The position numbers and the translations under genes are program-made. This document shows positions 1 through 64,000 of a DNA stretch of 64,000 bases, in pieces. The notes below the pieces were generated by a model that saw nothing but the letters and a program-made list of their open reading frames with translations, had not been told where the DNA came from and did not search any database. Location: the NCBI RefSeq assembly GCF_000702545.1, contig NZ_JNIO01000008.1, forward strand, positions 1,364,001 through 1,428,000, in the 5' to 3' direction. The number at the start of each line of letters is the position of its first letter. Position 1 is the stretch's first letter. Source of the DNA: Selenomonas sp. AB3002. Lineage in GTDB: Bacteria > Bacillota > Negativicutes > Selenomonadales > Selenomonadaceae.

Positions 1-596
1 AAGCCCGTGGTGCCCGAGGAAAAATAGATGGCACCGAAGTCATCATCCGTAATGGGCGGCACATTGGGCCTGGTACTGGGACAATCCGCCACCATCAGAT
101 GGTAGCTTTCCGCAAAGGGAGGACAGCCATCCCCCACATAGATGAGCAGCCGCCCCTTGGACAGTCTTTCCGCATTTGTCTCGATACGGCCAATGAAGCT
201 GGGGCCGAAGATGATCACGCTTACTTCGGCCAGTTCCGCGCAGTAGAGAATCTCTTTCGCATCGTAGCGGAAATTGAAGGGCACGGCAATGGCCCCCGTC
301 TTCAGGATGCCAAAGTAAATGGGCAGCCACTCCAGGCAGTTGTACATGAGGATGGCCACCTTGTCCCCCTTGCGGACGCCTCGCTGCAACAGCAGATTGG
401 CACAGCGGTTGGCCTTTTCCTCAAACACGCTCCAGGTGATTTCCCGCCTATAGGGAGCAAAGCGGTCTGATTCAATAAGGCTGTATTCCTTCCAGCTCAT
501 GCGCCGGTTGTCCGGCTCTGTGGGATTGAGTTCCACCAGCGCAACTTCATCCCCATAAAGCTCTGCATTGCGCTCCAGATATTCCATCACAGGCAT
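1..596 (-). CDS. AMP-binding acyl-CoA synthetase, N-terminal part (cut by window edge)
   Basis: Reading leftward from an ATG at 594-596 the frame stays open to the window edge, giving about 198 residues of an ANL-superfamily acyl-CoA ligase. These enzymes activate a carboxylic acid with ATP to an acyl-AMP and pass it to CoA. Visible are the typical N-terminal stretch 'KGDKVAILMYNCLEWLPIYFG', the 'TGAIAVPFNFRY' segment and, at the very edge, the start of the P-loop-like 'YFSSGTTG' motif. The C-terminal lid domain lies outside the window. An AAGGGG lies 11 bases before the ATG. A second ATG three codons in is possible. Substrate cannot be told; medium/long-chain or aromatic acids are all possible. 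Confidence 0.85.
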   Translation of the reverse strand, partial: MPVMEYLERNAELYGDEVALVELNPTEPDNRRMSWKEYSLIESDRFAPYRREITWSVFEEKANRCANLLLQRGVRKGDKVAILMYNCLEWLPIYFGILKTGAIAVPFNFRYDAKEILYCAELAEVSVIIFGPSFIGRIETNAERLSKGRLLIYVGDGCPPFAESYHLMVADCPSTRPNVPPITDDDFGAIYFSSGTTG

Positions 597-785
597 ATTC
601 CCAACGTCCCCTTCCCATTTTCACGGTGTTTCGAACACCCATGTTACAAGTATACAATCAACATCAGCAAACATACAAGTTTTTATTTTCGACATAAATA
701 CAATTTATTCCTGCTCCTAATTTTTGCCTTCGCTTTCAATATGACTCAAAGCCTCCTTGATGCGCCGATAAGTACATTTTGTCTG

Positions 786-815
786 TCGACAAAATTTGGA
801 CAATGGCGTTATAAT
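786..815 (+). promoter_or_regulatory. Predicted sigma-70-type promoter of lgt
   Basis: TCGACA at 786-791 and a perfect TATAAT at 810-815 are 18 bases apart. A strong AAGGAGG (828-834) lies seven bases before the lgt ATG. Confidence 0.6.
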
Positions 816-841
816 GTAAACTATCCTAAGGAGGACTGTAT

Positions 842-1687
842 ATGCACCAATATTTATTCTATATAGGAAACTTTCCCATCCGCAGCTATGGACTTGTCAT
901 TTCCCTCTCCATCATCCTAGCTACGGGAGTAGGCTATTTTCTGGCTAAAAAAGAAAACAAAGGTTATGAGAAGCACATCGTGGACCTTGGCATCTATTGC
1001 GGCATTGCGGGACTGATTGGCGCCCGGCTCTGGGATGTATTCTTCTTTGACTGGGATTACTATTCCCACCATCTGACGGAACTCTTTGCTGTCTGGCAAG
1101 GGGGCATGGCCATACAGGGCGGAGTGCTGCTGGGGGTGCTGACAGGTGTTTATTATTGCAGGAAGCATAAACTGGACACCCTGGCACTGATGGATATCCT
1201 GGCTCCTGCCATCATCCTGGGGCAGGCTCTGGGGCGCTGCGCCAACCTGCTGAATGGCGATGCCTTCGGCGCCCCCACCGGCAGCAGCTTCGGAATTGTC
1301 TATCCTAACACCACCCTTGCCCACCGCACCTATGGCAATCAGCCTCTCTGGCCTGCAGAGGTCTGGGAAGGACAGCTGGACATGGTCATCTTCGCCCTGT
1401 TGCTGATGTTCCGCAGCCACAAGCACGCCAAAGGCCAGTGCTTTGCCCTCTACGTCTTCCTCTACAGCCTGGCCCGCTTCTGCCTGGAATTCCTGCGGGG
1501 AGATTATACGGAAAAAGTCTTCGGACTGCTCACCAGTGCCCAGACCACCAGTTCCATCCTCATGGCCCTGTCTGCAGCCGCCTTTATCCTGGCAGGCATT
1601 TACGAAAAACACCAGCAGCCAAAGCCCGGGCTTTCACCTATAATCGCAGCCACCAGCAGGAAAAAGAAGGATTCCGGGACTGATTGA
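842..1687 (+). CDS. lgt: Prolipoprotein diacylglyceryl transferase Lgt
   Basis: 281 residues, the usual length for Lgt, an inner-membrane enzyme that moves diacylglycerol from phosphatidylglycerol to the lipobox cysteine of prolipoproteins, the first step of lipoprotein maturation. The protein is mostly hydrophobic helices. It has the N-terminal 'IRSYGLVISL' stretch, the family signature as 'GRCANLLNGDAFG' (about residue 128-140; Asp where many homologues have Glu) and the 'PLWPAEVWEGQ' segment before the last helices. AAGGAGG precedes the ATG. A short Lys-rich tail (KKK near the end) probably faces the cytoplasm. The next gene appears to have its own promoter overlapping the stop codon. Confidence 0.95.
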   Translation: MHQYLFYIGNFPIRSYGLVISLSIILATGVGYFLAKKENKGYEKHIVDLGIYCGIAGLIGARLWDVFFFDWDYYSHHLTELFAVWQGGMAIQGGVLLGVLTGVYYCRKHKLDTLALMDILAPAIILGQALGRCANLLNGDAFGAPTGSSFGIVYPNTTLAHRTYGNQPLWPAEVWEGQLDMVIFALLLMFRSHKHAKGQCFALYVFLYSLARFCLEFLRGDYTEKVFGLLTSAQTTSSILMALSAAAFILAGIYEKHQQPKPGLSPIIAATSRKKKDSGTD

Positions 1688-1713
1688 CGAAATAGACCAT
1701 TATCATTTATAAT
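1684..1713 (+). promoter_or_regulatory. Predicted promoter of the AdoMet-decarboxylase-like gene
   Basis: TTGACG at 1684-1689, an 18-base spacer and TATAAT at 1708-1713. The -35 box overlaps the lgt stop codon, so the following gene can be expressed separately. Confidence 0.55.
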
Positions 1714-1752
1714 TTACTTTATGACTACATACTAACAAGGAGGGTTTGGTTC

Positions 1753-2211
1753 GTGAAACTTAATGCAAGGCACCTGACGGTGGATTTGTATAACTGCAAG
1801 AACAGTCAGCTTACCGACATAGATCTCATCAAGAAGACCCTGAAGAGCAGCCTTTCCCAAAATGGTGCCAGCCTCATCGGCCTGTGCTGTGAGCAGGTAG
1901 AGGATGACCATCATGCCCTGATGGGTATTCTGGAGGAAGGCCACATCTCCCTGCAGGTTTACAGCGATCTGAAATATGTGGCCATGGACATCTTCCTCTG
2001 CAAGGAAGATGCCCAGCCTGAAGCAATCTCCAAAGCCATGCGTTCCTTCTTCAAGCCGGACAAGACCAAGACCACCCTCCTGAAGCGTGGGGATTTCACC
2101 ACCCTGAAGGAAATCAAGCCCAAGGTGAAGACCCATGTGGCCCCCTTGAGGAAAATCCATAACACCGGTGCCAAGGTCATCAGAATTCTGGCTCACAGGA
2201 ACAACAAGTAA
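1753..2211 (+). CDS. SpeH/SpeD-like AdoMet decarboxylase homologue lacking the pyruvoyl serine
   Basis: 152 residues, GTG start with AAGGAGGG eight bases upstream. The chain follows bacterial class 1B S-adenosylmethionine decarboxylases along its length: 'ARHLTVDLYNC' at the N-terminus, 'QNGASLIG' and 'VAMDIFLCKED'. In working enzymes the proenzyme cuts itself before a serine in an ESH motif, turning it into the pyruvoyl cofactor, and a His five residues later helps. Here residue 63 is Gly (EEGH) and residue 68 is Gln, while Cys83 remains. Self-cleavage to a pyruvoyl group therefore looks impossible. About 30 residues, Lys/His-rich, are added at the C-terminus. No spermidine synthase gene is nearby. 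Family placement is strong; function is unknown and decarboxylase activity unlikely. Confidence 0.8.
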   Translation: MKLNARHLTVDLYNCKNSQLTDIDLIKKTLKSSLSQNGASLIGLCCEQVEDDHHALMGILEEGHISLQVYSDLKYVAMDIFLCKEDAQPEAISKAMRSFFKPDKTKTTLLKRGDFTTLKEIKPKVKTHVAPLRKIHNTGAKVIRILAHRNNK

Positions 2212-2223
2212 AATCCCATAGCT

Positions 2224-2250
2224 AAAAAAACCGCCCTCGGGCGGTTTTTA
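2224..2250 (+). terminator. Rho-independent terminator after the SpeH-like gene
   Basis: A-run, GC stem ACCGCCC/GGGCGGT with a short loop, then TTTTT. It closes the lgt/SpeH-like unit before the next gene. Confidence 0.85.
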
Positions 2251-2303
2251 TCTAACTTTTGACTGAAACTGAAGCAATTTCTCACCATTAAGGAGTGTAT
2301 ATC

Positions 2304-3347
2304 TTGGATAATCCTGACCCTAATAGTTGGCTGAAAATCACCGTCTTACTTTTATCGGTCCTGTTCATCTTTTCCTTTGCCGCCTGCCTCACCCTGACTC
2401 TCAAGGGCTTCCTGCCCAAAGCCAGCGAGGACGAAGACGGCGCCCCCCATACCCCCAGGACTTTGAAATGGCTCTCTGCCCTTTCCTCTCCCTGGCTTAT
2501 CTTCACCTCCGGCCTGGCCAAGCTGCTGCTGCTGCTCACAGGCCATAATCCCCAATCTCAGGAAAGCGTCACTGAAGACGAAGTCAAGGATCTCATTGAG
2601 CAGGGCACGGAGGAAGGCACCTTTGAAAAGACAGAGCAGGCCATGGTGGACAATATCTTCCACATGAGCGACCAGACCATCTATGCTCTGATGACCCCCC
2701 GCCCCCAAATGCTCTGGCTGGACCTGGCGGATCCCCTGAAGCACAACCTGAGGCTCATAAGGGAAACCGCCCAGACGGTCTTCCCCGTGGGCCGGGACAG
2801 CCTTGATGACTTCTGCGGCGTCCTCTATGCCAAAGAGCTCTTGGATGCCAGCCTTTCCCGCAAGTCCCTTGACCTGGCCCAGTACATCCACAAGCCCATC
2901 TTCGTGCCCCGTTCCATGGAAACCTTCCGGGTGCTGGAAAAGATGAAGGACAGCGACATACACGAGGCCATGGTGCTGGACGAATACGGCGGCGTGGTGG
3001 GCTTCGTGACCCTCACGGACATTCTGGAAGAAATCATAGGCGACACCATCGCCGTAGGTGAACCCACCGCCCCCCAGATTTCCGCCCGCGATGACCATTC
3101 CTGGCTGGTGGACGGCCTCTACTCCATTGATGATTTCAAGGAGCGCTTCGAAATCGAAGAGTTGCCCGATGAAGACCACGACCACTACCAGACCATGGGA
3201 GGATTTTTGACCTCCTGCTTCGGCTATATACCAAAAGTAGGTGAAAAGAAAGACTGGCAGGGTTATACCTTTGAAGTGCTGAACATGGACAGAGCCAGGA
3301 TTGACAAGATACTCATCACAGAAAAGCACGTTGCAACCGAAGATTGA
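2304..3347 (+). CDS. CorC/HlyC-type CBS-domain membrane protein with shortened DUF21 region
   Basis: 347 residues from a TTG at 2304, chosen because AAGGAG (2290-2295) sits eight bases before it and overlaps the only earlier start, a GTG. One clear membrane helix (about 10-30) and a second hydrophobic stretch (about 60-78) precede 'VTEDEVKDLIEQGTEEG', the usual linker of CNNM/CorC proteins. A CBS pair follows ('ALMTPRPQMLWLD', 'DEYGGVVGFVTLTDILEEI'), then a CorC_HlyC domain ('WLVDGLYSIDDF'). The DUF21 domain normally has about four helices; here it is cut short. Relatives are linked to magnesium/cobalt efflux or ion homeostasis; the ligand cannot be read here. Confidence 0.85.
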   Translation: MDNPDPNSWLKITVLLLSVLFIFSFAACLTLTLKGFLPKASEDEDGAPHTPRTLKWLSALSSPWLIFTSGLAKLLLLLTGHNPQSQESVTEDEVKDLIEQGTEEGTFEKTEQAMVDNIFHMSDQTIYALMTPRPQMLWLDLADPLKHNLRLIRETAQTVFPVGRDSLDDFCGVLYAKELLDASLSRKSLDLAQYIHKPIFVPRSMETFRVLEKMKDSDIHEAMVLDEYGGVVGFVTLTDILEEIIGDTIAVGEPTAPQISARDDHSWLVDGLYSIDDFKERFEIEELPDEDHDHYQTMGGFLTSCFGYIPKVGEKKDWQGYTFEVLNMDRARIDKILITEKHVATED

Positions 3348-3356
3348 TTGGCCAAG

Positions 3357-3378
3357 GCCGCCCGTAAGGGCGGCTTTT
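3357..3378 (+). terminator. Terminator of the CorC-type gene
   Basis: Perfect 7-bp stem GCCGCCC/GGGCGGC with loop GTAA followed by TTTT, ten bases after the stop codon. Confidence 0.85.
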
Positions 3379-3394
3379 CTGCTTTATGCGAAGC

Positions 3395-3433
3395 CAAAAA
3401 AGAAAGACCTCCCAGCCCACGGCTCGGAGGTCT
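3395..3433 (-). terminator. Terminator of the convergent hypothetical gene
   Basis: AGACCTCC (3405-3412) pairs with GGAGGTCT (3426-3433), with an inner AGCC/GGCT. On the minus strand it is followed by a T-rich run. Confidence 0.8.
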
Positions 3434-3443
3434 CGCCATTATG

Positions 3444-3968
3444 TTATTTTATCACCTTGAACCGCTGCAAGCGCAGCTCCCTGTCCTGGATTGCCTGAGC
3501 GGAATCTCGATTTTCCCGCTCCACGCTATGGATTGCGGGCATGGGCTTGAGATTACCCCTGCCCTTGGTCTGCCTTTCCTTCTCCAGATAAAGGATCTCC
3601 ATCATATTAACCTGCTTCAGGTAATCCTTCAAAAAGCCCTGTTTTCGGGCATAGCGGATTTTCCTGGCCAGCACCAGCACAGCTTCATCCTGCAGTTCCA
3701 GCAGGCTCTCCCTTTCAAGAATCGACTCGTCTATCTCTTCCTTCAGTCCCAGCTTGCCCAGATAATCTATGAGCTCGCCCCGGAAATAGGCCAGGCGCAT
3801 ACGCTCCTGAAGACGCAGGGCGGCCCTGGTCAGTATGCCATCAAGCCTTTCCTCAAAACCGCCATGCTTCAAGCCAAGCACCTCCATGTCACAAGCGAGA
3901 CTCACTCTCCCCATCTTGCAAACGCCTCCCCATCGCTCATCTTTGAGCATTTGGGCATATATTCGCAT
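3444..3968 (-). CDS. Conserved-looking hypothetical protein, charged and helical
   Basis: 174 residues if the first ATG is used. An internal ATG at 3912-3914, preceded by GGGGAGG ten bases upstream, would give 156 residues and has the better ribosome site. I do not recognise the family. The product is soluble, rich in Leu, Arg, Lys and Glu, with long predicted helices such as 'ILTRAALRLQERMRLAYFRG', and has no signal peptide or membrane span. It has its own terminator and lies convergent to the CBS gene and upstream-facing to nothing, so it appears monocistronic. Confidence 0.6.
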   Translation of the reverse strand: MRIYAQMLKDERWGGVCKMGRVSLACDMEVLGLKHGGFEERLDGILTRAALRLQERMRLAYFRGELIDYLGKLGLKEEIDESILERESLLELQDEAVLVLARKIRYARKQGFLKDYLKQVNMMEILYLEKERQTKGRGNLKPMPAIHSVERENRDSAQAIQDRELRLQRFKVIK

Positions 3969-4005
3969 TCTATATCTCTGTTTCCTGCTTAAAGGAATTT
4001 TTTTC

Positions 4006-5367
4006 TCATACTTCCGCCGGCTTTTCTTCCTGACGGGTAAGCCCTGCCCAACCTTTGTTGGTGAGGCGGGCCTTAAGCTCCACTATAAAGGTGGTGCCCT
4101 TCCCCAAAGCGCTCTCTATGCGGATATGCCCCTTGTGCAGATTCACTATTTCCTGGGCAATGGCCAAGCCTAAGCCGTTGCCCCCCATCTCACGGGAGCG
4201 GGCCTTATCCACCCGATAGAAGCGGTCAAAGACCTTTTCCTGATCCTCGGGAGCAATGCCAATGCCAGTATCGGCCACAGCAAACTTCACCCGTCCCTTT
4301 TCTGCTTTGAGAAGAGACACGGTAACCGTTCCTTCCTCCGGAGTATACTTGACGGCATTATCCACCAGAATCAGAATCAGCTGGCGAATCTTCTGCTCAT
4401 CAGCCTGTATTTCCGTCCTCTCCAGATTGTAGGTGTTGAGGGTGATGTGCTTCTGGTCTGCCAAAGGCTGCATCAGCCGGGAAGTCTGCTCGATCAGTCC
4501 CGCCAGGTCAAATTTCTGAGGCTTCAGCTTCAAGGCCTTATTATCACTCCTTGCCACCACCAGCAGGTCGCTGACCAGTTTGGTCATCTTCTTGACCTCA
4601 TCACGCACATCCTCAATGACCTGCTTGAGGAAAGGGGACTGTATGCTGGGGTCATTCTGCAGGAGCTCAGCCGAAGCCATGACCACCGCCAGGGGGGTCC
4701 TGAGCTCATGGGAAGCATCTGCTGCAAACTGACGCTGCTTTTCGTAAGCGGTTTTGAGGGGTATCATGGCACGTCCTGAAAGGATATGACCCACCCCTGC
4801 AGCAATCAGCAGGGCCACCACGCCAACGATAGCCAGGGCATAGGTAGACTTTTCCATGCCGTTGTACATGGCAGTGACGTCCTTGCCCACATAAACCCGC
4901 TGGCCTGTAGCACCATTCCAGGTGCCCGTGACCTCCTTGGCAGTCATCATGATCTTGCTCTTATGCCCATTTTCCCCTGTCTTGGTAAAGACGGACACCT
5001 CTCCTTCCGGCAGGCTCCAGTCCTGCATCACGTCAAGGATAAAGGGCTCAATGCGGAAAGAAGCCCGGGAAAAATTCAGCAGCCGCCCGTCCTCGGCGAA
5101 AACATAGAAGAAAAGCCTGTCATTGGTGCTCTTGTACACCACGCTGTCATCTATCACCAGCTCCGGATGCTGGTTGAGGTAATTCTGGGCATCGCTGACA
5201 TTCTCAACAGTATCAAGAAGCTCCCTGGCCTGCTCAGAGGTGATAGACCACTCCATGGAGCGGTGCATCACAAAGAGAATCACCGCCAGGAAAACAATCA
5301 TCACCAGGGAATAAAGCATCGTAAGCCGCTGGCGGCTGCGGCCGAAAAGATTCTCGGAAATGGCCAT
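4006..5367 (-). CDS. Sensor histidine kinase of an OmpR-type two-component system
   Basis: 453 residues. Two membrane helices (about 13-34 and 176-197) flank a periplasmic sensor region of about 140 residues of no known fold. Then come the HisKA dimerisation box 'DASHELRTPLAVV' with phospho-acceptor His220, and the ATP-binding motifs 'DNAVKYTP' (N), 'DTGIGIAPED' (G1), 'DRFYRVDKARSR' (F) and 'GGNGLGLAIA' (G2). All catalytic motifs are intact. Its ATG overlaps the stop of the response regulator gene by one base, so the two are translationally coupled. Target signal unknown. Confidence 0.93.
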   Translation of the reverse strand: MAISENLFGRSRQRLTMLYSLVMIVFLAVILFVMHRSMEWSITSEQARELLDTVENVSDAQNYLNQHPELVIDDSVVYKSTNDRLFFYVFAEDGRLLNFSRASFRIEPFILDVMQDWSLPEGEVSVFTKTGENGHKSKIMMTAKEVTGTWNGATGQRVYVGKDVTAMYNGMEKSTYALAIVGVVALLIAAGVGHILSGRAMIPLKTAYEKQRQFAADASHELRTPLAVVMASAELLQNDPSIQSPFLKQVIEDVRDEVKKMTKLVSDLLVVARSDNKALKLKPQKFDLAGLIEQTSRLMQPLADQKHITLNTYNLERTEIQADEQKIRQLILILVDNAVKYTPEEGTVTVSLLKAEKGRVKFAVADTGIGIAPEDQEKVFDRFYRVDKARSREMGGNGLGLAIAQEIVNLHKGHIRIESALGKGTTFIVELKARLTNKGWAGLTRQEEKPAEV

Positions 5368-6044
5368 CAGGCACCAGCCTCCAGCTTATAGCCTACACCG
5401 CGGACGGTCTTGATGACAGTCTGTCCGTCACCGGTATCAAGTTTCTTTCTGAGGATTTTCATATAGGAATCAATGTTGTTTGAACTGACATCAGATTCCA
5501 GCCCCCAGATGCGGTCAAGAATGATATCTCTGGGCACCACAATGCCGATATTCTGGGCCAGCAGGTCAAATATCTGGAATTCCCGGGGAGAAAGCTGGAT
5601 AACCTGATCCTTTTTCTTCAGGACCTTGGCCGTGCGGTTCAGGGTGAAATCCCCCACCTCCACCACATCCTGCTGGATCTTCTGGGTGCTGCGACGTCCA
5701 AGGGCGCGCAGGCGGGCCAGGAGTTCTGCAAACTCGAAAGGCTTCACCAGATAATCATCAGCCCCTGCATCCAGCCCGGTTACCCGGTCCTCCACAGAAT
5801 CGCGGGCGGTGAGCATGAGGATAGCCCGCTCGTAACCGTCCCGCCTGAGCCGGGCACAGGCGTCCACGCCGTTCTCCCCGGGCATCATCCAATCCAGCAC
5901 CAGGATATCATAATCGGCATACATGGCGTATTCATAGATATCGCTGCCATTGGTGACCCATTCCACCTGGATATTGTTCTGTTCCAACATGTATTGTATA
6001 AGCTTGCCTAAGCGTTTATCATCCTCTGCCAATAGAACCCGCAT
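5367..6044 (-). CDS. OmpR/PhoB-family response regulator
   Basis: 225 residues. A receiver domain (1-120) carries the acidic pair D8-D9, phospho-acceptor Asp51 in 'LVLDWMMPG', Thr in 'LMLTARD' and Lys in 'DYLVKPFE'. A C-terminal winged helix follows ('LSPREFQIFDLL', 'KTVRGVGYKL'). It is the first gene of the pair with the kinase at 4006-5367. DNA-binding regulator; regulon not visible here. Confidence 0.93.
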   Translation of the reverse strand: MRVLLAEDDKRLGKLIQYMLEQNNIQVEWVTNGSDIYEYAMYADYDILVLDWMMPGENGVDACARLRRDGYERAILMLTARDSVEDRVTGLDAGADDYLVKPFEFAELLARLRALGRRSTQKIQQDVVEVGDFTLNRTAKVLKKKDQVIQLSPREFQIFDLLAQNIGIVVPRDIILDRIWGLESDVSSNNIDSYMKILRKKLDTGDGQTVIKTVRGVGYKLEAGA

Positions 6045-6156
6045 ATCTTATCTGCCTCCTAGAATTTTCGTCTCCGGTGCCAGTCGCAACAAAAAGCAAC
6101 CAACAGCCTTCTTATCATTATAAACCTTTGACCTGCGCTACGCTTGAAATTCTAAT

Positions 6157-6182
6157 GAAAAAGAGCACCTTGCGGTGCTCTT
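6157..6182 (-). terminator. Terminator of guaB
   Basis: Perfect 9-bp stem AAGAGCACC/GGTGCTCTT with a 4-base loop; on the minus strand a T-run follows. It lies between guaB and the promoter region of the two-component pair. Confidence 0.85.
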
Positions 6183-6261
6183 GAGTTAAAAAGTGAGTGA
6201 GGGGCACAAGTGAAGCGCTGCTATGCCTGTGCTCCGAACCCTCAATATGATATTTTTGCTA

Positions 6262-7767
6262 TCAGTCGCGTCCCAGCTGGTCACGCTTAATGACGTCATG
6301 GGCGCCGCCCTCCACGATGGAGGTAGCAGACACCAGGGTCAGACGGGCCTTCTCCCGGAATTCGGGCAGGGAGAGGGAACCGCAGTTGCACATGGTGGAA
6401 CGGATCTTGGCGGTAGTGGTCATGACATTGTCCTTGAGAGTACCAGCATAGGGCACATAGGAATCTACGCCCTCCTCGAAGGAAAGCTTCTTGGCGCCGC
6501 CCAAATCATAGCGCTGCCAGTTGCGGGCGCGGTTGGAGCCTTCGCCCCAGTACTCCTTGTAGTAGTTGCCGTTGAGCTTGATCTTGGCCGTGGGGCTCTC
6601 GTCAAAGCGGGAGAAGTAGCGGCCCAACATCAGGAAGTCAGCACCCATGGCCAGTGCCAGAGTCATGTGGTAATCGTGGACGATACCGCCGTCAGAGCAG
6701 ACAGGAATGTAGACGCCAGTCTCCTCGTAGTATTCGTCACGGGCCTTGCAGACATCGATAAGAGCCGTAGCCTGGCCGCGGCCAATGCCCTTAGTCTCGC
6801 GGGTGATGCAGATGGAACCGCCGCCGATGCCCACTTTGATGAAGTCTGCGCCAGCCTCAGCCAGGAAGCGGAAACCATCAGCATCCACTACGTTGCCTGC
6901 ACCCACCTTCACATCCTCACCGAAGTTCTCGTGGATGTACTTAAGGGTGATGCGCTGCCACTCGGAGAAGCCCTCAGAGGAGTCAATGCAGAGCACATCT
7001 GCACCAGCCTTCAGCAGGGCCGGCACGCGCTCGGCATAATCACGGGTGTTGATGCCTGCGCCCACAATATAGCGCTTGTCCTTGTCCAACAGCTCGAACT
7101 TGTTTTCCTTGCTGTCGGTGTAGTCCTTGCGGAATACCATGTAGCGGAGGCGCTGCTCTTTGTCCACCAGAGGCAGCATATTCAGCTTGTGCTCCCAGAT
7201 GAGGTCGTTAGCCTGGGAAAGAGTGGTGGTATCAGCATCAGCGCAAATCAGCTTCTCGAAGGGGGTCATGAAGGTACCAGCCTGAGTATCAAGGCTCATG
7301 CGGCTGATGCGGTAGTCACGGCTGGTGACAATGCCCAGCAGCTTGCCATTAGAGGTTCCGTCCTCGGTGACGGCCATGGTAGAGTGACGGGTCTTTTCAA
7401 GGAGAGCCAGGATTTCGCCCAGGGTGGTGGTGGTCTTGATATTGGAATCAGAGCTTACAAAGCCGGACTTGTAGCTCTTGACCCTTGCCACCATAGCCGC
7501 CTCTTCCTCAATGGTCTGGGAACCATAGATGAAGGAAACGCCACCCTCCTTGGCCAGGGCAATGGCCATGGTGTCATTGGACACGGACTGCATGATGGCA
7601 GACGTCATGGGGATGTTCATGGAGAGCTTGGGTTCCTCGCCTTTTTTGAACTTCACCAGCGGCGTGCGGAGGGACACATTCGCCGGGATGCACTGCTCAG
7701 ACGAATAGCCCGGTACCAAAAGATACTCCCCGAACGTATGTGATGGTTCCTTGAAATAGAATGCCAA
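6262..7767 (-). CDS. guaB: IMP dehydrogenase with CBS pair
   Basis: 501 residues from a TTG at 7765-7767 (GAAGG about seven bases upstream; the open frame reaches further but without a credible start). It oxidises IMP to XMP with NAD, the committed step to GMP. The catalytic loop appears as '[20 protein letters not shown]', containing the Cys that attacks IMP. The CBS pair lies at about 105-220 ('[13 protein letters not shown]', '[14 protein letters not shown]'), and substrate-binding 'PVCSDGGIV' and 'FLMLGRYFS' follow. The sequence departs from the E. coli type and is slightly longer; I still call IMPDH rather than GMP reductase because of the CBS insert and the flap 'NCGSLSL' region. Its own promoter lies at 7853-7882. 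Confidence 0.9.
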
Positions 7768-7852
7768 CGTAACCCCTTCTTTCTTTAGACTTGGAAAATA
7801 TATTTTCAAAAGCTTAACACAGGCACTGCCCCCTGTCAATTCCCGAGGGCAA

Positions 7853-7882
7853 ATTATAGGTTACATGTTTACACTTTCACAA
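7853..7882 (-). promoter_or_regulatory. Predicted promoter of guaB
   Basis: On the minus strand TTGTGA (7877-7882), 18-base spacer, perfect TATAAT (7853-7858). It lies downstream of the terminator of the RNA at 7934-8143, so guaB does not need read-through from that RNA. Confidence 0.6.
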
Positions 7883-7933
7883 AGAAATAATTACAAATAA
7901 TGGCAAGCAAAAGGCCATTTTCTGTATTTCCAT

Positions 7934-8143
7934 AAGAAAACCGGCAAGCCTTACGGGTGCGTCCACCTGACCGGCTGCCGGCCTCTTCAATATGCTATTT
8001 TCCGTTCTCATATCTGCCATTGGGATCGTTTTACGGGCCCATCGGACGTCCCCCTCCTTTGCGCTCCAGTCTACCAATCCACGGCAAGAGCTCCGCTTCC
8101 CTTCGGCTAGCATTACCATTCCCGGGAGGCTGCACCCCTCTTT
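7934..8143 (-). ncRNA. Structured small RNA candidate of unknown class, about 210 nt
   Basis: No plausible gene covers this GC-rich stretch, yet it is built like a transcription unit. A consensus promoter sits just upstream (8150-8178), and a terminator hairpin pairs 7941-7946 with 7976-7981, inner arms included, followed by TTTTCTT. In between are a hairpin with stem 8063-8066/8088-8091 plus 8071-8075/8083-8087, another at 8021-8041 (UGGG and CGU arms), and a possible 6-bp long-range helix (8108-8113 with 7992-7997). The 5' part has GCCGAAGGGAAGC, reminiscent of known riboswitch cores, but I could not fit TPP, lysine, SAM, cobalamin, purine, tmRNA, SRP or RNase P. A 6S-like or new RNA is possible. 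Confidence 0.5.
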
Positions 8144-8149
8144 TTACAT

Positions 8150-8178
8150 ATACTACCAGAAATCAGCCAGAATGTCAA
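8150..8178 (-). promoter_or_regulatory. Strong promoter of the small RNA
   Basis: Minus strand TTGACA (8173-8178), exactly 17 bases, TAGTAT (8150-8155). This is the best sigma-70-type promoter in the first 10 kb and points at no protein start. Confidence 0.7.
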
Positions 8179-8202
8179 CAATGTTTAGACTGTTTTGCCT
8201 AT

Positions 8203-8229
8203 AAGAAAACCTTCCCTTCTGGGGAAGGC
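8203..8229 (-). terminator. Second terminator after tRNA-Pro(GGG)
   Basis: CCTTCCC/GGGAAGG stem followed on the minus strand by TTTTCTT. It directly precedes the small-RNA promoter and insulates it. Confidence 0.7.
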
Positions 8230-8232
8230 AAC

Positions 8233-8261
8233 AAAAAAGGCTCTGCACTAAGTGCAGAACC
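8233..8261 (-). terminator. Terminator of tRNA-Pro(GGG)
   Basis: Eleven-base arms 8239-8249/8251-8261 (one wobble) followed by TTTTTT on the minus strand, about 15 bases after the tRNA. Confidence 0.85.
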
Positions 8262-8275
8262 TTGACCATTCATAA

Positions 8276-8352
8276 TGGTCGGAGCGGCGGGATTTGAACC
8301 CACGGCCTCTTCCACCCCAAGGAAGCGCGCTACCAAACTGCGCTACGCCCCG
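8276..8352 (-). tRNA. tRNA-Pro (anticodon GGG)
   Basis: 77 nt with encoded CCA. The acceptor CGGGGCG pairs with CGCTCCG (one G-U), the anticodon stem CTTCC/GGAAG holds loop TTGGGGT, and the T-arm has GTTCAAATC. It reads CCC/CCU codons. Confidence 0.97.
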
Positions 8353-8506
8353 ACGACATGGATTATTATAGCAGTGTACTCCAACAGTGTCAACAGGTAA
8401 ATTTACTTTTTCTGCACTTTTTTTGAAAAAATTTCTGTTGCCACAGAAAAAGCCCTCCTGCGAAGGCATCAACCCTACTGTGCAGGAAGGCATTTCATGT
8501 TTTGCA

Positions 8507-8974
8507 TCAGTTGTTCTGGTCTACAGCAATATCCAGCTCCACAATGTGGCCGCCTAAATCCATTTCCACCGTAAGGTACTGGGCATCGCTGATCTTCACC
8601 TGGAAATTCTTGCCAATGGACAGAGATGGCGTGGAGATATCCACCTCAAAGCCCATGCCCGTAAGATTGGTGGCTGCATTGGCCGTGAGCATATTGCTCA
8701 TTTCTGAGATGGCGCTCTGAGCCATAGCATCGAACTCTGCTACAGGCATGCCCATCATCATAGTGGAGGCGATGTACTTTGCCGTCTCCTCTTCCATATT
8801 GTATACTACATTGCCGCGAATCTGCTTGGTAAAGCCCACCACCACGGATACCCCCAGGCCCACGGCATTCTGGTCCCGGACATAGAGCTTGGCCCTTTTG
8901 GGCTCAGGGAAGCCAATCTGGGGCATGACGGTGGTAAATGCGTCAACGAAAGGATTAACTAATTTTGCGTCCAT
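8507..8974 (-). CDS. cheX: CheX-like chemotaxis phosphatase-family protein
   Basis: 155 residues from an ATG at 8972-8974, chosen because AAGGAGAA lies nine bases upstream, inside the end of the preceding gene. It shows the CheX/CheC/FliY fold: 'GNVVYNMEEETAKYIAS', then the ExxN active-site signature in 'AISEMSNMLTANA', then 'TPSLSIGKNF'. CheX proteins dephosphorylate CheY-P in chemotaxis. The gene is four bases downstream of a CheY-CheX fusion, so the two form a unit. No flagellar genes are adjacent; motAB lie near 46-48 kb. Confidence 0.85.
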   Translation of the reverse strand: MDAKLVNPFVDAFTTVMPQIGFPEPKRAKLYVRDQNAVGLGVSVVVGFTKQIRGNVVYNMEEETAKYIASTMMMGMPVAEFDAMAQSAISEMSNMLTANAATNLTGMGFEVDISTPSLSIGKNFQVKISDAQYLTVEMDLGGHIVELDIAVDQNN

Positions 8975-8978
8975 ACTA

Positions 8979-9842
8979 TCATTCTCCTTCCGCAAAGCCA
9001 ATATTCATCTTGATATCGCCAATACGGGTCTTGGCAACCACACGGAAGGTTGTGAGCTTGGGACTGGCTATGCGGATGTCCACACCGCAGATGGTGCCCG
9101 GCGGTGTGATGCGCATTTCCTTGTCCTTGAATACATCATTGATATTGGAAACACCTCTGCCCACAATGATATTGGCTGCTTCCTCCACAGATTCGCTGGC
9201 TTCATCATCGCCAACGCTTTCCGCTCCCTCTTCTTCCAGCATGACCATGGCGAACTTCCTCATGGTCTCTGCTTCCATATAGACAATAGCCCTGCCGCTG
9301 GGATAGCCTGTAAGGCCGATGATGACTGCCACCCCGGAAACCTCCAGGAAGCGCCTATCGTCCAGCTCAAGCTCCACTTCGCTGTGAACTCCTATGAGGC
9401 TGAAGAGTCCCTGCTGGAGGGCACGCATAAATGGTTTTGCGTAAGATTCCCGAAGCACTGCCACCTTCCCTGCCTTGTTCTGGCAGAGAATCATCAGCGT
9501 ATCCAAAAGTTCGTTGGGACTTACCGGCTTCTGTAAGAAAGCGCTTATGCCTACCTCACGTCCCCTGGCCACCAGGCTGGCATCTTTCATGGCGCTGATC
9601 ATGACGATCTTGGCCTCAGGGTCTAAGGCGTGAATGCGCCTGGAGCACTCGATGCCGTCAGCGTCCGGTAGGTTCATATCCATGGTAACCACGGCTGGAT
9701 TGTATTCCTCGTACATCTTCACCGCTTCCGCGGCATCTCTGGCCATCGCTACCACTTCAAAGTTAGTCTTGGCCAGGGTTCTTTCCAGCATGGCCCGACT
9801 GACCTTGGAATCATCGACGACCATTACTTTCACTTTCTCCAC
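8979..9842 (-). CDS. CheY-type receiver fused to a CheX-like domain
   Basis: 287 residues, GTG start with AGGTG upstream. Residues 1-120 are a receiver domain with D10-D11, phospho-acceptor Asp55 in 'VTMDMNLPD', Ser in 'VMISAM' and Lys in 'FLQKPVS'. Residues 135-287 form a CheX-like domain with 'GYPSGRAIVYMEAETM' and an ExxN-like 'SVEEAANIIVGR'. The fusion puts a phospho-acceptor and a likely phosphatase module in one chain. It may be a self-resetting phosphate sink or a phosphatase switched by its own receiver; both are inference. It is followed by a free CheX. Confidence 0.85.
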   Translation of the reverse strand: MEKVKVMVVDDSKVSRAMLERTLAKTNFEVVAMARDAAEAVKMYEEYNPAVVTMDMNLPDADGIECSRRIHALDPEAKIVMISAMKDASLVARGREVGISAFLQKPVSPNELLDTLMILCQNKAGKVAVLRESYAKPFMRALQQGLFSLIGVHSEVELELDDRRFLEVSGVAVIIGLTGYPSGRAIVYMEAETMRKFAMVMLEEEGAESVGDDEASESVEEAANIIVGRGVSNINDVFKDKEMRITPPGTICGVDIRIASPKLTTFRVVAKTRIGDIKMNIGFAEGE

Positions 9843-9996
9843 AAAGGCTCACCTACTTCTTTATGAATCTGCATTGGCTATGCTACTTCTCAGCAATATT
9901 TTAAAGTACATTTCGCTACCAGAAGCCAAAATCCCTGCCTGTATAAATAAAATTTCTCTGAGTAAATTTCCTCAAGTACTTTTTCTCATAAAAGCA

Positions 9997-10033
9997 GAAA
10001 AATGCCCCCGGAAAACTAGCCTTTCCAGGGGCA
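9997..10033 (-). terminator. Terminator of the rpoBC operon
   Basis: Long stem TGCCCC-TGGAAA/TTTTCC-GGGGCA then TTTTTC on the minus strand, starting about 27 bases after the rpoC stop. Confidence 0.88.
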
Positions 10034-10059
10034 ATAAATCATCTATGCAATTTCTCTGC

Positions 10060-13000
10060 TTAGGCAGTAGTTACATCTGTTTCCTCAGCAGCCTCCTCCG
10101 GCTTCGGGTCGTTGTCCACAACCTTCAGGCCGCGGTAACGGCTCATGCCGGTACCGGCAGGGATGAGCTTGCCGATGATGACGTTCTCCTTAAGGCCGAT
10201 GAGCGGATCGACCTTGCCCTTGATGGCAGCATCCGTGAGGACACGGGTGGTCTCCTGGAAGGAAGCCGCTGACAGGAAGGAATCCGTAGCAAGGGAAGCC
10301 TTGGTGATACCAAGGAGGATGGGCTTGGCCACTGCGGGCTCACCGCCTTCCTCGATAGCCTTGGTGTTGGCAGTCTCGAAGGAGTTGATGTCGATGTACT
10401 CGCCAGGCAGGAAGTCCGTAGTACCGGACTCCTCAATCTTCACCTTGTGGAGCATCTGGCGCACCATGACCTCGATGTGCTTGTCGTTGATCTCAACGCC
10501 CTGGGACTTGTACACTTTCTGCACTTCGTAAACCAGGTAGCGCTGGGTGGCCTGGAGGCCGCAGACACGCAGGATGTCATGGGGGTTCACGGAACCCTCG
10601 GTAATCTTGTCACCAGGCTTCATGTGCATGCCCTGCTTAGCTGCCATACGGGCGCCATAAGGCACGGCATACTCGCGTGCCTCGCCTTCAGCAGGCACGA
10701 TGGTGACCTTGCGCATGCCCTTGCCGTTGTCCTCCACCTGGGCATCGCCCTCGATTTCAGCAATAATGGCATGATGTTTGGGCTTACGGGCCTCGAAGAG
10801 CTCCTCGACACGGGGAAGACCCTGGGTGATATCGTCACCGGCCACACCGCCGGAGTGGAAGGTACGCATGGTAAGCTGAGTACCAGGCTCGCCGATGGAC
10901 TGGGCTGCGATGATGCCAACAGCCTCGCCGATCTCGACCTCGCTCTGGTTAGCCAGGTCACGGCCATAGCATTTCATGCAGACGCCGAACTGAGACTTAC
11001 AGGTCAGCACGCTGCGGATGGAAACGGTCTTGCGGACCTTCTCAATGCGCTTGGCCAGGTCCTCATCCACGCTGTCGTTGACAGAAGCAATGCGCTCGCC
11101 GGTTTCAGGATCGTCAATGTCCTCAGCCAGCACACGGCCCACGATACGCTCTGCCAGAGACTCGATGACACCATCGCCTTCCATGATAGCCTCAACCTCA
11201 ATGCCGCGGACGTTGTTGTCGCGGACATGGAGCTCCTTGGCATCGGAAGCCATGATGGTCTCGAAAATCTCCTCGGTGAGGTGCTCACCGGCAGGCAGCA
11301 CTACGCTGCCGTCCAGGGCCAGCACATCACGGGTGATTTCCTTGCCGTTCATCTCGTGAATCATGGTCTCACGAGCCTTCTTGCGGGCAGCCTCATCAGG
11401 CTCGCCCAAAGTGATGGGCTCGGTGATCATGGCATTGCTGATGGCAGCCTCGGAAGCCAGTGAGGACCCGCGTACCATAATCTCGCGGATTTCCTTCTCA
11501 CCGATGAGGGTAAGCTCTTCCTCGGACAGGATGGTGTCGCGCTTCAAGAGCACTTCCTTGGTCTCAGGATCAAGCACATCAGCCCCCAGCAGACGGCCCA
11601 TGAGGCTGTCGTTGAGGATTTCCAGCGCGTCAAAAGTGGACTCAGAAAGGCGGGCACGAGCCTGAACCAGGTTCAGGGTGGAAACGTCACAGTCCTCCTC
11701 ACGGACGATGACATCCTGTGCCACGTCAACCAGACGACGGGTCAGATAACCGGAGTCTGCCGTACGCAGTGCGGTATCTGCCAGACCCTTGCGGGCGCCA
11801 TGGGAAGAAATGAAGTAATCGGATACGGACAGACCCTCACGGAAGTTGGCCGTGATGGGCAGGTCGATGATCTTACCGGAAGGATCGGCCATGAGGCCGC
11901 GCATGCCTGCCAGCTGACGCATCTGCTGCTTGTTACCACGGGCGCCGGAGTCGGCCATCATGAAGATGGGGTTGAAGGCGTCCATGTTGTCCATCATGGC
12001 ATCTGCCACGTCATCAGTGGTCTTGGACCAGAGGCCCACTACCTTGCGATAGCGCTCGTCCTCGGTGATAAGGCCGCGGGCGAACTGGCGCTCCACCTTG
12101 TTGACCACCTTCTGGGTATCTGCAATCAGGGTCTTCTTCTGGGGCGGCACGATGACGTCGGAAATAGCCACCGTCATACCTGCCACGCAGGCGTAGTGGT
12201 AACCGAGATTCTTGACGTTATCGATGACCTCAGCGGTCTTGGTAGCGCCGAAGTGGTTATAGCAGTTAGCCACCAGCTTGCCCAGCTGCTTCTTCTTCAT
12301 GCCCTCGCCCAGGATCCACTGGCCGGTTTCCTTGTCCTTATGATACTGGCGCAGTTCCTCAGGCAGGATCTCATTGAAGATCATGCGGCCCAGGGAGGTC
12401 TTGACCAGCCCTTTATCACCCAAACGGGCCTGGATCTCAGCCTGCAGGTCAAGTTCATGCTGCTGGTAAGCCAGCAGGGCCTCGGCAATGCCGGTGACCA
12501 CCTTGCCCTCGCCCTTGGCGCCGGGACGCAGGATGGTCAGATAGTAGCAGCCCAGCACCATGTCCTGGGTGGGAACGATGATAGGCTTGCCGTCCTTGGG
12601 AGCCAGGATATGGTTGGCTGCCAGCATGAGGATGCGGGCCTCAGTCTGAGCTTCGGCAGACAGAGGCAGATGGATAGCCATCTGGTCACCGTCGAAGTCA
12701 GCGTTGTATGCAGTACAAGCCAGAGGATGGAGCTTCAGGGCGCGGCCCTCGGTGAGCACCGGCTCGAAGGCCTGGATACCCAGGCGGTGCAGGGTCGGGG
12801 CGCGGTTCAGGAGCACAGGATGCTCTTTGATGACGTCCTCCAGCACATCCCAAACCTCAGGACGTGCCCTCTCCACCATGCGCTTGGCAGACTTGATGTT
12901 GTGAGCGGCACCGGAAGCCACCAGCTTCTTCATGACGAAGGGCTTGAAGAGCTCCAGAGCCATCTCCTTGGGCAGGCCGCACTGATGGAGCTTCAGCTCC

Positions 13001-14043
13001 GGGCCTACCACGATAACGGAACGGCCGGAATAGTCAACGCGCTTGCCCAGGAGGTTCTGACGGAAGCGGCCCTGCTTGCCCTTCAGCATATCGGAGAGGG
13101 ACTTCAGGGGACGGTTGCCAGGACCCGTGACAGGACGACCGCGGCGGCCGTTGTCGATCAGGGCATCCACAGCCTCCTGCAGCATGCGCTTCTCGTTGCG
13201 GACAATGATATCCGGCGCACCGAGATCCAGCAGACGCTTCAGGCGGTTGTTACGGTTGATGACGCGGCGGTAAAGGTCATTGAGGTCAGAAGTGGCAAAG
13301 CGGCCGCCATCCAGCTGCACCATGGGGCGCAGCTCGGGAGGAATGACCGGCACCACATCCAGGATCATCCAGCTGGGTTTGTTGCCGGACTTGCGGAAAG
13401 CCTCAACAACTTCCAGACGGCGGATGGCACGGATTTTCTTCTGGCCAGAGGTAGTGCGCACTTCCTTGCGGAGCTGCACGCTCATCTTCTCCAGATCCAG
13501 CTCATCGAGAAGCTCCTTGATGGCCTCGGCGCCCATGCCCACACGGAAGGTGCGGCCATACTTGTCGAGAGCATCGTGGTATTCCTTCTCGGAAAGCAGG
13601 CTCTTCTTGGCCAGCTCAGTCTCACCGGCATCCAGCACGATATAGTAGGCAAAGTAGAGAACTTTCTCCAGAGCACGGGGGGAAATATCCAAGATAAGGC
13701 CCATGCGGCTGGGAATGCCCTTGAAGTACCAGATATGGGACACGGGAGCAGCCAGCTCAATATGGCCCATGCGCTCACGGCGCACCTTGGCGCGGGTAAC
13801 CTCCACGCCGCAGCGGTCGCAGACGATGCCCTTGTAACGGATGCGCTTGTACTTGCCGCAGTGGCACTCCCAGTCACGGGTAGGTCCAAAGATGCGTTCG
13901 CAGAACAGACCATCGCGCTCGGGCTTCAGCGTGCGGTAGTTGATGGTCTCCGGCTTCTTGACCTCTCCGTGTGACCACTCGCGGATCTTGTCCGGGGAAG
14001 CAAGGCCTATGCGCATCGAATCAAAACTATTTACATCCAGCAA
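10060..14043 (-). CDS. rpoC: RNA polymerase beta' subunit
   Basis: 1327 residues from TTG at 14041-14043 (GGGAG nine bases upstream). Complete beta' chain: N-terminal zinc site '[18 protein letters not shown]' (about 58-76), the bridge to the catalytic '[10 protein letters not shown]' whose three Asp hold the active-site magnesium, trigger-loop region '[18 protein letters not shown]', and a second zinc cluster '[11 protein letters not shown]' near residue 1010. It lacks the large lineage insertions of the E. coli protein and fits the Firmicutes-type length plus about 120 residues. It follows rpoB by 18 bases in one operon, ending at a strong terminator. Confidence 0.98.
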
Positions 14044-14061
14044 AGAGATGACACTCCCTTC

Positions 14062-17000
14062 TTATTCCTCGCCTTCGCCGTTATCCATGTCGGTTTCTTC
14101 CATCATGCTGCCAATGTCGGCGATGATGCCTTCGGAAATCTCTTCCGGATCAACCTGCTCATCATCCGAGGAAGCTCCTTCATCATAGGAATCAGCACCT
14201 GCGCTGGGCACAGGAGCACCTTCCTTGTTGGGGTCAACCCCAGCCACATCCAGATCCAGCTTCTTGGCTGTCTCATTGATATCTTCATCGTCATCATCGG
14301 TGATTTCGATTTCCTTGGCATCCTCATTGAGCACCTTGATGTCCAAGCCAATGGACTGGAGCTCCTTGATGAGCACCTTAAAGGACTCAGGCACACCGGA
14401 CTCGGGGATATTCTCGCCCTTGACGATGGACTCGTAAGCCTTCACGCGGCCCACCACGTCATCGGACTTGACCGTGAGGATTTCCTGGAGGGTGTAAGCT
14501 GCGCCGTAAGCCTCCAGTGCCCAAACCTCCATCTCGCCGAAGCGCTGGCCGCCAAACTGGGCCTTGCCGCCCAGAGGCTGCTGGGTAACCAGGGAGTACG
14601 GGCCGGTGGAACGGGCATGAATCTTATCGTCAACCAGATGGTGGAGCTTCAGCATATACACGCAGCCCACGGTGACACGGTTCTCGAAAGGCTCACCAGT
14701 ACGTCCATCATAGAGGATGGTCTTGCCATCCTCAGGCAGGCCGGCTGCCTTGATGGTGCCAAACACATCAGCATCACCGGCACCGTCAAAGACCGGGGTA
14801 GCGATATGGATGCCTGCCACATCGGGCTTGGGCATGCCGTTCTTGTCATAATCATAACCTGCAGCCCGGAGCCTGCTCTCCACTGTGGGATCGCCAGCCT
14901 TGATCTGCATGCCCAGATTGCGGCAGGCCATGCCAAGGTGAGTCTCCAGTACCTGCCCGATGTTCATACGGGAAGGCACGCCCAGGGGGTTCAGCATGAT
15001 ATCGACGGGAGTGCCGTCCGGCAGGAAAGGCATATCCTCCTGGCGCATGATGCGGGACACGACACCCTTGTTGCCGTGACGGCCGGACATCTTGTCACCC
15101 ACGGAAATCTTGCGCTTCTGGGCAATATAGACACGCACCAGGCGGTTCACGCCAGGGGGCAGCTCGTCGTTGTTGTCGCGGCTGAAGACCTTCACGTCCA
15201 CGATCTTGCCTGCCTCGCCATGGGGCACACGCAGGGAAGTATCGCGAACCTCGCGGGCCTTCTCACCGAAGATGGCGCGCAGGAGGCGCTCCTCTGCGGT
15301 CAGCTCAGTCTCTCCCTTGGGAGTGACCTTGCCCACCAGGATATCGCCAGGACGCACGTCAGCACCGATGGAGATGATACCTTCATCATCCAGATCCTTC
15401 AGAGCTTCCTCAGCCACATTGGGGATATCGCGGGTGATTTCCTCAGGGCCCAGCTTGGTGTCGCGGGCATCGCACTCGTATTCCTCGATGTGGATAGAGG
15501 TATAGAGGTCGCGCTTGATGAGGTTCTCGGAAAGGAGGATAGCATCCTCATAGTTGTAGCCTTCCCAAGGCATGTAGGCAACAATGATGTTGTAGCCAAG
15601 GGCCAGCTCGCCGTGGTCAGTAGCAGGACCGTCAGCAATAGGCTGCTTCTCGAAGACCTTGTCTCCCTTGTAGACAATCGGCAGCTGGTTGATGCAGGTG
15701 CCCTGGTTGGAACGCAGGAACTTCTGCAGCTTGTAACGGTCACGGTCGCCGTTTTCCGTACGAATGACAATGTGGTCAGCGGAAACTTCCTCAACCGTGC
15801 CTGCACGCCTGGCCAGGATCATGACGCCAGAGTCGCAGGCTGCCTTGTACTCCATGCCGGTACCTACCAGAGGTGCCTGGGTACGGAGGAGAGGCACAGC
15901 CTGACGCTGCATGTTCGCACCCATGAGGGCACGGTTGGCGTCATCGTTCTCCAGGAAGGGAATCATGGCCGTAGCGATGGAGAACACCTGACGGGGGCTC
16001 ACGTCCATGTAGTCTACGGTATCACGGCCATGGAGGCCGGTTTCTTCATTGTAACGGGCGGTAACGCGCTCGTTGACGAACCACTCGTTGTCATCCAAAG
16101 GCTCGTTGGCCTGAGCAATGACCAGCTCGTCCTCCTCGTCAGCAGTAAGGTAACGTACATCGTCGGTCACGCGATGGTTCTCCTTATCCACGCGGCGATA
16201 AGGAGTCTCCATGAAACCGAACTGATTTACGCGGGCATAGGTAGCCAGGGAGCCGATCAGACCGATGTTCGGTCCTTCAGGAGACTCAACCGGGCACATA
16301 CGGCCGTAATGGGAGTTGTGAACGTCGCGAACCTCGAAACCTGCGCGCTCACGGGACAGACCGCCGGGGCCAAGGGCTGAGAGGCGGCGCTTATGAGTGA
16401 GCTCGGACAGGGGGTTATGCTGATCCATGAACTGGGACAGCTGGGAGGAACCGAAGAATTCCTTCACGGCAGCCACCACAGGACGAATATTGATAAGGGC
16501 CTGGGGCGTGATGACATCCACATCCTGGATGGTCATGCGCTCGCGCACCACGCGCTCCATGCGGGAAAGACCGATGCGGAACTGATTCTGCAACAGCTCG
16601 CCCACCGCACGGACGCGGCGGTTGCCCAGATGGTCGATGTCATCGGTGGCACCCACCTCATCCATCAGGTTCAGCAGGTAGTTGATGGATGCCATAATGT
16701 CGTTGCGGGTAATCGTACGGTCATGCATCTCCAGAGTCGGAGAGCACAGGAGCTTCATCTTCGTGCCATCCTTCTTCAGGAGGTACAGCTCGATGATGTT
16801 GCCCTCACCGAAGATCTCGCGCTCACGCTCTGCGCTGACAGCGTCCAGCATCTCCTCGGTGACAACCTCTTTGGCGGGAATGACAATCTCGCCAGTGGCC
16901 TGATCCACAATGGGCTCAGCCAGGACCCGGCCGCGGATACGGCGCTTCCAGCCCAGCTTCTTGGTGAGCTTGTAGCGGCCCACAGTAGCCAGGTCATAAC

Positions 17001-17790
17001 GCTTGGGATCGAAGAACAGGGAGTCCAAAAGCTGCTGGGCGTTGTCCTCGTTGGCAGGCTCACCGGGACGGAGACGCTTGTAAATCTCCACCACAGCCTT
17101 GCCCTGGCTCTTGACTTCCTCACCGTCACGCTCGATGGTGGCAGCAATGCGAGGGTCATTGCCAAAGAGCTGGAGAATTTCCTGGTCAGAGGCAAAGCCC
17201 AAAGCCCGTATGAAATAGGTCACGGGCATCTTGCGGGTGCGGTCGATGCGGACAGATACGATATCATTGGTATCCGTCTCCAGCTCAATCCAGGCACCAC
17301 GGTTAGGGATGACGGTAGCATTGTAGAGCTTCTTGCCGGTGGGATCGATCTCCTCGCCATAGTAAGCGCCGGGAGAACGAACCAGCTGGCTGACGATGAC
17401 ACGCTCTGCACCATTGATGATAAAGGTGCCCGTGTCGGTCATCAGGGGGAAATCCCCCATGAAAACTTCCTGCTCCTTGATTTCGCCGGTCTCACGGTTG
17501 ATGAGACGCACATTGACGCGCAGGGGCGCAGCCCAGGTCACGTCACGCTCTTTGCACTCATCGAGGTCATACTTAGGCTCTCCCATAGAAAAGCTTTCAA
17601 AGGAGAGTACGAGATTTCCGGAGAAATCCTGAATTGGAGAAATGTCACGGAAGATTTCCTGCAGCCCCTCATCCAGGAACCACTTGTAGCTCGCCCGCTG
17701 GATATCCAGCAGGTGAGGCATTTCCATGACTTCCTTGATTCTGGCGTAGCTATACCTGGTTCTTTTGCCCACCGGCACAGGATTAAACAT
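14062..17790 (-). CDS. rpoB: RNA polymerase beta subunit
   Basis: 1242 residues from the ATG at 17788-17790; an earlier GTG lies within the ribosome-binding AAGGGGTGAAGG and is unlikely. The rifampicin region reads '[19 protein letters not shown]' then '[13 protein letters not shown]', with Asp, His and Ser at the main resistance positions as in sensitive enzymes; His replaces an Asn found in E. coli. '[13 protein letters not shown]' and '[10 protein letters not shown]' are intact. The C-terminus ends in a long acidic tail of about 75 residues rich in Asp/Glu, beyond the usual end. Unusually, rplL is not directly upstream; the 12-kb island lies between. Confidence 0.98.
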
Positions 17791-17887
17791 TAAATCCTTC
17801 ACCCCTTAGCCTGATTTTAACTAAATTACTTCTTGAACGATAGGAATGTAGAAAGAACGCAAAGAAAACACGGAAAGAATGAATCAG

Positions 17888-17923
17888 AAAAAAAAACAAG
17901 GCATCAATCAAAATCACACCTTG
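17888..17923 (-). promoter_or_regulatory. Terminator-like hairpin in the rpoB leader
   Basis: On the minus strand an 8-bp stem (17916-17923 with 17897-17904, two G-U pairs) is followed by nine Ts (17888-17896). It lies between the predicted promoter at 17982-18010 and the rpoB start, so it could terminate part of the transcripts. Stem strength is modest. Confidence 0.45.
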
Positions 17924-17981
17924 CTTCCAGTCCCTTTCCGCTTGCGCACAGTTATCCCTATTCAATTTCCTGTAGTTTATA

Positions 17982-18010
17982 ACTTTATCATAAGGATGCC
18001 CCTTTGTCAA
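17982..18010 (-). promoter_or_regulatory. Predicted promoter of rpoBC
   Basis: Minus strand TTGACA (18005-18010), 17-base spacer, TAAAGT (17982-17987). It would give a leader of about 190 nt. This local promoter explains how rpoBC can be expressed despite the rplL terminator and the island upstream. Confidence 0.65.
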
Positions 18011-18133
18011 GGGGCGAATTTTCCTCCAGTTTAAGTTTCTTCCGCGCTGTATATAATATAATGAAAGAATTTGATGGCAAGTTCAGATCATCATCCCCTT
18101 ACAGCTGCCTTTTTCTTCGAAGGTTCGTTGCAC

Positions 18134-18361
18134 TTACATGCTAAACTTTTCATCTTCCGTTTCAATCAGTAATTGCGCCAACACCTTATAGTCGAGATAC
18201 TGAATCCCCTCCATGCCTTGATGTATCTGATCAGCCAGATTACTACTATAATATATCCGCATGGCCTTTTCCAAAGGAATGTCCCTTTCCTTCGCTATCT
18301 GAGCAACAATCCGCTCTTCCAGTTTCTCCTGATACACCTGCTCCAAAATATTCTCATCCAT
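18134..18361 (-). CDS. Small acidic hypothetical protein of a toxin-antitoxin-like group
   Basis: 75 residues, soluble, acidic, mostly helical ('KLEERIVAQIAKERDIPLEKAMRIYY'). Its ATG begins three bases after the stop of a 23-codon remnant (18365-18436) and close to the DUF3791-type gene. Such small acidic genes are often the third member of DUF3791/DUF3990 gene groups. I assign the group by size, style and context only. Confidence 0.6.
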   Translation of the reverse strand: MDENILEQVYQEKLEERIVAQIAKERDIPLEKAMRIYYSSNLADQIHQGMEGIQYLDYKVLAQLLIETEDEKFSM

Positions 18362-18364
18362 AGC

Positions 18365-18436
18365 TCACACCTCGAAGTAGGAATCATAAGTCAGCAACTT
18401 GTCTATAGCCTGCTGAGTGATGAATATATCATACTG
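18365..18436 (-). pseudogene. C-terminal remnant of a lost gene between two small genes
   Basis: In the frame after the DUF3791-type gene an open stretch of 23 codons without a start reads 'QYDIFITQQAIDKLLTYDS' and ends FEV before TGA. It overlaps the preceding stop and ends three bases before the next ATG. It looks like the tail of a protein, possibly the DUF3990 partner usually present here, with the body deleted. Short length makes this tentative. Confidence 0.4.
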
Positions 18437-18644
18437 CCACCCCTCTTATCCGCAGGTACTCTGCAATATCATCTATCAAATAGCCACTCCCCTGGGTATG
18501 CAGGATATCGTAATTGGGCACCAGATATCCATCTATGCAGCCCGTTTCTTGTAATTTATGGTAGACCTGCTTCGGCGATAGATGCCATTTATTGGCACAG
18601 GCGTGAATCATATAGATCACAAATTCCATAGTATCCTGATTCAT
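18429..18644 (-). CDS. DUF3791-type small protein
   Basis: 71 residues from the ATG at 18642-18644, preceded by AGAGGGGGGTGACT. The pattern 'FVIYMIHACANKWHLSPKQVY' then 'YLVPNYDILHTQG' and 'YLIDDIAEYLRIRG' matches small DUF3791 proteins, which usually sit beside a DUF3990 gene and are suspected toxin-antitoxin partners. Here the DUF3990 gene is missing except for a possible remnant, so the module is probably broken. Confidence 0.7.
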   Translation of the reverse strand: MNQDTMEFVIYMIHACANKWHLSPKQVYHKLQETGCIDGYLVPNYDILHTQGSGYLIDDIAEYLRIRGVAV

Positions 18645-18737
18645 AGTCACCCCCCTCTGCTTGGTGTCAATCGTTATATGCTTCATCTTCTAGTAAAATA
18701 AATATGTTTTAACGTCATATTTCACACACTTCTAAAA

Positions 18738-19145
18738 TCAGATTGCCCCAGTCTCCAACAATCTCCTCTGAACTTCCTCATCCCAAGCCACTAAGAGCGC
18801 CACATACTTTTCCTTTATCTGGCGATAGACCTCCAATGCCGTAAACTCATCATAGATATGGGTAAACAGATTACGCTTCTCCTGCATGTCAAGCCATGTC
18901 TCTGCATCAGCTATCAGCCCCGCCTTCCAGCCCTCCCTAATGCTGGAGCGGGGACTGCTGACTTCGATGCCCTCATACTCCAGCACAGCTTTCATCAGTT
19001 TCCACGCCAGCTCAAAGGAAAACTCAAAGCGCTGAATGGTGGCATCCAGGTATATCTCATCAGCATCAGGCTCTTTCTGCAAAGCAGACTGCAAGCGCTC
19101 CAGTACGCGGTGATAATCTTCCTGCCTATGCTCTATAGTATACAT
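18738..19145 (-). CDS. HI0074-type nucleotidyltransferase substrate-binding protein
   Basis: 135 residues, all-helical. The motif run 'RFEFSFELAWKLMKAVLEYEG', then 'SPRSSIREGWKAGLI' and 'WLDMQEKRNLFTHIYDE' is typical of HI0074/HepT-related proteins, which partner a minimal nucleotidyltransferase (MNT). The 'RNxxxHxY' part is the HEPN-like core, kept here as RNLFTHIY. Normally the MNT gene is adjacent; here the only MNT in the window is 3.8 kb away at 22925-23227, across hsdR and two small genes. The gene lies 21 bases after hsdR and may be cotranscribed. Confidence 0.8.
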   Translation of the reverse strand: MYTIEHRQEDYHRVLERLQSALQKEPDADEIYLDATIQRFEFSFELAWKLMKAVLEYEGIEVSSPRSSIREGWKAGLIADAETWLDMQEKRNLFTHIYDEFTALEVYRQIKEKYVALLVAWDEEVQRRLLETGAI

Positions 19146-19166
19146 AATTATGCTCCAATTTAGATT

Positions 19167-22100
19167 TCATTTATATACAGACCGACTTTCAGCAGCCAAT
19201 GAATACTCATTTTCTTCGTAAGCTTTGTAATAAATTCCCTGTCCCTCCATATCCTGATTATCCGTCCACAATTCACATTGCAGCATCACCGTCTGCACGG
19301 CATCATCCATGCCCTCTGGGGGATATTTATGCTTCTTTAGCAACTTCTTGATGAGCATGCGCATTTTGGCTCTGGCACTGGAACGCTTCTGCCAGTCAAT
19401 GGTACGATTGCGGCGCAAGGTATCAGCCAATTCTTTGGTAATGGCAATAAGCTCATCATTTTCGTAGAAATCCTTGATGGCCTGGGGTTTTGTCAAAGCA
19501 TCATAAAAAGCCAGTTCATCAGCCGTGAGCCCCAGCTGCTGTCCTTCCTTTTGCGCCTCGGAGATTTGCTTGGCAAGATTAAGCAATTCTTCAATGACCT
19601 GCTCATTGGTAAGCATGCCATTCAAGTAGGCATTCATGGCACGCTGTATGATTTCGCTGAATTTCTCAGACTTCACTACGTTGGTGCGACGGTATACCTG
19701 CACCTGCTCAGCGATAAGCTTTTTCAGCAATTCCACAGCAAGATTTTTCTCCTTCATCTTGGAAATCTCTTCTAGGAATTTAGGATCAAACAGAGAAAAC
19801 TCACGCTCCACATCAGAAAACAGATTGATAACCCCGTCACTCTTGATGCTCTGCTTCAAGAGTTCGTTGATGCGCTGATTCATTTCCGGCAAAGAAATCT
19901 TCTGTCCTGCTCCCTGATGGGTTAGCCTGAGCACCAGCACACGCACAGCCTCAAAAAACGCCGCCTCGAAGCGTTCCTCTTCCGGTGCAAGAGAAGAACA
20001 TAGTGACAAGGCCTGATGCAGTAGCAGCGCCTCTTTGATAAACGCTTCTTTCTCCTTATCCTTCTCACGAGCAACAATGAAGTTTACAGCGCCGGTAATG
20101 GTCTTTGCCCTTTCCAAATCAGAGCCGTTAGCAAACTTCCCGTAATCAAAGCCATAGAACATATCACGGCAGACAGAGAGCTTTTCCAGGAACTTCGGAT
20201 AGGCTGCCTTGGCAATGTCCATATTGCCATAATTCTTCTTGTCACGCACAGTATAATCATTCATGGCCTGTTTGAGAGCAGAAGCAATGCCCACATAGTC
20301 AACTACCAGCCCGCCTTCCTTGTCCCGCCAGACGCGATTGACACGGGCAATGGCCTGCATGAGATTATGCCCGCTCATGGGCTTGTAGACATACATGGTT
20401 GCCATGGATGGCACATCAAAGCCCGTCAGCCACATATCCACTACTATGGCTATTTTCATGGGGCTGTCATTATCCTTGAATTTCTGCGCCAGTTCTTCCC
20501 TGCGGCGCTTGTTGCCAATTATCTGCCGCCAGTCTTCAGGATCTTTGTTGCTCTCAGTCATGACCACAGCTACCTTTTCGCTCCAATTTGGCCGCAGTTC
20601 CATAATGCGCCAATAAATCTTCATGGCAATAGCGCGAGAGTACGCCACAATCATGGCTTTGCCTGTCAGCAAATTTTCCCTATAGTTTTCATAGTGATCG
20701 AGAATATCCGTCACCAGCGAATTGATGGTCTTGTCATTGCCCAGCACAGCCTCCAGCTGTCCCAGCTCACGCTTGCTTTTCTCAATGGTTGCTTCATCTG
20801 CATTCTGAGCCATCAAGTCATACTCTGCATCTATCAGTTTCAGCGTAGCTTCGTCAAGCTGCAGCTTGATGACCCTGCTCTCATAGTAGACAGGACGGGT
20901 AGCCCCATCTTCTACTGCCTGGGTCATATCATAAATATCTATATAATCGCCAAAAACCTCACGGGTACTCCTATCCTTGGCAGAAATAGGCGTACCTGTA
21001 AAGCCTATATAAGTGGCATTAGGCAGGCTGTTACGGATAATGCGGGCCGTGCCCACTACCCGCCTGGCGATTTCCTGCCCCTCCTCGTCATGGGTCATGA
21101 CTATTCTTTCAGTCAGGCCATATTGCGAGCGGTGCGCCTCGTCCGCCATCACGATTACATTCCGTCGCTCTGACAGAGGCTCATCCGATTCCTCAAACTT
21201 CTGCATGGTGGTAAAGATGATGCCGTTAGCCTGACGTCCTGCCAGCAAAGCCTTCAAATGCTCCCGACTCTCTGCCTGGATCGGCTCCTGCCGCAAAAAA
21301 GCCTTGCACCTGGCAAACTGCCCATACAGCTGGTCATCAAGGTCATTCCTGTCCGTTATCACCACTACAGTGGGACTATTCAGTGCCGACTGTAGCAAAT
21401 GGACATAGAATACCATAGATAAGGACTTGCCGCTGCCCTGTGTATGCCAGAAAACGCCTCCCTTGCCATCAGTAACTGTGGCATGGGACGTGGAAGCAAT
21501 AGCCTTGCGCACTGCGAAATACTGATGATAGCCCGCCAGAATCTTGACCTTTGACAAGCCATCATTGGAAAAGCAGATAAAGTTCTGCAGGATATCCAGC
21601 AGCCTGTTCTGCTCAAAGATTCCCTCAAAGAAGGTGTCAAACTGGGCATACTGTGTATTTTCATAACTACCGTCAGTTGTCTTCCACTCCATGAACCTGT
21701 CTTCGCCGGAAGTTATAGTCCCCGCCTTGGAAGTCATCATGTCGCTCATAACGCAGATAGCGTTATAGATAAACATAGACGGGATTTCGTGCATGTAGTT
21801 CCGCAGTTGCAAATATGCCTCGCTGGCATCCGTTTCCTCACGGGAAGGAGATTTCAGTTCAATAATGGCTATGGGCAAGCCATTCAAGAAGATGACAATA
21901 TCCGGCCTCTTCTGGCTGTTCTCTATATACGTCCACTGATTGGCCGCAATAAAGGAATTGTTGTCAGGATTTTCATAGTCCGCCAAATAAGCAATAGCCG
22001 AGCGCTCCTCCCCATTGACCGTATACCGCACAGGAATGCCACTTTGCAGGTAGTCCATAAAGACTTCATTGCGCTGTGCCAATTCGCCACTCTCAAAGTT

Positions 22101-22304
22101 GCGGAGCTTATAAAGGGCATCAGCAATGGCATCCTCTGGCAAATCAGAATTCAGCCGCCGGATATAATCCTCTAGAACTTCATCATAAAGAGGACTGCGC
22201 TGATTCCGCTCCACCTCCGGGCCATAGACTATATCATAGTTCAGCCCGCTGAATAATTCCATAACAGAGTTTTCATAGTCGGCTTCGGTATAAAATCCTG
22301 ACAA
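19167..22304 (-). CDS. hsdR: Type I restriction enzyme, restriction/translocase subunit HsdR
   Basis: 1045 residues from TTG at 22302-22304 (GGGAGG eight bases upstream). HsdR pumps DNA with ATP and cuts it far from the recognition site. The nuclease core shows PD at about 134 and 'IIELKSP' near 148-151. The motor has Walker A 'HTQGSGKS' (about 287-294), 'VITDRNDLDDQL', DEAH-box 'VMADEAHRSQYG', 'IGFTGTPIS' and 'QAIARVNRVW', followed by a helical C-terminal region that docks on HsdM. All motor motifs are intact. hsdM and hsdS lie 5-7 kb upstream on the same strand, separated by an ATPase gene and small genes. Confidence 0.95.
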   Translation of the reverse strand: MSGFYTEADYENSVMELFSGLNYDIVYGPEVERNQRSPLYDEVLEDYIRRLNSDLPEDAIADALYKLRNFESGELAQRNEVFMDYLQSGIPVRYTVNGEERSAIAYLADYENPDNNSFIAANQWTYIENSQKRPDIVIFLNGLPIAIIELKSPSREETDASEAYLQLRNYMHEIPSMFIYNAICVMSDMMTSKAGTITSGEDRFMEWKTTDGSYENTQYAQFDTFFEGIFEQNRLLDILQNFICFSNDGLSKVKILAGYHQYFAVRKAIASTSHATVTDGKGGVFWHTQGSGKSLSMVFYVHLLQSALNSPTVVVITDRNDLDDQLYGQFARCKAFLRQEPIQAESREHLKALLAGRQANGIIFTTMQKFEESDEPLSERRNVIVMADEAHRSQYGLTERIVMTHDEEGQEIARRVVGTARIIRNSLPNATYIGFTGTPISAKDRSTREVFGDYIDIYDMTQAVEDGATRPVYYESRVIKLQLDEATLKLIDAEYDLMAQNADEATIEKSKRELGQLEAVLGNDKTINSLVTDILDHYENYRENLLTGKAMIVAYSRAIAMKIYWRIMELRPNWSEKVAVVMTESNKDPEDWRQIIGNKRRREELAQKFKDNDSPMKIAIVVDMWLTGFDVPSMATMYVYKPMSGHNLMQAIARVNRVWRDKEGGLVVDYVGIASALKQAMNDYTVRDKKNYGNMDIAKAAYPKFLEKLSVCRDMFYGFDYGKFANGSDLERAKTITGAVNFIVAREKDKEKEAFIKEALLLHQALSLCSSLAPEEERFEAAFFEAVRVLVLRLTHQGAGQKISLPEMNQRINELLKQSIKSDGVINLFSDVEREFSLFDPKFLEEISKMKEKNLAVELLKKLIAEQVQVYRRTNVVKSEKFSEIIQRAMNAYLNGMLTNEQVIEELLNLAKQISEAQKEGQQLGLTADELAFYDALTKPQAIKDFYENDELIAITKELADTLRRNRTIDWQKRSSARAKMRMLIKKLLKKHKYPPEGMDDAVQTVMLQCELWTDNQDMEGQGIYYKAYEENEYSLAAESRSVYK

Positions 22305-22345
22305 AATAATTTCCTCCCTTCCAGGGTACGGAAATAAGCAACCTC

Positions 22346-22624
22346 TTAGCAATAAAAGGTGACGTTAGAAAAATATGCATGCCATTTTTTTATAACTTCA
22401 TCACTTCTTGCTTCGATAATACGCATTATATTCCGCAATGCAATGGCAGGTATTTTAGATTTGTTATGGCACAGTAAACACTTTCCCGCACTGGTAATCC
22501 AAACCTTAGTAGCATTTGGCACTGGCTTACCTTCAGAAATATGAACATGAACCGGTTCAAGAGGATCGCTTTCGTTTGTCCAGAAGTATACCCAGTAAGA
22601 ACCAATCTTAAAGATTTGCGGCAT
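22346..22624 (-). CDS. DUF4160-family small protein
   Basis: 92 residues from the ATG at 22622-22624, with GGTGGAGG upstream. 'MPQIFKIGSYWVYFWTNE' followed by 'PVHVHISEG' is the DUF4160 pattern (Phe/Tyr-rich start, HxHxxxG-like middle). These small proteins are often found with a second small gene and are suspected toxin-antitoxin or defence accessories; no activity is established to my knowledge. The gene overlaps the previous one by 17 bases. Confidence 0.7.
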   Translation of the reverse strand: MPQIFKIGSYWVYFWTNESDPLEPVHVHISEGKPVPNATKVWITSAGKCLLCHNKSKIPAIALRNIMRIIEARSDEVIKKWHAYFSNVTFYC

Positions 22625-22880
22625 TTTCAAATCCTCCACCTTGGGCGAACTCTATAATAAGATGCGATGTACTCTTTATGATGCTTAAATAATTCTGAAC
22701 TTCATCTTCACTAAAACCAAATATATCCTCTACTTTGTAGCTTGGCAGATAACAGGTCATGTGATGAAAACAATCTTTCTCATCAGGTTTTTCTATATAA
22801 ACTTTCACCTCGTTGTTTTCAAGTAACTCAGAATGCACAATTTCAGTCTCATCTTCCAATGTCAAAAAAGGATACATCAT
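22608..22880 (-). CDS. Small acidic partner of the DUF4160 gene
   Basis: 90 residues from the ATG at 22878-22880 (GGAGG eight bases upstream). Starts 'MMYPFLTLEDETEIVHSEL' and carries 'CYLPSYKVEDIFGFSEDEV'. Acidic, no membrane segment. The overlap with the DUF4160 gene implies coupled translation and a shared job, such as an antitoxin-like role (inference). Confidence 0.6.
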   Translation of the reverse strand: MMYPFLTLEDETEIVHSELLENNEVKVYIEKPDEKDCFHHMTCYLPSYKVEDIFGFSEDEVQNYLSIIKSTSHLIIEFAQGGGFENAANL

Positions 22881-22924
22881 TTCTTTCACCTCCAAGGTTA
22901 TATATCTCTACGAAGATATCTATT

Positions 22925-23227
22925 TTACACTATCAATATTCGATCTTGCATAATAGTCTTGTATAATTCGCTATCCTGATTGATTTCATGAATTTCAAAT
23001 ATATCTACGTTCTTTTGCGAAGCCTCTCGCAATTCCTCCCCTAATGCAAATACATTGGTCAGCTTGAATTTATCTCCACCGATTACCAGGAAATCCAAAT
23101 CGCTATTCTCATCCGCTTCGCCTCTAGCATAGGAACCAAACAGATATAACTCTTTAGCATTATATCTTTCTGCTAAAGGTCTTACTAAAGTGACAATATC
23201 TTCTAAAGATAAAATCCTCTTATTCAT
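22925..23227 (-). CDS. Minimal nucleotidyltransferase (MNT domain)
   Basis: 100 residues. The pol-beta-type signature 'LFGSYARGEADENSDLDFLV' (Gly31-Ser32, Asp43, Asp45) and a third acidic residue in 'VDIFEI' are all present, so it should bind metal and NTP. In MntA/HepT pairs such enzymes add AMP to the HEPN toxin and silence it. The HI0074-type partner expected next to it is found instead at 18738-19145. AT-rich like the ATPase upstream. Confidence 0.85.
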   Translation of the reverse strand: MNKRILSLEDIVTLVRPLAERYNAKELYLFGSYARGEADENSDLDFLVIGGDKFKLTNVFALGEELREASQKNVDIFEIHEINQDSELYKTIMQDRILIV

Positions 23228-23266
23228 ATCTATACATTCCTAACAGCAAACTACATAGAGTGATTT

Positions 23267-25198
23267 TCAATTATTGAAAATTTCTTGTATCAACTCAATA
23301 ATATTTTTAAATCCTTCAACGCTTATGTCAGCAAAATTACCCTTTTCATTATAAACATTGTCTGCAAAGTCACTTTTTGAGAGTGCCAAGCTTTTTTCTT
23401 CACTATCAAAAACATTGCTATCTATTATCTTTACAATGCCACTCTTGTATGCACCAGCAATCGCACTGTTAGAACACGTAATTTGAGAATTCGTTTTGAG
23501 TTGATGCGATTTTTCCTTAAATTCTTCTGACAGATATATTCTGCGTCCATTCTTGTCACATCTTTTCAAATCGTCACGAGTGTATAAAAGTTCTATAGAT
23601 ATATCATCCCCATATCCATGAACATCTGTTATACAACAACCATATACGTTATTTCCAAAATCAACGGTATCAATATACTTTTTCCCCGTTTTTGTATCAC
23701 AATCAAAAACGCCAATTATCTTATGTACCTGAGGAATTTTCGCAAGATTATCCAATAACGATTCTAGTTTTGAATCTCCTAATTCATATTCATACTCTAA
23801 GAATTCTATATTAACATCTTGAAACATTCCCTTTTTCTGCAAACAAGAAAGAGCGTGTTTTATATGTTTCCAGTCAGTCTTCCCTTCAGTAATAATTAAT
23901 GGCTTGCTTACCTTATCTAGTTTTTTATTAACATCATCCAACGAATTTAGAACTTCTTTATAACTCTCATCAATAATAGAATAACATCTTTCTATTTCAT
24001 CAAAGTGCTCTATTTGGTTCGTAATAGTTCCTGTAGGTAGTGTTACAAAATTGCAACTATCCTTAAATTTATTTTTCATACCTAGAAGGAAGAACGGTGA
24101 GTGGCTAGTAACTATAAATTGTATCTTAGGAAACATACTAATTAAATTTGGTAAAACAGTCTTTAATAAATCAGAATGTAGATGAAGATCTATTTCATCA
24201 ATCAAAACAACACCGGAGATAGCTTCAAAAGTCATAGAATTCAACGTGCTAAATTTATCATACTCCCGTAAAATCGAAGCCATCATACCTAATAACATAA
24301 TTTCTCCAGATGATAGGTTTGCAAATCTAGGAACGACCAAATTTTCTCCTTCGTTATCAACGCTTCCTAAAATTTGAATTTGTCTACGACCATGTTGTTT
24401 TGGTACTATAACAAACCTCATTGAAGAATACTTATTCATGTAGATATTTTTTAGGAGCGTGTTAATTGCGTTAATTATATTTGTATTCTTTCCCGCAGTT
24501 ATTCTATAAGTTAATGGAGTATCACCATTCTCTACTTTTACTGGCAGGGCTCTATTCTCATACAGAGCTTGATCTATAGCCACATCTAAAAGCCACGACT
24601 CTACATTTTCCAATAAATTATATTGAATTATCGAGTCATTACATTTCCCAACATAATTAGTGTCGTTAAACACAAATTTGGATGAATAATTTTTTTCATT
24701 CTCCCAAGTTGGGATATAGTAACGTTCCACAGGAAAATATAAAAAAATCTCTTGTTCAAATACATTTACTAATGGCTTTTGAGTTTTTACATAAAAGCCA
24801 TTATCCTTCAAATTCTTATCATATATATCTACACCATTATACATTTTAGGATCAAAGTGTGATTTGAAGTCATCATAATCTCTAGCCATTAAATCTACAT
24901 AATATGCATCATTATCAAAAGTCATTTTGCTATATGCATCATTTTCACTTGACGATATATAATGTTTTGACCCAACTCTATAATAACTTTGTCCAATAAC
25001 ATCAGAAATCTCTTGATAAAAATTTCGCTTAATTTCTATTAGCGAATGTGCAATGTTTGATAGCAGCAATGTTTTACCTACACCATTCTTACCAATAAAA
25101 ACTGTTGGCTTAGGTGTCCCATTTTCATTAAACTGAAAATCGTACTTCACATCTTTTAGTGCACCATAATTTTTAAATAAGACATTTCTTAGATACAT
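23267..25198 (-). CDS. OLD-like AAA ATPase with C-terminal TOPRIM nuclease domain
   Basis: 643 residues, AT-rich. ABC/RecF-type ATPase: Walker A 'IGKNGVGKT' (35-43), signature 'LSSGE' (295-299), Walker B 'LIDEID' (332-337) and H-loop 'TSHS' (364-367). A TOPRIM domain follows with Glu438 in 'ITEGKTDW' and the Asp pair in 'GVFDCDTKTGKK' (499-501). This is the plan of OLD-family nucleases, which include the P2 Old protein and GajA of the Gabija phage-defence system. No UvrD-like gajB or reverse transcriptase is beside it, so it would be a stand-alone OLD. It sits between the split hsdS and hsdR, suggesting a defence role. Confidence 0.82.
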   Translation of the reverse strand: MYLRNVLFKNYGALKDVKYDFQFNENGTPKPTVFIGKNGVGKTLLLSNIAHSLIEIKRNFYQEISDVIGQSYYRVGSKHYISSSENDAYSKMTFDNDAYYVDLMARDYDDFKSHFDPKMYNGVDIYDKNLKDNGFYVKTQKPLVNVFEQEIFLYFPVERYYIPTWENEKNYSSKFVFNDTNYVGKCNDSIIQYNLLENVESWLLDVAIDQALYENRALPVKVENGDTPLTYRITAGKNTNIINAINTLLKNIYMNKYSSMRFVIVPKQHGRRQIQILGSVDNEGENLVVPRFANLSSGEIMLLGMMASILREYDKFSTLNSMTFEAISGVVLIDEIDLHLHSDLLKTVLPNLISMFPKIQFIVTSHSPFFLLGMKNKFKDSCNFVTLPTGTITNQIEHFDEIERCYSIIDESYKEVLNSLDDVNKKLDKVSKPLIITEGKTDWKHIKHALSCLQKKGMFQDVNIEFLEYEYELGDSKLESLLDNLAKIPQVHKIIGVFDCDTKTGKKYIDTVDFGNNVYGCCITDVHGYGDDISIELLYTRDDLKRCDKNGRRIYLSEEFKEKSHQLKTNSQITCSNSAIAGAYKSGIVKIIDSNVFDSEEKSLALSKSDFADNVYNEKGNFADISVEGFKNIIELIQEIFNN

Positions 25199-25231
25199 AT
25201 TTTCTTACTCCACATAAACGAACTTAAAGAC

Positions 25232-25465
25232 CTATAGATCAATAGATGATACATCTATTTCCCCGGACAAAAGTCGTGGGAGTAGTGCATCACGCAAATT
25301 AGCAAGCCTAATATTTTCCAGAGAATTATTGCAACATACAGCAAAAATTTGCGGTACTACCTCACGAAACTCCTGCATATCAGAATCACTCAGTCTTGGC
25401 AGCTCATATTTTCCTATGGTTTCAGCAGATACTCTTTGTCTTCCACTGCTTCCATTCATATTTTT
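25232..25465 (-). pseudogene. hsdS: 3' fragment of hsdS cut off by the insertion sequence
   Basis: Encodes the last 74 residues of the specificity subunit, 'NGSSGRQRVSAETIGKYELP' onward to 'LRDALLPRLLSGEIDVSS', typical of the distal conserved region of HsdS. It begins at one copy of the 8-bp target duplication (25458-25465). Joined to 27310-28265 it gives one frame of 393 residues. Translation here would need a new start. Confidence 0.92.
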
Positions 25466-25482
25466 GGCGTGTTTCAAAAACA
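25466..25482 (+). repeat. Left inverted repeat of the insertion sequence
   Basis: GGCGTGTTTCAAAAACA, directly after target copy 25458-25465. Confidence 0.95.
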
Positions 25483-25636
25483 TCAAAATCAGCTTTAAAA
25501 CCAGCCTGAAAAAAATCTGTTGACTTCACCTTAAATTATCTCAACTGCTGTTCAAATAAAATAAAAGCATACGTTCACCTCAAATGCTTTATACTGAGAG
25601 TAGCAACAATCCAGTTAGGCATAGGAGGTGTACCGT

Positions 25637-27196
25637 ATGCTAACATCATTGTACTACCCAAAAGAGATATTGAAAAGTCTTTTATCTGGAGTTCCCACTT
25701 CGTTACCCGGTGGTTTTAACTCTTGCTCCTTTTTTATGGGACTTATCGGAAAGTGGGCTGACCAGGTGAATTTGCCTGTAACTGTGATCTCTGAAGCATT
25801 TGGTGTTACCCCTCAGGCTGTCTATGGAAATATCAACCGCCTTGCTCAACTTGAAGCCAGAATTGATGCGCAACCAGACATCCCAGCCGATTGCATCATA
25901 CTCACGCAAAAGGGTATTGATAAGATAATCCTGGCTTTAGCCTTAGATGCACACGCTTCCTTGGAAGGCATACAGCGTGTCTTGGCCACGCTAGACTGTA
26001 AGAACACCCGGCGTTCCATCGGCCACATAAGTGAATTTCTGTCAAAAGCGGGAGCTTTTGCAGCGGAAATCACTAAGGCCATCCCCTTGGACGGTATCTG
26101 CCATGGGGCAAACGATGAGGTATTTGATGGCAGTGACAAGCCAGTGCTCACAGGTGTTGACCCCGATTCCACTTACATCTACTTGATGCAGAATATGGAT
26201 GACCGCAAGGGCGAAACGTGGGAACTTGCCATGGAGACCTTGAAGGATTTGGGGCTCAAGCTGAAGGTGGCCATCAGCGATGCTGGCAGCGGTCTCCTCA
26301 AAGGCGTGAAGGCCGCCTTCCCTGATGCCGATACCCAGCTTGATCTATTCCATGTCTTAAGGGACATAGGCCGTCCCGTTTACCGCTTCAAAGAGCATAC
26401 CTTCAAGGAGCTTGCGGAATGCTACAAGCTTGAAAGTGCCGCAGCAAAAGAGAAAAGGCAATGGAGCCAACGGGCCAGGAAGAGACAGAAGAAGCTGGCT
26501 GATTACAAGACTGCAATTCCAGCCATGATAGAAGACTTTGACATGTTGGATATCCTATACTCCTGGCTACGTGAGATGGTCTCCTTTAGCGGCCATAGCT
26601 ATGACGAGGTGATGGAGCTAATGGATTGGATTCTTGACGAGATGCTTGCTGTGTCAATCCGCCATAGCTGGTCATACAAGCTTAGCAGCGAAATTCTGCG
26701 GTTCAAGGATCGGCTGCCTACGACCATGCTTTTCATAAGCAGACTGTTCCGTGACTTCAGCATGAAAGCTGAGGCTATGGGACTGCCTAAGGAGGTGTTC
26801 CGTCTTCTCTATAGCAGATTATCAGTAAACAAAGAGTCAGAAGCCTATGCGGAACTTACCCGGCAGGCATCAGCCCTCATCCCGGCAGGGGAGTTAGCCA
26901 ATGTTGAAAAAGTGCATGATGAAATAGTCACCGGCATCAAGAGGGCCAGCAGCATGGTCGAAAATGTCAATGGCAGGCTTCGTGCCTACATGAACATAAA
27001 GAGGCATGTTTCATCGAACTTTTATAGCCTGGTTCAACTTCACATGAATGCGAAGAAGTACCGTAGGTCAAGGGTTGCGTCAAGAAAGGGCCACAGCCCG
27101 TTGGAACTGCTTACAGGCAAGCCGTGGCCAGAATTCATTGACCTGCTGGAGGAATATGGATTCTGGGACAAAGACATGGCGGAACAAGTTGCATAA
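25637..27196 (+). CDS. DDE-type transposase
   Basis: 519 residues from ATG at 25637 (AGGAGGT seven bases upstream). The N-terminal part (about 45-85) looks like a helix-turn-helix ('ISEAFGVTPQAVYGNINRL'). The catalytic core appears to use Asp in 'GANDEVFDG' or 'TGVDPDSTYIY', Asp in 'AISDAGSGLL' and Glu in 'SMVENVNGRLRAY', with 'QLDLFHVLRDI' between; this spacing fits a DDE enzyme with a long helical insertion before the Glu. No stop or frameshift, so it may be active. I cannot name the family. Confidence 0.85.
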   Translation: MLTSLYYPKEILKSLLSGVPTSLPGGFNSCSFFMGLIGKWADQVNLPVTVISEAFGVTPQAVYGNINRLAQLEARIDAQPDIPADCIILTQKGIDKIILALALDAHASLEGIQRVLATLDCKNTRRSIGHISEFLSKAGAFAAEITKAIPLDGICHGANDEVFDGSDKPVLTGVDPDSTYIYLMQNMDDRKGETWELAMETLKDLGLKLKVAISDAGSGLLKGVKAAFPDADTQLDLFHVLRDIGRPVYRFKEHTFKELAECYKLESAAAKEKRQWSQRARKRQKKLADYKTAIPAMIEDFDMLDILYSWLREMVSFSGHSYDEVMELMDWILDEMLAVSIRHSWSYKLSSEILRFKDRLPTTMLFISRLFRDFSMKAEAMGLPKEVFRLLYSRLSVNKESEAYAELTRQASALIPAGELANVEKVHDEIVTGIKRASSMVENVNGRLRAYMNIKRHVSSNFYSLVQLHMNAKKYRRSRVASRKGHSPLELLTGKPWPEFIDLLEEYGFWDKDMAEQVA

Positions 27197-27230
27197 ATTT
27201 CGCACACAAAAGCGAAAACTCAACGGCATT

Positions 27231-28265
27231 TTATGCCGCACAGGAGGGTGTTGCTTTTTGCTCTTTCAAAGGATTTTTAAACATCAAATGGCTGTTTTTG
27301 AAACACGCCATATTTTTTACTGCATAATCAACAAATTCAGGATATCTAGCCAGACAATAGAAAAATTCACTAGGATACTTTCCCCGAGAACTAATCACAA
27401 CATATTCTGTAGAACCAAATGCTACTTCCCCTTCATCAAGGAAATTTATATATGCTGTTTTACCATTTTCTAAGCAGGGTGTTATTCTTGCCAATAAGGT
27501 ATCTCCGTTACAAAAACGCATACCTCCCGAAAAAGGTTTATATTCCCATCCATTTGGAAAACTTGTTGATTTAGATAACTGTGACATATCGATACATCTT
27601 GCAATATTTCCTTTTGATAATGCTCGTTTTGGATTTAACTGAGCAACATCGGACAAGGTGCAATATGATGAATGTGACGATTCGATTATCTTACCAAATA
27701 TTGCTTGTGCTTGATCTTCTAAAATCTTGTTTATCTTTGAATTACATTGTATTTTATCCTGAATATCATCTAATACTTTTACTATTCTATTCTGTTCACT
27801 TAAGTCAGGCAACGGAATTCGTAAATCTTCTATCATCTGCTTGGTGAGTGCTTTCCTCGTTGCTCCACCAGCTGATAACATAAGCAAATACGGCTTCTGT
27901 ACCTGTAGCCAGTACAGAATAAAACTGTTTGATATTATATCTCTCTTTCCTCTGATAATAGCAACATGCTGATTCACTCTTGCCGGGAGGAATGCATCAT
28001 CTACCATACAGACACGCGCTACAGAATCACCTGTAATATTCAGCAGCACATCACCAGATTCAACACAGACATTCTTTAACTTATCAGCCTGCGCATTGTT
28101 GATGTATACTAAACCATCCTCTGAAAACTCGAAATCTAGGACATTTTGACTTCTAATTAGCGATATTCCAGTCTCCTGATATGCTTCCTTACCACCTCTG
28201 GGAGTAGCGCCACTGCCTATTTTTTCGCACACATCCCCCAACCGAACCTCGCGCCATTTTTTCAT
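27231..28265 (-). pseudogene. hsdS: hsdS, type I specificity subunit, truncated by the insertion sequence
   Basis: Residues 1-319 are native HsdS, ending at 27310 in the target-site copy; the last 25 residues come from the insertion sequence. HsdS chooses the two-part DNA target: first recognition domain about 1-150 ('WREVRLGDVCEKIGSGATP', 'IPLPDLSEQNRIV'), spacer helix, then the second domain ('LSDVAQLNPKRAL'). The end of that second domain and the distal helix are missing. The protein may be made from the ATG 29 bases after hsdM, but without the distal conserved region the methylase and nuclease are expected to be impaired or altered. Base content is more AT-rich than hsdM. Confidence 0.92.
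27293..27309 (-). repeat. Right inverted repeat of the insertion sequence
   Basis: Reverse complement of the left 17-base repeat, directly before target copy 27310-27317. Confidence 0.95.
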
Positions 28266-28294
28266 CAGAAAACCTCTATTCTGTAGCTAGTCAT

Positions 28295-29800
28295 TTATAC
28301 ATCATATCCAATCGCCCCCAGATTCTTCCGAATCTTATCTTCCAACTCATGTGATTTATCAAATAGCTCGGAAAGTTCCCTTGTCAGTCGCTTCATCTTG
28401 TCCTCAAAGGGCTCCCCATCATCCTCCTGCTCCTCAATGCCCACATAACGCCCGGGGGTCAGGATATAGTCCTGCTTAGCAATCTCTTCCGTGGTTGCTG
28501 CAGCACAGAAGCCCTTAACCTCTTCCAGATTTCCTGCCTGGAAGTCAGCGAAAGTATCAGAAAGCTTGGCAATATCCTCATCAGTGAAGTCCCTGTGCTT
28601 CCTGTCAACCATATAGCCCATCTTGCGGGCATCAATAAAGAGGGTCTTCCCCTTCTGCTTCTTGTTCTTAGAGATAAACCACAGAGTCACAGGAATAGTG
28701 ACACTGTAGAAAAGCTGGGTGGGCATGGCGATAATGCCCTCTACCAAATCGTCCTCAATGATATTCTTGCGGATTTCTCCCTCGCCGCTGGTCTGGGTAG
28801 AAAGGGCCCCGTTTGCAAGCACCAAACCTATTTTGCCATTGGGGGCAAGGTGATGAATCATGTGCTGAATCCATGCATAGTTAGCATTGCCTGCAGGAGG
28901 TATACCGTACTTCCAACGCTTATCGTCCTGCAGTTTGTCCTGTCCCCATCCGGAGAGATTAAAAGGAGGATTGGCCATGATAAAGTCGGCCTTCAAAGTA
29001 GGATGTACATCATTGAAGAAAGTATCGGCCTGGTGCTCGCCAAGGTTGGCATCAATGCCACGAATAGCCAGGTTCATCTTAGCCATTTTCCACGTATCGG
29101 CATTGGATTCCTGCCCGTAGACGGAAATCTCTCCCCTTACGCTGCTATGGGCCTGGATAAATTTGGCACTCTGCACAAACATGCCTCCACTGCCACAGCA
29201 TGGATCATATACCCGGCAGTTAGAGAAAGGCCTGAGCACGGCTACAATGGTCTTTACCACACTGGCTGGAGTGTAGAACTCACCGCCCTTGACCCCCTCG
29301 TAAGCAGCAAACTGGGCAATGCAGTATTCATAGGTGCGGCCCAACAAATCCTTGCTTTCCTCAGTTTCATCCATGTCCATGTTAGTAAAGAGGTCTACCA
29401 CGTTCCCCAATACCCGCTTGTCCAAATCAGGGCTGGCAAAGTTTTTAGGCAGCACATCCTTCAGCTTCTTGTTATCCGCTTCTATGGCACGCATGGCATC
29501 ATCGATTATCTTGCCTATTTCTGGCTTGTGGGCATTGTCAGCAATCTTGCTCCACCGTGCTTCCTCCGGGACAAAGAAAATATTCTCTTCCTCGTAGGCA
29601 TCCGGATCGTCTTCGAAGCCTTCACCATCCTCCACAAGTGCGTTATATCTCTTCTCAAAGGCGTTACCTATATAGCGTAAGAAGATTAGGCCGACAATAA
29701 CCTTGCGGTAATCGGCGGCAGGAATATGCCCCCAGAGTTCACACGCTGCATCCCAAATTTGTTTTTCAAAGCCAATATTAGCACTGCTAGTCTTTGCCAT
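28295..29800 (-). CDS. hsdM: Type I restriction-modification, methyltransferase subunit HsdM
   Basis: 501 residues, close to the family norm. N-terminal helical domain ('ADYRKVIVGLIFLRYIG'), then the N6-adenine methylase core: AdoMet motif 'VYDPCCGSGGMF' (197-208) and catalytic 'NPPF' (277-280). It methylates adenine in the target chosen by HsdS, using AdoMet. GGAGG precedes the ATG; a TACAAT box at 29837-29842 may be part of its promoter. It is the first gene of the island downstream of the rplL terminator and reads in the same direction. Intact. Confidence 0.95.
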   Translation of the reverse strand: MAKTSSANIGFEKQIWDAACELWGHIPAADYRKVIVGLIFLRYIGNAFEKRYNALVEDGEGFEDDPDAYEEENIFFVPEEARWSKIADNAHKPEIGKIIDDAMRAIEADNKKLKDVLPKNFASPDLDKRVLGNVVDLFTNMDMDETEESKDLLGRTYEYCIAQFAAYEGVKGGEFYTPASVVKTIVAVLRPFSNCRVYDPCCGSGGMFVQSAKFIQAHSSVRGEISVYGQESNADTWKMAKMNLAIRGIDANLGEHQADTFFNDVHPTLKADFIMANPPFNLSGWGQDKLQDDKRWKYGIPPAGNANYAWIQHMIHHLAPNGKIGLVLANGALSTQTSGEGEIRKNIIEDDLVEGIIAMPTQLFYSVTIPVTLWFISKNKKQKGKTLFIDARKMGYMVDRKHRDFTDEDIAKLSDTFADFQAGNLEEVKGFCAAATTEEIAKQDYILTPGRYVGIEEQEDDGEPFEDKMKRLTRELSELFDKSHELEDKIRKNLGAIGYDV

Positions 29801-29875
29801 CTGCTGTATCCTCCATACGAACTTTCTTTATCTTTTATTGTACCACGAAGGGAGACACAATGGAAAATTTTAACA

Positions 29876-29924
29876 AATAAAAAAGCTGTGAGGTCGTGGA
29901 CCGAAGTCCACTTCCTCACAGCTT
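29876..29924 (-). terminator. Terminator of the rplJ-rplL unit
   Basis: Two-part hairpin (29883-29893/29914-29924 and inner GTGGAC/GTCCAC) followed on the minus strand by TTTTTTATTT. Strong enough to stop ribosomal-protein transcripts before the island. Confidence 0.9.
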
Positions 29925-29952
29925 CTATTGACCTTTAGAGAGTCAAACTGAA

Positions 29953-30324
29953 TTACTTCAGCTCAACAGTAGCGCCAGCCTCTTCGAGCTTAGCCTTGAG
30001 CTCCTCAGCCTCAGCCTTGGCAACGTTCTCCTTGACAGCAGCAGGAGCGCCATCAACGAGAGCCTTAGCTTCCTTCAGGCCGAGGCCGGTAGCCTCACGA
30101 ACAGCCTTGATAACGTTGATCTTCTTGTCGCCAGCGGAAGCGAGCATAACGGTGAACTCGCTCTTCTCCTCAGCAGCAGCGCCAGCAGCAGCACCGCCAA
30201 CAGCAGCAACAGCAACAGGAGCAGCAGCGCTAACGCCGAACTTCTCCTCCATAGCCTTAACGAGCTCGGACAGCTCCAGGACAGTCATGTTCTCAATGGC
30301 TTCCATGATTTCTTCTTTAGTCAT
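29953..30324 (-). CDS. rplL: Ribosomal protein bL12 (L7/L12)
   Basis: 123 residues from the ATG at 30322-30324, GGAGGT eight bases upstream. Stalk protein that recruits translation GTPases. N-terminal dimerisation helix pair ('[17 protein letters not shown]'), Ala/Gly-rich hinge (about 36-52), C-terminal domain with '[20 protein letters not shown]'. It follows rplJ by 99 bases and ends at a strong terminator, so unlike most genomes it is not joined to rpoB. Confidence 0.98.
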
Positions 30325-30423
30325 TTTAATATACCTCCATAATCTTTCTTTTAATTTCTTTCTTATTGAATGGCACTTGCGGTGCCAGCGGCGAAGCATT
30401 TATCTTCGTCATGCAGTTCCGTC

Positions 30424-30960
30424 TTAGGCAGACTCTTTCTGAGCGCGAACAGCCTCAAGCACATAGACGGCCTTGCGGATAACGCCCTGCAGCACATTGA
30501 CAGTGTTGGCAATAGGAGCGTTCATGCTGCCAAGAGCCTTGGCGATGAGTTCCTCGCGGCTGGGCAGGGATGCCAGGGCCTTGACTTCGTTTGCGTCAAT
30601 GACCTTGCCCTCGACCATACCGACCTTGACGGTCAGGACCTCAGTGTCTTCCAGCTTGTTCTTCTTGATGAAGTCGCAGATGACCTTGGCAGGAGCCACG
30701 GCATCATCAGCGAAAGCGAAAGCAGTGGTGCCCTCGAGATGCTCGGAGAGACCCTCGATACCAGCCTCCTCAGCGGCGAAACGGAGCATGGTGTTCTTCA
30801 CAACATGATAGGTCACGCCAGCCTCGCGCAGAGTGCGACGAAGCTCGGTATCCTGGGCAACAGTAAGGCCTTTGTAGCCGGTGAGCACAACACCCTTAGC
30901 GGTGGTGAGCTGCTCTTTGAGCTCAGCTACGATTGCCTCTTTCTTTGCATTTACAGCCAT
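30424..30960 (-). CDS. rplJ: Ribosomal protein uL10
   Basis: 178 residues from ATG at 30958-30960; the open frame goes further upstream but through the leader hairpins. uL10 anchors bL12 dimers on 23S rRNA. 'GYKGLTVAQDTELRRTLREA' and 'YHVVKNTMLRFA' are family hallmarks; the C-terminal helix binds bL12. Preceded by an L10-leader element and a terminator-like hairpin that allow feedback control. Confidence 0.97.
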   Translation of the reverse strand: MAVNAKKEAIVAELKEQLTTAKGVVLTGYKGLTVAQDTELRRTLREAGVTYHVVKNTMLRFAAEEAGIEGLSEHLEGTTAFAFADDAVAPAKVICDFIKKNKLEDTEVLTVKVGMVEGKVIDANEVKALASLPSREELIAKALGSMNAPIANTVNVLQGVIRKAVYVLEAVRAQKESA

Positions 30961-31002
30961 TGTCTGGTTGCACCTCCTTCTTTTTTTATTATTAAAGCCT
31001 GT

Positions 31003-31032
31003 AAAAAACCTCCGGCTGACACCAGCCGGAGG
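31003..31032 (-). terminator. Attenuator between rplA and rplJ
   Basis: Perfect 9-bp stem CCTCCGGCT/AGCCGGAGG followed by TTTTTT on the minus strand, about 40 bases before the rplJ start and just after the L10 leader. It probably limits rplJL transcription in response to the leader. Confidence 0.85.
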
Positions 31033-31052
31033 CATAATTTTCAAATTCATGT

Positions 31053-31166
31053 GCTCCGGCCTCGGCAGGCGGCTTGCGCCGTTAGATGATGGAATCAAAC
31101 CTGCTGTCTACAGCCATCGATATACAGTTGTCAGGGTGCCATAAGGCGCCCCTGAGGCCGGAGCCT
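31053..31166 (-). promoter_or_regulatory. L10 leader (uL10-bL12 autoregulatory RNA)
   Basis: Closing helix of 11 bp (31154-31164 with 31053-31063), and on the minus strand the conserved 'AGACAGCAGG' and 'CTGCCGAGG' blocks of the L10 leader. In known systems the L10-L12 complex binds this RNA and reduces expression. Position between rplA and rplJ is as expected. Confidence 0.85.
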
Positions 31167-31175
31167 CGCTGATTC

Positions 31176-31856
31176 TTAAAGCTGAACCGGCACGCCGGGG
31201 CCCATAGTAGCGCTCACAGTGATGGAGCGGATGTACTGGCCCTTGGCAGCAGCGGGCTTCACGCGAATCAGTGTATCAATCAGGGCCTGGAAGTTCTGCT
31301 GAAGCTTCTCAGCGTCGAAAGATGCCTTGCCGATGGGGCAATGCACGTTACCGGCCTTATCGGTGCGGTATTCGACTTTACCTGCTTTAATCTCGGAAAT
31401 TGCCTTTGCAAGATCCATGGTAACCGTACCCAGCTTCGGGTTCGGCATGAGGCCGCGGGGCCCCAGGACCTTACCAAGACGACCGACGGTGCCCATCATG
31501 TCCGGAGTAGCAACGGCCACGTCGAAATCGAGCCAGCCACCCTGAATCTTCTGCACGATCTCATCGGAACCGACGAAATCTGCACCAGCCTCTTCGGCCT
31601 CCTTAACCTTCTCGCCCTTTGCAAAGACGAGGACGCGCTTGCTCTTGCCCGTACCATGGGGAAGAACCATTGCGCCGCGGACCTGCTGATCAGCGTACTT
31701 GGGGTCAACGCCGAGACGGACATGGAGCTCGATGGTCTCATCGAACTTAGCCGTAGCGGTCTTCTTGACCAGTTCCATAGCCTCAGCAGCCGTGTAGACC
31801 TTGCCAGCCTCGATGAGCTTGCAAGCGTCCTGGTATTTCTTACCAGCTTTAGCCAT
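31176..31856 (-). CDS. rplA: Ribosomal protein uL1
   Basis: 226 residues. Large-subunit L1-stalk protein and known translational repressor of its own operon. Signature '[13 protein letters not shown]'-like segment appears as '[20 protein letters not shown]'; '[19 protein letters not shown]' and '[14 protein letters not shown]' are typical. AGGAG precedes the ATG; 64 bases after rplK. Confidence 0.98.
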
Positions 31857-31920
31857 TTTTCATTCTCCTATCATCGTGGTGATAACGGTGTCTGCCTCCC
31901 ACGAGGCACGAAATCATTGC

Positions 31921-32346
31921 TTAGTCAACAATCTCGATGCCCATGCTGCGGGCAGTACCCTCGATCATGCGGGTAGCAGCCTCGATATCAGCAGCGTTGA
32001 GGTCTTTCATCTTGCTCTCAGCAATCTCCTGTGCCTTGGCACGGGGCAGCTTGGCAACCTTGTTCTTGTTAGGCTCGCCAGAGGCCTTTTCAATGCCAGC
32101 AGCCTTCTTCAGAAGCACTGCAGCCGGCGGAGTCTTAGTGATGAACGTGAAGGATCTATCCTCAAAAACCGTGATCTCAACCGGGATAATAAGGCCGGCC
32201 TGAGTCTTGGTCCTCTCGTTGAATTCCTTACAGAAGCCCATGATGTTAACGCCTGCCTGACCAAGTGCCGGACCTACCGGAGGAGCCGGATTAGCCTTGC
32301 CTGCCATAACCTGGAGCTTGACAATCTTTGCAACTTTCTTTGCCAT
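31921..32346 (-). CDS. rplK: Ribosomal protein uL11
   Basis: 141 residues from the ATG at 32344-32346 (AGGAGGT nine bases upstream), the standard length. N-terminal proline-rich '[20 protein letters not shown]' binds near the GTPase centre and is needed for the stringent response; C-terminal '[12 protein letters not shown]' ends the rRNA-binding domain. Second in the nusG-rplK-rplA run. Confidence 0.98.
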
Positions 32347-32388
32347 CTTCAAAACACCTCCTCAAAAGGAAATAATCTACAACTACAA

Positions 32389-32943
32389 TCAGATTTCTTC
32401 AACCTGCTTGTAATCGAGTTCAATCGGAGTCTCCTCCACCAGCACCTTCAGACGGCACTTCTCAGTATCAATGGAAGTAATCGTTCCGGTGTAGTTTTCA
32501 AAGACGCCCGAATTGATGCGAACTACATCCCCTACCTCGAAATCGAGTTCAGGTTTGAGCTTCGTCTCGTCCGTGGACTTCAGGATACGCTGTGCCTCAG
32601 CATCAGTAAGCGGTATCGGGTGCTTTTCAGAGCCGACAAAGCCGGTGACACCAGTAGTATTGCGCACAACATACCAGGAACGCTCATCGACAATCATGTC
32701 AACCAGCACATATCCAGGGAAGACTTTATGCGGAACGACTTTCTTCTGGCCGTTCTCCTTGATTTCAACTTCCTCTTCCACAGGAACCACCACATTGAAA
32801 ATCATCTTTTCCATGCCGGCGGTGTGGATCAGGCGCTCAAGGTTGGCCTTTACTTTGTTCTCGTAGCCGGAGTAGGTATGAATCACATACCAGGCCCTGC
32901 CAGGATTGTCCTTGTGCAGGTCCAGCTCGTCCTTATCTGCCAT
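32389..32943 (-). CDS. nusG: Transcription antitermination/elongation factor NusG
   Basis: 184 residues. NGN domain ('WYVIHTYSGYENKVKANLE', 'FPGYVLVDM', 'GVTGFVG') followed by the KOW domain ('FEVGDVVRINSGVFENYTG'). Binds RNA polymerase and couples it to the ribosome or Rho. Sits between secE and rplK as in most bacteria. Confidence 0.98.
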   Translation of the reverse strand: MADKDELDLHKDNPGRAWYVIHTYSGYENKVKANLERLIHTAGMEKMIFNVVVPVEEEVEIKENGQKKVVPHKVFPGYVLVDMIVDERSWYVVRNTTGVTGFVGSEKHPIPLTDAEAQRILKSTDETKLKPELDFEVGDVVRINSGVFENYTGTITSIDTEKCRLKVLVEETPIELDYKQVEEI

Positions 32944-32959
32944 GCTTAATTCACCCAGC

Positions 32960-33142
32960 TTACCTTAAAATGATGTGGAACAATCTTGCGAAGAACGTAT
33001 CGCAAATCCAGATCAGGGCACATACCACTGCAACCGCGATGCCAACGACACCAGTATAAGTGGCGAGTTCCTTCTTCGTGGACCAGGACACTTTTTTCAT
33101 TTCGGCGATTACTTCGTCTATGAACTTCTTCACGAGTTTCAC
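32960..33142 (-). CDS. secE: Preprotein translocase subunit SecE
   Basis: 60 residues, the short single-span form. An amphipathic helix 'FIDEVIAEMKKVSWSTKKEL' precedes one membrane helix ('YTGVVGIAVAVVCALIWI'). Clamps the SecY channel. Sixteen bases before nusG. Confidence 0.95.
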   Translation of the reverse strand: MKLVKKFIDEVIAEMKKVSWSTKKELATYTGVVGIAVAVVCALIWICDTFFARLFHIILR

Positions 33143-33163
33143 ATCCTCCTGCCCTTACTGCAA

Positions 33164-33313
33164 TTACTTCGTTTCCTTGTGGACCGTGTGCTTCTTGCAG
33201 AACTTGCAGTACTTATTGAACTCCAGACGATCCGGGTTGTTCTTCTTGTTCTTGTTGGTACGGTAGTTGCGGCTCTTGCACTCCGTGCACTCCAAGGTAA
33301 TATTGTTGCGCAT
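33164..33313 (-). CDS. rpmG: Ribosomal protein bL33
   Basis: 49 residues, short and so easy to miss: starts '[19 protein letters not shown]' and ends '[12 protein letters not shown]'. Both Cys pairs (CTEC and CKFC) are kept, so this is the zinc-binding form. First gene of the rpmG-secE-nusG-rplK-rplA unit, with the promoter at 33377-33405. Confidence 0.95.
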
Positions 33314-33376
33314 CTCTTCTTACACCCCTTACGCTTTGGACTCTTTGACGCCCCTTCTTGCAGACGTCACTAATAT

Positions 33377-33405
33377 AATTTAGCACAGAAGCCCTGGCGT
33401 GTCAA
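33377..33405 (-). promoter_or_regulatory. Predicted promoter of the rpmG-secE-nusG unit
   Basis: Minus strand TTGACA (33400-33405), 17-base spacer, TAAATT (33377-33382). Confidence 0.65.
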
Positions 33406-33465
33406 CAGTAAAACCTTGACACCCTTAAGGATTTTCCTCAGGAAATTTCCATAAATTTCCAGGGC

Positions 33466-33492
33466 ATAAAATAAAGCCCCTCGAAAGGGACT
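33466..33492 (-). terminator. Terminator of the four-tRNA cluster
   Basis: Stem 33475-33480/33487-33492 pairs fully only in the minus transcript (one G-U), then TTTATTTTAT. Confidence 0.65.
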
Positions 33493-33504
33493 CTTTTTTA
33501 CAAA

Positions 33505-33581
33505 TGGTGGCGGCACAGAGACTTGAACTCCGGACACTGCGGGTATGAACCGCATGCTCTAGCCAGCTGAGCTATGCCGCC
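33505..33581 (-). tRNA. tRNA-Met (elongator, anticodon CAT)
   Basis: 77 nt with CCA. Acceptor GGCGGCA pairs perfectly with TGCCGCC; anticodon loop TTCATAC. The paired first base distinguishes it from the two initiator genes upstream. A CAT tRNA could also be Ile-modified (lysidine), but the acceptor and D-arm look elongator-Met-like. Confidence 0.9.
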
Positions 33582-33589
33582 AATATATA

Positions 33590-33665
33590 TGGAGCTGATG
33601 ACCAGGATTGAACTGGTGACCTTATCCTTACCAAGGATACGCTCTGCCGACTGAGCTACATCAGC
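33590..33665 (-). tRNA. tRNA-Thr (anticodon GGT)
   Basis: 76 nt with CCA. Acceptor GCTGATG/CATCAGC perfect; anticodon loop TTGGTAA. Confidence 0.96.
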
Positions 33666-33676
33666 ATTCCAAACAT

Positions 33677-33752
<76 letters not shown>

Positions 33753-33777
33753 ATGAGTGAAATGGAAAAATCATAAT

Positions 33778-33853
<76 letters not shown>

Positions 33854-33907
33854 ATTATCCTGCCTTGGCTTCGGCTCTTGCGCCTCAGCACCGGCTGACA
33901 AGATAGT

Positions 33908-33936
33908 ATTATAGATTATCCTGTCCCCTGCGTCAA
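33908..33936 (-). promoter_or_regulatory. Predicted promoter of the tRNA cluster
   Basis: Minus strand TTGACG (33931-33936), 17-base spacer, perfect TATAAT (33908-33913), about 55 bases before the first tRNA. A GC-rich start region follows, as in stable-RNA promoters. Confidence 0.75.
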
Positions 33937-33975
33937 CCCCTTTTTTGAAAAAAATGTAAAAAAATTCCTGAGCAG

Positions 33976-34014
33976 CAAAAAACAGCCTGTCAGGGCTTAA
34001 TTCCCTGACAGGCT
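33976..34014 (-). terminator. Terminator of the phosphofructokinase gene
   Basis: Perfect 12-bp stem AGCCTGTCAGGG/CCCTGACAGGCT followed by GTTTTTTG on the minus strand. Confidence 0.92.
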
Positions 34015-34041
34015 GCTTTATTTGCTTCTATAGGAATATGC

Positions 34042-35310
34042 TTATCCTTCCACCGTGGGAGTGCCCTCAAAGAGGTATTCATAGCGTGCCTTGAATTCCT
34101 CCTGGGTCATGTGGTAGGCATTTGCAAGGCCCGGATCTTCAAGATCCCCCTCCTCAAGCCGCATCATGAGGCCGCGGGCAATCTGATAGTGCACAGACTC
34201 GATGTTCACCTTGCGGACTGCCGTCTTGCCCGTTTCAGGATCCTTGATATCCTCGAAGTACATGGGCACGGACTTGTTGTCCTGAATGGTGATCAGGGCG
34301 CCGCTGCCGCCTTCCTTAAGGAAGCTGACTGCCGAGAAGCCCAGCTGGCGGGCATAGTCGATATCGTAAGCAATGGGCGCGGTGCAGCGGAGCTCGTAGC
34401 CGATTTCCTTATCAATGATGGACACCTTGATGCCCAGTTTCTTGACCTCAGCCAGAACAGCCTGCTTGATGATTTCACCAAAGTCCAGCTCGCTGTAGCG
34501 GATATGGCCATGCTCGTCTTTCACTACCTGGCCCAGCTTGTCGAAGTCCTCCGGGGCAATCTTTTCGATGACGCCCTCGGCAATGACTGCCACGCCGTAG
34601 TTCTTGCCGGTGAGATAGCGCTTCACCAGAGAACCGGTCAGGATATCCACCACCTGCTGCAGGGGAATCTTTTCCTGGGGGAATTCCTCCGGAATGATGG
34701 TGATGGCTGCTCCAGCGCTGCGGCCCATCCCCAGAGCCAGATGGCCTGCGGTACGGCCCATGGCGATGGTGAAGTACCAGCGGTTGTTGGAAGTGCGGGC
34801 ATCCTCCATGAGATTCTCTATCTCAGTAGTGCCGAAGGCTCTTGCCGTCTCGAAACCAAAGGTGGGCACACCTTCCGGCAGCGGCAGGTCATTATCAATG
34901 GTCTTGGGCACATGCACCACATTGATGGTGCGCCCTGCCCGGCGGGCATAGTCGGATACAGCGGCGGAGCTGTAAGCCGTATCGTCACCGCCGATGGTCA
35001 CCAGATGGGTGACACCCAGCTCAGTCAAAGTCTCAACCACCGTGCGGAGGTCTGATTCCTTTTTAGTGGGATTGAAGCGGGACATCTTCAAGATGCAGCC
35101 GCCAGTGAGATGAATACGGCTGATATTCTTCGGCTCCAGGCGAATGTAGTTCTTCTCGCCACGGGCCAGACGGGAGAAACCGTCGTAGATGCCCAGCACA
35201 TCCCAGCCCTGGCGGTGAGCTTCATTCACCACTCCGGAAATAACGCTGTTGATGCCAGGGGCAGGCCCGCCGCCGCAAACAATAGCAATGACATTTTTGA
35301 TCCCGATCAT
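34042..35310 (-). CDS. pfp: 6-phosphofructokinase, probably pyrophosphate-dependent
   Basis: 422 residues from the ATG at 35308-35310; an earlier TTG overlaps the GGAGGGGG ribosome site. Phosphorylates fructose 6-phosphate in glycolysis. The donor site reads 'GGGPAPG' (13-19) and 'GGDDTAYSS' (107-110 GGDD), and the catalytic loop 'PKTIDND' (135-141). ATP enzymes normally have GGDG and PGTIDND; the second Asp and the Lys are the known marks of PPi use, which would make the step reversible. Single gene with its own terminator. Confidence 0.88.
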   Translation of the reverse strand: MIGIKNVIAIVCGGGPAPGINSVISGVVNEAHRQGWDVLGIYDGFSRLARGEKNYIRLEPKNISRIHLTGGCILKMSRFNPTKKESDLRTVVETLTELGVTHLVTIGGDDTAYSSAAVSDYARRAGRTINVVHVPKTIDNDLPLPEGVPTFGFETARAFGTTEIENLMEDARTSNNRWYFTIAMGRTAGHLALGMGRSAGAAITIIPEEFPQEKIPLQQVVDILTGSLVKRYLTGKNYGVAVIAEGVIEKIAPEDFDKLGQVVKDEHGHIRYSELDFGEIIKQAVLAEVKKLGIKVSIIDKEIGYELRCTAPIAYDIDYARQLGFSAVSFLKEGGSGALITIQDNKSVPMYFEDIKDPETGKTAVRKVNIESVHYQIARGLMMRLEEGDLEDPGLANAYHMTQEEFKARYEYLFEGTPTVEG

Positions 35311-35452
35311 AACAAAAACCCCCTCCAAAACTTGAGCTGCAATTATTGCTGCGAATAGTAGTACAGCTCCTAAAACCTTTCAGCTTCCACGCTGACAGTA
35401 TTAGTGTTTCGCCTTTTTTCAAAGAATTCCTGCTTGATTGTTATTTTTTTGT

Positions 35453-35486
35453 AAAAAAATCCTGGACTCGGCAAAGAATCCAGGAT
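35453..35486 (-). terminator. Terminator of oadGB
   Basis: Eleven-base arms 35459-35469/35476-35486 (one wobble) then a run of Ts on the minus strand. Confidence 0.88.
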
Positions 35487-35514
35487 TTTCATGAAATAAA
35501 TTCAATATATTGCT

Positions 35515-36645
35515 TTACTTAAGCATAGCCAGCATAGTGCCTGCAGCTACTGCCGTACCGATAACGCCGGCCACATTGGGGCCCATGGCGTGCATCAGCA
35601 GGTAGTTGCCGGGCTTGGCCTTCATGCCCACCATCTGGCTGACGCGGGCAGCCATGGGCACAGCGGAGACGCCGGCGGAACCAATCAGAGGGTTGATCTT
35701 CCAGCCGGAGAGACGGCACATGATCTTGCCGAAGAGGACGCCGCCTGCGGTGCCGGCAGCGAAGGCCACAAGACCCAGGCAGATAATCAGCAGGGTCTGG
35801 GGCACCAAGAAGCTCTCGGCGCTCATGGTCATGCCGGTACCAGTGGCCAGGAAGATGGTGACGATGTTGCACAGGGAGTTCTGAGCCGTATCGGAGAGAC
35901 GGTCAGTGACACCGGACTCGCGGAACAGGTTGCCCAGCATCAGCATGCCCAGCAGAGCCGCAATGGGCGGCAGCAGCAGGCTGATGAGAATGGTGGCCAC
36001 GATGGGGAACATCACCCGCTCGAACTTCGTCACAGGACGGAGCTGCTCCATCTGCACCTCACGCTCTTTCTGGGAGGTGAGAAGCTTCATGATGGGCGGC
36101 TGGATCAGCGGCACCAGAGACATGTAGGAGTAAGCTGCCACGGCAATAGCGCCTAAGAGGTGCGGAGCCATCTGAATGGAAAGGTAGATGGCCGTGGGGC
36201 CGTCAGCGCCGCCGATGATGCCGATGGCGCCTGCTTCCTGCACGTTGAAGCCCAGCAGCATGGCACCTACCAGAGCCACGAACACGCCAATCTGGGCAGC
36301 TGCTCCCAGGAGGAGCACCACCGGGCGGGCCAGCAGCGGACCGAAGTCAGTCATGGCACCGATGCCCAGGAAGATCAGCGGCGGGAAAATCTCATTGGCA
36401 ATACCGTAATGGATAGCCTGCATAAGACCCGGCTCTTCCAGGAAGCCCGTGCCCGGGAAGTTGGCCAGGATACAGCCAAAGGCGATAGGCCCCAGAAGCA
36501 AAGGCTCAAATTCCTTCACGAAGGCCATGTAGAGGAGCACCAAGCCTACAGCAATCATGATGGCATGCCCCATGGTAAAGGTGGCAAAGCCGCTCCCTGT
36601 CCAGACGGATTGCAGGGAGACTACGAAAGCATTAAATAATTCCAT
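35515..36645 (-). CDS. oadB: Sodium-pumping decarboxylase beta subunit (OadB/MmdB family)
   Basis: 376 residues, about ten membrane helices. The central motif '[13 protein letters not shown]' contains the Asp that carries sodium in the family. The beta subunit drives removal of CO2 from biotin and exports two Na+. The partner at 36662-37021 is a gamma/delta-type subunit, but no carboxyltransferase alpha or biotin carrier gene is next to them, so whether the substrate is oxaloacetate, methylmalonyl-CoA or glutaconyl-CoA cannot be told. Confidence 0.93.
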
Positions 36646-36661
36646 CTATATCCCTCCCTGC

Positions 36662-37021
36662 TCAAACCGTGCGGTCCATGCCCATGGTGCGGCCGGACTG
36701 CTTCCAGCCGTTTCGGTCAACAGGCCTGATGGCCTTGACGGCGCCGGGACCGTAGCCAAGACTGGCCACTGCCGCTGCTATCACCGCTACCACCTCGGGG
36801 GTAAGGCCTTCTTCCTTTACAGGCTCTGGCGCAGCTTTCACTACGGGAGCCGGAGCAGGAGCGGGGGCCGGAGCCTCCTCTGCAGGCTTGGCCTTGGGCT
36901 TGGTAGGATCAAAATAGTGGATAAGATTGATGACTACTCCCAGGGCGATCAAAACCAGGAACACCACCGTCATGTTGATGAGCATGATGATGAACGGGTT
37001 CGTCGTAACCGGTTGTGACAT
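36662..37021 (-). CDS. oadG: Decarboxylase pump gamma/delta-type membrane subunit
   Basis: 119 residues. One membrane helix (about 11-33), a Lys/Pro/Ala linker with repeated PAPAPAP (about 47-58) and a small C-terminal domain ('EVVAVIAAAVASLGYGPGAV'). Such subunits hold the carboxyltransferase onto the beta pump. It lies 16 bases before oadB and has its own promoter. Confidence 0.85.
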   Translation of the reverse strand: MSQPVTTNPFIIMLINMTVVFLVLIALGVVINLIHYFDPTKPKAKPAEEAPAPAPAPAPVVKAAPEPVKEEGLTPEVVAVIAAAVASLGYGPGAVKAIRPVDRNGWKQSGRTMGMDRTV

Positions 37022-37075
37022 GAAATCACCTCATTATAATGTATTTGATGAAACCATAGAAATTCCCATTTGTGT

Positions 37076-37103
37076 ATTATACAACAATCAGGGAAAATAT
37101 CAA
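37076..37103 (-). promoter_or_regulatory. Predicted promoter of oadGB
   Basis: Minus strand TTGATA (37098-37103), 16-base spacer, perfect TATAAT (37076-37081). Confidence 0.65.
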
Positions 37104-37137
37104 AATATTTTATGAGAATATAACTAATAGCTATTGG

Positions 37138-37932
37138 CTATTCGCTTCCCACCAGCTTCAAGGCCTTGGCAAGGTAGAGCCTGCGGAAGACCGGGTATTC
37201 TGCCAGACCTCTGAGCTCCGTCCTGACCTCAAAGCCTGCAGCCTTCAGGCGGGAAAGCCAGGAACCTTCACCCTCCCCAGCCATATCCTCATGGACATGG
37301 AGGCCGCCTGACAGAAGCAACGGGGCCAGCAACACCTTTTTTGTGCCTTTTTTCTGCAAGCGCGCCAGCACCATGTCAAAGTTGGGCGTATCGCTTTCCT
37401 CCAGCACGCCAATATGAACGGGAAAGTCCTGCCTGTCCGCCCTCTCCTGCAGTTTCTCATAAACGGAATTGTGCTGATGGGGTGAACCGTGGCCCAACAG
37501 GACCAAATCTTCCCCATCTTCAAGATGATAGGCAGAAAATACAGCCGCCAGGCCTGACGCAAAATCATCCTGCCCGGGCTTTTCCTGATAGAAAAGAGGC
37601 TCACCGATTTTCAGCAGTTCAAAGCTGCCGCGGAACTCCTCCGCAGCCTCAATGACCTTATGATTATATTCTTCACCCGGCGTGAAATGGGTTGGCTGCA
37701 GGAATACCTTCTGAAAGCCCTCCTGCCTGATCCCTGCCAGGCATTCTGCCAGAGAAGGAATGATTATCCCATCTTTCAGAAGTTTCTTCCTGATGAAAAC
37801 GGAGGTATAAGCCTGCCGGATTTCCATATCAGGCAGGGCCTCCCCCATTTCCATTGCCAGTTTCTCAAGCCCCAAGGCACGGGCCTCACGGCCCGCCACC
37901 CCAAAGCTCACCAGCACTAAGGCCGCATCCAT
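37138..37932 (-). CDS. cbiK: Anaerobic sirohydrochlorin cobaltochelatase CbiK
   Basis: 264 residues. Inserts Co2+ into sirohydrochlorin in the early-cobalt B12 route. 'ALVLVSFGVA', 'FLQPTHFTPGEEYN' (a metal His followed by acidic residues) and 'LVLLGHGSPHQHN' plus 'LLLSGGLHVHEDMAGE' carry the His/Glu metal ligands of the CbiK group. No signal peptide, so cytoplasmic. Its ATG shares one base with the glmM stop codon, so it is translated with the cell-wall operon upstream although no other B12 gene is nearby. Confidence 0.88.
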   Translation of the reverse strand: MDAALVLVSFGVAGREARALGLEKLAMEMGEALPDMEIRQAYTSVFIRKKLLKDGIIIPSLAECLAGIRQEGFQKVFLQPTHFTPGEEYNHKVIEAAEEFRGSFELLKIGEPLFYQEKPGQDDFASGLAAVFSAYHLEDGEDLVLLGHGSPHQHNSVYEKLQERADRQDFPVHIGVLEESDTPNFDMVLARLQKKGTKKVLLAPLLLSGGLHVHEDMAGEGEGSWLSRLKAAGFEVRTELRGLAEYPVFRRLYLAKALKLVGSE

Positions 37933-39284
37933 CAGCCCTGCTCCGCCTTCACCACATCGGCAATGCGGTTGCAGATATCATCCAGCTGCTCCTGATCCGG
38001 GCCCTCAGCCATAACGCGAATCAGCGGCTCCGTACCGGAGGGGCGCACCAGAATGCGGCCTTCAGCCCCCAGCTCCGCCTCGCCTGCAGCAATGGCAGCC
38101 TTGATGTTCTCGTTCTCCTCCCAGCCTTCCTTGGTAGCCACTTTCACATTCAGCAGCAACTGGGGATAGGTGGTCATGAGAGCGGTCAGCTCAGAAGCCT
38201 TGCGGCCGCTGCGCTTCAGGGACTTGAGCACCTGCAGGGCAGTGATGAGGCCGTCGCCGGTGGTGGTGTATTCAGTGAAAATGATATGTCCTGACTGCTC
38301 GCCGCCAATCTTGTAGCCGTTCTTCAGCATGTTTTCCAGAACATAGCGGTCACCCACCTTGGTGATTTCCGCACGGCCGCCGGCAGCCTTGATGGCCTTG
38401 TGGAAACCGATGTTGGCCATCACCGTGGTCACGACAGTCTTGTAAGGCAGCGTGCCGCTCTTGATCATATCCGTGGCGCACATGATGAGGATATGGTCGC
38501 CATCGATGATCTCGCCCTTCTCGTCCACGCAAAGGCAGCGGTCAGCGTCGCCGTCATTGGCAATACCAAGATCTGCACCATACTCCACTACAGCCTTCTG
38601 CAGGGACTCCATGTGAGTGGAGCCGCAGCCATCATTGATGTTGATGCCATTGGGCAGAGCGTGGATAACCTTCACCTTGGCTCCCAGCTGGCGCAGGATC
38701 TGGGGCATAGCCTCGAAAGAAGCACCGTTAGCGCAGTCAAGCACGATCTTCATGCCATCCAGGCGCTCCTCACAGGTGCTCAGCACAAAGTCTATATACT
38801 GGTTCAGAAGGTCCTTGCGTGCCTCCAGATGTCCGATACGGCTGCCCTTGGCACGGTACAGGTCATCATTTTCCTCCAGCTGATGCACAATGGCCTCCAG
38901 CTCGTCTTCCACGGAGTCAGGCAGCTTGTAGCCGTCCCCGCCGAAGAACTTGATGCCGTTGTCATGGAAAGGATTGTGGGAGGCAGAGATCACGATGCCT
39001 GCCTTGGCGCGATGCTTGCGGGCCAGATACGCAATGGCCGGCGTAGGAATGACTCCTGCCAGCATGGCACGGCCGCCAGCAGAGCAGATGCCTGCCACCA
39101 GAGCGGCTTCCAGCATTTCCCCGGAGAGGCGGGTATCGCGGCCAATGATGATGAGAGGCTGCTCCTCCTCACTATCCTTGCCAAAATAAAGCGTAGCAGC
39201 ACGGCCCAGGCGGTAAGCCATCTCCGGCAGCAAAGTCACATTTGCTTCCCCCCGGACGCCGTCCGTGCCAAACAGTCTTGCCAT
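37932..39284 (-). CDS. glmM: Phosphoglucosamine mutase
   Basis: 450 residues, full length. Converts glucosamine 6-P to glucosamine 1-P for peptidoglycan and LPS. 'LFGTDGVRG' at the start, phospho-Ser102 in 'ISASHNP', metal loop 'NDGDADR', sugar loop 'GGEQSGH' and 'RPSGTEPLIRVM' phosphate loop all present. Lies in the cdaA-cdaR operon, the arrangement in which GlmM is known to bind and inhibit CdaA in other Firmicutes. Confidence 0.97.
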   Translation of the reverse strand: MARLFGTDGVRGEANVTLLPEMAYRLGRAATLYFGKDSEEEQPLIIIGRDTRLSGEMLEAALVAGICSAGGRAMLAGVIPTPAIAYLARKHRAKAGIVISASHNPFHDNGIKFFGGDGYKLPDSVEDELEAIVHQLEENDDLYRAKGSRIGHLEARKDLLNQYIDFVLSTCEERLDGMKIVLDCANGASFEAMPQILRQLGAKVKVIHALPNGININDGCGSTHMESLQKAVVEYGADLGIANDGDADRCLCVDEKGEIIDGDHILIMCATDMIKSGTLPYKTVVTTVMANIGFHKAIKAAGGRAEITKVGDRYVLENMLKNGYKIGGEQSGHIIFTEYTTTGDGLITALQVLKSLKRSGRKASELTALMTTYPQLLLNVKVATKEGWEENENIKAAIAAGEAELGAEGRILVRPSGTEPLIRVMAEGPDQEQLDDICNRIADVVKAEQG

Positions 39285-39330
39285 AATATAAATCCCCCTA
39301 ATAGCTTTTAAAAATTAAATCATAACTCAT

Positions 39331-40959
39331 TTAGTATGCCACAGAAGCAGTGAGAAATGCAAGGGCTGCCTTCATGCCGTCTACGGCGGCACTCATGATG
39401 CCCCCGGCGTAGCCTGCCCCTTCCCCCATGGGATAAAGGCCCGGCGTTCCCTCAGCCATCATATTTTCCCTGTCCCGCACAATGCGGCAGGGAGCAGAGG
39501 AACGGGACTCAATGCCCGTCATCACCGCCCCCGGATCAGCAAAGCCCGGGATTTTCCTGTCAAAGAAAGGCAGCGCCCCTGCCAAAGTCTTGGTGATGAA
39601 CTCAGGCAGGCAGTCATGCAGATCAGCCGTCTTTACCCCCGGACGATAAGTAGGTGAAGTCAGGAATGACTGAGCCCCCACAGAACCCGAGAGGAAGTCC
39701 CCCACGGTCTGCACGGGAGCCTTGTAGTCCCTGCCCCCCAGGTCAAAGGCCAGGTGCTCCAGCTTTTCCTGCAGGGCCATGCCAGAGAGCACTTCCCTGC
39801 CGAAATCCTCCGGCCCCACCTGCACCAGCAGGGCGCTGTTGGCAATGCCCGAATCCCGGGCGAAATTGCTCATGCCATTGGTGACAACACCCTCCTTTTC
39901 GGAAGTGGCCGCCACCACCAGTCCCCCGGGGCACATGCAGAAAGAGTATGCTCCCCTGCCCGTCACCGGGTCCTTGTAGGTCAGGGCATAATCTGCCACA
40001 GGCAGGCGGGGATGCCCCGCATCTTCTCCATACTGGGCCCTGTCGATAAACTCCTGGGGGTGCTCTATTCTCACCCCCATGGCAAAGGGCTTGGCTTCCA
40101 TCTTCAAGCCTCTTGAAAGGAGCATGCGGTAGGTGTCGCGGGCAGAATGGCCTATGCCAAAGAAGGCGTTATGGCAGGGTATGCGCTCCTCGCTCCCCAC
40201 AATCAGGGCAGCCAGTTCCCCTCCCGGGGCAAGCTCCAAATCCGTCACCTGGGCGCCAAAGCGCACCTGCCCCCCCAGGGAAATGATTTCCTGCCGGATA
40301 TTCCTGACAATGCCCCGCAAAAGATCCGTGCCGATATGAGGCTTATGGAGATAGCGTATCTCCTCCGGAGCACCAGCCCTGATAAAAGCCTCAATGATTT
40401 CTCCCATCAAGGGGTCATTTATACGGGTGGTGAGCTTGCCATCGGAAAAGGTGCCTGCTCCTCCCTCACCGAACTGCACATTGGACTGAAGCTTCAGCCC
40501 GCCCCCCTGCCAGAAAGATTCAATATCTTTGGTGCGGGTATCGACATCAGCCCCCCGCTCCAGCACCAAAGGCCGATAACCTGCCCTGGCCAAGGTCAGC
40601 GCCGCAAACATGCCTGCGGGACCAAAGCCCACCACTACAGGAGGCAGCTCTCCCTGCCCGGGAGCAGGAAAATTCCTTTCAGTCAGGGGCTGAGGCACTA
40701 TGATTTCCAGATTCTTGTCCTTTTTCAGCTTGCCCCTGAGCTTCTTTTCATGGGCAGGTGCTATTTCTACATCCAGCATATAGGTGAACTGGATGGGAGC
40801 CCCACGATAGCGGCGGGCATCTATGGCCTTACGCACAATTACCACCCCAAGCACAGCCTGGGGTGGTAATCCGAGACGCTTAGCCACAAGGACGGACAGG
40901 TCCGCCTCCTCAGTGAGAGGCACCTGCATATTCTTGATTCTAAGCAATGTTATCTTCAC
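39331..40959 (-). CDS. FAD-dependent protein of the COG2509 type
   Basis: 542 residues. An N-terminal region of about 90 residues precedes an FAD-binding Rossmann motif 'VVVGFGPAGMFAALTLARAG' (about 107-126) with 'LVLERGADV'. A conserved 'NVQFGEGGAGTFSDGKLTTR' and the C-terminal 'GEGAGYAGGIMSAAVDG' FAD segment follow. This is a widespread uncharacterised dehydrogenase-like family found in the cdaA-glmM region of several Firmicutes. Substrate unknown. Sixteen bases separate it from cdaR upstream. Confidence 0.85.
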   Translation of the reverse strand: MKITLLRIKNMQVPLTEEADLSVLVAKRLGLPPQAVLGVVIVRKAIDARRYRGAPIQFTYMLDVEIAPAHEKKLRGKLKKDKNLEIIVPQPLTERNFPAPGQGELPPVVVGFGPAGMFAALTLARAGYRPLVLERGADVDTRTKDIESFWQGGGLKLQSNVQFGEGGAGTFSDGKLTTRINDPLMGEIIEAFIRAGAPEEIRYLHKPHIGTDLLRGIVRNIRQEIISLGGQVRFGAQVTDLELAPGGELAALIVGSEERIPCHNAFFGIGHSARDTYRMLLSRGLKMEAKPFAMGVRIEHPQEFIDRAQYGEDAGHPRLPVADYALTYKDPVTGRGAYSFCMCPGGLVVAATSEKEGVVTNGMSNFARDSGIANSALLVQVGPEDFGREVLSGMALQEKLEHLAFDLGGRDYKAPVQTVGDFLSGSVGAQSFLTSPTYRPGVKTADLHDCLPEFITKTLAGALPFFDRKIPGFADPGAVMTGIESRSSAPCRIVRDRENMMAEGTPGLYPMGEGAGYAGGIMSAAVDGMKAALAFLTASVAY

Positions 40960-40975
40960 TCCATCTTATATTGAC

Positions 40976-41926
40976 TTACTGACTCTTCTCCGGCTCATCG
41001 GCCTTCCTGATTTCCAGATAAACAGTAACCTCCTTGTTGGTCACTGTGACGCCTTCGGGAAGTTTCAGCTGCACCTTCCTGCTGGTGGATTTGCCCAAAT
41101 CTGCCAGATTGACAGGCTCCGTATCCACAGAAGTGATCTGGGCCAGGGTTTCCTCAGGTCCTGCAATCTCAATCTTCACCGGATCCACCTTCACTCCGGA
41201 CAGCACCAGTCCCCGATGCATCTCCCCTACAGTGACAGCCTTGATATTGACTACTTTCTTAGTCAGTCCCCGGGCCAGCTGCACATCTGCCTGCACGGAG
41301 GAAGGCCGCACCGTAACGCCGCTTACCTCCCTGCCGTCTGCATTGATGGGCGTGAGAGGCACCTGGAGGGTGAAATCTGTGCCATTGCCGGAGAGGCCCA
41401 CATAGCCTATCACCCGGCTTACCTCATCCAGCAGGGACTTGGGCCCCTCCACGCTGACCACGCTGGCAGTCTGAGTGACCCTGGCCACAGTAGTACCTGG
41501 AGCTGTAGCTCCCGTGACAATGAGCTCTGCCTTGAACTGGCGGCTCTCAATCTTATCCAAAGTCACTTCCACAGTCTCCGGCTGCACTTCCACTAACTCA
41601 AAGCCCTGTGGCATATTGGTATGCACCCGGTAAGCCTTCCTGCCGTCACTGGCACTATCCAAGTCCACATAGGCATCAAAATCATCTTCTGTAGCATTCA
41701 CGAACATGGAGCGGGGGCCCCGCACCTTCAGCTTCACTGCCCCTGTCTCCTGGGACACCTTGTACCCCTCAGGAGCATTCATGATGGTAAGGGGCACGGA
41801 AAAAGTTCCCTCAATGGAAGGATTCTGATCATTCATCACATAGCCCCAAAGCACCAGGGCTACCAGGAAGCAGAGTATCTTGGCAGCCAGATTGCGCCGC
41901 ACCAGATTTTGCAAGCGTCCAATCAT
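40976..41926 (-). CDS. cdaR: CdaA regulatory protein CdaR (YbbR repeats)
   Basis: 316 residues. One N-terminal membrane helix (about 15-32, 'AAKILCFLVALVLWGYV') then an extracytoplasmic part with about three to four YbbR repeats (for example 'VPLTIMNAPEGYKV', 'ELIVTGATAPG', 'VNIKAVTVGEMHRG'). YbbR/CdaR modulates the diadenylate cyclase CdaA. Its ATG overlaps the cdaA stop by four bases (ATGA). Confidence 0.92.
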   Translation of the reverse strand: MIGRLQNLVRRNLAAKILCFLVALVLWGYVMNDQNPSIEGTFSVPLTIMNAPEGYKVSQETGAVKLKVRGPRSMFVNATEDDFDAYVDLDSASDGRKAYRVHTNMPQGFELVEVQPETVEVTLDKIESRQFKAELIVTGATAPGTTVARVTQTASVVSVEGPKSLLDEVSRVIGYVGLSGNGTDFTLQVPLTPINADGREVSGVTVRPSSVQADVQLARGLTKKVVNIKAVTVGEMHRGLVLSGVKVDPVKIEIAGPEETLAQITSVDTEPVNLADLGKSTSRKVQLKLPEGVTVTNKEVTVYLEIRKADEPEKSQ

Positions 41927-42762
41927 GACTTATTCCTCCAATTCCTGATCATATCCTTGAAGCCCGCTTCAGGAGCCACAAAAGCCGGCCGCAGAACCGC
42001 CTTGAGCCTGTCCATGTCCAGGTGTCTCATGATATGGCCGTTCTCAGCCACTGAAACAGTCCCCGTTTCCTCACTGACCACTACAATCAGGGCATCGCAC
42101 TGCTCAGAAAGGCCGATAGCTGCCCGATGCCTGGTGCCAAGCTCCGTGGAAAGGCTGCGATTCTCCGTCAGGGGCAGCAGGCAGCCTGCTGCAATGAGCC
42201 TCTTTCCCCGAATCACTGCCGCCCCGTCATGCAGCGGCGTATTGGGAATAAACACATTCATGAGGAAATCAGAGGTGATCAGGCCGTCTATCTGTATGCC
42301 TGTGGCGCTGATATCATTGAGCCCCATATCCCGCTCAATAACCAGCAGGGCCCCTATCTTGTTGGTGGAAAGCACTTTTACCGCCTTGGCCAGCTCATTT
42401 ACCACTGAACGGGCCTCATCATAATCCAGCGTAACCGAAGGGGCCAGAAACTTGCCCTGCCCCAGATGTTCCAGCGCCCGCCTGAGCTCTGGCTGGAATA
42501 CAATGGGCAAAGCCACAAAGAGCAGGGTCACGCTCTTCTGCAGGAGCCAGGACATGACATGCAGTTCCAGCCAGCTGCAGATGATGGTGATGCCCAAAAG
42601 CACCAGCACACCCTTCACCAGGGTAATGGCCCGGGTATCCTGGAGCATCTCATATACTTTATAAAGGATAACTGCCACAATGAAAATATCGACAGCATCA
42701 AGCACCGTAATGGTGGAAAGGATGCCGTGGAATCCACTGGGCAGGGAAAGATCTATAGGCAT
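41923..42762 (-). CDS. cdaA: Membrane diadenylate cyclase CdaA
   Basis: 279 residues from the ATG at 42760-42762 (GGGAG upstream); an earlier in-frame start lies across the promoter. Three membrane helices (about 22-88) and a DAC domain with 'DGA' (179-181) and 'RHR' (211-213), the catalytic motifs that join two ATP into c-di-AMP. First gene of cdaA-cdaR-FAD protein-glmM-cbiK. A TATAAT at 42799-42804 is a probable -10; no good -35 is seen. Confidence 0.95.
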   Translation of the reverse strand: MPIDLSLPSGFHGILSTITVLDAVDIFIVAVILYKVYEMLQDTRAITLVKGVLVLLGITIICSWLELHVMSWLLQKSVTLLFVALPIVFQPELRRALEHLGQGKFLAPSVTLDYDEARSVVNELAKAVKVLSTNKIGALLVIERDMGLNDISATGIQIDGLITSDFLMNVFIPNTPLHDGAAVIRGKRLIAAGCLLPLTENRSLSTELGTRHRAAIGLSEQCDALIVVVSEETGTVSVAENGHIMRHLDMDRLKAVLRPAFVAPEAGFKDMIRNWRNKS

Positions 42763-42918
42763 AACGTAAAACTCCCTATGTAAAATAGCACTAAAAATAT
42801 TATAGCGCAATAAACCAAGTTTTGCCACCTTCAAACATTCCTATTTATAGGGCATTCTCTTTGACCAGACCAAAATCCTTCCTGTACACTCCTGGTGCAC
42901 TATGAAAATTCAACCCAC

Positions 42919-42949
42919 AAGAAAAGAGGACTGCCTCACAGCAGTCCTC
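42919..42949 (-). terminator. Terminator of ilvE
   Basis: Perfect 9-bp stem GAGGACTGC/GCAGTCCTC followed by TTTTCTT on the minus strand. Confidence 0.9.
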
Positions 42950-42968
42950 AGACGCATTTCTATAAGAT

Positions 42969-43994
42969 TTACTTGACTTCCCGAATCCAGCCCTCGGGTC
43001 CTTCGATGGTGCCCAGCTGGATGCCGCGCAGGGTATCGTAAAGCTTCTGGGTGACGGGGCCCATCTTCTCCATGCCGCTGGGGAATTCGATGGTCTCATC
43101 CTTCCCAACCACCTTGCCCACAGGGGAGATGACAGCTGCGGTGCCGCAGAGACCGCACTCGGCGAAGTCCTTCAGCTCGGAGAACTTCACCGGGCGATGC
43201 TCCACCTTCATGCCCAGCATGTGCTCTGCCAGGTACACCAGGGAGCGGCGGGTGATGGAGGGCAGGATGCTGTCGGATTTCGGGGTTACCACCGTGCCAT
43301 CTTTGGTGATGAAGAGGAAGTTGGCGCCGCCGGTTTCCTCCACATAAGTGCGGGTGGCAGAATCCAGGAACATATTCTCGTCAAAACCGTTGTGATGAGC
43401 CAGTACATAGGGATGGAGGCTCATGGCGTAATTGAGGCCTGCCTTGATATGGCCCGTGCCATGGGGCGCAGCCCGGTCAAAGTCGCTTACGCAGAGGGTG
43501 ATGGGCTTGGCACCGCCCTTGAAGTACGGTCCCACAGGAGTGCCAAAGAGACGGAACTGATACTCCTCAGCCGGCTTCACGCCAATGACAGGGCTGGAGG
43601 CGAACATATAGGGGCGCAGGTACAGGGAAGCATCAGAGCCGTAGGGAGGCACCCATTCCTTGTTGGCTGCCACTACCTGATCCACTGCTTCCAGGAATCT
43701 CTCCTTTGGGAAAGCAGGCATTTCCAGCCTTTTGGCTGAATCCACCATGCGCTCTGCATTGAGGTCAGGACGGAAAGTCACAATGCGTCCATCCTTGGTA
43801 GTGTAAGCCTTAAGGCCCTCGAAGACCTCCTGGCAGTACTGCAGGATACCTGCACATTCATTGAGGACAATATTGGCATCCTCGGTGAGCACGCCCTCGC
43901 CCCACTTGCCATCCTTGAAATTTGCCACATAGCGCTTGGATATCGTACGATAGCTGAAACCCAAATTCGACCAATCAACATCTGCCTTTGCCAT
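42969..43994 (-). CDS. ilvE: Branched-chain amino acid aminotransferase
   Basis: 341 residues, fold-type IV PLP enzyme of the longer BCAT group. 'QEVFEGLKAYTTKDGRIVTF', the PLP Lys in 'TGHIKAGLNYA', 'VEETGGANFLFI' and 'SILPSITRRS' are conserved. Interconverts branched-chain keto acids and Leu/Ile/Val with glutamate. Monocistronic; a hairpin occupies its 5' leader. Confidence 0.95.
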   Translation of the reverse strand: MAKADVDWSNLGFSYRTISKRYVANFKDGKWGEGVLTEDANIVLNECAGILQYCQEVFEGLKAYTTKDGRIVTFRPDLNAERMVDSAKRLEMPAFPKERFLEAVDQVVAANKEWVPPYGSDASLYLRPYMFASSPVIGVKPAEEYQFRLFGTPVGPYFKGGAKPITLCVSDFDRAAPHGTGHIKAGLNYAMSLHPYVLAHHNGFDENMFLDSATRTYVEETGGANFLFITKDGTVVTPKSDSILPSITRRSLVYLAEHMLGMKVEHRPVKFSELKDFAECGLCGTAAVISPVGKVVGKDETIEFPSGMEKMGPVTQKLYDTLRGIQLGTIEGPEGWIREVK

Positions 43995-44020
43995 ACTAAT
44001 GCCCCTTTTCTGCTAAGGGC

Positions 44021-44073
44021 AGCCCGGCTTTTGCCGGGTCCCCCTATATATAAACTTGACTGATGTTTGTCCA
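44021..44073 (-). promoter_or_regulatory. Predicted ilvE promoter and leader hairpin
   Basis: Minus strand TGGACA (44068-44073), 17-base spacer, TATATA (44045-44050). The transcript then has a GC-rich hairpin (44021-44028 with 44033-44039 and neighbours, loop AAAA) before the ribosome site. No T-run follows, so it is not a terminator. Confidence 0.5.
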
Positions 44074-44116
44074 CCATTAGTGGAAATGTGAAACATCTTT
44101 ATCTCATTGCACTATT

Positions 44117-45742
44117 TTAGGTCAGAAATGTAACATTGTCAATGCCTTTTGAGAACAAACGTCTTTCTATATCCTTGATACCCTTCTCCTTGCGCCAGTC
44201 CAGGAGTTCCCGACGGGCCTGAGGCAGTTTTTCGATGATGTCGCCTGCCAGCAGGCCTTCCCCCAGCACCTCATAGGCCAGGTCTCCCGCCCTGCCGTGA
44301 AGATACGTGCCCAGGAGCGGCATGAAATCCACCTCCGTCTGGGCCGCCAGGCCGGCAATGGTGCCTGCCAGCACATCACCAGTTCCGGCAGTGGCCATGC
44401 CAGGATTGCCAAGTGTGGAGAAGAAAACCTCCCCTTCCGGATATGCCATCAGCGTACATTCGCCTTTGGCCACCAATACGGCCTTGCAGCCCTTGGCCAG
44501 CCGCTGGGCAGCCGGCACCAGATTCCCCCGGAGAGTCTCTGTCTCCACCCCCATCAGCCGCGCCATCTCCCCCAAATGAGGCGTGAGGATAGGGCGTTCC
44601 TTGCACTCTGCCAGCACCTCAGGCAGCCGTGCAAAGGCGAAGAGCGCATCTGCATCCAGCACCAGGCGGCAGGGAGTGCGGGTGGAGACAAGCCTCACAA
44701 ACTCCATGGTCTCCGCAGCCCTTCCCAGTCCCGGCCCCATCAGCAGCACATCAGCCTTATTGGCCAGGGAAAGCACCACCTGCACAGCATCTTCGCCTCC
44801 CAGATACCCGGCTTCCGTTTCCGGCAGGGGACAGGTCATGATTTCCTGCACCTGCGCAGCCACTATGGGCTGCTGGCTCTGGGGCACTGCCAAAGTCACC
44901 AATCCTGCCCCAATGCGCAGGGCTGCTTTGGCTGCCATGACAGCCGCCCCGGTCATGCCGCGGGACCCGGCCACAATGAGAATGCGGCCACAGCTGCCCT
45001 TATGCACATCCCTGGCACGCTCCGGCAACAGGGAGGCCGCCAAATCCTTGTCCAGCATCTGCAAGGACATCTTATCCGAATCAAGCAGCTGGGAAGGCAG
45101 GCCAATATCATCCACTACCAACCTGCCCACATAGTCTGCCCCCGGGGAGAGCAGCTGCCCCGGCTTGGGCAGGCCCAAAGAAAGGGTAGCCTGGGCTCTT
45201 ACGGCTGCAGTCTGCACTGCCCCCGTATCTGCCGCCACCCCGCTGGGCATATCTATGGCCATGACAGGCCTTTCCGACTGATTGATTTCCTCAATCAGTT
45301 TCAAGGTTTTTTTCCTGAGCTCTCCTACAGCTCCAGTGCCAAGGACGCCATCCACTATCCCATCGGAAAATTTCAGGGCCATGTGGAACCTGTCCCAATC
45401 CCTGTCACCGTTCAACTCGTGCAGTTCCATGCCCATCTTTTCCAAAATGGTGTACATGGCAGCAGCCGAAGGCTTCAGGTTGGCGTGCTCCCCGGCCAGG
45501 AAGACTCTCACCCTTGCCCCCTTATTGGCCAGGTGACGGGCAGCAGACATGGCATCACCACCGTTGTTGCCGCTGCCGGCCACCACGCAGAGGCTCTTGC
45601 CCTGCACTCCTCCCAGCATCTCGATGGTCACTTCTGCTGACCTGCGGCCGGCGTTTTCCATGAGCACGATTTCAGGCAGGCTGTAACTGTCCGCCGCCTC
45701 CTTGTCTATCCTGTGCATATCTTCTATAAGTCCAAGCTTCAT
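44117..45742 (-). CDS. nnrDE: Bifunctional NAD(P)HX epimerase/dehydratase
   Basis: 541 residues. N-terminal epimerase (YjeF_N, about 1-215: 'MENAGRRSAE', 'VVAGSGNNGGDAMSAARHL', 'VDGVLGTG', 'AIDMPSG') fused to the C-terminal ADP-dependent dehydratase (about 240-510: 'KGSCGRILIVAGSRGMTGAA', 'LMGPGLGR', 'LVLDADAL', 'ATAGTGDVLAGTIAGL'). Repairs hydrated NADH/NADPH. Located just upstream of ilvE and downstream of acpS, a common pairing. Confidence 0.95.
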   Translation of the reverse strand: MKLGLIEDMHRIDKEAADSYSLPEIVLMENAGRRSAEVTIEMLGGVQGKSLCVVAGSGNNGGDAMSAARHLANKGARVRVFLAGEHANLKPSAAAMYTILEKMGMELHELNGDRDWDRFHMALKFSDGIVDGVLGTGAVGELRKKTLKLIEEINQSERPVMAIDMPSGVAADTGAVQTAAVRAQATLSLGLPKPGQLLSPGADYVGRLVVDDIGLPSQLLDSDKMSLQMLDKDLAASLLPERARDVHKGSCGRILIVAGSRGMTGAAVMAAKAALRIGAGLVTLAVPQSQQPIVAAQVQEIMTCPLPETEAGYLGGEDAVQVVLSLANKADVLLMGPGLGRAAETMEFVRLVSTRTPCRLVLDADALFAFARLPEVLAECKERPILTPHLGEMARLMGVETETLRGNLVPAAQRLAKGCKAVLVAKGECTLMAYPEGEVFFSTLGNPGMATAGTGDVLAGTIAGLAAQTEVDFMPLLGTYLHGRAGDLAYEVLGEGLLAGDIIEKLPQARRELLDWRKEKGIKDIERRLFSKGIDNVTFLT

Positions 45743-45763
45743 ACCATTTCCTCCGCTTATGAT

Positions 45764-46132
45764 TTATTTTTCCATCACACACTGGGCAACAGCATAGTCC
45801 CTCGAGTGGCTCAAAGAGAGCCAGACAGACTTTACCCCCCGTTCCTCTGCCAGCTGCCCAAAATAGCCGCTGAGGGTCACCTGGGGACAGCCCAACTCAT
45901 CAGGCAGGATTTCGATATCCAGCAGGGAGCCATGCCTGAGCCCTGTGCCAAAGGCCTTCAGCACAGCTTCTTTCCCCGCCCAGCGGGCACCATAGCTGGC
46001 ATATCTGCCTGCTCCCCGCCCCTCGCAGTAAGCTTGTTCCTTTTCCGTATAGACCCGCTTGATGAAGGCGGGACTGGCCGCCTTTTCCACCCGGGTGATT
46101 TCAATGATGTCCGTGCCAATGCCAGCAATCAA
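45764..46132 (-). CDS. acpS: Holo-[acyl-carrier-protein] synthase
   Basis: 122 residues. 'IAGIGTDIIEITRVEKA' with metal Asp8 and 'RWAGKEAVLKAFG' with the metal Glu are the AcpS marks. Transfers 4'-phosphopantetheine from CoA to ACP. Twenty-one bases before nnrDE, likely one operon. Confidence 0.96.
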   Translation of the reverse strand: MIAGIGTDIIEITRVEKAASPAFIKRVYTEKEQAYCEGRGAGRYASYGARWAGKEAVLKAFGTGLRHGSLLDIEILPDELGCPQVTLSGYFGQLAEERGVKSVWLSLSHSRDYAVAQCVMEK

Positions 46133-46154
46133 CTATTATTCCTCCGCTTAATCA

Positions 46155-46187
46155 CAAATTAGGAGCCGACAGTACTTGCCGGCTCCT
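46155..46187 (-). terminator. Probable terminator of motAB
   Basis: 8-bp stem AGGAGCCG/CGGCTCCT (46161-46168/46180-46187) about 35 bases after the motB stop; only a weak T-rich run follows on the minus strand. Confidence 0.5.
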
Positions 46188-46221
46188 ATAGTATACCATT
46201 TCAAGGTGAAATCTTGCACCA

Positions 46222-47175
46222 TCAGTTTGCCAGAGCAGGAGGCAAATCTCCAGTATAGGCCTTGCCCGCCATGGTGGGACCGCCAGTGGCACCAGTGGCA
46301 CCGCTGTCATCGGTGCTGCCAATGCTGCTGTCACCTGTGGTTCCCAGCGTGCTGCTAGCACCTGTAGAAGGAATATTGCCCGTTGCCTTGCTGGTGGGGG
46401 GACCGCCCGCAGCGCTCACGCTCTCATTAGGATTGAAGCGATAGTTCCGAGCGATGAAAACTTCCACCCGGCGATTCTGCTGCCTGCCCTCGTCCGTATC
46501 GTTGGAAGCAATAGGACGGTATTCGCTGTAGCCCACAGCGCTGAAGCGCTTGGGATTGAGCCTGTTGTCCTGGGCGATGATGTACTTCATGAAATTCAGG
46601 GCACGACTGGAAGAAAGCTCCCAGTTGGAAGGAAACTGAGCCGTGTTGATGGGCACGTTGTCCGTATGACCGGAGATGACCACCCGCTCGGGAAGAGTAG
46701 CCAAAAGCCCCGCTATCACAGGGGCAATCTTCTGGGACTCAGCCACCAGCTGGGCAGACCCCGAAGGAAACAACGCCCGCTCTTTGATCCTTATCATCAG
46801 ACCATCTTCGGAAAGCTCTGTGGTGAGCTTATCTTTAAGATTGTTGGCCTCTATATATTCCTCCATCTGCCGCTGCACTTCCTCCAGGCTCTGGTTTTCC
46901 TGGATATAGGCAGAGTTGCCCGCATCCTCATCACTTGGCATCTCAGCACGGCGCCCCGGATTCGGGCCCATGGCGTCAAAGAAGGAGGGGCCGCCGGAGT
47001 TGAAGGCTGCCGTGAAGGCCTGGGCCATCTGCTTGAGCTTCGTCTGGTCAGTCTGTGAGATAGCGAACAGCGCTATGAAAAGAGCCAGCAGCAGGGTCAT
47101 CAGGTCAGAATAAGGCAGGAGCCAGGGCTCACCTTCATGTTCTTCGTGTGGCGGTTGATGTTTCTTCTTAGCCAT
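46222..47175 (-). CDS. motB: Flagellar motor stator protein MotB with low-complexity tail
   Basis: 317 residues. One membrane helix with the proton/sodium-binding Asp in 'LPYSDLMTLLLALFIALFAI' (about 20-39), plug and linker, then an OmpA-like peptidoglycan-binding domain ('VISGHTDNVPI', 'WELSSSRALNF', 'GRQQNRRVEVFI'). After about residue 245 comes a Ser/Thr/Gly/Ala-rich tail of about 70 residues, longer than most MotB. Partner of motA four bases upstream. Confidence 0.95.
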   Translation of the reverse strand: MAKKKHQPPHEEHEGEPWLLPYSDLMTLLLALFIALFAISQTDQTKLKQMAQAFTAAFNSGGPSFFDAMGPNPGRRAEMPSDEDAGNSAYIQENQSLEEVQRQMEEYIEANNLKDKLTTELSEDGLMIRIKERALFPSGSAQLVAESQKIAPVIAGLLATLPERVVISGHTDNVPINTAQFPSNWELSSSRALNFMKYIIAQDNRLNPKRFSAVGYSEYRPIASNDTDEGRQQNRRVEVFIARNYRFNPNESVSAAGGPPTSKATGNIPSTGASSTLGTTGDSSIGSTDDSGATGATGGPTMAGKAYTGDLPPALAN

Positions 47176-47179
47176 CTAA

Positions 47180-47953
47180 TCACTCCTTCTTCAACCCTTC
47201 GCGTTCGGACTGAGGAATGAATACCATCAGTTTCGCTTCAATAGCCGTAGGAGAATCACCGGCCTGCAGGGAAAGGATACCTTCAATGATCATGCGCTTC
47301 TCGCTGACTTCTGCCTTGGACAGCAGCTTCAGCTTGTTGGCCATGGGCAGATAAACGACGTATGCGGTGAAGATACCGAGGATGGTTGCCACGAAAGCTG
47401 CTGCGATAGCGTGGCCCAGCTTGTTGATATCGTTCAGGTTGCCCAGTGCTGCGATAAGGCCGATAACGGCGCCAAGCACACCAAGGGTAGGCGCGTAAAG
47501 TCCTGCCTGCTCCAGCATGGCACGGCCTTCGGCGTGGCGTTCCTGCATGACAGCCAGTTCTGCATCAAGCACGTCGCTGACGAACTCCGGATCCATGCCG
47601 TCAATGACCATGCCCAGACCTGTCCGGAAGAAAGGGTCCTCGATTTCCTGCACCTTGCCCTCAAGGGCCAGGATGCCTTCACGGCGGGCAATCTGGGAAA
47701 GCTCGATGAACATGCTCAGAAGTTCCGCTTTCTCATGCAGGGCCGGCTTGAAGTAAACCATCTTGACAATCTTGGGCAGGGACTTGAGCTGCTTCATATT
47801 GAAGGCAGTGAACAAGCAGGAGAAGGTACCGCAGATAATGATCAGGAATGCCGCAGGGTTATTCAGTGAGCTGATGGGCGCACCCTTGATGATCATACCT
47901 ACGAAGACGGAGATAAGACCGCCTATTGCGCCTATAACTGTTGACATTTCCAA
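47180..47953 (-). CDS. motA: Flagellar motor stator protein MotA
   Basis: 257 residues from TTG at 47951-47953 (AGGGGGG eight bases upstream; an ATG two codons later is the alternative). Four membrane helices: 'IGAIGGLISVFVGMII', 'AAFLIIICGTFSCLF', 'LGVLGAVIGLIAAL' and 'AAAFVATILGIFTAYVVYL', with a cytoplasmic loop ('EGILALEGKVQEIEDPFFRTG') that touches FliG. Pairs with motB. Confidence 0.96.
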   Translation of the reverse strand: MEMSTVIGAIGGLISVFVGMIIKGAPISSLNNPAAFLIIICGTFSCLFTAFNMKQLKSLPKIVKMVYFKPALHEKAELLSMFIELSQIARREGILALEGKVQEIEDPFFRTGLGMVIDGMDPEFVSDVLDAELAVMQERHAEGRAMLEQAGLYAPTLGVLGAVIGLIAALGNLNDINKLGHAIAAAFVATILGIFTAYVVYLPMANKLKLLSKAEVSEKRMIIEGILSLQAGDSPTAIEAKLMVFIPQSEREGLKKE

Positions 47954-48133
47954 GATAAAAGCCCCCCTAACCTTCTGTCGTTATTGAAGGAAAATCATCT
48001 AAGCTATAACGTGCTTACGCTTACTTGTATAATTCCTTGCAAAGGGCAAAAATCCTACCAGAGGAGAGGAAAAAAATTTTTTTACGGAGCAACAATAATT
48101 TTTTATTATTATATCATTTATGTGTGTAAAGTA

Positions 48134-48142
48134 TGATATAAT
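48134..48142 (+). promoter_or_regulatory. Extended -10 promoter of the LysR gene
   Basis: TGaTATAAT (48134-48142) in an AT-rich stretch, 48 bases before the LysR ATG. No clear -35, as usual for extended -10 sites. Confidence 0.5.
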
Positions 48143-48190
48143 AAATAAAAGATAAAGGAGATTTATGTCTACAAAGAAAGAAGCGATTGC

Positions 48191-49078
48191 ATGGAACTCA
48201 GACAACTCGAATATTTCCAGATGGCCAGCCGTCTGCGGAATATCACCCGGGCTGCGGAAAGGCTGCGCGTCTCCCAGCCCAACATCACGGTCGCTATCAA
48301 GAAGCTGGAAGCAGAACTGGGCATCCAGCTTTTTGACCGGAGCCAGAAACAGCTGTCCCTGACCCCGGAGGGAGCCGTCTTCCTCAACCGTATCGAGCTT
48401 GCCCTGCGTAACATCCAGGACGCAGTGCTGGAAGTCAATGACTACAAGCAGCTGCAGAAAGGCACCATCAAGATCGGCATCCCTCCCATGATGGGCGCCT
48501 ACCTCTTTCCCAAGATCTTCTCCAGCTTCCAGAAGCGCTACTCCCATCTGGAAATCTTCCTGCATGAAGAAGCCTCCATGTCCATCCGGGAACAGCTGGA
48601 GCGGGACGAGCTGGACTTCGGCATCATCATCATCTCCGGTGCCTCCCAGAGCCTCCAGCTCCTGCCCATGTCCCGGAACCAGATTGTCTGCTGCGTACCG
48701 GAAACCAGTCCTTTGGCCCAGAAAAAAGCCATCAGCCTCCAGGATGTAGCAGACTCCAGCATGGTCATGCTGAAAGAGGGCAGCTTCCTCAGGCAGCTCA
48801 TCCTGGGCAAACTTGAAGATGCAGGCGTCAAACCCAACATCGTCCTGGAGTCCAATCAGGTAGGCACTCTCAAAGGCCTGGTGGCCTCCGGAGTAGGCCT
48901 GGCTTTCCTGCTGGACATGGTGGTGGAAGGCACGCCGGGCGTGAAAGTCATCCCCCTGGCCGAGCCCCTCTTCGTGGATGTAGGCCTGGCCTGGAAAAAA
49001 GACCGCTACATTTCCAAGGCCGCCCAGTCTTTCATCGATTTCTGCAAAGAAATCCTCAAACAGAAAAACGACGACTGA
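48191..49078 (+). CDS. LysR-family transcriptional regulator
   Basis: 295 residues. N-terminal winged helix-turn-helix (1-62: 'MELRQLEYFQMASRLRNITR', 'RVSQPNITVAIKKLEAELG'), then a periplasmic-binding-like effector domain ('GTIKIGIPPMMGAYLFP'). Effector unknown. The ATG has only a weak AAGAAG site; a much stronger AAAGGAG at about 48154-48160 precedes an out-of-frame ATG at 48165. It is divergent from motA and convergent with the Dcu transporter gene, either of which could be a target. Confidence 0.92.
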   Translation: MELRQLEYFQMASRLRNITRAAERLRVSQPNITVAIKKLEAELGIQLFDRSQKQLSLTPEGAVFLNRIELALRNIQDAVLEVNDYKQLQKGTIKIGIPPMMGAYLFPKIFSSFQKRYSHLEIFLHEEASMSIREQLERDELDFGIIIISGASQSLQLLPMSRNQIVCCVPETSPLAQKKAISLQDVADSSMVMLKEGSFLRQLILGKLEDAGVKPNIVLESNQVGTLKGLVASGVGLAFLLDMVVEGTPGVKVIPLAEPLFVDVGLAWKKDRYISKAAQSFIDFCKEILKQKNDD

Positions 49079-49090
49079 TTTTCCAACCTA

Positions 49091-49129
49091 AAAAGCTCCA
49101 CAAGCTGCTTTGCAGACTGTGGAGCTTTT
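49091..49129. terminator. Bidirectional terminator between lysR gene and dcu gene
   Basis: 12-bp stem AAAAGCTCCACA/TGTGGAGCTTTT, T-run on both strands. Confidence 0.88.
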
Positions 49130-49150
49130 CTCATGCTATTTTCTTACTTA

Positions 49151-50491
49151 TTAGTAGAGAAGATGTGCCATGACATAACCGACGCAGCAGCCGGAGCCGA
49201 CACCGATAAGGCCAGGAATCATGAAGCTGTGGTTCAGGATGTACTTGCCAATGCGGGTAGTGCCGGAACGGTCAAAGCCGATGCAGGCCAGGTCGGAAGG
49301 ATAGGTGGGCAGGAAGAAATAGCCGTAGCAGGCGGAAATGAAGGACAGCACAAGGACGGGATCCATGCCAACATTCAAGGCCATGGGTACCACGATGGCG
49401 ATAGCTGCGCCCTGGGAGTTCACCAGCTTGGAGGTGAGGAAGGCCAGCACGGCGTAAGCCCAAGGATAATTCTGCACTGCGTTGCCCAGGAATTCCTTCA
49501 GGAAAGCCATGTGATGAGCAAAGAAAGTATCTGCCATCCAGGCAACGCCGTAAACGGAAACCAGAGCAACCACGCCGGAGCGGAACACCTGGCTGTTGCC
49601 TACATCCTTAGCCTTGACCTTGCAGGTCACGAGGATTGTAGCTGCCACAAAGAGCATGACCATCTGGATGACCTGCACCATGGAAACAGGCTTCATAACG
49701 CCCTTGGCATCCGGGAAGTGCGGCAGCAGGGAGCTGACGTTGCCCAGAATGGCAATGACCACGATGCCTGCCAGGAAGATATACATGGCACGATAATACT
49801 CAGTGGGCAGTTCCTTGTCCAGCAGGCTCTCCGTATCGCCGTACACGTAAGCCTTGTTCTCAGGATCCTTGATGAATTCCTGGAAGCGCTCATCGTCAGC
49901 CAGTTCCTTGCCGCGACGATAGCTCCAGAGAGCTGCGAAGAACACGCCCAGGCCGGTAGCAGGCACGGAAACCATCAGCACCTGCAGCAGGGAGAATTCA
50001 CTGCCTGCCCCTGCCAGGAAAGCCACGATAGAAACCACGGCCACAGAAGCAGGAGAAGCGCAGATACCCATCTGGGAAGCCACGGAAGCAACTGCCATGG
50101 GACGTTCCGGACGGATGTTCTGCTTGATAGCCACATCATAGATGATGGGGAACAAGGTGTAGACCGCATGGCCCGTACCACAGAGGATGGTAAGGAACCA
50201 GGTGGTCATGGGTGCCAGGATGGTGACGTACTTGGGATGGCCGCGCAGGAGTTTTTCTGCATACTTCAGCATGACCGTCAAGCCGCCGGAAGTCTGGAGG
50301 AAACCCGCGCAGGTAACCACCGCCATGATGATGAGCATGACATCCACAGGCGGTTTGCCCGGCTTATAACCGAACACGAAAGTAAAGATGACCAGACCGA
50401 TGCCACTGATGACTGCCAGGCCGATGCCGCCGTGACGGACGCCGACCACCAAACATGTCAGCAGTACAATAAAACCGAGTAGCATTTCCAT
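49151..50491 (-). CDS. dcuB: Anaerobic C4-dicarboxylate transporter, DcuA/DcuB family
   Basis: 446 residues with about ten to twelve membrane helices. 'YKPGKPPVDVMLIIMAVV', 'LRGHPKYVTILAPM', 'TILCGTGHAVYTLFPIIYDVA' and 'IRPERPMAVASVASQMGICA' follow DcuB closely. Exchanges fumarate, malate or aspartate for succinate in fumarate respiration. AAGGGGAGAG precedes the ATG. DcuA versus DcuB cannot be decided safely from sequence alone. Confidence 0.9.
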   Translation of the reverse strand: MEMLLGFIVLLTCLVVGVRHGGIGLAVISGIGLVIFTFVFGYKPGKPPVDVMLIIMAVVTCAGFLQTSGGLTVMLKYAEKLLRGHPKYVTILAPMTTWFLTILCGTGHAVYTLFPIIYDVAIKQNIRPERPMAVASVASQMGICASPASVAVVSIVAFLAGAGSEFSLLQVLMVSVPATGLGVFFAALWSYRRGKELADDERFQEFIKDPENKAYVYGDTESLLDKELPTEYYRAMYIFLAGIVVIAILGNVSSLLPHFPDAKGVMKPVSMVQVIQMVMLFVAATILVTCKVKAKDVGNSQVFRSGVVALVSVYGVAWMADTFFAHHMAFLKEFLGNAVQNYPWAYAVLAFLTSKLVNSQGAAIAIVVPMALNVGMDPVLVLSFISACYGYFFLPTYPSDLACIGFDRSGTTRIGKYILNHSFMIPGLIGVGSGCCVGYVMAHLLY

Positions 50492-50975
50492 AAACTTTCT
50501 CTCCCCTTTTTCTAGAAGCTACACATAGATAAAATTCCTTGCCCTGCTATTTCGCCATGAGAAAATGCATTTCCTCTTTTACTGAAAAAAATATTTTATC
50601 TTTTCATAAGAATCATAATAAATAATCATAGCAGGACAGGACACACATAAATCCCTTGGGTATTATAACGCCCTTGTTCAGATTTCGCCGAAAGGCAAAA
50701 TATTCCCACTAGCGTTTCAATAGCCCAGAAGATATTTCCCCCAATATCTCCTGGGCTATTATACACCCATGATTATGAAAAAGTAAATAATACTTATAGG
50801 AAAATCTTATAGCATAATTATAATTTATCTTATGTTAATTGCAGCTAATTATAGCTATAATATTTTCATAATAGGGTCTTGCAAAGATATAACCTTATGT
50901 TATAATAACCTCAAAAGTTCATTGAGATTCATTATCTTATTTTCCTTTTTCTTTCTATTTTCTTAGGAGGCATTT
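50492..50975. other. 484-bp AT-rich divergent intergenic region with a long dyad
   Basis: No gene is credible here. It holds the ribosome site of the dcu gene, an almost perfect dyad at 50719-50760 (arms 50719-50728/50751-50760 and 50731-50736/50743-50748, two unpaired bases each side, loop TCCCCC) without a T-run, and the dapL promoter. Confidence 0.7.
50879..50906 (+). promoter_or_regulatory. Predicted promoter of dapL
   Basis: TTGCAA (50879-50884), 16-base spacer, perfect TATAAT (50901-50906), 70 bases before the start. Confidence 0.6.
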
Positions 50976-52208
50976 ATGGCAACCATCAATGACAATTACC
51001 TGAAATTGCCCGGCAGCTACCTCTTTGCCGAGATTGGCAGGAGAGTGGCAGCTTATAAAGAAGCCCATCCCCAGGCAGACATCATCCGCCTGGGCATTGG
51101 CGACGTGACCCAGCCCCTGCCCCCCGCCTGCATCGAGGCCATGCACAAGGCAGTAGATGAGCTTGCCAAAGCAGAGACCTTCAGAGGATACGGGCCTGAG
51201 CAGGGCTACAGCTTCCTGACGGAAGCCATTCTCAAGAATAACTACGAGCCTTACGGCCTGCACTTCGGCACCGATGAGATCTTCGTCAGCGACGGCTCCA
51301 AAAGCGACTGCGGCAACATCCAGGAAATCTTTGGCCTCACCGACAAAGTTGCCATCACAGACCCGGTTTACCCTGTTTACCTTGACACCAACGTCATGGC
51401 CGGACGCACAGGCGAACTTCAGGAAGACGGCCATTTTGAGGGCGTCACCTACCTGCCCTGCACCGCAGAGAACAACTTTGCCCCGGAGCTGCCTCAAGAA
51501 CACGTGGACATGATCTACCTCTGCTGCCCCAACAACCCTACTGGCACCACCCTCTCCCATGCCGAACTGAAAAAATGGGTGGACTACGCTAAAAAAGAAG
51601 ATGCCGTAATCCTCTTTGATGCCGCCTATGCCGCCTACATCACGGAAGACGATGTGCCCCGCACCATCTATGAGATCGAGGGAGCCACGGAAGTTGCCAT
51701 TGAGTTCCGCTCCTTCTCCAAGACCGCTGGCTTCACGGGCACCCGCTGCGGCTACACCATCATCCCCAAGGGTGTCACCGGCAAAGCCGCCGACGGCAGC
51801 CGGGTGGATTTCAACCGCCTCTGGAACCGCCGCCACACCACCAAGTTCAACGGCACCGCCTACATCGTCCAGCGGGGCGCTGCCGCCATCTACACGGAGG
51901 AAGGCAAGGCCCAGGTAAAGGAAACCATCGCCTACTACATGGAAAATGCCCGCCTGATCCGCGAAGGACTCAAGGCCGCAGGCATCGAGGCCTACGGCGG
52001 CATCAACGCTCCCTACATCTGGCTCAAGACGCCAAACAACATGCCCTCCTGGGACTTCTTCGACAAGCTCCTGACCGAAGTCAACATCGTGGGCACCCCC
52101 GGCGCCGGCTTCGGCCCCTGCGGCGAAGGCTACTTCCGCCTTACCGCCTTCGGCGGCAGGGAGAATACCCTGAGAGCCGTAGAACGCATCAAGAAAATGA
52201 AAATCTAA
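50976..52208 (+). CDS. dapL: LL-diaminopimelate aminotransferase
   Basis: 410 residues, full length. Makes LL-diaminopimelate from tetrahydrodipicolinate in one step, bypassing DapC/DapE, for lysine and peptidoglycan. '[18 protein letters not shown]', '[13 protein letters not shown]', '[17 protein letters not shown]', 'CCPNNPTGT' and the PLP Lys in '[14 protein letters not shown]' are typical of DapL. TTAGGAGG precedes the ATG. Confidence 0.96.
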
Positions 52209-52287
52209 AAGAAGGAAACACTTATTCCCATGTAGAATGTAACGGTATATGATTCGCATATATTCTACACCAGGGAGGAACAGCATT

Positions 52288-52572
52288 ATGAAGAAGAACA
52301 TGAAGCTCTTTATTGTGCTCAAGGTAGAGTATGGCGCAGGCGAGGAGAACGCCTTCTCTGAGATCCTGCAAGTCACCTCCAGCAAGAGCACAGCCGAGAC
52401 CTTCAAAGCCCACTATGAGGAGCAGTTCGAAGAGCAAATACACCCCAAGAACGGAAAAAAATGGGTTTCCATCCACATGCACCAGACCCTCATCCAAATA
52501 GACGATGAAATCATCGCCCCGGAATGGTTCATCCGGTTCCTGGATGGCAAGACTTTAAAGGATCATTTCTAG
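52288..52572 (+). CDS. Small hypothetical protein
   Basis: 94 residues from the ATG at 52288 (GGGAGG nine bases upstream; the open frame extends 13 codons further without a site). Unrecognised. Soluble, starts 'MKKNMKLFIVLKVEYG', contains 'SKSTAETFKAHYEEQFEEQI' and a Trp-containing end. Eighty bases after dapL; may be read through from it. Confidence 0.65.
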   Translation: MKKNMKLFIVLKVEYGAGEENAFSEILQVTSSKSTAETFKAHYEEQFEEQIHPKNGKKWVSIHMHQTLIQIDDEIIAPEWFIRFLDGKTLKDHF

Positions 52573-52661
52573 GTTCTTCTGCCCTTTCTTGAACTCCTGA
52601 AAACTTTTTGCAAATAATGCTTGCTTTTCTTTCCAAGGTAATGTATACTATTATTCGTTGT

Positions 52662-52738
52662 CGGGATGTGGCACAGTTTGGTAGCGCGCATCGTTCGGGA
52701 CGATGAGGCCGCAGGTTCGAATCCTGTCATCCCGACCA
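52662..52738 (+). tRNA. tRNA-Pro (anticodon CGG)
   Basis: 77 nt with CCA. Acceptor CGGGATG/CATCCCG perfect, anticodon loop TTCGGGA. The D-stem GCAC/GCGC has an A-C mismatch at its third pair, absent from the GGG isoacceptor at 8276-8352. Confidence 0.95.
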
Positions 52739-52752
52739 TTCTTGAGAGTTCG

Positions 52753-52777
52753 GAGGACGCGAAAGCGTCCTCTTTTT
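52753..52777 (+). terminator. Terminator of tRNA-Pro(CGG)
   Basis: Perfect 8-bp stem GAGGACGC/GCGTCCTC, GAAA tetraloop, TTTTT. Confidence 0.93.
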
Positions 52778-52798
52778 GTATTTCAACTTATTTCCACA

Positions 52799-52852
52799 CA
52801 AAAAGAAGCTGTGAAAAGGTATGCAGAGGACATACTTTCTCACAGCTTCTTG
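52799..52852 (-). terminator. Terminator of the UPF0158 gene
   Basis: Arms GAAGCTGTGA/TCACAGCTTC with a second inner pairing, followed by TTTTTG on the minus strand. Confidence 0.8.
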
Positions 52853-52862
52853 TGCTATTGCA

Positions 52863-53273
52863 TCATTCTTTATAGGCCAAATCGTTTTCCTGGCAGAACT
52901 CCCTGGCGGCTTCCAGCATGGACTGCCGGAAATACTCTTCCCAGGCCTTCTGCAAGAGCAGTCGCTTGACCTGATGGCGGAACCTGGTGGAGGCGCCAGC
53001 ACCCTGCAGAGCTTCCTGCAGGCGTTCGCGGACCCCCTCACGGGCATTTTCTGCAAAGGAGAGCATGAACTCCCGCTCCCGCTCGTCAAGGAGGTTCGGC
53101 AAGGGCAGATAATGCTCCCAGTCTTCCTCTATCTCGAAGACGTGAGCTTCCGCCTCGGCTTCATCCATATCGTCCCGCAAAAGGATTACCTCTCCTTTTT
53201 CAAGGTCGACATAGCCCTGCCTCACATCAGACTGCTCTAACGCTCTGGCCAGTTCGTGCAGATTTATTTCCAT
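52863..53273 (-). CDS. UPF0158 family protein
   Basis: 136 residues, acidic. Begins 'MEINLHELARALEQSD' then 'GYVDLEKGEVILL' and an acidic helix-rich body ('LPNLLDEREREFMLSFAENA'), as in UPF0158 proteins of unknown function. Five bases after the phosphoribosyltransferase gene, so probably cotranscribed with it. Confidence 0.75.
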   Translation of the reverse strand: MEINLHELARALEQSDVRQGYVDLEKGEVILLRDDMDEAEAEAHVFEIEEDWEHYLPLPNLLDEREREFMLSFAENAREGVRERLQEALQGAGASTRFRHQVKRLLLQKAWEEYFRQSMLEAAREFCQENDLAYKE

Positions 53274-53278
53274 AGATC

Positions 53279-53830
53279 TTACTCTGCATCGAAGAGGGGC
53301 AGAGCCTCCAGGAAGATGATATCGTCACGCTTGGAGGCATCACCCTCAGCCAGCACGCAGGCTTCGCCGATAACGGTGCCGCCCACCTTGTCCACCAGAT
53401 TCGTCAGAGCCTTCATGGAGCCGCCGGTGCTGATGACATCATCCAGCAGCAGCACCTTCCGGCCCTTGATGCGCTCGATATCAGCATCCATCAGGCAGAG
53501 CATCTGCTTGCCCTTGGTGGTGATGGAAACATCGTCAACCCAGACAGGATTTTCCATATAGGCCTTGATGGACTTGCGGGCCACCACGAAATAAGGCATG
53601 CCCATTTCCTTGGCCAGCTGGGCTGCCAGGGGAATGCCCTTGGTCTCAGCAGTCAGGATGATTTCCGTATCAGCAGGCACCTTCTTGGCCAGCTCCCTGG
53701 CACAGGCATCCACCAGTTCCACATCTCCCAGCATGATGAAGCCGGCAATGGCCAGCTTGTCAGTGACGTTGAGGATGGAAAGCCTTCTCTTTACCCCTGC
53801 CACTTCTAAATCATAGAATCTATTTGCCAT
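53279..53830 (-). CDS. Purine-type phosphoribosyltransferase
   Basis: 183 residues of the type I PRTase fold. The PRPP loop is 'VLLLDDVISTGGSMKAL' (about 126-142) and the flexible part 'TAETKGIPLAAQLAKEMG' binds pyrophosphate. Most like adenine/xanthine PRTases, but the N-terminal hood differs from classic Apt. It may salvage a purine base or be a PurR-like regulator; it lacks a helix-turn-helix, favouring an enzyme. Confidence 0.75.
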   Translation of the reverse strand: MANRFYDLEVAGVKRRLSILNVTDKLAIAGFIMLGDVELVDACARELAKKVPADTEIILTAETKGIPLAAQLAKEMGMPYFVVARKSIKAYMENPVWVDDVSITTKGKQMLCLMDADIERIKGRKVLLLDDVISTGGSMKALTNLVDKVGGTVIGEACVLAEGDASKRDDIIFLEALPLFDAE

Positions 53831-53891
53831 ATTGCACCTCTCACTTTATCGCAGCTTATTTTGCAACAAGATTGTATTGTAGCACTTCCAC

Positions 53892-56800
53892 TTAATTTTT
53901 GCCAGTGGCAAAATGGCTTTCTGTGCTTTTTTCCTTCTTGGGCCCTCTTTCTTTGGCCACAGACAACATGAGCTTGATGCGGTTCAGCTGGTTGACCTCG
54001 GAGGAACCTGCATCGCAGTCGATGGCAGTGAGGTTGGCCCCCGGGTAGCTGGCCCTGAGCTCATGGAGCACGCCCTTGCCCGTGATATGGTTGGGCAGGC
54101 AGCCGAAGGGCTGGAGGCAGATGACGTTGGGAACCCCTTCATCAATGAGCTTCACCATCTCGCCGGTGAGGAACCAGCCCTCCCCTGCCATATTGCCCAG
54201 AGACACATGGCGGGAAGCCAGCCTGGCTGTCTCGTAGATGGAGCGTGGTGCCAGGAAATGCCGGCTCTGCTCCAACGCCTTCTTCATGGGATGGCGGAAG
54301 AACTCCAAGAGACGGATGAACATCTTGCTGAAGACCTGCTCCTTGTAGGAGCCTGACAGCAGCTTACGCTTGGCAATGGCATCGTAGGCGGTATAGAGGA
54401 AGAAGTCTACGAAGTCCGGCATGACCACCTCGGCTCCTTCGTCCATGAGGACTTGCTCAAGATGATTGTTGGCCACGGGATGGTATTTCACCAGGATCTC
54501 CCCTACCACGCCCACCTTGGGCTTCCAAAGCTCCTCATCAATGGGCAGATGGTCAAAATCCCTGACCATCGCCTTCATGTTCTTCCGATACTTCCACCAG
54601 CTGCCGTGCCGGATCTCTTCCTTGGCCCGCTCCAGCCACTTGTTATACAGGGCCTTGGTGCTGCCGGCGGTGAGTTCGTAGGGCATCATGCGGTTCTTCA
54701 CATTCATCAGGGCATCGCCGTAAACGGCGGCCTTGATGACATCCACCAGCATCTCCCGGGTCAGCTTGAAGTCGTCAGTCTCATCCGGCAGTCCCATGCA
54801 GGCAAAGACAGGTACCTGGGGGAACCCGGCGTATTTCAGCGCCTCGCGCAGCACGCCGATGTAGTTGGTGGCGCGGCAGGCACCGCAGGTCTGGAACAGC
54901 ACGATGCTGGTGTGGTCCGGGTCGCAGAGCCCGTCCTTCAGGGCCGAAATCAGCTGCCCGATGACCACGATGGCCGGGTAGCACATGTCGTTGTTCACAT
55001 ACCTGAGGCCCACATCCGTGGTCTGCTTGTTGGGCATGGGCGGAATCATCACATTGTAGCCATACTTCCGCAGGGCTGTCTTGATGAGCTCGAAATGGAT
55101 AGGCGCCATCTGGGGTGCCAGGATAGTATGGGCAGCCTTGCAGTCTGCCGTGAAATGCGGCCTCTCGATGGGCTTCACCTCACGATAGGGCAGGGGCTTC
55201 CTGCGGGCCAGAGCCGCCATCAGGGAGCGCAGGCGGATGCGGGCCGCCCCCAGATTGGACACTTCGTCCAATTTGATCATGGTGTAGATGCGGTCATGGG
55301 CTTCCAGGATATCCTTGGTCTGCCCGGTAGTCAGGGCATCAAGGCCGCAGCCGAAAGAACTCAGCTGGATCAGCGTGAGGTTCGGATGCTCTGCCACGAA
55401 CTGGGCCGCCCGATAGAGACGGGCATGGTAGCTCCACTGGTTCACAATGCTGAGCTTCTGGGCCTTGATGGGCAGATGGCAGACCGCATCCTCAGAGAGG
55501 ATAGGCAGTTTGTAGGACTGGATCATTTCGGCAATACCGTGATTGATTTCCGGATCCACATGATAGGGACGCCCCACCAGCACAATAGCCTGCTGGCCCG
55601 TTTTCTCAATATGCTCCAAAATGCTGGCACCAAAGGCCCGCACATCCTCGCGATACTTAGCCAGTTCCCTGTAGCCTGCCGCCACTGCCGTCTTGATTTC
55701 CTGCTTGCTGAGGCCCTCATGGCTGCCCAGCTCCTCATAAAGGCGCTGCACCATGCGCTTCTCATCGTCCAATGGCAGGAATGGCTGAAGGAAATCTACC
55801 CCTTCCTCCTTCAGGATATCCATGTTGCCACGGATATTCTCCGCATAGGAAGCCACGATGGGGCAGTTGAAGTGATTGTCCGACTGGCACTGGTCATCTG
55901 CCATATTGTAAGGCTCGCAGGGATAGAAAATCTTCTTGACTCCCTTTTCCACCAGATCCATGATATGGCCATGCACCAATTTGGCCGGATAACAAAGGGA
56001 ATCCGAAGGAATGGTGGCCATACCCTTGTAGTACATCCTGGCGCTGGATTTGCCCGAGAGCACCACTTCATAGCCCAGCTCCGTGAAGAAAGTGAACCAG
56101 AAGGGATAGTCCTCATACATATTCAGCACCCGGGGCAGGCCGATGCGCCCCCGCTTCGCGCCTTCATTGGGCGCATAAGCCTTGAAGAGGCGGTCGTACT
56201 TATACTGATAGATATTGGGCACCTCATGCGTGGCCTTGCTGCCCCCGGCCCCCCGCTCACAGCGGTTGCCAGTGAAATACTTGCCCCCGTCCGGGAACTT
56301 CTGCATGGTCACCAGGCACTTGTTGCCGCAGCCCTGGCAACGGTAAGAGCTGGTAGCTACGGTAAACTCTGCCAGTTCTTCTGAGGAAAGCAGCTGAGAC
56401 TTCTCCTCGGGGCGTTCATCGGCTTCCAAAGCCAGGATAGCCGCACCATAAGCCCCCATAAGCCCCGCAATATCCGGGCGGATAACCTCCCGGTCAAGCA
56501 ATTTCTCCATGCAGCGCAGCACAGCATCATTGTAGAAAGTGCCCCCCTGCACCACAATGTGGTCACCCAAGGTGGAGGTATCCTTCAGCTGCATGACCTT
56601 GAAGAGGGCATTCTTGATGACGGAGAAGGCAATGCCGGCGGAAATATCCGCCACCTCTGCCCCTTCCTTCTGGGCCTGCTTCACCTTGGAATTCATGAAG
56701 ACAGTGCAGCGGGTACCCAGGTCTACAGGAGCCTTGGACTCAATGGCCCTCTCGGCAAACTCTGCCGCCGTCATGTGCAGGCCCTCGGCAAAGTTCTGGA

Positions 56801-58157
56801 TAAAGGAGCCGCAGCCTGCCGAACAGGCTTCATTCAGGGTGATATTGCCGATATTGCCGTCCTTGACGAAGAAGCACTTCATATCCTGCCCGCCGATATC
56901 CAGCACGAAGGTGACTTCGGGGCAGAATTCCTGGGCCGCCCGCAAATGGGCAAAGGTCTCCACCTCGCCCCCGTCAGCGTGGACAGCGGCCTTCACAATG
57001 GCCTCGCCGTAGCCGGTAGTCAGCACCCCTGCAATATAAGCACTTTCCGGCAGGGCCTTGTAAAGCTCCTTCAGCTCCCCTACCACTGTCTGGAGGGGAG
57101 AACCCTGATTGCTGCCGTAGGAAGTGTAGAGAATTTCCTTTTCCAGGCCAATGGCCGTGATCTTGGTGGTGGTGGAACCTGCGTCAATGCCCACGTAAAC
57201 GGGACCGGCGTAGGAAGAAAGCTCTCCCCGCTTCACCTTGTCCCTGTCGTGGCGGGCCTTGAACTCCTTGTACTCGGCAGGAGTATCAAAGAGGGTGAAG
57301 TCTGCCTTGCGGGTCTCGGCAGCAGCTGCCTGGGCCGCGCCTTTGATGCAGGCGTCCAGTTTTTGGGTGTCAATGACCTGCGCCTCTTCGGAAAGAGCAG
57401 AGCCCATGGCCACGAAGTAGTTGCCATAGTCCACCTTTACCACATGGTCATCGTCCAGCTTCAAAGTCTCAATAAAGCGGTTCTTCAACTCCGGCAGGAA
57501 GTGCAGCGGCCCTCCCAGGAAAGCCACCTTGCCCGTAATGGGACGCCCCTGGGCCAGATTGCCGATGGTCTGGTTCACCACCGCCTGGAAGATGGAAAGA
57601 GCAATATCCGCCTTTTCCGCTCCGTCATTCATAAGGGCCTGGATGTCCGTCTTGGCAAAGACACCACAGCGGGAGGCAATAGTATAGATCTGCCTGCCCT
57701 TTTCTGCCAGAGCGTTCAGCCCCGGAGCATCCGTGGACAAAAGAGAAGCCATGTGGTCGATAAAAGACCCGGTGCCCCCTGCGCAGACGCCGTTCATGCG
57801 CTGCTCCGGCGCATCGCCGAAATAAGTGATCTTGGCATCCTCGCCGCCCAGCTCAACCACCGTATCGGTCTGGGGAATCAGCTCCTTCACCGCCGCAGCG
57901 CAGGCAATGACCTCCTGCACAAAGGGCAGGCCAATGCGCTGGGCAATGCCCATGCCTGCAGAGCCCGTGAGGGCAAAGGAAAACTTCTTCTCCCCCACCA
58001 CTTCCTTGAGGTGCGTGAGGTTTTCCTGCAAAGCATTGCCAATTTCTGAAAAGTGACGGGCATAGTTCTTGTAGAGTATCTTCTTTTCATGGTCCATCAC
58101 CACCAGCTTGATGGTGGTAGAGCCCACATCAATGCCCACCTTCAGTATTGAGTCCAT
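53892..58157 (-). CDS. Giant 2-hydroxyacyl-CoA-dehydratase-activase-like protein
   Basis: 1421 residues. Two ASKHA ATPase domains in tandem: 'VGIDVGSTTIKLVVM' (7-21) with cluster-ligand Cys in 'NGVCAGGTGSF', and 'VGIDAGSTTTKITAIG' (about 320) with 'NEACSAGCGSF'. A Cys-rich link 'CQGCGNKC' follows, then a DUF2229 region ('RIGLPRVLNMYEDYPFWFT') and a dehydratase-subunit-like C-terminal half ('SSFGCGLDALTT', 'VFACMGLP', 'LQPFGCLPNHITGKG'). Activases use ATP and a [4Fe-4S] cluster to push one electron to the dehydratase. This fusion family is widespread in anaerobes and its substrate is unknown. Monocistronic. Confidence 0.88.
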   Translation of the reverse strand: MDSILKVGIDVGSTTIKLVVMDHEKKILYKNYARHFSEIGNALQENLTHLKEVVGEKKFSFALTGSAGMGIAQRIGLPFVQEVIACAAAVKELIPQTDTVVELGGEDAKITYFGDAPEQRMNGVCAGGTGSFIDHMASLLSTDAPGLNALAEKGRQIYTIASRCGVFAKTDIQALMNDGAEKADIALSIFQAVVNQTIGNLAQGRPITGKVAFLGGPLHFLPELKNRFIETLKLDDDHVVKVDYGNYFVAMGSALSEEAQVIDTQKLDACIKGAAQAAAAETRKADFTLFDTPAEYKEFKARHDRDKVKRGELSSYAGPVYVGIDAGSTTTKITAIGLEKEILYTSYGSNQGSPLQTVVGELKELYKALPESAYIAGVLTTGYGEAIVKAAVHADGGEVETFAHLRAAQEFCPEVTFVLDIGGQDMKCFFVKDGNIGNITLNEACSAGCGSFIQNFAEGLHMTAAEFAERAIESKAPVDLGTRCTVFMNSKVKQAQKEGAEVADISAGIAFSVIKNALFKVMQLKDTSTLGDHIVVQGGTFYNDAVLRCMEKLLDREVIRPDIAGLMGAYGAAILALEADERPEEKSQLLSSEELAEFTVATSSYRCQGCGNKCLVTMQKFPDGGKYFTGNRCERGAGGSKATHEVPNIYQYKYDRLFKAYAPNEGAKRGRIGLPRVLNMYEDYPFWFTFFTELGYEVVLSGKSSARMYYKGMATIPSDSLCYPAKLVHGHIMDLVEKGVKKIFYPCEPYNMADDQCQSDNHFNCPIVASYAENIRGNMDILKEEGVDFLQPFLPLDDEKRMVQRLYEELGSHEGLSKQEIKTAVAAGYRELAKYREDVRAFGASILEHIEKTGQQAIVLVGRPYHVDPEINHGIAEMIQSYKLPILSEDAVCHLPIKAQKLSIVNQWSYHARLYRAAQFVAEHPNLTLIQLSSFGCGLDALTTGQTKDILEAHDRIYTMIKLDEVSNLGAARIRLRSLMAALARRKPLPYREVKPIERPHFTADCKAAHTILAPQMAPIHFELIKTALRKYGYNVMIPPMPNKQTTDVGLRYVNNDMCYPAIVVIGQLISALKDGLCDPDHTSIVLFQTCGACRATNYIGVLREALKYAGFPQVPVFACMGLPDETDDFKLTREMLVDVIKAAVYGDALMNVKNRMMPYELTAGSTKALYNKWLERAKEEIRHGSWWKYRKNMKAMVRDFDHLPIDEELWKPKVGVVGEILVKYHPVANNHLEQVLMDEGAEVVMPDFVDFFLYTAYDAIAKRKLLSGSYKEQVFSKMFIRLLEFFRHPMKKALEQSRHFLAPRSIYETARLASRHVSLGNMAGEGWFLTGEMVKLIDEGVPNVICLQPFGCLPNHITGKGVLHELRASYPGANLTAIDCDAGSSEVNQLNRIKLMLSVAKERGPKKEKSTESHFATGKN

Positions 58158-58280
58158 GTTTACACCACCTAGTATTACGGGAATTTCTTGTAGAACTTAG
58201 TTCTATAAAGCATGACTAAGAAGCCCTTTTACAGGCTCTTTTCATATTTTATACCATGTCAAGGCTGCCTGTCTAGTAAT

Positions 58281-58319
58281 TTTAAGGGAGAGCGACACCA
58301 TCCTGCGCTCTCCCTTAAA
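58281..58319 (-). terminator. Hairpin ending the ECF operon
   Basis: 14-bp stem TTTAAGGGAGAGCG/CGCTCTCCCTTAAA just after ecfT; the A/T ends give weak U-runs on either strand. Confidence 0.65.
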
Positions 58320-58334
58320 GATTCTTGTATTTGT

Positions 58335-59135
58335 TCAGTTAAGCCACGCCAACGCTGACAAGCCTGCTGCCAGCAGCACCATCAGGGTCACCGCCGCATA
58401 GTCCAGCCTGGTCACCGCCAGAGCCTTCATCTGCGTCCTGCCCACGCCGCCGCGGTAGCAGCGGGCTTCCATAGCCAGAGCCAGTTCATCAGCTCTGCGG
58501 AAGGCAGAGAGGAACAGAGGCACCATGATGGGCACCGCTGCCTTGATGCGGGTGGCAAGGCCGCCGGAGGAAAAATCCACTCCTCTGGCCTGCTGGGCTT
58601 TCATGATACGGTCTGTTTCCTCTATCAGGGTAGGCACGAACCGCAGGGCTATGGTCATCATCATGGCCAGCTCATGGGCAGGCACGCCAAAGCGGCGAAA
58701 AGGCGACAACAGTGCCTCCATGGCATCTGTCAGCTTCACGGGGCTGGTGGTGAAAGTCAGCAGGGAGCTGAGGAGTATCAGGAGCACCAGCCGCAGGCAG
58801 ATGAAGCTGCCCCGGGAGATGCCCTCCTGGGTGATGGCCACAGGCCCCAGCTTCGCTACTTCCTCTCCCGGCGTGCCCAGCAGGTGGATGATGAAGGTCA
58901 GCACGATGATCCATAGCAGGGGCCTGATGGACTTCAGGAGCACCAGCACAGGCACCCCCGAAGCCAGCATCAAAAGCCCCGTCAGCAAAATGAGGGCACC
59001 ATAGGCAAACCAGTTGCTGAAGATGAAGATTTCCGCCATCAATAGCAGCAAAAGCATGATTTTCACTCTGGGGTCCAACCGGTGCAAAAGGGACCTGCCA
59101 GGATAATACTGGCCTATGGTGATATCGCTAAGCAC
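58335..59135 (-). CDS. ecfT: ECF transporter transmembrane subunit EcfT
   Basis: 266 residues, five to six membrane helices. Coupling-helix motifs 'AQQARGVDF' and 'MEARCYRGG' link the ATPases to the membrane part. Works with different substrate-binding S components for vitamins or metals; none is encoded beside it. Start overlaps the ecfA2 end by eight bases. Confidence 0.94.
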   Translation of the reverse strand: MLSDITIGQYYPGRSLLHRLDPRVKIMLLLLLMAEIFIFSNWFAYGALILLTGLLMLASGVPVLVLLKSIRPLLWIIVLTFIIHLLGTPGEEVAKLGPVAITQEGISRGSFICLRLVLLILLSSLLTFTTSPVKLTDAMEALLSPFRRFGVPAHELAMMMTIALRFVPTLIEETDRIMKAQQARGVDFSSGGLATRIKAAVPIMVPLFLSAFRRADELALAMEARCYRGGVGRTQMKALAVTRLDYAAVTLMVLLAAGLSALAWLN

Positions 59136-60009
59136 GTTTTTTCAGCCCCCTTTCCACTGCCTTTACTGCCTCCTTGAGATTACGCACAGGCATTTCCGCT
59201 GCCAGCCCCGCCCCCTGCAGCTGCTCCATAAGCAGCAAAAGCTCAGGCGGCTCCAGCCCGGCCTCCGCCAGGATATCCCAGCACTTGAAAACTTCCAAAG
59301 GACTGCCAGAGGCAGTGACCTGCCCCTCCTGCAGCACGAACATCTCGTCTGCCAGCCGCAGGATATCGTCCATGGCATGAGATACCAGGATGATAGTCAC
59401 GGGTTCCCTGCCTCCCGTGCCTTTCTGCAGGTCAGTTATCATCTGCAGCAGGGACTCCCGCCCCCTGGGGTCAAGGCCCGCCGTAGGCTCGTCCAGTATC
59501 AGGTATGCGGGATTCAGCGCCAGGACTCCCGCAATGGCCACCCGCCGCTTCTCGCCGCCAGACAACATGAAGGGGGATTTCTGCCCAAACTTTTCATAGT
59601 CCAGTCCCACCAGTTCCAGGGACTCCTTCACCCGGGCCGAGATTTCCTCCTCAGAAAGGCCCTGATTCTTGGGACCGAAGGCCACATCAGCTGCCACTGT
59701 TTCCTCGAAAAGCTGCTGCTCGGGATACTGGAAGACGATGCCAATCCGGCGACGGGCCAGCACAGCCTGTTTCTTCCCTTCCTTATCCCTGGCGTTCAGC
59801 TTCACCCCCTCCACCATCACCTCACCTGAGGTAGGCGGAAGCAGCCCTGCCATCTGCTGTATCAGGGTAGACTTGCCGGAGCCCGTATGTCCCGCTATGG
59901 CGTAAAGCCTGCCCTGCTCAATGGTGAGATTTATCCCCATCAGTGCCTGCCGTTCCATGGGGGTGCCGGGCATATAAGTGTAGCTGACATTTTTCAGTTC
60001 AATGGACAT
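59128..60009 (-). CDS. ecfA2: ECF transporter ATPase EcfA2
   Basis: 293 residues. Walker A 'GHTGSGKST' (about 41-49), Q-loop 'FQYPEQQLFEET', signature 'LSGGEKRRVAIAGVLA', Walker B 'YLILDEPTAGLD', H-loop 'LVSHAMDD'. 'FQYPEQQLFEET' is characteristic of A2 subunits. Overlaps ecfA1 by 11 bases. Confidence 0.95.
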   Translation of the reverse strand: MSIELKNVSYTYMPGTPMERQALMGINLTIEQGRLYAIAGHTGSGKSTLIQQMAGLLPPTSGEVMVEGVKLNARDKEGKKQAVLARRRIGIVFQYPEQQLFEETVAADVAFGPKNQGLSEEEISARVKESLELVGLDYEKFGQKSPFMLSGGEKRRVAIAGVLALNPAYLILDEPTAGLDPRGRESLLQMITDLQKGTGGREPVTIILVSHAMDDILRLADEMFVLQEGQVTASGSPLEVFKCWDILAEAGLEPPELLLLMEQLQGAGLAAEMPVRNLKEAVKAVERGLKKRA

Positions 60010-60871
60010 GGCCCTTCCCCCTCAACGCCTGCAGGCTTGCCAACAATTCTTCTGCCGTGAGTATGCCCGGCTCCTGGGGCAGGGGAATGCCAGCTTTCCG
60101 CAGCCGCTCTGCCAGCTCCCCTGCCATAGGCGCCTCCAGCCCCAAAGCCTTCAGTTCCTTCGTGCGCACGAAGATTTCCCGGGGAGTGCCTTCCATCACA
60201 GCCCTGCCCTGGTCCATGACCAGCACCCGCTGGGCTGCCATGGCTTCTTCCATGAAATGGGTGATTAGAATGACCGTGAGACCCTTTTCCCGGTGCAGCC
60301 TCTTCACCACTTCCAGCACTTCCTTGCGGCCCTGGGGGTCAAGCATGGCAGTAGGTTCGTCCAGCACCAGGCAGTCCGTCTCCATGGCCAGGGCCCCCGC
60401 AATGGCCACCCGCTGCTTCTGCCCGCCGGACAGGAGATGAGGCGCCCGCTTCCTGAAACGGGCCATGCCTACTGCCTGCAGAGCCTCCGTCACCCGCTGG
60501 CGGATTTCCACCGGCTCTACGCCCAGATTCTCCGGGCCAAAAGCCACATCATCCTCCACTATGGCAGCAATGAGCTGATTATCAGGATTCTGGAACACCA
60601 TGCCCACCTGGCTACGGATTTTCCACAGCTCATTTTTCTCTGCCGCCTCCAGCGTGGAGAGCCCATCTATCCGCACCTGCCCTGCGCTGGGCAGCAAAAG
60701 CCCATTGAGATGACGGGCCAGGGTGGACTTGCCGGAGCCATTGGCCCCCAGCACCGCCACGAACTCCCCTTTCCCGATGGAAAGAGAAATCCCCGCCAAA
60801 GCCTTGTGCCCCTTGCCGTCTGCTGTCCGGTATTCATGTTCAAGATTCTCTATTTCTATAAAGGCAGCCAA
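59999..60871 (-). CDS. ecfA1: ECF transporter ATPase EcfA1
   Basis: 290 residues from TTG at 60869-60871, with AGGAGG seven bases upstream; the longer frame upstream runs through a repeat array and is rejected. Walker A 'GANGSGKST', Q-loop 'FQNPDNQLIAAIVEDDVAFG' (A1 type), signature 'LSGGQKQRVAIAGALA', Walker B 'CLVLDEPTAMLDP', H-loop 'LITHFMEE'. First gene of ecfA1-ecfA2-ecfT. Confidence 0.95.
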   Translation of the reverse strand: MAAFIEIENLEHEYRTADGKGHKALAGISLSIGKGEFVAVLGANGSGKSTLARHLNGLLLPSAGQVRIDGLSTLEAAEKNELWKIRSQVGMVFQNPDNQLIAAIVEDDVAFGPENLGVEPVEIRQRVTEALQAVGMARFRKRAPHLLSGGQKQRVAIAGALAMETDCLVLDEPTAMLDPQGRKEVLEVVKRLHREKGLTVILITHFMEEAMAAQRVLVMDQGRAVMEGTPREIFVRTKELKALGLEAPMAGELAERLRKAGIPLPQEPGILTAEELLASLQALRGKGHVH

Positions 60872-60906
60872 AGCCAAACCTCCTAAAAAAGCAAAACCGC
60901 TAAAAG

Positions 60907-60958
60907 TGGAAATATGGTAGAAATATCCATCAAAAAGTAGAAATATAGTAGAAATATC
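60907..60958. repeat. Four direct repeats GTAGAAATAT, helically phased, upstream of ecfA1
   Basis: Copies at 60907-60916 (one mismatch), 60918-60927, 60938-60947 and 60949-60958. Start-to-start spacing is 11, 20 and 11 bases, so all copies lie on nearly the same DNA face. Position 36 bases before the TTG start fits an operator array or a 31-bp duplication. Confidence 0.8.
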
Positions 60959-61030
60959 ACCAATTCCTGGAATAACGCCCATCCTAACAAGAACTCTTAT
61001 CTTGATACCATCATATGACATCAGCAAGAG

Positions 61031-61067
61031 AAAATCAACAAGCCCTCACCGAAAGAGGTGAGGGCTT
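61031..61067 (-). terminator. Terminator of the XRE regulator gene
   Basis: Perfect 11-bp stem AAGCCCTCACC/GGTGAGGGCTT followed by GTTGATTTTC on the minus strand. Confidence 0.75.
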
Positions 61068-61095
61068 GGCAAGCAGGGAAGCAACGAGAAAATTT

Positions 61096-61458
61096 TCATT
61101 CAGAGGCACATTCCTCAGCCTCTTTCCATCGTATAGCCAGCCACAGCAGATAATCTTTGTGTTCCGGGCTTATGCTTCGAAAAGAGTACAACAGAGTCTG
61201 TTCGTCCTGAAGCAATTCATTCTCCTTTCTAGGACGCTCATCTCCCATCAGCCAGGCGAGGCTTACATTCTCTGTACTGGCTATGCGGACCAGGCCATCC
61301 ACATCAGGTTGCCCGGAACCTCGCAGCCAGCCCAATAAAGCATTCCTGGTCACACCAAGCCGTCTGGCATACTCAGTCTGAGTCATTTTACTTTTTTTTT
61401 CTTTGGCTCGTTTCCACAACTCATTGATCCGCTCATGGAACTTATTCTTCCAAACCAT
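61096..61458 (-). CDS. XRE (Cro/CI) family DNA-binding protein
   Basis: 120 residues. A helix-turn-helix at about 24-68 ('MTQTEYARRLGVTRNALLGW', 'PDVDGLVRIASTENVS') and the 'LAWLMGDE' end of an HTH_3 domain, then a short helical tail. Prophage- or defence-type repressor style. Starts 14 bases after the gene at 61473-61937, so the two are likely cotranscribed. Confidence 0.85.
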   Translation of the reverse strand: MVWKNKFHERINELWKRAKEKKSKMTQTEYARRLGVTRNALLGWLRGSGQPDVDGLVRIASTENVSLAWLMGDERPRKENELLQDEQTLLYSFRSISPEHKDYLLWLAIRWKEAEECASE

Positions 61459-61472
61459 AGAAGACCCCGTCC

Positions 61473-61937
61473 TTACTCTGCGCTCTTTTCCCTAGCCGAC
61501 TTCCAACGCTTCATCAATCTGGCAGCCAGATTCACTGAAGCATCAATATCAAATTTCTCCTTCAGCATATCCGCCACCGCCTTATGCGTGCGGTAGTTGC
61601 CTGTATCAAGTTCCGCCCAAACCTGCTCCTCGATGCCATCAGTTTTCCTCTTCCGCCCGCTGCCTGGCTTGATGGTGAAAAGCTCGGAGGTTGGCTCCTG
61701 CTCTTCCATGGTCTTCCGCAGGGCACGGACACTCCTGATGCACATGCCCGTCAGTGCCACTATCTCCTCATTGCCCATGCCCGCCACCAAAAGCAGCATG
61801 GCAGCCGCCCGCTTGGAGAGAGTAGGCGGCATCAGGGTGCCCAGGAACTGCATGGTGGCAGGTACCCAGGCATCGAACTCGCCGGTGTAGCTATAGGCGA
61901 TTTTATGCCGTCCGGCTCTGCTTTTGTATTTCTGCAT
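61473..61937 (-). CDS. Helix-turn-helix protein resembling a transposase N-terminal region
   Basis: 154 residues from ATG at 61935-61937 (GGAGGGAG three bases upstream). 'LVAGMGNEEIVALTGMCIRS' and a second helix set ('YRTHKAVADMLKEKFDIDAS') look like the paired HTH units of IS630-type transposases, but no DDE domain follows. Either a domesticated regulator or an old transposase remnant. Strongly basic C-terminus suits DNA binding. Confidence 0.55.
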   Translation of the reverse strand: MQKYKSRAGRHKIAYSYTGEFDAWVPATMQFLGTLMPPTLSKRAAAMLLLVAGMGNEEIVALTGMCIRSVRALRKTMEEQEPTSELFTIKPGSGRKRKTDGIEEQVWAELDTGNYRTHKAVADMLKEKFDIDASVNLAARLMKRWKSAREKSAE

Positions 61938-62022
61938 AAACTCCCTCCTGTATCCCAGCAAATTACTGATTATATGCTGGAAAAACAGCCGAAAACAAAA
62001 AAGGATGTTCGAAAAATCATAT

Positions 62023-62181
62023 TTAGACTGCCGACTTTTCTAATTCACATAGAATATTGTTTCTTCCTCGAAAAATTATACTGGTATTTTCGAGCAGGCA
62101 ATCTTCACCAATGATAATTTTATTGTCACCATCCAATTCCATAATTGTATTGTTTCCTAAAAGTTTATTTATGATTACCAC
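62023..62181 (-). pseudogene. Truncated hexapeptide-repeat acyltransferase (52 codons)
   Basis: GTG at 62179-62181 with GGAGG seven bases upstream opens a frame of 52 residues: 'GNNTIMELDGDNKIIIGEDC' then 'LLENTSIIFRGRNNIL'. The alternating I/V pattern with GNN and GED turns is that of the first coils of left-handed beta-helix acetyltransferases in polysaccharide clusters. It ends at TAA after an unrelated tail, so most of the gene is absent. AT-rich, 13 bases after the propeller-like gene. Confidence 0.45.
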
Positions 62182-62194
62182 AAATTATCCTCCA

Positions 62195-63301
62195 TCATAA
62201 AACTTTCATATATTGTGAATAAATAAGTGCCCGCATGTCATCCGAAACAATAGCTTTTTTATCAAAATGCAATTCACATACAAATCTTCCAAAAGCAGGA
62301 GTCAAATAAATATTGCCATTCTCAAGTAAAACACCTCCCGCCCATTTTGCTGTATTGAATCTTCCATCATTAAATGTAGATACAACTTTACAATTTTGCT
62401 TAGTAGGATCATATTCATATACATATTTACTATTTCCAGGTATATTATATATCTTCCCATTGTAATGAAGCACGGTTCCATAAGACCCAAAAATTTGACA
62501 TCCTTCTTCTGTCTTTTCCAAAACCAACTCCACGCAGCCACGTTTGGGGTCTATGCAATACAAGCCTTTATTTTGAGAAAAGCTATAAATACATCCATCA
62601 ATGTAAACAGCACCGCCAAAAAGAGAGTTAGATATCCTCTCTCCTACCATCCTTACAGATAAATTCTCTAAATCAAACTCGGCAACTGCCGATCCATGCA
62701 TCGGTGTAAAGTACACCTTCCCATTTGGATGCAATACCGCTCCATTATAATTATTATCTCTAAAAGCAGAATGTCTAACTTGTTTACAGGTTTGATGTTC
62801 CAAATCTATCAGCAATACGTCCTCTGCCAAACGAGGAGGGATAACCAATGTATCATTTTTCATTACACCACCATAATGATGTCCCATAACTGTCCTGCTA
62901 TTTAATTTAGAACCGTCTATACTACAATCTACTTCTTTTACCGTTTTCATATTAATATCAATATCAAGTAGCCTGCAGGAATTCCTCATAAAACCATAAA
63001 TATGCCTATTTTTCCAAGTGCATCCCCCTGTATAGGAAAAATGTAAACCAGGGATCTCTCCAATAAATTCAACATCACACTTTTTAGGATAATAAAGCAT
63101 AGTTTTGGGGGCAGAATTATTGATATTTACAATAACTTCTTCATCATTATCATTTTTACAATGGACGCAGCCAACGTATTTTTCCGAAGATTCAGAGGCT
63201 ATACATTTTACAAGAGAAATGCGTTTAAAGTTTACATCCTTGTTCAACTCGAAGGTTCTCAGCAGTACTTTGCGATATTGCTCCTCATCAAAAAGCAGCA
63301 T
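62195..63301 (-). CDS. Beta-propeller-like (Kelch-type repeat) protein of unknown function
   Basis: 368 residues from ATG at 63299-63301 (GGAGG five bases upstream), overlapping the SDR gene's end by 14 bases. About six repeats with a G-rich strand pattern, for example 'GAVLHPNGKVYFTPMHG', 'GGAVYIDGCIYSFSQNKG', 'GTVLHYNGKIYNIPG' and 'GGVLLENGNIYLTPAFG', fit beta-propeller blades. No signal peptide from this start. Strongly AT-rich. Possibly a sugar-handling or surface-glycan protein by neighbourhood; activity unknown. Confidence 0.65.
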   Translation of the reverse strand: MLLFDEEQYRKVLLRTFELNKDVNFKRISLVKCIASESSEKYVGCVHCKNDNDEEVIVNINNSAPKTMLYYPKKCDVEFIGEIPGLHFSYTGGCTWKNRHIYGFMRNSCRLLDIDINMKTVKEVDCSIDGSKLNSRTVMGHHYGGVMKNDTLVIPPRLAEDVLLIDLEHQTCKQVRHSAFRDNNYNGAVLHPNGKVYFTPMHGSAVAEFDLENLSVRMVGERISNSLFGGAVYIDGCIYSFSQNKGLYCIDPKRGCVELVLEKTEEGCQIFGSYGTVLHYNGKIYNIPGNSKYVYEYDPTKQNCKVVSTFNDGRFNTAKWAGGVLLENGNIYLTPAFGRFVCELHFDKKAIVSDDMRALIYSQYMKVL

Positions 63302-64000
63302 AAAATCCTCCAGAAGCATCCAACATTTCCCCGCAACAAATAGTCGCTGCATCTGACATCAAAAATAGTGCACAAGCTGCTATTTCTTCCGGGGATAAAA
63401 TTCTCCCTAAGGCACAACTTTTTGTAGGATCTCCTGCATTGTAATCATTAAGAGAAGATGCTACTATACCCGGACAGATTCCATTAATCACAATCCCTAA
63501 ATTTAAAACTTTCTTTGCGTGACTTCGCACCATTTCGGAAAAAGCATATTTACTCCCCTGGTAACTTCCCTGTATATTATAATTTCTGCTTTCAATAGAC
63601 GAAACGCAAAATATATTCCCCTTTATATGATTATTATTTAAATACGTAGCAAATTTCCTTAATAAAAACATAGGACCTTTTAAATTAGTATCCCATACAG
63701 CATCCCATTCCTCCTCCGTTTCATTCCAGGGCTTCCAATTATGATGGCTTACATAAACGCCAGCATTGTTTACCAATCCATCCAAATATCCTCCGCACAG
63801 GCTTGCAGCCTCATTGATTTTCTCCCATATAAGCGAAACATCCCTAACATCCCATTGCATACACGAAAGTCTATCGTTTCCGAATTCTTCTTTCACCTTC
63901 TCCAGTTTCTCAAGATTTCGTCCACAAATACACACATAACAACCTTCGTCAAGGAGAGCCTTGGCAATCGCCTTGCCAATACCGCTCCCCCCTCCTGTAA
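63288..64000 (-). CDS. Short-chain dehydrogenase/reductase (5' end outside window)
   Basis: About 237 residues visible. NAD(P) motif 'TGGGSGIGKA' right at the window edge, 'LVNNAGVYV' stabilising motif, catalytic Ser in 'CVSSIES' and 'YQGSK' (Tyr-x-x-x-Lys), ending 'GEMLDASGGFY'. A classical SDR; substrate not readable. Coupled to the propeller-like gene by overlap, in the AT-rich segment, which suggests a transferred sugar or polysaccharide gene group. Confidence 0.9.
   Translation of the reverse strand, partial: TGGGSGIGKAIAKALLDEGCYVCICGRNLEKLEKVKEEFGNDRLSCMQWDVRDVSLIWEKINEAASLCGGYLDGLVNNAGVYVSHHNWKPWNETEEEWDAVWDTNLKGPMFLLRKFATYLNNNHIKGNIFCVSSIESRNYNIQGSYQGSKYAFSEMVRSHAKKVLNLGIVINGICPGIVASSLNDYNAGDPTKSCALGRILSPEEIAACALFLMSDAATICCGEMLDASGGFYAAF

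Follow-up and report, generated by a model that had tools for sequence, protein, structure and literature searches.

Three-codon upstream open reading frames (uORFs) are reportedly described by Dar et al. (2016), and mini-ORFs can act by peptidyl-tRNA drop-off. In the vmlR leader of Bacillus subtilis, as described in the available passages of PMC9226507, a 219-nt RNA carries the three-codon uORF MIN in a hairpin before an intrinsic terminator. There a stalled ribosome favours an antiterminator, which constitutes ribosome-mediated transcription attenuation, and the uORF variants MDN, MDK and MRK also work (PMC9226507, in part). In the axe-txe toxin-antitoxin operon, according to the accessible parts of PMC8708949, a translated two-codon mini-ORF is used for regulation. 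GC-IGR searches gave uORF motifs, for example uORFC-6-1, mostly upstream of hflX, and the Selenomonadales and Veillonella motifs in the accessible parts of PMC8632094 are named for other genes: gltD, ldh2, ilvD and potE. The Met-Gly RNA motif presented here is undescribed in the passages of PMC8632094 that were available (12 of 25 places), and guaB and DUF362 are absent from its main text. A literature search, largely of papers outside subscription and including the accessible parts of PMC9226507, PMC8632094, PMC6429828 and PMC8708949, returned no description of the family, and a term search in PMC12121999 gave no match.

The window, the whole 64,000-nt stretch of Selenomonas sp. AB3002 DNA analysed here, carries on its minus strand the structured RNA with its promoter and terminator; a tRNA-Pro gene and guaB flank the unit (Table 1). 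An earlier note on this DNA had proposed a free-standing RNA beside guaB, with no strand given, and the sequence signals support a separate transcription unit: the promoter it had named was recovered, the two terminators it had placed before that promoter correspond to terminator-like hairpins, and promoter-like sites belonging to guaB itself were found, in line with its claim of a separate guaB promoter. Seven promoter-like sites were found in the 3 kb scanned versus 2.3 in shuffles, and at 71 of 74 loci the best upstream site reaches 8/12 or more, a count made without a shuffled control. The strong terminator of the note is present in the fold of the RNA, but the terminator scanner did not list it; the terminator search chose the homologous hairpin in four own-genus relatives (L003-L006), and in the window copy it scored a different hairpin further downstream (from ~7929) higher than 7983-7934. 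The ~210 nt described as hairpin-forming do fold, at -78.9 kcal/mol; however, for the window copy alone z is -2.18 and 6 of 200 shuffles were equally good, so that single-sequence folding is modest evidence only. Just 5' of the -35 element (window ~8190-8184, minus strand) stands a box, such as TCTGAAAA or GTCTAAA, which recurs by eye in many copies and is a possible UP element or regulator site. Elsewhere in the window, at 30994-31131 on the minus strand, lies a ribosomal protein L10 leader (RF00557, 49.4 bits).

Table 1 Features of the RNA locus and its surroundings (window positions).
Feature	Position	Strand	Details and basis
tRNA-Pro gene	8352-8279	-	named by ARAGORN; hairpin 8263-8237 directly after
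Two terminator-like hairpins preceding the promoter	8263-8237 and 8229-8209	-	terminator scan
Promoter	8150..8178	-	-35 TTGACA 8178-8173, 17 nt, -10 TAGTAT 8155-8150; matches 10/12
Whole RNA, ~210 nt	7934..8143	-	start inferred from promoter; fold and homologues
5' stem-loop P1	8086..8142	-	apical GGUAAURGCUAGCC (8117-8105) conserved in guaB-linked type
Shine-Dalgarno AAAGGAGG	8053..8060	-	10 nt before AUG in window copy; within conserved core
ORF1	8031..8042	-	ATG GGC CCG TAA, Met-Gly-Pro-stop
P3 hairpin	8021..8041	-	UGGG 8041-8038 pairs with CCCA 8024-8021 around codon 3 and stop
Second reading frame (ORF2 position)	7877..8011	-	44 codons; no stop before terminator in window copy
UAGCAU	7992..7997	-	complementary to AUGCUA in P1 loop; possible pseudoknot
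Intrinsic terminator	7934..7983 (about)	-	predicted from fold of window RNA
guaB promoter-like site	7882-7853	-	TTGTGA-18-TATAAT, promoter scan
guaB promoter-like site	7839-7811	-	TTGACA-17-TAAGCT, read by eye
guaB (IMP dehydrogenase)	6262..7839	-	IMPDH by Pfam; true start probably TTG near 7767, by eye

At gathering score the RNA has no match in Rfam 15, either in the window or in 36 homologous or candidate loci, where the search gave only tRNA, rRNA and L10-leader matches away from it. At E<=5 the RNA yielded a single weak match, to RybB (E 3.9), aligned to the 3' part with the terminator, and a presumed resemblance to RNase P sequences was returned by none of the searches. The genome's 6S RNA (RF00013) was located by a 56.9-bit covariance-model match at C8:1887060-1887233, and the same model gave no match at the guaB-side locus; RNase P, tmRNA and SRP RNA were likewise each found elsewhere in the genome, which rules out these identities. 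The suggestion that the RNA is 6S-like fails because 6S RNA is located elsewhere. The two are alike in size and in being free-standing units, but 6S RNA is of the promoter-mimic type whereas the conserved core of the guaB-side RNA resembles a translation start. The SLH motif, which occurs in Negativicutes and Synergistaceae, was considered, the comparison being confined to the lack of an Rfam match for the guaB-side RNA, and a CsrA sponge was considered on account of GGA motifs in the RNA. The other proposal of the note, a lineage-specific new RNA, agrees with a conserved family in Selenomonadaceae that has no Rfam 15 counterpart.

On the sequence evidence the RNA is a genuine family of the Selenomonadaceae, occurring in 11 genera among those searched. 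Among 189 family genomes, own genome counted, blastn found it in 9, profile R1 (sequence-only, built from nine copies) in 37 at E<=0.01, and profile R2 (a 38-nt core built from 28 cores, most with TAA) in 63 at E<=0.05, some chance hits included. R1 gave eight matches in 398 phylum genomes, six from the own family and two chance-like. At E<=0.01, R2 matched 69 of 380 class genomes, eight of them outside the family, and its weakest matches include coding sequence; four of the weakest R2 matches (G142:C1:1788389, G034:C29:18587, G159:C12:201518 and G161:C14:68006) were left unfetched. An exact pattern scan of genome contigs produced 19 matches; the Selenomonas group or uncultured relatives account for 12, with Selenomonas ruminantium, S. 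ruminis, Mitsuokella multacida and M. jalaludinii among the species. A Synergistaceae match from the scan (L046) reads ATG GGT AGG TAG and was set aside, there being no recognisable RNA unit around it. Phage and plasmid collections (blastn) and viral contigs (exact patterns) contained no match to the RNA. The window's genome carries two copies, the second at C2:581912-581938, and most positive genomes have one or two, with changing neighbours. Core modules also occur in tandem: G126 has three, and three g27 genomes have two apiece (L036/L080; L034, L035, L070), each module having a Shine-Dalgarno-like site, AUG-GGN and a stop. In family f141, L130 (reverse complement, ~870-1600) and L145 (~540-1100) hold larger candidate RNAs of ~600-700 nt by eye, each with two UCCRAUGGG modules, one of which in L145 reads ATG GGC TAG, and with a third, related GAGUCCAAAAUAC motif before the terminator; Rfam gave no match at these RNAs.

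The verdict that the locus has no credible reading frame was fair for long frames, those of 80, 102 and 70 aa across it being judged not credible as proteins, but it misses a conserved mini-ORF. The commonest form of the most conserved stretch, AAGGAGGnGAGUCC(G/A)AUGGGC, combines a Shine-Dalgarno sequence with AUG-GGN. Of 79 cores, drawn from 56 genomes and 11 genera, 76 carry an in-frame stop as their third or fourth codon, giving the conserved short uORF with Shine-Dalgarno sequence that marks a vmlR-type attenuator. The stop falls at codon 4 (Met-Gly-X-stop) in 63 cores and at codon 3 (Met-Gly-stop) in 13, versus stops in 4/79 and 5/79 when these positions are read in the +1 and +2 frames. 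The stops comprise TAA (49), TAG (14) and TGA (13), the glycine codons GGC (63), GGT (8), GGA (6) and GGG (2), and the third codons are of 11 kinds. Because the frame is preserved even though the glycine codon, codon 3 and the type and position of the stop all change, the sequence itself reveals selection for translating a near-minimal ORF. Among potA-linked g1 copies, two stop at codon 4, ATG GGC CAC TAA (L069, L071), and three one codon earlier, ATG GGC TAG followed by TCA (L074, L113) or TTA (L112). The three exceptions are L037 (stop at codon 7), L126 (codon 6) and L128, in which a small duplication places ATG GGC AGG TAA just downstream.

The 79 cores omit the weak R1 matches L043 and L044, which have no early stop, and 12 weak-hit loci (L127, L130, L133, L140, L142, L144-L149 and L151), two of which, L127 and L145, read ATG GGC TAG while the other ten lack a stop at codon 3 or 4; five further copies outside the 79 keep ORF1. 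Since R2 was built mostly from TAA-bearing cores, its matches are biased towards ORF1; nevertheless a scan of genome contigs with no condition after GGG agrees, a stop being present in 12 of 12 Selenomonas-group matches versus 1 of 7 others. The core counts overstate significance because related genomes are not independent, and the argument for a translated ORF1 rests on its variety across genera and paralogues.

The start of ORF1 is enclosed in the P3 hairpin. A P3-type helix occurs in 63 of 79 cores versus 23.7 expected from shuffling of the 22 downstream nt, with arms such as AUGGG/CCCAU, UGGGCU/AGUCCA and UGGGA/UCCCA; that of the window copy is exactly at the threshold of 4 pairs. The mini-ORF thus lies in a hairpin with terminator-like hairpins downstream, which is the uORF-in-hairpin arrangement before an intrinsic terminator. 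A second AUG, usually 30-41 nt after that of ORF1, opens ORF2; in 54 of 64 copies, versus 15.1 expected from dinucleotide shuffles, its stop falls at the 5' foot of the terminator stem. This count covers 64 of the 74 loci, ten g6 loci being left out, and terminators were placed manually in L002, L038, L118, L119 and L122, the window copy among these five. ORF2 is 7-16 codons long from the first fitting AUG, and its peptides differ widely (METTKQNSDD, MKIEYLNIN, MDNQTESK, MEKITKHRK, MSEVNNDCVW), so that ribosome transit rather than the peptide seems to matter. The ten copies without a stop at the terminator are L010, L037, L067, L126, L137 and five own-genus guaB-type copies, namely the window copy and four relatives, where the frame runs on through the terminator. 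When a ribosome on the ORF2 stop was modelled as shielding the RNA up to 12 nt beyond that stop's first base, the median terminator energy went from -23.0 to -2.5 kcal/mol over 51 loci, loci without a fitting ORF2 being left out and L119 being scored on the wrong terminator; on paper, a ribosome on ORF2 could occlude the terminator.

The window copy is of the guaB-linked type, which is seen in genera g1 and g22. A second type is found in more genera and often has the exact 11-nt terminator loop UGACGAGAAAG, and in genus g6 the RNA is longer, its terminator lying ~300 nt beyond the core. Covariance, which the earlier note had named as a check, was found in P1, where 11 of 14 predicted pairs show compensatory changes among 16 g22 guaB-type relatives, the window copy excluded; the consensus that RNAalifold derived from the first nine homologues was implausible, with both-side changes in 6 of 27 pairs. 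Pairing between the P1 loop and UAGCAU amounts to 6-7 bp in five own-genus guaB-type copies and is weak in the 16 g22 copies. The UGACGAGAAAG loop is exact in many terminators whose stems differ (for example L112 940-950, minus strand) and looks like a binding site or contact. The 15-mer GGTGACGAGAAAGCC has 43 matches in 41 of 189 genomes, 42 of them within ~400 nt of an R2 match and one (G036) not, and the loop was therefore rejected as a general genomic repeat.

Among the genes that follow on the same strand are guaB and genes for a DUF362 iron-sulphur protein, an ABC-transporter ATPase, MFS and OPT transporters and a saccharopine dehydrogenase; Pfam named one example of every kind. The DUF362 gene starts ~42-140 nt past the terminator in g2, g8, g22 and g28 loci; its assignment was made by Pfam on L066 and by identical N-terminal sequence in the other loci. 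The guaB link survives different upstream neighbours in the g22 genomes examined, is interrupted in L010 and is broken within the own genus in L006. The gene that follows L010, L033, L038, L118 and L119 runs on the opposite strand, so that these copies stand free and attenuation of a neighbour cannot explain them. A crude ORF caller gave an opposite-strand ORF as the nearest one downstream at 16 of 74 loci, of which these five are clear by size and distance and some others are spurious, such as an ORF antisense to guaB in L002. A gene that could be regulated thus follows in the DUF362, ABC, MFS and OPT contexts and not in these five loci, and guaB has its own promoter-like sites.

The ORF1 frame, the P3 hairpin, ORF2 and the terminator are conserved by sequence comparison. 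Together they suggest an RNA worked by ribosomes rather than by a metabolite, and we read it, with confidence evenly balanced, as a ribosome-operated regulatory RNA of the leader or attenuator type. A ribosome landing on ORF1, whose start codon lies within P3, would open that hairpin, and by initiating, stalling or leaving quickly it would change how the RNA folds and how accessible ORF2 is. A ribosome at the ORF2 stop would then cover the 5' arm of the terminator and RNA polymerase would read through; with no ribosome there, the ~210-nt RNA would be released. The likely input is the state of the ribosome (initiation, stalling, drugs), because the peptides are too variable to act as the signal. 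ORF1, ORF2, the modelled terminator occlusion, P3, the DUF362 linkage and the vmlR precedent count for this reading. Against it count the opposite-strand neighbours, a low copy number with changing neighbours, which is unusual for a cis element, the ORF2 stop missing in 10 of 64 copies, and an antiterminator helix that is hypothetical in this family. As its ORF2 stop is missing and guaB has promoter-like sites, the window copy would either serve guaB as a distal, attenuated promoter or be a free-standing version unlinked to it.

The same strong initiation site leading into a dead-end mini-ORF could instead bind, sample or idle ribosomes in trans, as a translational counterpart of 6S RNA. This is a tentative contender that we lean against: the five free-standing copies all keep ORF1 and four keep the ORF2 stop, promoters are good, copies mostly number one or two per positive genome amid changing neighbours, and modules occur in tandem in the three g27 genomes and G126, but the RNA is kept close beside DUF362 in several genera and is patchy, with R2 matches in a third of family genomes even at the permissive threshold. 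A mixed history, in which a free-standing class senses or sequesters ribosomes in trans, as 6S does RNA polymerase, and cis copies evolved beside genes, seems rather doubtful. A purely structural RNA, binding a protein or acting as a riboswitch with an unknown ligand, would make the AUG and stop by-products of conserved nucleotides; the support for P1 and P3 and the invariant 11-nt loop on differing stems would suit it, but the kept frame amid variable glycine codons, third codons and stops makes it unlikely. More improbable again is a two- or three-codon minigene acting via mRNA stability or peptidyl-tRNA drop-off. The two-codon Met-Gly-stop cores resemble the axe-txe minigene, which acts in cis, possibly via mRNA stability, in the accessible parts of PMC8708949, but most cores have three codons and the RNA has its own promoter and terminator. 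That the RNA is 6S RNA or another known housekeeping RNA is scarcely credible: its length and free-standing unit would fit, but all four such RNAs lie elsewhere and nothing beyond the terminator-like RybB was matched.

Selected ORFs of two to three codons are hard to prove, and here the selection is readable from sequence. The family offers a testable system in which a ribosome on a dead-end ORF is maybe used as a signal, in a host family of rumen and gut bacteria for which the literature search found little RNA work. It also warns against labelling such loci "non-coding".

The GC-IGR uORF motifs are like this RNA in being structured leaders with uORFs that came from a comparative search (PMC8632094, in part). 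The axe-txe minigene is part of an operon, as far as the accessible parts of PMC8708949 describe it, whereas the Selenomonas RNA is a family with its own promoter, structure and terminator. The vmlR leader is the closest worked-out case in the available passages of PMC9226507. Unlike vmlR, the Selenomonas RNA belongs to another lineage, its ORF1 starts Met-Gly, it usually has a second ORF ending at the terminator and several copies have no downstream gene, and the antiterminator and antibiotic response are seen in vmlR alone, as described in those passages. The two are alike in a three-codon uORF with a Shine-Dalgarno sequence, set in a hairpin before an intrinsic terminator (PMC9226507, in part). 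The RNA family appears to be new, and its principle has precedents.
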